Below are positions 1-32,133 of a DNA stretch of 32,133 nt, piece by piece. The DNA comes from Candidatus Yanofskyibacteriota bacterium (lineage in GTDB: Bacteria; Patescibacteriota; Minisyncoccia; Minisyncoccales; UBA10102). The position numbers and the translations under genes were made by a program. Each line of letters begins with the position of its first letter. Position 1 is the first letter of the stretch. Location of the stretch: assembly GCA_030688685.1 (NCBI GenBank), contig JAUYJF010000048.1, positions 1-32,133 on the forward strand, read 5' to 3'. A model generated the notes under the pieces. That model was not told where the DNA came from. It searched no databases and saw only the letters and a program-made list of their open reading frames with translations.

Positions 1-219
1 CGCTCCTCCGCAGAACACGATCTCCCCCGCCTTGCAGGATAAAAAGGAGGCGACTCTCTCCCGCGCCTCTTCAATGGCGGCGCGGGCTGTCTGCCCATAG
101 CTGTGGACAGAAGAAGGGTTGCCGAATTCCTTCTTCAGATATGGGAGCATGGCAGAAAACACCTTTGGATCCAAAGGTGTGGTTGCCGCGTAGTCCAGAT
201 AGACGCGCTTCCTCCGCAT
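1..219 (-). CDS. Cysteine desulfurase (NifS/IscS family), N-terminal part, truncated by window edge
   Basis: Reverse-complement translation MRRKRVYLDYAATTPLDPKVFSAMLPYLKKEFGNPSSVHSYGQTARAAIEEARERVASFLSCKAGEIVFCGGA; the YLDYAATTP...GNPSSVHS...EIVF signature is typical. Absent from the ORF track because it is open at the edge. Confidence 0.9.
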   Translation of the reverse strand, partial: MRRKRVYLDYAATTPLDPKVFSAMLPYLKKEFGNPSSVHSYGQTARAAIEEARERVASFLSCKAGEIVFCGGA

Positions 220-258
220 AGTGGCATGCTAGCAAAAAAGAGTTGAGTTTTCCACATC

Positions 259-1272
259 CTAATCCTGAAAGAGTACACGCGCGCTGTTCCAAATTTTAGC
301 ATCATCTGCTTTCTCCTTCGTCCAGTACCACCATTCAGCGCCCCAGAAATAAAACTCGTCTAATCCGGTGGCCCGCGCGTAGGCGATATTATCCTGAAAT
401 TGCTCAGGGCTCATGGTCTGATACTGCGCCTCTAAGGAGTGTGCGGTTATTGGCTGCCACTCCACCCATGGCTCTGCCTGGAGTTCCCCGACGATCACGC
501 GCACTTCAGGATGCCACCACTGAAGCCACATCGCCTTTCTCTGGTACATCACGGGAGGATACGGATACCTAACGTATCCTAATGTGGGATCATGAATAAT
601 ACGGAAAAGCGTGCTGGAAAAGATATCTGTTTTCCCAGGAGTTTTTATCCAGAAAGAATTCTCTCCCGTGTCGGTTAAAACAATGGGGCGAGTTGGATCT
701 AATTCGCGGACCTGAGCAATCTCCCTGTCAACAAACTCTTCTGAGATTTTCCGTTCAGGACACAAGCCGAACGACAGAAAGGGTTCGTTCTCAATCTGCC
801 ACGCCCATACCGCTTCATGCTCTTTGTAATGCTCTACAACAGCCGCCATCATGCGAAGCTGCTCTTCTTGTCGTTCTTCCTTGGGAAGAGCACTCACCCA
901 GTCTGGCATTCTGCACTCCGGCCATCTGGGAAGCTTCATGCCAATGGCAAGAAACGCTTTTCCTCCCCGTTTCTCCAACTCTTCCAATTGCCAATCCCAG
1001 GCGGAGAAATCAAATACTCCTTTTCGCGGCTCTAATTCATCCCAATACACGGGAATGCGGAAATGCCGCACCTTGAGATCATCCAGCAGAGCAAGGTAGG
1101 TTTCTTGCCAATCAAGACCAAGTTCTTCTGCTTGCGAATGCCCAAAGGTTACTCCCCAGGTGATGGATTCTGCCTGTTCAACTTCCCCTATGAACAAGAA
1201 TACAGCGATTCCACCCACCAAGAGCAGAATAATCCCAAACGTGATCCCGAGTATCTTGAGAATGCGTTTCAT
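259..1272 (-). CDS. Membrane-anchored glycoside hydrolase-like protein (TIM-barrel, GH5/GH42-like)
   Basis: N-terminal TM anchor MKRILKILGITFGIILLLVGG, then WGVTFG...RIPVYWDELEP...WQIENEPFLSFG (acid/base NEP motif). Start chosen at MKRIL (1272), overlapping the upstream stop as ATGA. Confidence 0.75.
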   Translation of the reverse strand: MKRILKILGITFGIILLLVGGIAVFLFIGEVEQAESITWGVTFGHSQAEELGLDWQETYLALLDDLKVRHFRIPVYWDELEPRKGVFDFSAWDWQLEELEKRGGKAFLAIGMKLPRWPECRMPDWVSALPKEERQEEQLRMMAAVVEHYKEHEAVWAWQIENEPFLSFGLCPERKISEEFVDREIAQVRELDPTRPIVLTDTGENSFWIKTPGKTDIFSSTLFRIIHDPTLGYVRYPYPPVMYQRKAMWLQWWHPEVRVIVGELQAEPWVEWQPITAHSLEAQYQTMSPEQFQDNIAYARATGLDEFYFWGAEWWYWTKEKADDAKIWNSARVLFQD

Positions 1273-2189
1273 CAGAGCGTAAAAAGCAGAAAGCCCGCCG
1301 CGATACACGAGGCCCCAAGCACCCGCCAGAGTACGTTCAGGCCGGAGAACTCTTCCTTTAATAATCTCGGCTTTTTCACTGCCAAAATACCCACGAAAAG
1401 AAGCAGGAAGAAATATTGCATTCCCTGGAGCGCACTGATAACCGCGAGCTGAACGCTCTGGACAAGAAAAATCGCGTACTGCTGCATCAAGAACGCGGCT
1501 GATCCTGCGCCCTTCCCCAGGAGAAATGGGATATACACGCGTTTTTGGGATGCTGGATTTTTTGTCGCGCGAAAGACCACCTCGCGGGTCGCGGGAAACG
1601 CGAGAAGAGAAACCGCAGTGAGAAATCCTCCCCAGCGCATCCAGATAAATCCGTTTAAAAAGGACTCGTGCCCATACACAAGTTTTGCCAGCACAAAACC
1701 TGCGGCAAAGAGAAAGGCAACGAGCAGGGAATTGCGGATATCAAACAAGGAAGGAGCAAACTCCCGCAAAGACCCGCGCAGAGACAGGAGTATTGTTCCA
1801 AGAATAAAGAACGCGAGCGCAACCAGTATGCCCGGGGAAACCACAGCTTCCCTTCCCAATATGAGTATACTCAAGAATAGCGTAAAGATCGGGAACAACC
1901 CTCCCACCATGGGAACAATGCGGGAAACCCCGCTGTGATATACTGCCCGATACGCGGAATATAAGCCAAGCACGCTCACAACTCCCGCAACCAATGCGAG
2001 CATGATTACGAAGGGCTCTGGAACAGAAAATCCAAACGGGATAAGAAAGGAGGCAAGAATGCCCGTGACCCCAGTATAAAAGGCAAATACCCGCGGATGC
2101 GGCAAGGGCCCCGCCAAGAGATAGCGATCGGTAAGTGATGAAAACGCAAAAAGGAAATACGCGCCGATGGTTATATAAAGCCAGAGCAT
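1272..2189 (-). CDS. EamA/DMT-family transporter
   Basis: About 10 hydrophobic segments, 305 aa, internal repeat-like architecture; translationally coupled to the flanking GH gene. Confidence 0.7.
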   Translation of the reverse strand: MLWLYITIGAYFLFAFSSLTDRYLLAGPLPHPRVFAFYTGVTGILASFLIPFGFSVPEPFVIMLALVAGVVSVLGLYSAYRAVYHSGVSRIVPMVGGLFPIFTLFLSILILGREAVVSPGILVALAFFILGTILLSLRGSLREFAPSLFDIRNSLLVAFLFAAGFVLAKLVYGHESFLNGFIWMRWGGFLTAVSLLAFPATREVVFRATKNPASQKRVYIPFLLGKGAGSAAFLMQQYAIFLVQSVQLAVISALQGMQYFFLLLFVGILAVKKPRLLKEEFSGLNVLWRVLGASCIAAGFLLFTL

Positions 2190-2193
2190 TGTT

Positions 2194-3375
2194 TTAACCC
2201 GTTATGCTGTTCGTGCGGCAGATTTCAGCATAGACCTTTGCGCTGGGACGAGGCGTGCGCTTGAACGTCTCAAAATCCACGTGCACCAAACCGAATCTCT
2301 TGGTAAATCCTTCCGCCCACTCAAAATTGTCGAGCAAAGACCAGTGAAAATATCCCCGCACATCCGCTCCCTCCTCTATTGCGCGGTGAAGCCACACAAG
2401 ATGCTCCCGAATAAAGTCGGGGCGCTGGTCGTCATCCGCGTCCGCGATGCCGTTTTCCAAAATGAAAATTGGTTTGCCGTATCTATCCCATGATTGCTTG
2501 GCAAGATAGTATATTCCTTCCGGGAAAATCTCCCATCCAAAGTCGCTTTGCTTTTTCCCATCTTGATACTTTCCCCTCAAGATATGAATTTTATAATGAT
2601 TATAGTAATTTATGCCCATAAAATCTTGAAAATCTTGAATAGAATCAAGAAATCCGAAATTTCTCCTCGCAACCAAAAACTTTACAAGTAATCCATTCGC
2701 AAATTTGAGGTTGGGAGCTGGCTCCAAGTAATTCTGATTCTGCGCAATCCCAACGCGAGGCGCTTTGCCCATAGTATGGATAATTTCATACGCTAATTGA
2801 TGAGCCCTCGCCATGTGACGTTGAGCCGTAAAGAACCCGAAGATGTCCCACTTCTTAAACGGAGGTGTATCACAAGAAAGGTATCCTTTTGCGTTCCATA
2901 TATCTGGTTCATTCATCGTGATCCAGTACGTAGCTTCCATTCCAAGGTGTTCTGCGACAAACTGTACATACCGGGCAAAGTACTTTGGAGCATTCTTGCT
3001 TTTCCATCCGTCCTTTTCGATAAACCATCGTGGATTGGAAATGTGGTGAAGTGTAACAAAGGGTTCCAATCCCCTTTCTTTTGCAGCGCGAATCACCTTT
3101 CTATAATGCTCTATCTCCTCTTTCGTAAACTTCCCTTCTTCCGGCTCAATGCGCGCCCATTCAAGAGAAAAACGATGCGCGTTGTTGTGCATCGCCTTGG
3201 CTAAGTCAAAGTCCTCCTCATATCTGTTGTAGGAATCGCACGCTCTGCCTGACTTGTGCGGCACTTTTCCTTCCTGCTCCGCCTTCCACCAGTCACTATG
3301 GATGTTATCCCCTTCAATTTGGTGGGCAGAGGTAGCAGTACCCCACAAGAATCCCTCGGGAAATTGCCTTATCAT
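2194..3375 (-). CDS. Glycoside hydrolase family 1 (beta-glucosidase/beta-galactosidase)
   Basis: FPEGFLWGTATSAHQIEGDN N-terminal signature, TMNEP acid/base motif and ILENGIAD nucleophile motif. Confidence 0.92.
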   Translation of the reverse strand: MIRQFPEGFLWGTATSAHQIEGDNIHSDWWKAEQEGKVPHKSGRACDSYNRYEEDFDLAKAMHNNAHRFSLEWARIEPEEGKFTKEEIEHYRKVIRAAKERGLEPFVTLHHISNPRWFIEKDGWKSKNAPKYFARYVQFVAEHLGMEATYWITMNEPDIWNAKGYLSCDTPPFKKWDIFGFFTAQRHMARAHQLAYEIIHTMGKAPRVGIAQNQNYLEPAPNLKFANGLLVKFLVARRNFGFLDSIQDFQDFMGINYYNHYKIHILRGKYQDGKKQSDFGWEIFPEGIYYLAKQSWDRYGKPIFILENGIADADDDQRPDFIREHLVWLHRAIEEGADVRGYFHWSLLDNFEWAEGFTKRFGLVHVDFETFKRTPRPSAKVYAEICRTNSITG

Positions 3376-3436
3376 TTCCCCATCATACTGGTTTTGGACC
3401 CCAAGGAGAAGCTTTTCTCTTCTCTAAAAAACTGGA

Positions 3437-3622
3437 CTAGGGCGCGGGAATGCCAAGATCCCGACATATTTTCTTTGCGAGAAAGTTGTGTATCTCAGAA
3501 TGTCTCGGAACAGTGGAGATTCGTCCAGTTTCAGGATTAAAAAAGACGCTATGGCGAGCGCCTTCACGCACAAACACACACCCATAATTTCTAAGATACA
3601 CTATGAGATCCCTCCGCTTCAT
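3437..3622 (-). CDS. hicA: HicA family toxin (mRNA interferase)
   Basis: MKRRDLIVYLRNYGCVFVREGARHSVFFNPETGRISTVPRHSEIHNFLAKKICRDLGIPAP; typical HicA with G-SH and PRH-EI motifs. ATGA overlap with hicB. Confidence 0.85.
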   Translation of the reverse strand: MKRRDLIVYLRNYGCVFVREGARHSVFFNPETGRISTVPRHSEIHNFLAKKICRDLGIPAP

Positions 3623-3840
3623 GCGGGAGGCAGAGAGATTGCTTCTCGTATAACTTTGCCCTTGGAATCCTTTTTCAGTAATGCTCGGTTTGTTTCCAAT
3701 ACCAAAATCAGCGCTTCCCGAAGGTTTGCTTTTACCTCCCGCAAGGTTTTTCCTTGGGTATTCACGCCGGGAATCTCTTCCACCCAGCCCATATACCATT
3801 GCCCCGCTTTTTTATATGCGGCAGTAAATTGTCTCGCCAT
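3619..3840 (-). CDS. hicB: HicB family antitoxin
   Basis: 73 aa, GWVEEIPGVNTQGKTLREVKANLREALILVLE matches HicB fold motif; directly upstream of hicA. Confidence 0.85.
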   Translation of the reverse strand: MARQFTAAYKKAGQWYMGWVEEIPGVNTQGKTLREVKANLREALILVLETNRALLKKDSKGKVIREAISLPPA

Positions 3841-3849
3841 AGTATATTT

Positions 3850-3878
3850 ATTATACCCCTATTTCAGGTGATGTAAAG
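3850..3878 (-). promoter_or_regulatory. Sigma70-like promoter for hicBA
   Basis: Minus strand TTTACA-16 nt-TATAAT (-10 at 3855..3850), 9 nt before the hicB ATG; the -35 lies beside/over the comEC 3' end. Confidence 0.6.
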
Positions 3879-5343
3879 AACTTCCCGCGGGTTTTGGGCC
3901 CCAAGGAGAAGCGACCTTCTCCCGTTTCCAGAGAGCGTACACAAGCATAAACTCCAGGAGGAATACCAAAAAGAGAAGAGGCGCGGAAACGGGAATCACG
4001 GGAAACTTCGCAAAGAACGCGGCAACACCCGTAATCCAGGAGAGGAGAAAGAATTCCACATAGCCAAATACAAAGGCAAGGGGAGCAAAAAGGAATCCGA
4101 GAAGAAGAAACGCGAATCCGAGAGAAAGAATAAAAGGCAAGAGCGGAACCACCAGAATATTTGAAAGAAGAGCAACGGCGGAAGCGTAGTCAAACACAAG
4201 AAGCAAAAGCGGAAACGTGAAGATTTGGGCGGCAATACTCATGCCCAAAACCTCCCGCATGCCAAAGGCCTCAGGCATCCAGCCCAGGTACCTTTGAATC
4301 TCAGAGAGAAACAGGATAATCCCGAGAACCGCGAGGAATGACAACTGAAACCCCGCGTCATGGAGAAGGAGAAGAGGGTTCCAGAAAAGGAGCCCCGCTC
4401 CCGTGAACAAGAGAGCGCGCAAAGAATTCCCCATTCTCCCCGTATGGCGGCTCACCAGGTACATTCCCCCCATAATGCCGGCCCGCACCGCGGAAATCTG
4501 GAATCCCGTAAGCGCGATAAAAAAGAAGAGAACAGCAAGCGAAAGAAAAAACGCGTGCTGGCGCCACATGCCCAAGAACAAAAGAAAGGAAAGGATGAGG
4601 GATCCGGTGATGGCAACATGCATTCCTGAGATTGCGGTAATATGGCGAAGTCCTGACCGGGACAGGACATCTCCCAGCTCTTTTGACATTCTCCCTTTGT
4701 CTCCCAGGATCATGGCCGCGAGAACAGAAGACTCAGGCTCTGGAACAAGCTTGTCTATGGTTTTGCGGAGCTTTTCCTTAAGAGAAAAAATTCCAAAAAG
4801 AAGAGCTGACCCCTGGTTTTCAGAGACACGATCAAGAAACGGGTATTGGGATTGCGCATAAATACGTTCTTTGGCAAGAAACAACCGCCAGTCAAAGTCG
4901 CGAAAGGATTCCGGAACCTGAATCGTTCCCTGGAAAGATATCCTGTCCCCGTACCGGAATTCAGGAAAAGACGCGGCGCGCACGAGAATCCGCTCGCCTT
5001 TCAGAAAGACAGGTTCTATAACCAACTGCTGGGAATCTCCTCTTGGCTCTGGTTCCTCTGTAATAATTCCCTCAAAAGAAAACTCTCCTCCATGCTGGGC
5101 TGCCGCCACAAGTTTACTTTCATGCATACGGGCAGATTCCTGGGTACTGCGCCATATTCCCAAGGAGAAGGAAAAGAGAATGATGCCGCACAGGAGAAAC
5201 AAAAAAGAGCGGCGAGAAGCCGCAAGACACACAATACCCGGAATGAGAAAGAAAAAGAGGTCAAATCGCAAGAGTTCCCCAGCAATAATCCCTGCTCCAA
5301 AGGACAGGCATACGGCAAACACAAGCTGAGAACCGCGCGTCAT
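3859..5343 (-). CDS. comEC: ComEC/Rec2-like competence membrane protein (no C-terminal metallo-beta-lactamase domain)
   Basis: DUF4131-like N-terminus, SGLRHITAISGMHVAITGSL competence-domain motif, polytopic; 494 aa. Confidence 0.88.
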   Translation of the reverse strand: MTRGSQLVFAVCLSFGAGIIAGELLRFDLFFFLIPGIVCLAASRRSFLFLLCGIILFSFSLGIWRSTQESARMHESKLVAAAQHGGEFSFEGIITEEPEPRGDSQQLVIEPVFLKGERILVRAASFPEFRYGDRISFQGTIQVPESFRDFDWRLFLAKERIYAQSQYPFLDRVSENQGSALLFGIFSLKEKLRKTIDKLVPEPESSVLAAMILGDKGRMSKELGDVLSRSGLRHITAISGMHVAITGSLILSFLLFLGMWRQHAFFLSLAVLFFFIALTGFQISAVRAGIMGGMYLVSRHTGRMGNSLRALLFTGAGLLFWNPLLLLHDAGFQLSFLAVLGIILFLSEIQRYLGWMPEAFGMREVLGMSIAAQIFTFPLLLLVFDYASAVALLSNILVVPLLPFILSLGFAFLLLGFLFAPLAFVFGYVEFFLLSWITGVAAFFAKFPVIPVSAPLLFLVFLLEFMLVYALWKREKVASPWGPKPAGSSLHHLK

Positions 5344-6275
5344 TATGAAACAAATCCAGTCGCAATAACAGTGAGTTTGATTTCTCCCGGCTTCAGACTC
5401 TTATCGGTAACCGCCCCAAAGATGACACGGGCATCAGGAGCAACCTCTTCCCTGATTTTCTCTGCCGCTTCTTTGATTTCTCCCAAGCTCAAGTCATCTG
5501 ATCCTGCCACATTAAACAATACTCCTTTCGCGCCCTTGAGAGACAGATTGAGGAGAGGAGAATGAAGAGCCATATCCAGGGCGGTCTCAATGCGCTTTTC
5601 TCCTTTCGCGCGCCCAGTGCCGAATACCGCGTTTCCCGCCTTGCTCATAATGGCCCGCACATCCGCGAAATCCACGTTAATGATCCCCGGAACAGCAATA
5701 AGATCTGAGATTCCCTGAACTGCTTCCCGCAGGATTTCATCCGCCTTCCAAAGAGCGGCAGACACGGTAGTCTCGCTATCCACCAGCTTCATAATCTGGT
5801 CATTCGGAATCAGGAGAAGTGTGTCCACCTTTCCCCGTAATTCCTCCAGCGCCGCATCCGCGAGGCGTATGCGCCATGAGCCCTCAAAAGAAAAAGGACG
5901 TGTTACCACGGCAATCGTAAGCGCCCCCTGGGCTTTCGCGATCTCCGCGATGACCGGGAGTGCCCCCCCTCCTGTTCCGCCTCCAAGTCCTGCCGTCAAA
6001 AATACCATTTCCGCTCCCTGGAGAGCTTCCATGATTTCTTCCCGATTTTCTTCAGCTGCTTTTCTCCCCGTCTCAGGACTCATGCCTGCTCCCATCCCGC
6101 GCGTCAGCTCCCGGCCTATGCGCACCTTGCGATCAGCCCGCACTTTCTTGAGATCCTGGGCGTCCGTATTGATCACGATAAGCTCCACTCCCTTCAGCTT
6201 TGCCTGAGCCATGCGATCTACCGCGTTTCCTCCCCCTCCTCCCACGCCGACTACCTTAATTTCGTTTCCATTCAT
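5343..6275 (-). CDS. ftsZ: Cell division protein FtsZ (short, lacks C-terminal linker/CTP)
   Basis: VVGVGGGGGNAVDRM, VINTDAQDL, LTAGLGGGTGGGALPVIAEIAK, NVDFADVRAIM T7 loop; ends at ...LTVIATGFVS. Confidence 0.95.
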   Translation of the reverse strand: MNGNEIKVVGVGGGGGNAVDRMAQAKLKGVELIVINTDAQDLKKVRADRKVRIGRELTRGMGAGMSPETGRKAAEENREEIMEALQGAEMVFLTAGLGGGTGGGALPVIAEIAKAQGALTIAVVTRPFSFEGSWRIRLADAALEELRGKVDTLLLIPNDQIMKLVDSETTVSAALWKADEILREAVQGISDLIAVPGIINVDFADVRAIMSKAGNAVFGTGRAKGEKRIETALDMALHSPLLNLSLKGAKGVLFNVAGSDDLSLGEIKEAAEKIREEVAPDARVIFGAVTDKSLKPGEIKLTVIATGFVS

Positions 6276-6284
6276 ATCTTCTTC

Positions 6285-7487
6285 TTAGGGAATAAATGAC
6301 CTCAGCATTTTTTTCAAGGTCTGCGCTAATCCCCACGATTCTTTTGAAGGGCGGTATTCCTGGGAATCACAGCCGAGGATTAGGAGTCCCGCGAGCCCCA
6401 GGAGCGCCGGATCGTTGGGAAAGGCTTCAATGCGCTCTACGGTCCCGACGCGCACGGAGAGCTTGGCTTCTTTCTTCATGAATTCCGCGAGTCCGGGCAG
6501 TTTTACCCCCCCTCCCGCGAGCACGATGCCGGCAGGAAGCTTACCCTGTCGGGAAATCTTCTTCAGTTCGCCATTTACAGAGTCCGCAATCTGTTTTATG
6601 CGGGCAGAAATAATGCCGCTGAGTTTCTTCTGGGGAACAAGGAGGATCTGGCCGTCAGCAAGTTCAACGCGCTCGGTTTTCCTCCCCCTGGAAGCAAGGA
6701 GGGTTCCGTATTCTTTTTTGATGCGTTCTGCCAATTCAGGCTCCGTCTGCAGGCCAATGGCGATATCGTTTGTGATATTTCCAGAGCCGACGGGAAAAGC
6801 AGCCGTATGGAGGAGCTCTCCCTCTTCAAACACCGCGAGCGAGGTGGTGCCGGCCCCAATTTCCAGAACCGCCACTCCGAGCTCTTTTTGATCCTGGGAA
6901 ATCACGGCAGCTGACGTGGCGAGAGAGGAAGGAATGATATCCGCAATCTCCAGCCCCGCGGCCAGCACCGCGCCGGTAAGGTTCTTCACGTAGGGAGCAA
7001 ACCCGCACACAGCCAGCACGTCTACTTCCAAGCGGTTCCCTTTCATTCCGGTCACGTCCCGGATTCCCCCCACCCCGTCCAAGATATACTGCTGGGGAAA
7101 TACATCCAGCACTTCCTGATTCTGTCCAAGGGTAAGAGCCTGAGCCGCCTGCAGCACCCGGTCTACGTCTTCTTGAGAAACCATGGAGTCAGCTCGTGAA
7201 ACAGCCACAATCCCTCGGGATGTGGCGACAAAAACATGACTTCCTCCAAGATTCACAAATACCTCCTCAAGAGGAGCTCCGCATATCTGCTCTAATCGCG
7301 CCTTGAGCACCACGATGCGGGAGGCAAGGTCATCGGGATGGACAACAGTCCCTTTGCGCACTCCCGCGGACGATTCTTCCGCTATTCCCAAGATCTCCAC
7401 AGTGCCCCGTTCTTCATTGCGCCGCCCAGCCCCCATTTTCAGAGTGCGCGTGCCAATATCAAGAGCGGCAATGATATGAGATTTCAT
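6285..7487 (-). CDS. ftsA: Cell division protein FtsA
   Basis: ALDIGTRTLKM, VNLGGSHV SHS2-like region, EIGAGTTSLAVFEEG, GIVLAGGGVKLPGL; C-terminal amphipathic LAQTLKKMLRSFIP. Confidence 0.92.
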   Translation of the reverse strand: MKSHIIAALDIGTRTLKMGAGRRNEERGTVEILGIAEESSAGVRKGTVVHPDDLASRIVVLKARLEQICGAPLEEVFVNLGGSHVFVATSRGIVAVSRADSMVSQEDVDRVLQAAQALTLGQNQEVLDVFPQQYILDGVGGIRDVTGMKGNRLEVDVLAVCGFAPYVKNLTGAVLAAGLEIADIIPSSLATSAAVISQDQKELGVAVLEIGAGTTSLAVFEEGELLHTAAFPVGSGNITNDIAIGLQTEPELAERIKKEYGTLLASRGRKTERVELADGQILLVPQKKLSGIISARIKQIADSVNGELKKISRQGKLPAGIVLAGGGVKLPGLAEFMKKEAKLSVRVGTVERIEAFPNDPALLGLAGLLILGCDSQEYRPSKESWGLAQTLKKMLRSFIP

Positions 7488-7495
7488 GGATAGTA

Positions 7496-7882
7496 TTACT
7501 TGAACAAAAGGCCGAAATATTCTTCTTCCTTTTCTTGCATGGTCTTATGGGTGTAGCTGAGTAAATGCAAAACCCCATGGACGACACAGCGCCCTAATTC
7601 CTCTTTTTCTGTTATACCATACTTTTCAGAATCCGCGCGAATCTTCTCAGGACACAGGACCAGTTCGCCCAATCCCATGTCCCCGTCCTCAAAAGAAAGG
7701 ACATCGGGAACGTATTCCTGTTTCCGGTATTTCCTGTTTAAGTCCCGAGCTTGAGAGGAGGCAACCAGCGCAACAGACACGGATACTTTTTGTTTTCCTT
7801 CCAGTTTTAGTACCTTTTGGATCACTCGCTTGATGAATACCGTGTCAACAGACTCGTTTGTTTGGTTGTTTATTTCAATCAT
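7496..7882 (-). CDS. ybeY: Endoribonuclease YbeY / rRNA maturation factor
   Basis: LNRKYRKQEYVPDVLSFE and HGVLHLLSYTH metal-binding motif (H-x3-H-x5-H). Start chosen at MIEINNQ. Confidence 0.88.
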   Translation of the reverse strand: MIEINNQTNESVDTVFIKRVIQKVLKLEGKQKVSVSVALVASSQARDLNRKYRKQEYVPDVLSFEDGDMGLGELVLCPEKIRADSEKYGITEKEELGRCVVHGVLHLLSYTHKTMQEKEEEYFGLLFK

Positions 7883-7993
7883 GAAGAAAGACACGCAATA
7901 CCCTATCTTTACCCGTTCAGGTCAGAATGTAAAGGAGCGTGCGTCAGTATGTATAGCCATCTTCAGCAAAAAAGTTTCCTGAAAGGAGGTCTC

Positions 7994-8350
7994 ATGGCAG
8001 CCCATCAGCAAGCCAGGCCTCAAGCATCGTCGCTGCAGGCCCAATCACGAAAAAAAGGGATACTAAACTACCTTGCCATATCAGGAGTCATCGCGGTGAT
8101 TGGCGTTGGCCTTGGATTTCTCGTGTACCAAGCTCCTTGGAAACCGACGGCCTTTGCCGAAGTAGGCGTCTGGGGTACGGCAATCCGCTGCGGAAACAGC
8201 ACACGCTTCGTGCCCGGAACGTTTAACACCGTGGGGGGCATGCCAATTCTCATTCTCCTGGATGACTGCAGCGACCAGCATCCGGCCGGAACGATCATTG
8301 ACCTGCAAACCAGACAGATCATCCCTCCCCTTGCCGTTCCAAGCAATTAG
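7994..8350 (+). CDS. Small single-TM hypothetical protein
   Basis: ATG at 7994 preceded by GAAAGGAGG; one TM (YLAISGVIAVIGVGLGFLVY), followed directly by an intrinsic terminator. Confidence 0.75.
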   Translation: MAAHQQARPQASSLQAQSRKKGILNYLAISGVIAVIGVGLGFLVYQAPWKPTAFAEVGVWGTAIRCGNSTRFVPGTFNTVGGMPILILLDDCSDQHPAGTIIDLQTRQIIPPLAVPSN

Positions 8351-8353
8351 CAT

Positions 8354-8383
8354 AAAAGCCCCGACTCTCGGGGCTTTTAGTTT
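8354..8383 (+). terminator. Rho-independent terminator
   Basis: AAAAGCCCCGA-CTC-TCGGGGCTTTT perfect 11-bp stem with U tract. Confidence 0.88.
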
Positions 8384-8399
8384 TCCACAGACGTACTCC

Positions 8400-8427
8400 T
8401 GGACACTCTCACCCCCGTTGGTATAAT
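8400..8427 (+). promoter_or_regulatory. Sigma70-like promoter
   Basis: TGGACA (8400-8405), 16-nt spacer, TATAAT (8422-8427) with extended -10 TGG. Confidence 0.7.
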
Positions 8428-8506
8428 GCCATCAGAAACAATACTCGCGGGAGAAGTCTCGCATATACACAGTACTTTGGTTGAAACGGAACGAAAGGAG
8501 GACACT

Positions 8507-8821
8507 TTGGTAAAAGAAGCGTGGCGAGGGCTTGCGATAGCCATACCTCTGTTTATGATCGGTTTCCTTTTTTTCCTGCTCCTGTATCTCGGCATAGGAG
8601 TGGTGTTCTCAGGAAAAAACCCAACAACAGAACTGGCAAATGGGGCACTGGCAATTCAGTCCAAGGTGCCGGATCTGGCAACCCCCGCGCGCGCGTCAAC
8701 TCAGTTCACCGAAGCGTATCTGGGAGACTCTAGTATCCTCCTGATAGATTGCCGGCGAGGCAACAAGGAGGTCATGATGAGGCATGAAGATGGCGATGTC
8801 ACCTCCATGTCGTGCGAATAA
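8507..8821 (+). CDS. Small membrane-anchored hypothetical protein (TTG start)
   Basis: In-frame TTG at 8507 after AAAGGAGG; the track ATG at 8426 lies inside the -10 box, so it is not the start. TM LAIAIPLFMIGFLFFLLLYLGIGVVF. Confidence 0.7.
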   Translation: MVKEAWRGLAIAIPLFMIGFLFFLLLYLGIGVVFSGKNPTTELANGALAIQSKVPDLATPARASTQFTEAYLGDSSILLIDCRRGNKEVMMRHEDGDVTSMSCE

Positions 8822-8824
8822 CAA

Positions 8825-8869
8825 AAGACCTTGGTGCTTGTCGTTTTCTGCGACGCGCGCCAAGGTCTT
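8825..8869. terminator. Bidirectional terminator between convergent genes
   Basis: AAGACCTTGG...CCAAGGTCTT with internal GTCG/CGAC; T-run on the minus side (GGTCTTTTG). Confidence 0.65.
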
Positions 8870-8879
8870 CGCCTTTCCC

Positions 8880-9329
8880 TTACCCCGCAATCTGAACGGA
8901 ATCTATATAGTATTGCTCAAGGATCTTTTCTGCCTCAAGCAGTTCAAGACGCGGAAATCCCTGACTGGTCCGCACAGAGACTTGAAAGCGAAATCTATTC
9001 TCCTCTAATTGTTCGCTCTGCTGTATCTCAAACGCCTGAACGTCCCCTATGAGCTGAAATTGCTCTTCCGCGTTTTGCTGAGCAGCGCGCTCGGTGAGCC
9101 ACCTCATGGCCTGCTCCTGATTCCCCTCTTGGCGCGCTCGCATGAATGAGTCAACCGTATTTCTCGCGTCCTGTCTTTCTGCCGCCTGCTTTTGTTCCTG
9201 CAGCTCCTGCTCAATGTGCGGAAGACGCCGTTCTTCTATCGCCTTGTATTGCCACGCGAGAAAAAAGAGGCCGGCTGCGACCACAACTCCCGCGATGACA
9301 AGCGCTTTGATTGATTCTGCGTTAAACAT
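8880..9329 (-). CDS. Hypothetical protein, N-terminal TM then coiled-coil/NTF2-like region
   Basis: 149 aa, TM ALVIAGVVVAAGLFFLAW then charged helical region. Confidence 0.65.
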   Translation of the reverse strand: MFNAESIKALVIAGVVVAAGLFFLAWQYKAIEERRLPHIEQELQEQKQAAERQDARNTVDSFMRARQEGNQEQAMRWLTERAAQQNAEEQFQLIGDVQAFEIQQSEQLEENRFRFQVSVRTSQGFPRLELLEAEKILEQYYIDSVQIAG

Positions 9330-9338
9330 TGCTTTCTT

Positions 9339-10031
9339 TTACCGTACGTCCGGCTCCTTTGATTTTTTTATCTGATAATACACTTGAAATCCGTAGACGA
9401 AGAAGAATGGGTACAAGGCCATACTGAACGCCGTACTTATAATGCCGGCTCCAAGGGCAAGCCTGGCAGGCAGAAGTTCTGGGAGCGCGGAACCAACAGC
9501 TCCGAGGAAAAGCAAGGGAATGAGGGCGAAAAACCTCCAGATTACGGGAACCCACATCTTTGCCATGAGCTCCTTGCTTCTCTTGAACGCCTCCCACCCT
9601 CGCTTGCCCTCATCCACAAAGACAAATGAAGTGAGCGCGTACCAAAGTGAAAATATGATTCCCGGAATGATGAAAAAGAGAAGGCCGAGCAGCACAACAA
9701 CATTCTTGATGGCGCTCACCCAGAGAAATGGGAGTATCCTCCGGAGCGCTGTCAGGATCGCCTGTCGCGCTCCTAAGGTGCTATCCTGGATCGCGCAGAG
9801 GATCGCCAGGTGCACAAGCAGCCAAAGAACAATGGTAAAAAGAAACCAGAGAAACCCAGCCGCAATCCAGAACGGGTTTGTTTCAGGCTGAACAAGCTCG
9901 GGAACATACGTGAGAAGCGTGGGACCGACCAGAAGCCGCACAAACACCCAGAACCGCTTCTTATATATGCTCACTGATTCCCGGAATAGCTGAAAAACTC
10001 CCGCGAATTGTGCTGCCTGCCTTTGTTCCAT
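9339..10031 (-). CDS. Polytopic membrane protein (glycerophosphodiester phosphodiesterase membrane-domain-like)
   Basis: 230 aa, ~6 TM; FVFVDEGKRGWEAFKRSKELM motif common in this family. Confidence 0.6.
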   Translation of the reverse strand: MEQRQAAQFAGVFQLFRESVSIYKKRFWVFVRLLVGPTLLTYVPELVQPETNPFWIAAGFLWFLFTIVLWLLVHLAILCAIQDSTLGARQAILTALRRILPFLWVSAIKNVVVLLGLLFFIIPGIIFSLWYALTSFVFVDEGKRGWEAFKRSKELMAKMWVPVIWRFFALIPLLFLGAVGSALPELLPARLALGAGIISTAFSMALYPFFFVYGFQVYYQIKKSKEPDVR

Positions 10032-10049
10032 GCGATCTGATATGAAAAA

Positions 10050-10544
10050 TTACGAGAGGAGATCTTTCACGATTCTGCTTACCTCAGCTCCTTCCGCCTT
10101 TCCCCGCACTTTCGGCATGAGAATACGGAGCACATTTCCGATATCCTTGGGACCTGCCGCTCCTGCCTCCTTGATTGCGAGGGCGGCGAGTGAACGAACC
10201 TCTTCTTCTGAGAGCTGTTCTGGAAGATATGCCTGAAGTATGACTGCTTCTCTCCCCTCCTGTTCCGCTAATTCGGGCCTTCCTCCTTTGAGAAATGCTT
10301 CCTGCGCTTCCTTGCGCTTCTTCACTTCAAAAGCAACCGCGTTCTGGATCTCCTCGTCGGTGAGCCGGCTCTTCTCCTGGAGATCCTCTGGTTTTGCGTC
10401 CGCGTGTTCTTTGGCGAACCGTTGGCGCTTCTCAAGTTCGCGGTTCTGTAATGAAGAAAGGAGCATGCGCAAAACGCCTGCCTTTTCTTGCTCGCCCCCT
10501 TTGAGGGCACTCTTCAAATCTTCCTGAATTTTCTCTTTTAGCAT
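10050..10544 (-). CDS. yqeY: GatB/YqeY domain protein
   Basis: MLKEKIQEDLKSALKGGEQEKAGVLRMLLSSLQNRE...AYLPEQLSEEEV...DIGNVLRILMPKVRGKAEG; typical YqeY, next to rpsU as commonly seen. Start at MLKEK. Confidence 0.9.
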   Translation of the reverse strand: MLKEKIQEDLKSALKGGEQEKAGVLRMLLSSLQNRELEKRQRFAKEHADAKPEDLQEKSRLTDEEIQNAVAFEVKKRKEAQEAFLKGGRPELAEQEGREAVILQAYLPEQLSEEEVRSLAALAIKEAGAAGPKDIGNVLRILMPKVRGKAEGAEVSRIVKDLLS

Positions 10545-10657
10545 AATAAATTGTCTTGAGAGAAATGCGACGAGCGGGTTATAAGGTCCCGGAGGAACAT
10601 TTCTCGAAAGACACTGTGACTTCTTGGCGGGTAGACACCTTCTTTTCAAGAAGGGGT

Positions 10658-10873
10658 CTAAATTTTCCCAAGCTTCTTGTTCCGCTCGTATTCTGCCTGC
10701 TTCTCCAGCCGCCTCAAAGCTGCGCGCTTTTTTGCCGCGGGAGATTGCTCGCGTTGCCGATACGCGGACCTTTTCGCGGCGGCTATAATCCCGCTTTCCC
10801 GCAAACGCTTCATGAAACGCCGAACCAGCCCCTGATTGCTTTCCCTATCTGATTTTTGAACTTCAAAACCCAT
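10658..10873 (-). CDS. rpsU: 30S ribosomal protein S21
   Basis: 71 aa basic protein, LVRRFMKRLRESGIIAAAKRSAYRQ...KKRAALRR. Confidence 0.85.
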   Translation of the reverse strand: MGFEVQKSDRESNQGLVRRFMKRLRESGIIAAAKRSAYRQREQSPAAKKRAALRRLEKQAEYERNKKLGKI

Positions 10874-10890
10874 AAAATAGTTGTTCGTTA

Positions 10891-11211
10891 TTAATTGCTC
10901 TTCGCCGGTTCCCCCAACACATGGAGATGGAGGTGGTCAATAATCTGCCCGCCCTGCTTGCCTACATTAATGCGCACCCGATATCCCGTCAAGCCTGCTT
11001 TCCTGGCTGCGGCTTTGGCGCAAAGCAGAAGAGTCCCGCCAAGTTCTGTGTCTTCTAGCTCTAGGAGCGAAGATACGTGCTTCTTCGGGATTACCAGGAG
11101 GTGCACTGGAGCTTCCGGGTGAATGTCCCGGAACACGAGGCACCGCTCATCCTCATGGGTGATGTCAGCTGGCGCCTTTCTTTCAACAATATTGCAAAAG
11201 ATACATTCCAT
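10891..11211 (-). CDS. HIT family protein (HinT-like)
   Basis: CIFCNIVERKAPADITHEDERCLVFRDIHPEAPVHLLVIPKKH...DHLHLHVLG (HxHxH). Confidence 0.93.
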   Translation of the reverse strand: MECIFCNIVERKAPADITHEDERCLVFRDIHPEAPVHLLVIPKKHVSSLLELEDTELGGTLLLCAKAAARKAGLTGYRVRINVGKQGGQIIDHLHLHVLGEPAKSN

Positions 11212-12515
11212 TATCCTTTGAGCCGCTGTTTTACTTCTTCAACGGCGCGGCCAAGCGCGACAGTTTCCTGCTCTCCCGTGTCCATCTTACGAATTACGAT
11301 GGTGTTGTCCAGGACTTCCCGCTGGCCAAGAATCAAGGTAAGAGGAACCCCGAGCTTGTCTGCCCGAGCAAGCTGCGCCCGGAGGGAATCGCGACCTAAG
11401 GAATCTGCGATGGGGATCTTTGCCTTGCGAAACTCTTCTGCGAGCTTGATGCTTTTCTTCTTCGGAAGATCCCCGAGCTGGGCAAGAAAAACCTTAGGCT
11501 GTACCTGATGCTCTGAGATTACTCCTCCGGCCTTCATAAGCTCCACGATGCGCTCTATTCCCGCTGCCCATCCAACCGCCGGAACCTCCTTGCCTCCGAG
11601 CTGTTTTAAGAGATTGTCGTACCTTCCTCCTCCCACAAGAGCCGTGCGAGAGGGAGCATCCTCTGCTTCTGGCGCCTTGACCGTCTTATCGGAGAATATC
11701 TCAAATACTGTCTTGGTGTAATAATCCAGCCCCCGCACCAGGTACGGGTCCAGGTGGTAAGGAAGATCCGCTTCATCAAGAAATTCCAGGAGCTGTTTGA
11801 AATGATTCTTGCACTCCTCGCATAAGTGATCCACCATCTGGGGCGCCTGGCTTCTCACCCGTTGGCATTTCTCCTCTTTGCAGTCAAGGACACGGAGAGG
11901 GTTTGCCCGCAGTCGCCTCTTGCAATCAGCGCATAAGGATTGCTGGCGCGCCCTCAGGTAATTTACCAGTGTTTTCTTGTAGTATGGCCGGCATTGGCTG
12001 TCTCCGATGGAATTCACCTCAATGATCAGATGGGAGAACTTAAGGTCGCTCAGCAACGCGTGGGCAATCTGGATGAGCTGGGCGTCAATCGCCGCGGATT
12101 CCTCTCCGAATACTTCCAGGTCCAGCTGGTGGAATTGCCGGTAGCGTCCCGCCTGCGGGCTTTCATGCCGGAACAGGGGGCCAGAGGTCCAGAGCTTGAT
12201 GGGCTGAGGACGGTCTACCATGCCATGCTCAAAATACGCTCTCGCGATACCCGGCGTGAATTCAGGACGCAGGGCAAGCATATCTCCTCCCTTGGTCTTG
12301 AACGTGTACATCTGCTTCTCCACGATATCGGTGGAAGCTCCCGTTGCTTTTTCATAGAGTTCCGCGTCCTCCACGAGGGGGGTGTCAATCCGCTGAAAAC
12401 CATAAAAGCCCATCATCTCCTCTGCGGTTTTTGCAATCTTCAGGTACGCGGGCTGATCTTCGGGCAGAATATCGTGCATCCCCCTCGGAGTCTGGAATTT
12501 CAGTTTTTTGGTCAT
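11211..12515 (-). CDS. hisS: Histidyl-tRNA synthetase
   Basis: PRGMHDILPEDQPAY, RPEFTPGIARAY, LVRGLDYYTKTVFEI, GGGRYDNLLKQLGG. Confidence 0.96.
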   Translation of the reverse strand: MTKKLKFQTPRGMHDILPEDQPAYLKIAKTAEEMMGFYGFQRIDTPLVEDAELYEKATGASTDIVEKQMYTFKTKGGDMLALRPEFTPGIARAYFEHGMVDRPQPIKLWTSGPLFRHESPQAGRYRQFHQLDLEVFGEESAAIDAQLIQIAHALLSDLKFSHLIIEVNSIGDSQCRPYYKKTLVNYLRARQQSLCADCKRRLRANPLRVLDCKEEKCQRVRSQAPQMVDHLCEECKNHFKQLLEFLDEADLPYHLDPYLVRGLDYYTKTVFEIFSDKTVKAPEAEDAPSRTALVGGGRYDNLLKQLGGKEVPAVGWAAGIERIVELMKAGGVISEHQVQPKVFLAQLGDLPKKKSIKLAEEFRKAKIPIADSLGRDSLRAQLARADKLGVPLTLILGQREVLDNTIVIRKMDTGEQETVALGRAVEEVKQRLKG

Positions 12516-13075
12516 TGTGTTGGAATTTCGTATGAGGGCTGCTCAATCTTAGCAAGAGCCCCCACGGGAAACAGGCGTATTACGACTCTTCCTATAATAT
12601 TACGCTCCGGAAGCACTCCCCACTTTCTGGAGTCAGAGGAATGCGTGCGGTTATCCCCAAGAACAAAGTACTCGTGGTCTGAAAGCGTCAGGCGGGAGGA
12701 TCCATTCGTATTCATGCCAGAAAGGTAAGGTTCTTCTAAAACAAAGGATACGCTGCCTGTTCCGGAATTATACACGATTACTTTCCCGTCCTGCACCTCT
12801 ACGGTTTCTCCCGGCAGTCCGATCACGCGCTTGATATAGCGCTGAGAAGGATCAAAAGGAAACTCAAAGATAATCACCTCCCCGCGCTCAGGACTCTTGA
12901 ACCGATAGGAAAGCTGATCCACAAGAAGATAGTCTCCGTTATGGAAATTCGGCTCCATGGAAGCTCCGCGCACCAAGAAGGGCTGGAATACGAATGTCCT
13001 GATAGGAACTACGATGAGAAGCGCGATGAGAACTGTTTTTGCTACATCTCCCACCATGGGCATCACACTTTTCAT
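12512..13075 (-). CDS. lepB: Signal peptidase I
   Basis: GASMEPNFHNGDYLLVDQ (Ser) and QRYIKRVIGLPGE (Lys) motifs, VLGDNRTHSSDSR. Confidence 0.94.
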   Translation of the reverse strand: MKSVMPMVGDVAKTVLIALLIVVPIRTFVFQPFLVRGASMEPNFHNGDYLLVDQLSYRFKSPERGEVIIFEFPFDPSQRYIKRVIGLPGETVEVQDGKVIVYNSGTGSVSFVLEEPYLSGMNTNGSSRLTLSDHEYFVLGDNRTHSSDSRKWGVLPERNIIGRVVIRLFPVGALAKIEQPSYEIPTQ

Positions 13076-13186
13076 GATAGTACTATACCATGGATTTTTC
13101 CGCTTTACAAATGTCAGAATCGTATGCCTTGTGCGTCTTACTCAATAGATCACATATTTTGGGGAAACCCAAGAAGGAGGGAAACT

Positions 13187-13474
13187 GTGGACATTCTGGT
13201 GGCGGTACTTCTGGCGGCGATTCTGGTGGCGCTGGGCTTGATGGGCGGATTGCTCCTCATGCACCTTATGCGCAAGCAGTCCAAGATGCTGGTCGTCCTG
13301 GCGATCATGGGACTCGCGGTCTTCGGGGCCTGGGCCATCGTGACCAAGATCTCAGGACTCTTTGCCTACCCAGAGTACAGCGCGGCAGCGTTCGGCCTGG
13401 GCGTGGCAATCAGCGTCCTTCTCCGCGCAGATGAGGTCTTCCCGACTCTCTCTGCCAAGAAACTCACTCCATAG
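13187..13474 (+). CDS. Small membrane protein (GTG start)
   Basis: GTG at 13187 after AAGGAGGG; MDILVAVLLAAILVALGLMGGLLL..., 95 aa, multiple TM; terminator downstream. Confidence 0.7.
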   Translation: MDILVAVLLAAILVALGLMGGLLLMHLMRKQSKMLVVLAIMGLAVFGAWAIVTKISGLFAYPEYSAAAFGLGVAISVLLRADEVFPTLSAKKLTP

Positions 13475-13511
13475 ACAACATCCTCTCTCGGTTCCCCATC
13501 CCCCTTTTCCA

Positions 13512-13547
13512 GAGGCGGGCTGCCCACACAGCCCGCCTCATTTCTTT
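13512..13547 (+). terminator. Rho-independent terminator
   Basis: GAGGCGGGCTG-CCCACA-CAGCCCGCCTC then ATTTCTTT. Confidence 0.75.
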
Positions 13548-13636
13548 CCCGTCCGCGGCATTCATCCCAAGTAATATTTTCTGGAAGTCCTCGTCTCTCT
13601 CAATGCAAGGAACCGCAAGCAGCACAAGGAGGAGGC

Positions 13637-14038
13637 ATGCAACAACAACCGAGTTTCTGGTTCACTCTGTTCGCGGTCGTCGGCATGACGGTGGTCATCA
13701 TGCTCGTAGCGCTGTTCTCGCGCTCCGCTGAGCGCCGCGAGGCACTTCCAAGGATCTCTCTGGTTTTCTTTCTCGGTTTGGCGGCCCTGATCCTGTTTCA
13801 TAGCCAAGCCGCAGCTCTTTCGTTTACCATCGTGGGCATTGCGGGCTTTCTGTTCCTGAGAATCCTCCGGGACCCAGCGTATCGTGAGTCCGTTGCCGTA
13901 TATTTGGTTCTTGCCTTTGGCGCGGTCACCCTTACCCTCCTGCATACATCAGCTTCCGCCATTGGGTTCGCACTCGGGGGGTTCCTGAGCTTCTGGCTCG
14001 TGAAGTCCGGCAGGCAGAGGAGTCTCACGCCTCCGTAA
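13637..14038 (+). CDS. Small polytopic membrane protein
   Basis: ATG preceded by AAGGAGGAGG; ~4 TM, 133 aa; terminator follows. Confidence 0.7.
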   Translation: MQQQPSFWFTLFAVVGMTVVIMLVALFSRSAERREALPRISLVFFLGLAALILFHSQAAALSFTIVGIAGFLFLRILRDPAYRESVAVYLVLAFGAVTLTLLHTSASAIGFALGGFLSFWLVKSGRQRSLTPP

Positions 14039-14062
14039 AAGCATTCACCGTCCCTTCTGTTT

Positions 14063-14100
14063 GAGGCAGGTTTTGATTCCAACAAAGCCTGCCTCTTTTC
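14063..14100 (+). terminator. Rho-independent terminator
   Basis: GAGGCAGG...CCTGCCTC followed by TTTT. Confidence 0.8.
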
Positions 14101-14150
14101 GTTCTCCAATTCACCTGAGCTTTTCTCTTGTGGTATACTAGCCCATACGC

Positions 14151-14681
14151 ATGACTATCATTGTGGGATTGGGAAATCCAGGAAAGAAGTATGAACAAAC
14201 CAGGCACAACGCCGGCTTTCTTGCGTTAGACATGCTTGCGCGCCATTGGCAATGCGACGAATGGCGTCAGGATAAAAAATCCGGCTCTCTCCTCGCAGAA
14301 TGCGCGAGGCCCGGGCTTAAACAACCCATCCTGTTGGTGAAGCCGCAAACGTTTATGAACAACTCCGGCGCAACGATAAAATCCCTTGCCATGTTTTATA
14401 AACTGCAATCGGCAAACTTTACGGTGATTCACGATGATATTGATATTCCGCTGGGAGAGGTAAAAGTTTCTCAAGGGAGCGGATCTGCGGGACACAAGGG
14501 AGTAGAATCCATTATTCAGCACCTGGGAACAAAAGAGTTTACCAGAATGCGCGTTGGCATTTTACCAGAGTCAGGAAAGCCAGAAAATGTGGAGCAATTT
14601 GTACTGAAAGATTTCACAAAAAAAGAGCTCCCTTTGTTAGAGGAAGCTCTGAGGAGATGCGCAGATCTCCTGAACTTGTAG
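14151..14681 (+). CDS. pth: Peptidyl-tRNA hydrolase
   Basis: IIVGLGNPGKKYEQTRHNAGF, LVKPQTFMNNSG, VIHDDIDIPLG, GSAGHKGVESI. Confidence 0.95.
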   Translation: MTIIVGLGNPGKKYEQTRHNAGFLALDMLARHWQCDEWRQDKKSGSLLAECARPGLKQPILLVKPQTFMNNSGATIKSLAMFYKLQSANFTVIHDDIDIPLGEVKVSQGSGSAGHKGVESIIQHLGTKEFTRMRVGILPESGKPENVEQFVLKDFTKKELPLLEEALRRCADLLNL

Positions 14682-14686
14682 AATGA

Positions 14687-14968
14687 TCAGTGGACGAACC
14701 TTCTTCGTCCTGTTCTTCGCTGGGGCTGGCCTCGAGGAGGAAGACCCGGAGACTCGGTGACTTTTTTGTACTCAACCTTCGCAAACAGCTCAGGTCCCAA
14801 TGCCTCCATAAGCTGCGTAAGGGTTCCTCGGACAATGAATCTCGTTCTCGATCCATTCAATCTAGGTTGCAGGTTCCCGGCTTCACAGCGCTGAAACGCG
14901 TCCTGCCTCGAAACAATATCTCCCTGGATTTCCCAGAGAGCAAGCGCGCGCGGGTACTTCTGCTCCAT
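14687..14968 (-). CDS. Hypothetical protein
   Basis: 93 aa; start preceded by AAAGGAGG. Confidence 0.55.
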   Translation of the reverse strand: MEQKYPRALALWEIQGDIVSRQDAFQRCEAGNLQPRLNGSRTRFIVRGTLTQLMEALGPELFAKVEYKKVTESPGLPPRGQPQRRTGRRRFVH

Positions 14969-14998
14969 ATGAGAATACCTCCTTTGTAATAAAGATTG

Positions 14999-15036
14999 GG
15001 CCGGAGCATGGTTTCTGTGCCATGCTCCGGCCTTTT
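14999..15036 (+). terminator. Strong hairpin, terminator-like on + strand (possibly attenuator on -)
   Basis: GGCCGGAGCATGG-TTTCTGTG-CCATGCTCCGGCC-TTTT, 13-bp perfect stem. Confidence 0.65.
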
Positions 15037-15052
15037 GATACGGGAAATGAGG

Positions 15053-15214
15053 TTATGCGGCCCGAGCGTGATGCAGCATCAGAGTCGCCCGGGTTAATTC
15101 CTGGATGACTGTTGCTGCTACTCCAGGAGGAAGACTCCCCCTCTCCAGACGAGCAGCGAGTTCGTGAACTCGGCGCGCCAGATCTGCCAGATCTACGAGA
15201 TCAGCTTCTTCCAT
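15053..15214 (-). CDS. Short hypothetical protein (53 aa)
   Basis: MEEADLVDLADLARRVHELAARLERGSLPPGVAATVIQELTRATLMLHHARAA; purine-rich GGGGGGAGGGGAA upstream of ATG. Below the size cut of the ORF track. Confidence 0.5.
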   Translation of the reverse strand: MEEADLVDLADLARRVHELAARLERGSLPPGVAATVIQELTRATLMLHHARAA

Positions 15215-15348
15215 TTCCCCTCCCCCCCGAAAATTTTAGAGGTGAAACCTCTACTCAATAGTATGCCATTTCTCAAGAAAACGTATCAACAATAAAGTAC
15301 GCCACTCAGTTGGCGTATTGATATGCTGCCATTTAAAAAGCCAAGGAA

Positions 15349-15373
15349 ATGGGGTAGGACCATCCTCCTTGGC
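15349..15373 (-). terminator. Right part of intrinsic terminator of the 15374..15733 gene (full stem about 15338-15375)
   Basis: Minus strand AAGCCAAGGA...TCCTTGGCTT followed by TTTAAA. Confidence 0.7.
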
Positions 15374-15733
15374 TTAATTCCAGCGAGCTTTTGCGGCTTT
15401 CCTCGCTGCCTTAATACATCGGATCCATTCTTCTGCCGACGCGATAAGCGCTTGGGCCGTTTCCTTTGGCAGCCTCACTTCTCTGCCACAATTGGTGCAG
15501 AGAACAGACTTGTTGAGCGGAAACTCCTCGTCTTGCCAAAGGAATTCGGGGTTCTTGATTTGATACCACCCCCCTTGGATCCGCCCTACCATTACTACGG
15601 TATGGAGTTTTCCTCCACAGCTTATGGATGAACAGGTCCCCATAATGTCTGCGAGAATCCTCTCTCCTCCTTCCTTGCGCTCTGTCCAAAAGAGAACGAG
15701 GGCTCCAATTTCGTTTTTCATCTCTTCCCTCAC
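15374..15733 (-). CDS. Hypothetical protein with two cysteine pairs (zinc-ribbon-like)
   Basis: GTCSSISCGGKL ... VLCTNCGREVRL spacing; terminator downstream. Confidence 0.5.
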   Translation of the reverse strand: MREEMKNEIGALVLFWTERKEGGERILADIMGTCSSISCGGKLHTVVMVGRIQGGWYQIKNPEFLWQDEEFPLNKSVLCTNCGREVRLPKETAQALIASAEEWIRCIKAARKAAKARWN

Positions 15734-15769
15734 ATTCTGCTGCTTTTCCCATACTGCTCTGCCGCAAAT

Positions 15770-15798
15770 TTGTCAAATACGGGACTTTGCTGTATATA
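15770..15798 (+). promoter_or_regulatory. Sigma70-like promoter upstream of the mfd-like gene
   Basis: TTGTCA (15770-15775), 17-nt spacer, TATATA (15793-15798). Confidence 0.6.
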
Positions 15799-15981
15799 AA
15801 AACCTGCGGATGGAATCATTGCATCCGAAAAATCAAATATCGCAGGTGCTTATCCCAAGCATCACCCCATACTTTGTCGCTACCGCTCCTTCAAAACCCT
15901 CGGTTTTGAATAATTTCCGACACGGGGAGATACCCAATCTCCCCGACCCCCTCTTTGAAAATATGGGGATTTTTGCTATAT

Positions 15982-17946
15982 ATGGCACGGATGCCAACAT
16001 CATCCAAGTCAATCACTAGTATACTTATAGTGGCTATAACCCCATATTTTCTGGAAAAGGGGAATCTTTGGTTTGCCCAAAACCTTCACAAGCTTATTCG
16101 GGCAAGAGACACGCAGCCATTCTTTCAGGAGCATACTGAGTTTGTGCGGGTTGGAGCAAAGACAGAACTTTTCTGGCTCTTGCGCAGATTGGACGAGCTG
16201 GGATACGAAAAGGTGTTTGAAGTGCGCGAGCCAGGGGAATTCGCGCACCGGGGAGGATTTGTGGAGCTCTTTCCCATTAGCCTTCCGTACGCTATCCGCA
16301 TAGAATTCCTGGGGAATACGCCAGAAAGCATAGAGGAGCTCCCCATTCGCGTTGAGAACGAACAAAAATCCAAAGATATTCTCAAGAAGCGCCTAAAATC
16401 CCAGAAGCTCTTTTCAGATCTCAAGAACCTCAAAGAAGGAGAATACCTTGTGCACCTGGGTCACGGTGTTGGAAGATACGCAGGATCAGAACGCATTGGA
16501 GATCGCTCCTACTATATATTGGAATATGCCTCCCAAGATCGGCTCTTTATCCCGCATGGGCTGGAGCGAAAGCTGTCCCGGTACGTTGGCTTTACAGAGC
16601 CTCGCGTTTCCCGATTAAGCTCCCCGGTATGGTTCAAGACAAAGCGAAAAGTGCGGGAAGAGGTGGAAAAGCTCGCGCGCGAGCTTCTGGAGCTGTACGC
16701 AAAACGGGAAACAGGAACACGAAAGCCCTACGCCATAGATCATGGGCTTGAAGGGAGCTTGCGGGAGACCTTCCCCTACCAGGAGACTCCAGACCAGCTC
16801 CAAGCGCTGCAAGAAATACGAGAAGACCTTCAAAAAGAAAAACCCATGGATCGTTTGGTGTGCGGAGATGTGGGATTCGGCAAAACAGAAATTGCCCTGA
16901 GAACCATGGCATACGCGGTGGAGAATGGGTACCAGGCAGCACTCCTCGCTCCCACCACGCTTCTCGCTCATCAGCATTTCCAGAATTTTAGAGAACGGCT
17001 TTCGCGCACTCCGATCCAGGTTGCCCTCCTTTCCCGGCTCCAGAAGAGCCGGGAGCAACAGGAAATCCTTAAGAAAGCGGCTCTCGGGACAATAGACATA
17101 ATCATCGGTACCCATCGTCTTCTTTCAAAAGACGTGCGGTTTCAAAACCTCGGCCTTCTTGTGATTGATGATGAACAGCGGTTCGGAGTGAAGCAGAAAG
17201 AAAAGCTGAGAGAGCTGCGCGCCTCCCTGGACGTCCTTTCACTTTCCGCCACACCCATTCCCCGCACCTTATATATGGCCCTTTCCTCTCTCAAGAATGT
17301 GAGTATCATACAGACTCCCCCCGAGGGAAGGCAGGCCGTGGATGTTCGCGTCGCGAAAAGGAGCGAGCGCGCCATTGCCCAGTTTTTGCGAGAAGAGCTT
17401 GAAAAGAAACATCAGATCTATTATCTCCACAACCGCATCGGAACCATCCAGCACGAAAAAGACTGGCTTCTTTCGCTTGCCCCAAACGCGAGAATAGGAA
17501 TCGTGCACGCGCGGATTTCAGAGAGGCAGCTTATCCAAATCATTGAGGATTTCAGAAACAAGAAATATGATATCCTTCTCGCGACCACCATCATTGAAAA
17601 CGGACTAGACCTTCCAGACGTGAACGCGCTTCTCGTAGATAACGCCACCAAGCTGGGCTTGGCTCAGGCCTACCAAATCCGCGGACGCATTGGCAGATCC
17701 CACGCCAAAGCAAAAGCCCTTTTTCTCTACGCCCCCCAAGAGCTCACAGAACAAGCAAAGCTGCGCCTGGACGCGCTTCAAGAAGCGACAGAGCCGGGAG
17801 CGGGGTATCGTATTGCCCTTCGCGATCTGGAAATCCGGGGAGCGGGAAATATCCTGGGAAAAGAACAGTCAGGATCCATCAACACCGTTGGATTAAATCT
17901 CTACTGTCAGATGCTCAGTGAAGCCGTAGAGAAACTGCGTTCGTGA
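15982..17946 (+). CDS. mfd: Mfd-like transcription-repair coupling factor/RecG-type translocase, short form
   Basis: ELGYEKVFEVREPGEFAHRGGFVELFP (D1b), YLVHLGHGVGRYAG (RNAP-interaction domain), MDRLVCGDVGFGKTEIALRTMAYAVENGYQAALLAPTTLLAHQH, DDEQRFGVKQKE, LSATPIPRTLYMAL, QIRGRIGRS. Start uncertain (15955 or 15982). Confidence 0.85.
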   Translation: MARMPTSSKSITSILIVAITPYFLEKGNLWFAQNLHKLIRARDTQPFFQEHTEFVRVGAKTELFWLLRRLDELGYEKVFEVREPGEFAHRGGFVELFPISLPYAIRIEFLGNTPESIEELPIRVENEQKSKDILKKRLKSQKLFSDLKNLKEGEYLVHLGHGVGRYAGSERIGDRSYYILEYASQDRLFIPHGLERKLSRYVGFTEPRVSRLSSPVWFKTKRKVREEVEKLARELLELYAKRETGTRKPYAIDHGLEGSLRETFPYQETPDQLQALQEIREDLQKEKPMDRLVCGDVGFGKTEIALRTMAYAVENGYQAALLAPTTLLAHQHFQNFRERLSRTPIQVALLSRLQKSREQQEILKKAALGTIDIIIGTHRLLSKDVRFQNLGLLVIDDEQRFGVKQKEKLRELRASLDVLSLSATPIPRTLYMALSSLKNVSIIQTPPEGRQAVDVRVAKRSERAIAQFLREELEKKHQIYYLHNRIGTIQHEKDWLLSLAPNARIGIVHARISERQLIQIIEDFRNKKYDILLATTIIENGLDLPDVNALLVDNATKLGLAQAYQIRGRIGRSHAKAKALFLYAPQELTEQAKLRLDALQEATEPGAGYRIALRDLEIRGAGNILGKEQSGSINTVGLNLYCQMLSEAVEKLRS

Positions 17947-18006
17947 GTATGCTATACTGCACATACCTTGCAATTTATTTGAGAATCAGTACACTAGTGA
18001 ACTTGT

Positions 18007-20055
18007 ATGGCCAAACTTGTCATCGTTGAAAGCCCAAGAAAAGCTTCTACCATAAAACAATTCCTGGGGAAAGGGTATGAAGTAAAGTCCTCCTTTGGAC
18101 ATGTCCGAGATTTGCCCAAGGGAAAGCTTGGCATTGACGTGGAAAAGAACTTTGAGCCTTCGTATGTCATTCCCACCAAGGCGAGGAAGGCAGTAACGGA
18201 ACTCAAAAAGGCTGCGGCAAAAGCAGAAGCCACCGTGCTCGCCACCGACGAGGACAGAGAAGGGGAAGCAATCTCCTTCCACTTGGCGGAAATCCTGAAT
18301 CTTAAAGATCCCCAACGGATCGTATTTCATGAAATTACAAAACAGGCGATTGAAGAGGCCCTTTCCAATCCAAGAAGCATTGACCAGCATCTCGTGGACG
18401 CCCAACAAGCCAGGCGCGTTCTGGACCGGTTGGTAGGATACAAGCTCTCCCCGTTTCTCTGGAAAAAAGTCGCGAGGGGCTTGTCCGCGGGACGCGTGCA
18501 GTCTTCCGCCCTCCGTCTTTTAGTAGACCGGGAACGGGAAATCCAGAAATTCATTCCCGAGGAATACTGGTCCGTGGAAGCTGAGCTTCAAAAAGAAAAA
18601 GCGGTTTCCTTCCTTGCTCAGCTCGCCAAAAGAAATGGGAAAGCGGTAGCAAAACTCGGCATCAAGACCAAAGAAGACGCGGAAGGCATTGTCCGGGAAC
18701 TTTCAACCGCCTCTTACATGGTTGAAAACGTGGAGCGCAAAGAAACCAAGCGCAATCCCCTCCCTCCCTTTACCACCTCTACGCTACAGCAATCCTCTTG
18801 GAATAAGCTGAAATTCGCAGCAAAGCTTACCATGCAGACAGCCCAGCAGTTATATGAAATGGGATTGATCTCCTACCACAGGACAGACTCTCTCCACCTT
18901 TCGGAGTTTGCTCTGCAGAAAGCGGAGGAGTATATTCTGGAGCACCACGGAAAAGAATACTGGCAGGGCTCCCGTCAGTTCAAGGCAAAACAAAAAGGAG
19001 CGCAGGAGGCCCACGAGGCCATCCGGCCAACAGATCCATTCCGCGACGCTCAGGCATTGAGTTTGAATCCAAGGCAGGAAAAACTCTATCGCCTCATCTG
19101 GCAGAGGTTTATGGCTTCCCAAATGTCCCCCGCGCTCTTTGACACACTCTCTGTGGATATTGCGGCTGGAACCTGGGGCTTGAAAGCAAAAGGACAAACC
19201 TTGAAATTCAAAGGATTCTTAGCTGTCTATTCCATGGCGTACGAGGAAGCAGAACTCCCTGCTCTTGCGGAAGGAGATAGAGTGCACCTTATAAAACTTA
19301 TCCCTTCCCAACATTTCACTCAGCCTCCCGCGCGCTACACAGAAGCAAGCTTAATTAAAATGCTGGAGGAGCTTGGCATTGGAAGACCCTCAACCTACGC
19401 CTCCATACTTTCCACCAATCAGGACCGGGGATACATTTTGAAGGATGAGCAGAAAAGATTCGTGGCTACCGATCTTGGGTTTGCCGTTGCGGATCTTTTA
19501 GCTGAACACTTCCCGAAGATTGTAGACCTTCAGTTTACCGCCTCCATGGAAGAGGAGCTTGATGATATCGCGGGAGGAAAGAAGGAATGGCTCCCCATGA
19601 TCAAAGGGTTCTACGGCCCGTTTGCCGAAAACCTGGAGAAAAAAGAGCAAGAAGTGCAAAAACAAATCGTTGTTGAGGAAACCGGAAAATTGTGCCCTGA
19701 ATGCTCAGCTCCTCTCGTGACCCGTTTGGGAAGATTTGGGAAATTTGTCGCGTGCTCCAAGTTCCCTGAATGCCGGCACACAGAACCTGTGGAAGAAGAG
19801 AAAATCAATGTTCCTTGTCCAAAATGCAAGGAGGGACAACTGACTCCAAAGCGCACGCGCAAGGGAAAGGTTTTTTATGGATGCAACAGGTACCCCGCGT
19901 GCGACTTTGCCTTATGGGACAAGCCCACCGGAGAAAAATGCAAAGAATGCGGATCTCTTCTCATGGAAAAGGGAAAGCAAATTAAATGCTCAAACTCCGA
20001 GTGCGTGAACGGTGTAAAGAAACGGTTTACAAAAAGGAAAAAATCAGTAGAATAA
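18007..20055 (+). CDS. topA: DNA topoisomerase I with three C-terminal zinc ribbons
   Basis: KLVIVESPRKASTIKQFLG, TDEDREGEAI, SAGRVQSSALRLLVDRE, LISYHRTDS active site; three CxxC...C...C ribbons at the C-terminus. Confidence 0.96.
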   Translation: MAKLVIVESPRKASTIKQFLGKGYEVKSSFGHVRDLPKGKLGIDVEKNFEPSYVIPTKARKAVTELKKAAAKAEATVLATDEDREGEAISFHLAEILNLKDPQRIVFHEITKQAIEEALSNPRSIDQHLVDAQQARRVLDRLVGYKLSPFLWKKVARGLSAGRVQSSALRLLVDREREIQKFIPEEYWSVEAELQKEKAVSFLAQLAKRNGKAVAKLGIKTKEDAEGIVRELSTASYMVENVERKETKRNPLPPFTTSTLQQSSWNKLKFAAKLTMQTAQQLYEMGLISYHRTDSLHLSEFALQKAEEYILEHHGKEYWQGSRQFKAKQKGAQEAHEAIRPTDPFRDAQALSLNPRQEKLYRLIWQRFMASQMSPALFDTLSVDIAAGTWGLKAKGQTLKFKGFLAVYSMAYEEAELPALAEGDRVHLIKLIPSQHFTQPPARYTEASLIKMLEELGIGRPSTYASILSTNQDRGYILKDEQKRFVATDLGFAVADLLAEHFPKIVDLQFTASMEEELDDIAGGKKEWLPMIKGFYGPFAENLEKKEQEVQKQIVVEETGKLCPECSAPLVTRLGRFGKFVACSKFPECRHTEPVEEEKINVPCPKCKEGQLTPKRTRKGKVFYGCNRYPACDFALWDKPTGEKCKECGSLLMEKGKQIKCSNSECVNGVKKRFTKRKKSVE

Positions 20056-20064
20056 AGTGTGCTC

Positions 20065-20150
20065 GCCCAGGTGGTGGAATTGGCTATACACGTGCGCCTC
20101 AAAAGCGCATGCCGTAAGGCTTGAGGGTTCGAGTCCCTCCCTGGGCACCA
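20065..20150 (+). tRNA. tRNA-Leu (anticodon CAA), CCA encoded
   Basis: GCCCAGG/CCTGGGC acceptor, TGCGC-CTCAAAA-GCGCA anticodon arm, short variable arm TGCCGTAAGGC, GAGGG-TTCGAGT-CCCTC T-arm, encoded CCA. Confidence 0.95.
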
Positions 20151-20258
20151 TAGTAATGTTCTCTGAGAGAGCTGAATGAGATTGCTTCTCGTATCTCCTT
20201 GGGGTCCTTTTTCAGGTACTGGAGTGTCAGACATGATTGAATACAATACCAGCGTTTC

Positions 20259-20286
20259 TTGACATTCGGAATAAATAGTATATAAA
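20259..20286 (+). promoter_or_regulatory. Sigma70-like promoter for epimerase gene
   Basis: TTGACA (20259-20264), 16-nt spacer, TATAAA (20281-20286). Confidence 0.6.
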
Positions 20287-20304
20287 TACGCTCAGGAGGG
20301 GAAA

Positions 20305-20994
20305 ATGCCTATTATTATCACAGGAGCAAAAGGAACCATTGGGAGAGTCCTCAGGAATCTAGGTTCAGCCATCACCCCGGTAGACCTTCCGGAGATTGAT
20401 GCGAGAAACCCGAAAGACCTTGCCGAGGTTTTTCCGGGACATGACGCGGTGGTTCATTTGGCCTGGAACACGGCCACGGAAAACTGGAGGAGCGGCCAAA
20501 TAGATACTGACAACATCCTCATGGCCTACAATGTCTACGAGACGGCGCTGGAAACCGGCATTCCGCGGGTCATTATGGCCAGCTCTGTGCATACAGACAG
20601 GTTTCTTTCCTGGAAAGGCGAGGAACCCATGAGTCCCCTCAGAATCCCTATGCCGACTAGCCCTTACGGGGCAAGCAAGGTATTCGTGGAAGCTCTTGGA
20701 AGGTATTACGCAGAACACCGCGGCCTTCAGGTAGTCTGCATTCGGTTCGGAGGAGTGACTCCTCAGAACACTATCACCCAAGAGATGCTTCGCGAGGAAC
20801 CTATTTTGCCGAGGGTATGGCTCAGCCACCAAGACTGTGTAAGTCTGGTGGATGCCTGCCTACGCGCAGAATATATTCCTCATAATTTCGTGGTGGTATA
20901 TGGGGTATCAAACAATCCCCACAAGCTCCACGACATTGCGAATCCTTTCGGCTGGAGCCCGAAAGATAGCTCCAGGCAGTTCACGAGCAACTGA
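20305..20994 (+). CDS. NAD-dependent epimerase/dehydratase (extended SDR; uronate dehydrogenase-like)
   Basis: IIITGAKGTIGRVL Rossmann motif, DAVVHLAWNTA, MASSVHTD, SPYGASK catalytic YxxxK; SD AGGAGGGG. Confidence 0.85.
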   Translation: MPIIITGAKGTIGRVLRNLGSAITPVDLPEIDARNPKDLAEVFPGHDAVVHLAWNTATENWRSGQIDTDNILMAYNVYETALETGIPRVIMASSVHTDRFLSWKGEEPMSPLRIPMPTSPYGASKVFVEALGRYYAEHRGLQVVCIRFGGVTPQNTITQEMLREEPILPRVWLSHQDCVSLVDACLRAEYIPHNFVVVYGVSNNPHKLHDIANPFGWSPKDSSRQFTSN

Positions 20995-21139
20995 TCAAAT
21001 CAGGCGCACGACCTACGGGTACGGCGCCTTTCCCTTTTCTCGTGCCGTATCACTGTCGAGCAGCAATAGATTCCCCTGTTTGTAGTATTCCTTAGTCTCG
21101 CTAAGTCGTTCAGACCCGAATGGGTATCCACGCATGAGT

Positions 21140-21955
21140 TTACTGGGGTGTAATCCGGTGAGCTTCAAGGCGCTGAGTCCAATACCGTCCACAGTTTCCT
21201 GCCGCCTCCACCACAATAGAATGATCCCCTTCCTCTGCGCCATACACATGGGCAAAGGAACCCCCAAAGCTCCAGACCGCACCAAGCTCTGACGAGCGTG
21301 TCGGGAAATAAACTCTGGTGCTCACTTTCTGCTCCCCGTCAAAAAGAATCCTCACGGTTACATACGGTCCCCCTAAAGGTCCCTCTTGAGAACCACAGCC
21401 GCTTACAATGAACCCGTTCCATGAGATGGCAAAGTCCGCGGTTTCCCCCGCAGGCACATTCACTGTCTGGCCTATGATCTGCGTATATGATTGGGTTCCC
21501 CAAATGGCTCCTTGAGGCACATTTACCGAGGTCGCGATATTGGCTTCTCCCTCTGATTCAGAATCCATATTGTCCGTGGATTGCGCGCGCGAAAGAAGGT
21601 TTTCAGCCCCCAGGTTTTTCCAGCCAGCTCCATTACACCCATAAAACGCGTTATCTTCAGCATTAAAATACATTGTTCCCTCAAGCGCTGTCTCGCACGC
21701 GCCAGGATGACCGAGAAGAGGCTCAAAAAACAGCGCGGTGTCAATTCCCAGGCTTCCCACGGTCAAAGCTCCCTCTTTTACCTGGTCTTCCTCCCCGGTG
21801 TTGAGAGGAGAAACAATATTTTCTTCTGGGGGATTTGCTGAAGGCGATTGAAAATTCGCGAACACGGTTACAGCAAATAGAGAGAGGAATCCTCCCGCGA
21901 CACCAAGAATAAAGAGGGCTTTATTTTTCTGTTTGAGGATCGTATTGTTTCCCAT
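21140..21955 (-). CDS. Anchored/secreted protein with MYF...FYxCNGxxW module and C-terminal beta-rich domain
   Basis: N-terminal TM, PLNTGEEDQVKEGALTVGSLGIDTALFFEPLLGHPGACETALEGTMYFNAEDNAFYGCNGAGWKNLGA. Start at 21955 or 21973. Confidence 0.7.
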   Translation of the reverse strand: MGNNTILKQKNKALFILGVAGGFLSLFAVTVFANFQSPSANPPEENIVSPLNTGEEDQVKEGALTVGSLGIDTALFFEPLLGHPGACETALEGTMYFNAEDNAFYGCNGAGWKNLGAENLLSRAQSTDNMDSESEGEANIATSVNVPQGAIWGTQSYTQIIGQTVNVPAGETADFAISWNGFIVSGCGSQEGPLGGPYVTVRILFDGEQKVSTRVYFPTRSSELGAVWSFGGSFAHVYGAEEGDHSIVVEAAGNCGRYWTQRLEAHRITPQ

Positions 21956-21965
21956 AGAATATTCG

Positions 21966-22196
21966 TTATTCATCCGATGCCTGAAGCTGCCGCAACAGGT
22001 TCCTCTTTTCTTCTTGGCTCCGCTCAACCGCAGGCACCGCTTCCTCCCGAAATTGCTGAATCGTTTCCCCGCGGATTTCAGCTTTATCTTCTTGCTGATC
22101 CGTTTGTTCTGTGGGAGACCTGAGAACAGAGAACAGCACAAGAAACCCGGCGAGACCCAACAAGAGGATGCCGATGAATATTTTCTTTGCGGTCAT
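21966..22196 (-). CDS. Small membrane-anchored hypothetical protein
   Basis: MTAKKIFIGILLLGLAGFLVLFSVL then charged helical tail; packed between two paralogous genes. Confidence 0.65.
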   Translation of the reverse strand: MTAKKIFIGILLLGLAGFLVLFSVLRSPTEQTDQQEDKAEIRGETIQQFREEAVPAVERSQEEKRNLLRQLQASDE

Positions 22197-22198
22197 TG

Positions 22199-22516
22199 CT
22201 ATGGGGCTAAGCTTCTCCACGCTGTTCCATTGCACACATAAAAACGCTTCTCGTCTTTATCAAAATACATAATTCCAGCGCTGCATGCGGGCCGCGCGAG
22301 AGGTTCCATTCTGACTGTGCTTTCAGCTAAGAGAGCGTTCACCCATATGCCCCCTGCTTTTTCCTGGGAGGCTGCGTCTTCACGCAAGGGAACAATGATA
22401 CTGCCTTCTCCTGGGGGCGCCACGGCGGGAGGGGCAAACGCGGACGCAAACTGAGCAATCAACGGAAGCGCAAAGATAAGTGCCGCGGCCACGAAAGCAA
22501 AAACGCGAAAGCTCAT
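22199..22516 (-). CDS. Secreted protein with MYF...FYxCNGxxW module
   Basis: Signal peptide MSFRVFAFVAAALIFALPLIAQFASA; IIVPLREDAASQEKAGGIWVNALL...CSAGIMYFDKDEKRFYVCNGTAWRSLAP. Confidence 0.7.
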   Translation of the reverse strand: MSFRVFAFVAAALIFALPLIAQFASAFAPPAVAPPGEGSIIVPLREDAASQEKAGGIWVNALLAESTVRMEPLARPACSAGIMYFDKDEKRFYVCNGTAWRSLAP

Positions 22517-22564
22517 TACTACAGTATAGAGAAAAGGGGAAATACCCGTCAAACCAGAGCGCCC

Positions 22565-23395
22565 CTATTTTCTCTCAAAGGTTCTCAGAGAGAAAAGATT
22601 ACGCATCAAACACGCGACCGTCAGGGGTCCCACTCCCCCCGGAACAGGAGTAACCCATGCCGCCTTTTTTGAGACGCTTTCAAAATCCACATCTCCCGCG
22701 CTTTTTCCCTCTTCCACGGACGTACCAGCGTCAATAACAACAGCTCCCCTTTTCACCATGTCGCCTGTGATAAGTTTCGCCTTCCCGACGCCAGAGATAA
22801 TAACATCAGCGTCCCTCGCTGCTTTTCTAAGATCCAAAGTGTGCTTGTGAGCGACCGTCACGGTTGCCCCCTGCCGCGTCAGCCAGAAAGAAAGGGGCAG
22901 GCCAACCAAACGACCGGCTCCCACCACAAGAACAGGTGTTCCTTTGAGCTGGATTTTTGTTTGAATCAGAAGCTCAGATACGGCGGCCACCGTGGGGGGG
23001 AGAATAGGAGATGTTCCAAGAGCAAATTTTCCAAACGCCAGAGAAGAAAGCACATCCACGTCTTTTTCAAGGGGAATGCAGTCCAGAATCCGCTGCGTAT
23101 GCAAATCCTTGGGAAGAGGCAATTGAACAAGAACCCCCGCGTACTGAGAATCCAGGCCTACCTCTCTTACGCGAGACTCCAGCTCAGTTTGCGAAACGTC
23201 CTCTGGAAACCGAAATACCCGAAATGGGGTACTGAGACGCTCGGCAATCTTTTCTTTTTCCCTGACATAGGAAAGGGAAGTTCTGTGTTCTCCAACAAGA
23301 ACGACCGCAAGCCCGCCCAATGAATCCTGAGCCTCTTTGGAGAGAGACCTGAGAATGCGCTCTGCCAGTTCTGTTCCAGAAAGAATAGCTGCCAT
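22565..23395 (-). CDS. folD: Bifunctional methylenetetrahydrofolate dehydrogenase/cyclohydrolase
   Basis: YVREKEKIAERL, GVLVQLPLPKDL, KDVDVLSS, VVGAGRLVGLPLSFWL, TPVPGGVGPLTVACLM. Confidence 0.95.
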   Translation of the reverse strand: MAAILSGTELAERILRSLSKEAQDSLGGLAVVLVGEHRTSLSYVREKEKIAERLSTPFRVFRFPEDVSQTELESRVREVGLDSQYAGVLVQLPLPKDLHTQRILDCIPLEKDVDVLSSLAFGKFALGTSPILPPTVAAVSELLIQTKIQLKGTPVLVVGAGRLVGLPLSFWLTRQGATVTVAHKHTLDLRKAARDADVIISGVGKAKLITGDMVKRGAVVIDAGTSVEEGKSAGDVDFESVSKKAAWVTPVPGGVGPLTVACLMRNLFSLRTFERK

Positions 23396-23398
23396 AGA

Positions 23399-24640
23399 TT
23401 AGTAAGGAAGGGGAAACTTTTTGCACATTGCCAACACCTCCCGGCGCAGACCCCTGAGCTTCTTTTTGTCCTTGCGGAATTCAATGGCGCCATTGATCCA
23501 TGAGGCGATCTGGCGCACTTCTTTTTCTTTCATGCCCCGAGTCGTGATCGCCGGAACTCCGATCCTCACTCCGCCTGGATCTATGGGGCCTCTCGTATCA
23601 TCTGGAATCATGTTCTTGTTCAGGGTCAGGCCGATTTCATCCAATACCGCTTCAGCTTCTTTTCCGCTTACGCCCTTTGAAGAGAACACATCCACCAGCA
23701 CCATGTGGTTCTCTGTCCCCCCGAACATGATCTGAAAACCATACGTTCGTAATTCCCGCTCTAAGACTTTCGCGTTCTTCAGGACTTGTTTGGCATATGC
23801 CCTGAACGCGGGCGACAAGGCCTCCTTGAACGCCACCGCCTTGGCGGCAATATTGTTCATATGGGGGCCTCCTTGAAATCCGGGGAAACAAGCCTTGTCT
23901 ATTGCCTGGGCAAACTCTTTCTTGCAGAGAATCATTCCTCCCCGGGGACCCCGCAAGGTTTTATGGGTCGTGGTCGTAACAATATCAAAATACGGAACAG
24001 GGTTGGGAAGGGCTTTGCCCGCGATAAGACCAGCGAGATGCGCCATATCAAACATGGATATTGCCCCAACCTTTTTTGCGATACCTGCAATCCTTTGATA
24101 GTCAATCTGCCTGGTATAGGAAGAAAAGCCAGCAAGAAGTATTTTTGGTTTTTCTTTCTTTGCCACGCGCTCAATTTCCTCGTAGTCCAGGAGGCCGTCT
24201 TTCTTTGTCTTATACCGGACAAATCTATACAGCTTGGCTGAAAGAGTAACAGGGTGGCCGTGCGTTAAGTGTCCCCCGTGGGAAAGATCCATTCCAAGAA
24301 CAGTATCCCCAGGCCGCAACACCGCGCTATACACGATCATGTTGGCGGGAGCTCCAGAAAGGGGCTGGACATTCGCGTGCTCAGCTCCAAACAGCTTTTT
24401 TGCCCGCTCAATCGCGAGACTTTCCACAGCGTCAGTAAACAATTGCCCGCCATAATACCTCTTTCCCGGATACCCCTCAGAGTATTTGTTCGTAAACACA
24501 GATCCCAAGGCCTCCAAGACTGCTCTTGATACATAGTTCTCGGAAGCTATGAGCTCCATGCCCTCCTGCTGACGCTTTTCCTCTTTTGCGATAAGGCTGG
24601 CGACTTTTGCGTCCGTTTTCTCAAGAAATGGTTTTTTCAT
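23399..24640 (-). CDS. glyA: Serine hydroxymethyltransferase
   Basis: GMELIASENYVSRAVLEALGSVFTNKYSEGYPGKRYYGG, VVTTTTHKTLRGPRGGMILCKKEFA. Confidence 0.97.
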   Translation of the reverse strand: MKKPFLEKTDAKVASLIAKEEKRQQEGMELIASENYVSRAVLEALGSVFTNKYSEGYPGKRYYGGQLFTDAVESLAIERAKKLFGAEHANVQPLSGAPANMIVYSAVLRPGDTVLGMDLSHGGHLTHGHPVTLSAKLYRFVRYKTKKDGLLDYEEIERVAKKEKPKILLAGFSSYTRQIDYQRIAGIAKKVGAISMFDMAHLAGLIAGKALPNPVPYFDIVTTTTHKTLRGPRGGMILCKKEFAQAIDKACFPGFQGGPHMNNIAAKAVAFKEALSPAFRAYAKQVLKNAKVLERELRTYGFQIMFGGTENHMVLVDVFSSKGVSGKEAEAVLDEIGLTLNKNMIPDDTRGPIDPGGVRIGVPAITTRGMKEKEVRQIASWINGAIEFRKDKKKLRGLRREVLAMCKKFPLPY

Positions 24641-24654
24641 GGGTAAGAGAGAGA

Positions 24655-25845
24655 TTACTTTTCCTGTGGCCTGCGCCGAACAAGGATTACACCCAAGGCG
24701 AGCACGGCTCCCACCAAGAATACGCTGTTGATCCCCAGATCCGGGAACAGAAAGAATACGAGGGCAAGAAGAACAAGGAATATGCCGCGCGCGCTGTTTA
24801 ATACCATTTCCACGCGCATAATGAATTCGTCAGCTTCTTCTCCCTTTTCCGCGGCCCGTTCGTAGAGAACCGTCTGAAAGGGAACGCTCAAGGCCCCCCG
24901 TGATATCCTGTATACCGTGTGCGCGAGAAGCGCGTCAAATGGGAGGCGAACAAAATATTTCAGGATCCAGGCTGCAGCGGTCCACATGGCTCCCACCCCC
25001 AGTAACCAGGAACGGTCTTGGGTGTCTGAAACTTTTCCCACATAGAGGAGAAACGCCATGGAAGCGGCGAGCGCCACAAAAGTAATCTGGCCCATCTGAG
25101 CGAAAGAAATACCCAAAAGAAAGAGGAAAAGGGGCCACATCATGTACTGGAGAAGGAGCTCTATTCCTTCTGACGCGAATCCGATATTTGTCAGCGCGTT
25201 CTTTTTACTCACGACCCTCTTCCAGGCGTCAGCGTAGGAATCAGTATACGTTTCCTTTGGCTCTTTGGAATACAGGAGAGGGATCGCGGCAGTGATAAAC
25301 ACAATAAGCACCACGGTAAACAATACAGGATATCCGAACAGGGCAAGGATCCATCCGCCTACGGCAGGAGACGCCACTACAGGAACAAACATGGCTACAT
25401 TCACTCTTCCTACCTCTCCTCCCCGTGAATCTTTTGAAGAAAGTCGGGTAAAGCTTACGTGGAACGCGGGCCAGAAAAGAGCCATCGCAATGCCGCTGAG
25501 GAGAGCCGCGAGCGGGATCAAAAAGAGCGAAACATCAAGAAAGATGAGAAGAACGTAGTAGGAGAGGGAGAAAAGAAAGCTCAGGAGAATCGCTTTTGTT
25601 ACTCCAATTCTCGCGAGCGCCTTTCCCGCGAATGGTATGAGCAGGGCAAGAGTGGTATACACAGACGCGAAATATAAAAACGTGGAAGGAAGAGAGTTTC
25701 CGAAATGAAGGTAAAGATATATGGGCTCAAAGATGAGCACGAGCCCAATGCCAAAGTTCCGAATGGCAACGGCAATATAAAGCTTGGTTACGTCCCGTTT
25801 TAGGAAGTAATCAATGGTCTGTATGGCAGGCAAAGAAAGAATCAT
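24655..25845 (-). CDS. MFS transporter
   Basis: 396 aa, ~12 TM, MFS-like central loop. Confidence 0.75.
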   Translation of the reverse strand: MILSLPAIQTIDYFLKRDVTKLYIAVAIRNFGIGLVLIFEPIYLYLHFGNSLPSTFLYFASVYTTLALLIPFAGKALARIGVTKAILLSFLFSLSYYVLLIFLDVSLFLIPLAALLSGIAMALFWPAFHVSFTRLSSKDSRGGEVGRVNVAMFVPVVASPAVGGWILALFGYPVLFTVVLIVFITAAIPLLYSKEPKETYTDSYADAWKRVVSKKNALTNIGFASEGIELLLQYMMWPLFLFLLGISFAQMGQITFVALAASMAFLLYVGKVSDTQDRSWLLGVGAMWTAAAWILKYFVRLPFDALLAHTVYRISRGALSVPFQTVLYERAAEKGEEADEFIMRVEMVLNSARGIFLVLLALVFFLFPDLGINSVFLVGAVLALGVILVRRRPQEK

Positions 25846-26417
25846 ACAATTTCAACGGCGCCCTTCCTGAGAATTTTCGGTTTGTCTCCTGTCAGATCCA
25901 CCACCGTAGAGGAAAGCGATGGAGGAAGTTCTCCCCCGTCAAATACCGCGTCCGGCTGATGCTCCTGGTTCTTGAATTGCCACACCGCTTCCCTGGCGCT
26001 GGAAGCTGAAGCCATGCCGGAAACATTCGCCGAGGTTCCCGTGACAGGCCCCCGCGCCACACCCAGCACAAGAGAAAGAAACGGAAAATCCGGGACGCGC
26101 AATCCAATGGTTTCTTTGCCCAGAACCTTGCTCTTCAGCACAACCGTAACTTTGCCGGGCCACACGCTTTCCAAAAACTTCCGCTGCTGCCGGGAAACCT
26201 CAGCAAGTTCTTCTGCTGCCGCAATATCTTGCACAAAAAGAGGAAGTTCCTTTTCCCGGGACCTTCCCTTGATCGCAAAGACCTGAGCCACTGCCCCCTC
26301 ATTGCTCGCGTCAGCAAGAAGCCCATAGACGGTATCTGTGGGAGCTACGAGGACCTTTCCCTGAGACAAAAGTTCCGCGGCTTTTTCCGCAGCCTGTTCC
26401 TGCCCCATCTTGTTCAT
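25842..26417 (-). CDS. tsaC: L-threonylcarbamoyladenylate synthase (TsaC/Sua5/YrdC family)
   Basis: VLVAPTDTVYGLLADASNEGAVAQVFAIKGRSREKELPLFV, WPGKVTVVLKSK, TGTSANVSGM. Start at MNKMGQ (SD GGAGGTGAT) or MEVID (26432). Confidence 0.9.
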   Translation of the reverse strand: MNKMGQEQAAEKAAELLSQGKVLVAPTDTVYGLLADASNEGAVAQVFAIKGRSREKELPLFVQDIAAAEELAEVSRQQRKFLESVWPGKVTVVLKSKVLGKETIGLRVPDFPFLSLVLGVARGPVTGTSANVSGMASASSAREAVWQFKNQEHQPDAVFDGGELPPSLSSTVVDLTGDKPKILRKGAVEIV

Positions 26418-26439
26418 ATCTATCACCTCCATGAAGGCC

Positions 26440-26448
26440 AGTATACCA
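26440..26448 (-). promoter_or_regulatory. Extended -10 promoter of tsaC (TGGTATACT)
   Basis: Minus strand TGGTATACT, 7 nt before ATGGAGGTGATAGATATG. Confidence 0.5.
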
Positions 26449-26460
26449 TGGAAATGAAGC

Positions 26461-26489
26461 CAAAAGAAAACAGACCGAAGTTCGGTCTG
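26461..26489 (-). terminator. Intrinsic terminator ending the intergenic transcript
   Basis: Minus strand CAGACCGAA-C-TTCGGTCTG followed by TTTTCTTTTG. Confidence 0.8.
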
Positions 26490-26727
26490 TATAAGGGGAA
26501 GGATCTGTGGCAGCCTCCTCATCTGCTGAGGAGGCTGCCTATAAGGAGCCTGGCTGGCCAGCCAAGATCAGCCAGACCCGTGACCCAGAAAAAATCCCGC
26601 GCCGAGTGAAAGAAAAGTACTGGGGAATGACCCTGGGTAGGCAATCAGAGCCATTCCCCGCAAGGAGGAGAGTTCTGCACACACTCTCCTCGGTGGATGA
26701 CAGGCCCCCTCTAACCTGTCTTCCTGT
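26461..26727 (-). ncRNA. Candidate ~260-nt structured non-coding RNA
   Basis: Promoter and terminator on the minus strand; several internal perfect hairpins (13 bp GGCAGCCTCCTCA/TGAGGAGGCTGCC; GGGGAATG/CATTCCCC; GAGGAGAG/CTCTCCTC; GACAGG/CCTGTC; CTGGCTG/CAGCCAG). No plausible CDS on the minus strand. Confidence 0.55.
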
Positions 26728-26733
26728 AGGTGG

Positions 26734-26761
26734 GTTATAGCTGTTCTACAAAAATTGTCAA
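26734..26761 (-). promoter_or_regulatory. Sigma70-like promoter of the candidate ncRNA
   Basis: Minus strand TTGACA (26761-26756), 16-nt spacer, TATAAC (26739-26734); overlaps the stop of the glmU-like gene. Confidence 0.65.
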
Positions 26762-28038
26762 ATGTGTTCCCCCTTCTTCTTGACGATCTTCGTCTGCTCT
26801 GCATAGAGAAGGGAATGGCTTTCAAGATTTTCAGACACCACTGTCGCAGGGCCGATCATACAATGAGATCCGATGAGCACTCCCGGCATTATGGAACAGG
26901 ATACCCCTACGCGGGTATTGTCTCCCATGACTGTCCCAAATGAGGAAAGGCCGGTAGATTGTTTCTTCCCTTTTACGACAGAGGAGATCGCGCCCCGATC
27001 CAGCCTTTTGTTTCCGGTAATAATTCCCGCCCCCAACCTGCAATTCTTGCCGATGATTGAATTCCCCACATATCCTGAGTGGAAATGCGTTCCTTCTTGT
27101 ACAATGGAGTTCTTGATCTCGCAAAAAGCTCCGGTTCGCACTTCTTTCTCAAGATTTACAGGGCCGCGGAGCACATTATGAGAACCAATCTCGCAATCCT
27201 CCCCAATGTACGCGGGCCCTTCAATAACCGTGTATTCCCCAATCTTCACGTTCTCTCCAACATATACATCCTTGCCAACAACAGCAGTGGAAGCAATCTT
27301 GGCGGTAGCAGCTTTTTCCGGAGTGAAACTTCTGGATTTGAAAAGCGCATCCATGAGCGCGAACGCGTCCCACGGATATTTCAGCGAGGAAAGCTGTTCT
27401 TTCACGATAAGCTGTGTCTTTTTCTTTTGGATCAACAGGTTCAGGGCGTCGATGATATCCGTCGCGTGATGGAAAGGAAGCTGCTCATATGCTGAAAAAA
27501 AGTCTTCGGGCAGAAGCTCAATTCCGGCCCGCCTGATTTTTGAGGGCTCTTTTCCCGGCTCTGGCTTTTCAATGATAGAAAGAACTTTATCTCCCTCCAT
27601 TTGGAAAATGCCAAAGTCCTGGAGGTTTTCCGCGCGAGTACCGCAGAGCACCACTTCCGCTCCCTCCCGCTGTTTTTCCAGTATTTCTTTGGCAATCTCT
27701 CCTGCCTCAATTTTGTTTGGCCAAACGAGAAAGAACGGCCCTTGAATGAAATCTTTTGCCTGCCAAAGAGCATCCCCTGTTCCCAAAGCTTCTTGCTGAA
27801 ATACAAATTTCACGTCTGCTTTCAATTCTTGGAAACTCGTAAGGACGGGGATCGTGGAGTTCTTCTTGCATACCACAATAATCTCCTCTATGCCTTGGTC
27901 CACTAATCCCTTTGCGGTCCAATAGAGAATAGGCCGCCCAAAAAGGGAAAGCTCAGTCTTATGCGATCCATTGTTTAACGGCCAGAACCGTGAAGAATCT
28001 CCTGCGGCTATGAAAACTGCCTGAATTGCATTCATCAT
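26758..28038 (-). CDS. GlmU-like bifunctional sugar nucleotidyltransferase with left-handed beta-helix
   Basis: N-terminal AVFIAAGDSSRFWPL nucleotidyltransferase motif; C-terminal hexapeptide repeats (VGKDVYVGENVKIGEYTVIEGPAYIGEDCEIGSHNVLRGPV). Confidence 0.85.
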   Translation of the reverse strand: MMNAIQAVFIAAGDSSRFWPLNNGSHKTELSLFGRPILYWTAKGLVDQGIEEIIVVCKKNSTIPVLTSFQELKADVKFVFQQEALGTGDALWQAKDFIQGPFFLVWPNKIEAGEIAKEILEKQREGAEVVLCGTRAENLQDFGIFQMEGDKVLSIIEKPEPGKEPSKIRRAGIELLPEDFFSAYEQLPFHHATDIIDALNLLIQKKKTQLIVKEQLSSLKYPWDAFALMDALFKSRSFTPEKAATAKIASTAVVGKDVYVGENVKIGEYTVIEGPAYIGEDCEIGSHNVLRGPVNLEKEVRTGAFCEIKNSIVQEGTHFHSGYVGNSIIGKNCRLGAGIITGNKRLDRGAISSVVKGKKQSTGLSSFGTVMGDNTRVGVSCSIMPGVLIGSHCMIGPATVVSENLESHSLLYAEQTKIVKKKGEHI

Positions 28039-28982
28039 AAAGAAAGGATGGCTTCTGCGAGAAGGTCAGAATCGTGCCGAATAAATCCGCGCTTTCGGAG
28101 CAGAGGTTTTTGCACAACCCGTATCTTCCTTTTTCTCAATGCCGCAGGGTCGTAGATAATCACTTCTGAGCGTTTTTCCTCATACTTCTGAATACGGGAT
28201 AGAGACGGCTTTTTTCCGTTCACCAACACGTAGTCCAGCGAATCCTTTCCCGCATACGCTTCTATCGTATCTACAAAATCATGTACTTGAAATCCGTTTG
28301 TCTCCCCATATTTTGTCATGAGGTTGCATACGTATACTTTTTTTGCGCGACTTTTCTGAAATGCTTGTTTCATCCCTGCGGGAAGAAAATTCGGCAAGAT
28401 GCTTGAAAAGATATCTCCTGGAGCAATCACGATGAGATTTGCTTTGGCAAGGGCTTTGAGGGCCTCGGGGTTTGCTTTGCACTTTGGCTTCAGCCACACC
28501 TTTTCAATTCTCAGTTCTCCGTTATGCGTTGGCACATCTATGTTCGCTTCCCCCTCAATAACATCCCCGTTCTCCAGCTGAGCGTACAGCTGCACATCCT
28601 GAAGAGTGGAAGGAAGGACCTCCCCTCGCAAGCGAAGGATCTTTGCTGTTTCCTTGAGCGCTTTCTGGAAACTTCCCAATTGATTCGTGAGAGCTGTAAG
28701 AAACAAGTTTCCAAAGTTATGTCCGCTCAGCCCGTTCCCGTTTGAAAACCGGTAGTTGAATAAGTCAGCCAGAGATTTCTCAGCTCCAGACAGAGCTACC
28801 AGAGCGGGGCGCACAGATCCTGGCGGCAGAATGCCAAACTCTTCCCTCAGGATCCTTGTGGATCCCCCGTTGTCTGCCATAGCCACAATAGCAGAAAGCT
28901 CCACGGGATAGTTTTTCAGGCCTGAGAGTACCGTAAAAGTCCCTGTGCCTCCTCCAATAACCGCGATGCTCTTGCGCTTCAT
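28035..28982 (-). CDS. yvcK: YvcK/GlmR-family (CofD-like) UDP-GlcNAc-binding protein
   Basis: AVIGGGTGTFTVLSGLKNYPVELSAIVAMADNGGSTRILREEFGILPPGSVRPALVALS, SGHNFGNLFLTALT. Confidence 0.92.
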   Translation of the reverse strand: MKRKSIAVIGGGTGTFTVLSGLKNYPVELSAIVAMADNGGSTRILREEFGILPPGSVRPALVALSGAEKSLADLFNYRFSNGNGLSGHNFGNLFLTALTNQLGSFQKALKETAKILRLRGEVLPSTLQDVQLYAQLENGDVIEGEANIDVPTHNGELRIEKVWLKPKCKANPEALKALAKANLIVIAPGDIFSSILPNFLPAGMKQAFQKSRAKKVYVCNLMTKYGETNGFQVHDFVDTIEAYAGKDSLDYVLVNGKKPSLSRIQKYEEKRSEVIIYDPAALRKRKIRVVQKPLLRKRGFIRHDSDLLAEAILSL

Positions 28983-29007
28983 TGCTCTTACATTGCCCTA
29001 AAAATGG

Positions 29008-29706
29008 TCATTTTGCAATGTCTCCTTCCTCAAGCCGATAGTAGGAGTTTCCTTGCTCCATCTCTTCCAGCACGTGAGCAGCGGCTCCCGCGAGACGGGG
29101 AATCAGGAACATTGCCTTACCAAAACGCCAATCTAGTTTCAGCTCCAGCATGGCAGCTGCCATTGCCCCGTCTATATTGAGGGGCAGTTTCTTTCCTTTC
29201 CTCTGGGCGAGCTCTGTCTCAACTTCGTACGCAAGATCAAAGTATTTGCAGGAAAATCCAAGTTCTTTCGCTTTTTGACAGATAACAGCAGCTCGCGGAT
29301 CTTCATCTTTATATACCTTGTGCCCAAAGCCGGGAATAATCTTGTTTTCTTCCACGATTTCTTTCGCGCTCTTCCCTAACTGAAGAAGGCGCGCGCATTG
29401 TTCCGCGGCCCCTCCATGGTTTTCCCCAATAGACAAAGCACCCGCGGCCAAGGCAACATGCATTGGGTTTCCCGTGGAAGCTGAAACACGAGGCACAAAC
29501 ACAGAGGGAGATTCAACCCCATTCTCTGTCGCGGCGATAAGGACGGCCTCCAGAAGCTTTGCCTCATTTTCTTGGGGAAGATCTCCGCGCCAGAGCAAAA
29601 AGAGAACTTCCGCGAATGAGTGCTTGCGCATGAGATCCAGAATATCGTGGCCGCGAACCAGGTGTTTTCCGTCTTCCGTTTTGCTTATAGAGGTTTTAAA
29701 TTTCAT
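29008..29706 (-). CDS. Citrate synthase-like / citryl-CoA lyase-like protein
   Basis: GENHGGAAEQ, IPGFGHKVYKDEDPRA, LPLNIDGAMAAAM motifs (His, His, Asp retained). Confidence 0.85.
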   Translation of the reverse strand: MKFKTSISKTEDGKHLVRGHDILDLMRKHSFAEVLFLLWRGDLPQENEAKLLEAVLIAATENGVESPSVFVPRVSASTGNPMHVALAAGALSIGENHGGAAEQCARLLQLGKSAKEIVEENKIIPGFGHKVYKDEDPRAAVICQKAKELGFSCKYFDLAYEVETELAQRKGKKLPLNIDGAMAAAMLELKLDWRFGKAMFLIPRLAGAAAHVLEEMEQGNSYYRLEEGDIAK

Positions 29707-30608
29707 AGGGAAACATGCTCTTTTATGAGTGCTGGGATCTGATCCGCGGTGTCTGCGATCCACGCGCCAGCATCCTTGAGCGTCCGTATTTTTGAGGAAG
29801 CAGATCCCCTGCCTTTCTGCACAATCGCTCCCGCGTGCCCGAGCACAGTCTCCTGAGGAAGGGTTTCAGAAAACCTGCCCGCGATAACGGCAAACACCGG
29901 TTTTGTTATCTTCTTCTCCTGTATTGCGCCAGCTAACTGCTCTTCATACGTTCCTCCCACCTCTCCGAAGATCACGATTGCTTTTGTATCAGCGTCTTGT
30001 TCAAAGAGAAGGGCGATATCAACAAAGTCAGACCCAGCGAGAATGTCTCCTCCAATTCCCACAGCCGTACTCTGTCCCAATCCATTGTCTGTGAGAATGC
30101 GGGAAAGTTCAGCCGTCATGCCTCCTGACTTTGAAATAACCCCAACAGGTCCTTCAGAGAATACGCGCTTTGCCAGATCTCCTGACCCTATACTCCCTAT
30201 TTTCCCCTTTCCCGGGGAAAGGATCCCCACGGAGGAAGGACCTACCAGCCGCGTTCCTGTCATCTGAGCAAAGCGTATCATACGCGAGACAAAAGCGACA
30301 GGGATCTTTTCCGTAAACACATCCACGAGCGGAATGTTGTTCCCCATTGCCTCTAAAGCAGCGTCCGCGGCAAACGCGGAGGGAACGGTAATAAGAGTAG
30401 CGTTAATTTCAGGAAACGCTTCTTTTGCTTCCTTCACAGAGTTAAATACCGGCACCCCTTCTTCTGTAGCCATTCCTCCCTTGCCCGGGGTTACTCCCGC
30501 AACAACGCGAGTACCGTACGCGGCCATATCCTTTGCCGCCCGTGCCCCTTCTTTGCCGGTAATGCCTTGCACCAAGGCAACCGTGTTTTTATCAACGAGA
30601 ATTGCCAT
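29703..30608 (-). CDS. Succinyl-CoA synthetase alpha / ATP-citrate lyase SCS-alpha-like subunit
   Basis: VQGITGKEGARAAKDM, VGVISKSGGMTAELSRIL, VGIGGDILAGSDFVD, LGHAGAIVQKG phospho-His motif. Confidence 0.88.
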   Translation of the reverse strand: MAILVDKNTVALVQGITGKEGARAAKDMAAYGTRVVAGVTPGKGGMATEEGVPVFNSVKEAKEAFPEINATLITVPSAFAADAALEAMGNNIPLVDVFTEKIPVAFVSRMIRFAQMTGTRLVGPSSVGILSPGKGKIGSIGSGDLAKRVFSEGPVGVISKSGGMTAELSRILTDNGLGQSTAVGIGGDILAGSDFVDIALLFEQDADTKAIVIFGEVGGTYEEQLAGAIQEKKITKPVFAVIAGRFSETLPQETVLGHAGAIVQKGRGSASSKIRTLKDAGAWIADTADQIPALIKEHVSL

Positions 30609-30670
30609 AAGCGTATAGCCACTCTATATCACAAACCCCTCTTCCCGTCATCCATCTCAGAGCATAGTTC

Positions 30671-31675
30671 TTAATAGCTCTGTGCAGTAAAATACACCCT
30701 TTCTACTTCCTTTTGAAGCTTTTGGGTATTGCCGTGAGAGAGTAACCCCCTATACGATTGATACGTTTCCTGACTCGGATTTACACTGACTCTTTTGAAC
30801 ATGCGCCTCTTTGTAGTGGTACGAAGAACCCTATGGTCTGGAAAATGCACCCATCCAAGAAAGTCAACGCCGGAAGCTAGTGTCTGCAGTGAGATTTTCT
30901 TCGGATGAAGATTTATTCTTAGCTCTTCAACGAGGAATCCCTGAACTTTTTGGAGATATGTTTCCAGAAGCATCCTATTTGCCGAAAGAAACACAAAGTC
31001 ATCGGCATAGCGTATGTAATACTTTGCTTTGAGTTTGTGTTTCACAAATTGGTCAAACTCGTTCATATAGATATTCACCAGGAGTTGCGAAGTAAGATTG
31101 CCTAAAGGCAGCCCAACACCCTGCTTTGTAGAAGAAAAACTGGAAACAACCTCCCATAAGAGCCAAAAAACATTTTTATCCGGAATATACTTCTGAAGAA
31201 TATCCAGCAAAACTTTGTGATCAATATTCGCAAAGAACTTCCGGATGTCGCATTTCAAAACCCAGCAGGTCTTTGTGTTGTTTTTGCTCACGATATACCC
31301 AAAATCGCGTAAGCGATTGAGGGCTCTGTGCGTTCCTTTTTTCTTACGGCACGAAAAAGAATCAGCGATAAACGTTTTGTCAAAGAATGGATAGAGTGTT
31401 TTGTATAGAGCGTGATGCAAAAGTCGATCTCGCACTGTTGCCTTGTGGATATTCCTTGGTTTTGGGTCTGAAATGTTGAATTCCTTATATCCGCCATGCC
31501 GGTAGCTTTGGTTGGCAAGCTCGGAATGAAGAGCTAGAATGTTATCCATAAGGCGTAAAGAAAACTCCTGCACATCCTTCTTGCTTCTTTTGCCCCGCAC
31601 AAACTCTCTCCACGCCTCCAAAAGGTTTTCAATAGCAATAATATCTTCAAAACTATGAGTCAATTTGATTTTCAT
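30671..31675 (-). CDS. DGR-type reverse transcriptase
   Basis: KCDIRKFFANIDH, GVGLPLGNLTSQLLVNIYMNEFDQFVKHKL, YYIRYADDFVFL, GVDFLGWVHFPDHR; ends without an HNH/En or maturase extension. SD AGAGG upstream of ATG. Confidence 0.88.
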   Translation of the reverse strand: MKIKLTHSFEDIIAIENLLEAWREFVRGKRSKKDVQEFSLRLMDNILALHSELANQSYRHGGYKEFNISDPKPRNIHKATVRDRLLHHALYKTLYPFFDKTFIADSFSCRKKKGTHRALNRLRDFGYIVSKNNTKTCWVLKCDIRKFFANIDHKVLLDILQKYIPDKNVFWLLWEVVSSFSSTKQGVGLPLGNLTSQLLVNIYMNEFDQFVKHKLKAKYYIRYADDFVFLSANRMLLETYLQKVQGFLVEELRINLHPKKISLQTLASGVDFLGWVHFPDHRVLRTTTKRRMFKRVSVNPSQETYQSYRGLLSHGNTQKLQKEVERVYFTAQSY

Positions 31676-31695
31676 AAAAAACCTCTACAAGTAAG

Positions 31696-31705
31696 CCCCC
31701 CCCCC
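31696..31705. repeat. Homopolymer C10 tract at the 5' end of the avd-like frame
   Basis: GTAAGCCCCCCCCCCAACGG read directly. Confidence 0.9.
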
Positions 31706-31722
31706 AACGGCTTCTGCCGCTC

Positions 31723-32073
31723 TTGGAGAAACTAAAGGGGGCGTATCTCTTGTGGTATGGCTACTACCAAACTTTGCCCAAACTCCATCGCCATTCTCTT
31801 GGACAAAGGATTGACACGCTGTTTGTTGAAATCATTGAAGCTGTCGCTTCGGCAAGCTTTCTTGTCCGTGAAGAAAAACATCCGTATATTCGCCTTGCCA
31901 TCAGAAAACTTGATACCTTAAAGGTACTCCTCATGGTGCTCTGGGAAACTAAATCCCTTGATAACAAAAAGTATATTGCTTTGTCTATAAAGATAGACGA
32001 AATCGGCAGAATGCTTGGCGGCTGGAGCGGCCAGCTACAAAAACAAAACTCTCCCGCCAAGGGAGAGGAATGA
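31723..32073 (+). CDS. avd: Avd-like four-helix-bundle DGR accessory protein (5' end uncertain)
   Basis: EKLKGAYLLWYGYYQTLPKLHRHSLGQRIDTLFVEIIEAVASASFLVREEKHPYIRLAIRKLDTLKVLLMVLWETKSLDNKKYIALSIKIDEIGRMLGGWSGQLQKQNSP; adjacent to a DGR RT. Only a TTG start is available in this frame. Confidence 0.8.
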   Translation: MEKLKGAYLLWYGYYQTLPKLHRHSLGQRIDTLFVEIIEAVASASFLVREEKHPYIRLAIRKLDTLKVLLMVLWETKSLDNKKYIALSIKIDEIGRMLGGWSGQLQKQNSPAKGEE

Positions 32074-32133
32074 AGAGAGTTGCAGGAACCGCAGCGGGGT
32101 TGTTGGAGTTGAAGTCGTTGTCAAGCCAGTTGT
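32074..32133 (-). repeat. Candidate DGR template repeat (TR), truncated by window edge
   Basis: Minus strand ACAACTGGCTTGACAACGACTTCAACTCCAACAACCCCGCTGCGGTTCCTGCAACTCTC reads N-W-L-D-N-D-F-N-S-N-N-P-A-A-V-P-A-T-L with 5 AAC codons and an A-poor GC-rich 3' end. Confidence 0.7.

Follow-up and report, generated by a model that had tools for sequence, protein, structure and literature searches.

At one end of the window, by which we mean the whole of contig C14 (32,133 bases), we found a DGR-type reverse transcriptase (RT) gene, an avd gene on the opposite strand and, directly behind avd, a short repeat that runs into the contig end at position 32133. The host is a Patescibacteria genome of 694 kb in 48 contigs, and this RT is the only RVT_1 match in it. 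DGR-type RTs carry [ILV]GxxxSQ in place of QGxxxSP together with YxDD, and both motifs were found in the protein (Table 1). The Avd protein matched PF22296 (bAvd) with 45.8 bits, above the cut-off of 40; it also matched NF033474 (DivGenRetAVD) at 2.6e-17, yet its 63 bits lie below the curated cut-off of 80. Counts of bAvd over the phylum were kept out of the DGR counts. The 47 nt between the divergent starts of avd and RT (31676-31722) contain ten consecutive C and a short inverted repeat (CGGC-TTCT-GCCG), and an avd promoter, if there is any, must lie within this interval or inside the RT gene. The gene flanking the DGR is of the CoA-binding or CoA-ligase kind. C14 encodes CoA-ligase and citrate-synthase parts, and contig C10 of the same genome encodes, in the same orientation, an ATP-grasp/citrate-binding subunit; together these look like pieces of a single ATP-citrate-lyase-type enzyme interrupted by the DGR, the C10 subunit being the probable partner of the flanking gene. 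Elsewhere in the window, a 70% direct repeat (21616-21679 and 22213-22276) lies in two neighbouring small membrane or secreted ORFs, which share a MYF..YxCNGxxWxxL motif and are probably paralogues.

Table 1. Features of the DGR and its flank in the window, with positions counted from its first base
Feature	Position	Strand	Remarks
CoA-binding / CoA-ligase gene (ATP-citrate-lyase or succinyl-CoA-synthetase type)	29703..30608	-	flanks the DGR
DGR-type reverse transcriptase, 334 aa	30671..31675	-	PF00078 (RVT_1) 1.1e-25; motifs LGNLTSQ, YADD
avd (accessory variability determinant)	~31723..32073	+	antisense to RT and TR; start uncertain (TTG 31723)
U-run TTTTGTTTTT after the hairpin	32039..32048	-	read in the sequence
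Terminator-like hairpin CTCTCCC-TTGGC-GGGAGAG	32049..32067	-	3' end of the TR RNA; antisense, within the last part of the avd coding sequence
Candidate P0 3' strand CTTCATT	32069..32075	-	complementary to AATGAAG in the C10 leader
Template repeat (TR), 3' part, cut 5' by the contig end	32080..32133	-	A-specific mismatches to VR1; beside the stop codon of avd, like the TRs of 62 relatives
IMH*, last 16 nt of the TR, GCTGCGGTTCCTGCAA	32095-32080	-	identical in VR1

The reverse complement of positions 32074-32133 reads ACAACTGGCTTGACAACGACTTCAACTCCAACAACCCCGCTGCGGTTCCTGCAACTCTCT. In the frame that starts at its third base, it gives the codons AAC TGG CTT GAC AAC GAC TTC AAC TCC AAC AAC CCC, followed by CCCCGCTGCGGTTCCTGC. 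The initial annotation had pointed to the five AACs in these twelve minus-strand codons and to the A-free stretch behind them, and had proposed a TR, rather than an already diversified variable repeat (VR), with an IMH-like 3' end. Both observations held: among the 64,194 frames of twelve codons in the whole window (both strands, all frames), only the one at 32074-32133 contains at least five AACs, and CCCCGCTGCGGTTCCTGC has no A.

With this end sequence as query, the host genome yielded two partner copies, each of them on contig C10. The first, VR1, lies at C10:495-551 on the minus strand and forms the C-terminus of an intact ORF of 193 aa (C10:493-1074, minus), in keeping with DGRs in general, whose VR lies within a target ORF and mostly at the 3' end of it. 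We ran the alignment with a candidate VR that had been recommended, and the results showed that, up to the IMH, the window copy and VR1 differ only at A of the window copy (4/4 mismatches, P=0.003). From the window copy to VR1, AAC changes to TAC, GGC and AGC, and two further A differences lie in the first three bases. Upstream of the IMH end, no A of C10:495-551 stands opposite a non-A of the window copy. Because the differences fall only at A of the window copy, we read this copy as the template and the one on C10 as the variable repeat. The 3' end also came out as anticipated: GCTGCGGTTCCTGCAA is identical in both copies, and is followed by the TR-type CT in one and the VR-type GT in the other, consistent with an IMH* in the TR and an IMH in VR1. 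The window copy thus ends in the TR-type GCAACTCTCTTCATT and VR1 in the VR-type GCAAGT; past the shared GCTGCGGTTCCTGCAA, the TR runs on as CTCTCTTCATT, and the target ORF as GTATCTAG.

The window copy can itself be translated (NWLDNDFNSNNPAAVPATLFIPL), like the C-termini of targets, which would suit a VR, with a target ORF ending here in diversified sequence and the TR lying elsewhere. We rejected this reading as very improbable: C10:495-551 ends an intact ORF and holds the substituted bases, whereas the window copy keeps its A's and has the TR-type end, the terminator-like hairpin and the place of a TR beside avd. The initial annotation had itself named the finding that would overturn it, namely a target ORF ending here with the unmutated A's in the partner; what we found is the reverse, and its choice of TR over VR stands. 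A chance AAC-rich stretch, or an ordinary coding end beside a retron- or DRT-like RT, deserves practically no credence; RT families do have motifs in common, and there were sub-threshold Drt and retron matches, but every one of these scores is far below its cut-off, and this reading is contradicted by the VR partner, the Avd and the TR synteny across related loci. The best explanation, which we hold with high confidence, is that positions 32074-32133 form the 3'-terminal part of a Patescibacterial DGR TR cut by an assembly gap.

The target protein had no Pfam or NCBIfam match. The AlphaFold2 model of a homologous target (pLDDT 55) was of too low quality to reveal the C-type lectin (or Ig) fold that DGR variable domains have, and Foldseek returned no PDB match for it at E<=0.001. 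For comparisons among related targets, only ORFs with a checked frame were used, since automatic picking took the wrong one in several (L054, for example). We found no second VR in the host genome. Adjoining the target gene, between the flanking metabolic genes, is an AbiEii-type nucleotidyltransferase gene (PF08843; C10 1221-1910, minus). Farther along C10 (3260-6619, minus) lies a glmS-like ORF of 1119 aa, in which an in-frame intein-like insertion after GIGHC appears to be present, as judged by eye.

We compared the locus with the best 80 related RT loci, mostly from Patescibacteria/Parcubacteria, with RT identities of up to 73%. The results showed that avd was present in 76 of the 80 loci, and in all 76 it lay antisense and head-to-head with RT. 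The order VR (+), TR (+), avd (-), RT (+) was found in 62 relatives. Their TR lies 357-530 nt downstream of the VR and usually ends 5-45 nt before the avd match. TR/VR mismatches in the relatives fell at A of the TR in 1055 of 1120 cases (94%), with A changed to G in 589, to T in 277 and to C in 189. Several of the relatives' contigs likewise break at or near the TR. Two loci with the same type of cassette (L083 and L013) are on contigs labelled Bacteroidetes and Spirochaetia, and it is possible that these are mis-binned Patescibacteria contigs or cases of horizontal transfer.

Directly 5' of every TR, we found a conserved structured leader of ~220 nt, which in the host genome occupies C10 140-367 on the minus strand. 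Its 3' part (111 nt) forms a three-way junction, with 97.8% of cells paired in 45 sequences; 19 of its 22 pairs are changed on both sides, and the covariation reached 0.745, compared with 0.300+-0.013 in shuffled alignments and at most 0.23 in slid ones. The ~110 nt further 5' hold two more hairpins. For the whole leader, 96.8% of cells are paired and 36 of 45 pairs are compensated, a level reached in 0 of 500 shuffles; its covariation of 0.744 compares with 0.300+-0.011 after shuffling and 0.13-0.19 after sliding, the collapse setting in already at one base. Short open frames do occur upstream of some TRs, as they might if the leader were merely a conserved protein-coding or DNA element with no RNA structure, but the 36 covarying pairs, the shuffles, the loss of signal on a one-base slide and the stop codons that precede the TR in the host genome make this explanation extremely unlikely.

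We built a covariance model, R1, from the 111-nt part of the leader. R1 found exactly one copy in the host genome, at C10:140-250 on the minus strand (111 bits), and one in almost every related locus where the contig extends far enough. Used alone in a scan of 384 Patescibacteria genomes, it was positive in 66. Among the 29 best R1 loci outside the host genome, an antisense avd adjoins in 26 and an RT in 25. Two strong leader matches (L112 and L126) have neither avd nor RT within ~1.5 kb, and may be either orphaned template RNAs or cassettes that have been disrupted. A search of Rfam 15 with C10:1-700 gave no match at E<=1, and six loci searched at the gathering threshold of Rfam gave nothing besides one tRNA. 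R1 had no significant match in five non-Patescibacterial DGRs (BPP-1, ANMV-1, BalMu-1, ACA1 and the crAss-like cr10_1).

The flanks of this RNA were also conserved. In 31 of 36 loci, a TATAAT-like -10 box lies upstream of the leader at an almost constant spacing, compared with 30% from shuffles; in the host genome it reads GTTATAATACG, directly before C10:367. In the 3' flank of the TR, a hairpin followed by a T-run is present in 58 of 62 relatives, compared with 8.8% of shuffles, and on this evidence we rejected, as the main form, a TR RNA that continues across avd (in antisense) and on into RT to give a spacer like that of BPP-1. In its 5' segment, AAAUGAAGA, the three-way-junction leader is complementary to the nucleotides right after IMH*, UCUUCAUUU, and the two would form a long-range helix that we call P0. 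Across 61 loci, the complementarity of own pairs was 988, compared with 818+-20 when permuted (0/2000). Under a stricter per-locus control, with 39 loci whose leader is not the consensus, the own flank paired better with its own leader than with the consensus leader in 24 and worse in 12. P0, which is not uniform across loci, and the promoter are well supported, though less firmly than the anatomy, the A-specific differences, the order, the leader covariation and the hairpin, which are directly observed.

In the host genome, the TR lies at an assembly gap, and no contig reads through it. The second partner on C10, U (C10:143 to 14, minus), is TR-like and unmutated and reaches the contig end; over 95 nt, it differs from VR1 at 13 sites, 12 of which are A in U, and stop codons lie upstream, with no ORF entering it. 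Where U overlaps the window copy (20 nt), two sites differ, and the overall identity is ~75%, with a poor fit over the last ~65 nt. Positions 1-75 of C10 read like another kind of TR/VR 3' end, NDFDDQNPAAISASIFMKTL, which includes the 12-nt palindrome TCTTCATGAAGA; for the source of this tail, we found no copy in IMG/VR and at most 81% identity among 247 genomes of the same order. In the closest relative (G225), the whole cassette is on one contig, and its leader resembles that of C10 at U, while the 3' end of its TR resembles that of the window. C10 and C14 are suggested to be neighbours because the subunits of the CoA enzyme are split between them and because this relative has both parts of the TR joined.

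The simplest reading is a single TR cut by the gap, with a C10 tail that is chimeric or allelic. Probably, the final ~65 nt of C10 come from a chimeric contig end or from the allele of another strain, and one TR takes its leader from C10 and its 3' half from C14. The single leader in the host genome, the single TR of the closest relative, flanking genes on C10 and C14 that look like one enzyme interrupted by the DGR, and a VR1 tail that agrees with that of the window copy and not with that of U all argue for it; against it, the C10 tail is plausible as the 3' end of a repeat and has no match above 81% identity elsewhere. We consider it unlikely that U and the window copy are instead tandem TRs for two VRs that differ in their 3' ends. 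Tandem copies would fit the two differing sites in the overlap, the unlike tails and the unmutated state of U, and a repeat at the gap would account for the assembly break, but the genome has one leader (and related loci have about one each), the closest relative joins a U-like leader to a window-like end in a single TR, and the host genome yielded no second VR.

With one TR spanning the gap, we propose the following cassette in RT orientation: a target gene with C-terminal VR1, the terminator of this gene, the -10 box, the leader, the TR, IMH*, the hairpin, avd on the opposite strand, and RT. The TR would be driven by its own promoter as a discrete RNA of ~400 nt. Its leader is predicted to fold into two hairpin domains and the three-way junction, flush with the 5' end of the TR, and P0 would pair the leader with the bases just past IMH*, putting the scaffold at the start of cDNA. 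The leader may hold the TR RNA to the RT-Avd complex. RT and Avd would copy the TR from IMH* towards the leader, which lies at the 5' boundary of the TR, with misincorporation opposite A; the cDNA would then replace VR1 up to the IMH, so that the C-terminus of the target is diversified. For assembly of the ribonucleoprotein, priming, homing and activity, the model draws on known DGRs.

The DGR of the Bordetella phage BPP-1 (mtd-VR / avd / TR / brt) has in common with this locus an RT with Avd, A-specific TR/VR differences, IMH and IMH*, and a C-terminal VR. In BPP-1, all parts are on one strand, avd abuts the 5' end of the TR, and a spacer of ~144 nt lies 3' of the TR; this spacer is structured, recruits bRT-Avd and primes cDNA (PMC12875486). 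In contrast, avd is antisense here, a long structure lies 5' of the TR, and 3' of it there is a short hairpin with a U-run. We considered a BPP-1-type DGR RNA and rejected it: the hairpin comes right after the TR, avd is antisense in 76 of 76 loci, and the leader is 5'. The archaeal DGRs of ANMV-1 and the DUSEL4 Nanoarchaeota resemble this locus in an A-biased TR/VR, IMH and IMH*, and an Avd-like ORF (PMC4372165), whereas in ANMV-1 the genes around RT are all on one strand and there is no R1 leader. The hairpins described for these archaeal DGRs sit at the VR/target side and not after the TR (PMC4372165).

The DGRs of Patescibacteria (CPR) have been described as 'DGR clade 2', which is cellular and mostly aquatic, with targets that lack recognisable domains (Roux et al. 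2021, PMC8144416). The locus agrees with this clade in host phylum, cellular genome, a target with no recognisable domain and an RT near other Patescibacterial RTs; phage DGR RTs reach at most ~37% identity to the window RT, and Patescibacterial ones up to 73%. None of the features compared sets the locus apart from these DGRs; it is a member of the Patescibacterial DGRs and, on RT identity, a candidate for clade 2. The TR is correctly identified and ordinary for the phylum, and a template RNA with its leader in front seems to be a novel variant. In the papers examined, we found no description of an inverted avd or of a covarying leader, and priority is uncertain. We see about an even chance that Patescibacterial DGRs form a distinct class of ribonucleoprotein, reversed with respect to BPP-1, in which an independently promoted and terminated non-coding RNA of ~400 nt carries a 5' leader, made of two hairpin domains and a three-way junction, that acts as a protein-binding and priming scaffold folded onto IMH* by a long-range helix.

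Patescibacteria retain DGRs although their genomes are among the smallest known, and the mechanism of these DGRs has so far been inferred from one phage. A covariation-supported template RNA with a putative promoter and terminator offers a minimal component that could be reconstituted and set beside the ribonucleoprotein of BPP-1, and R1 is a search model that locates cassettes with neither RT nor target. With these, one could ask by experiment whether the structured RNA has to lie behind the template or need only be brought next to IMH*.
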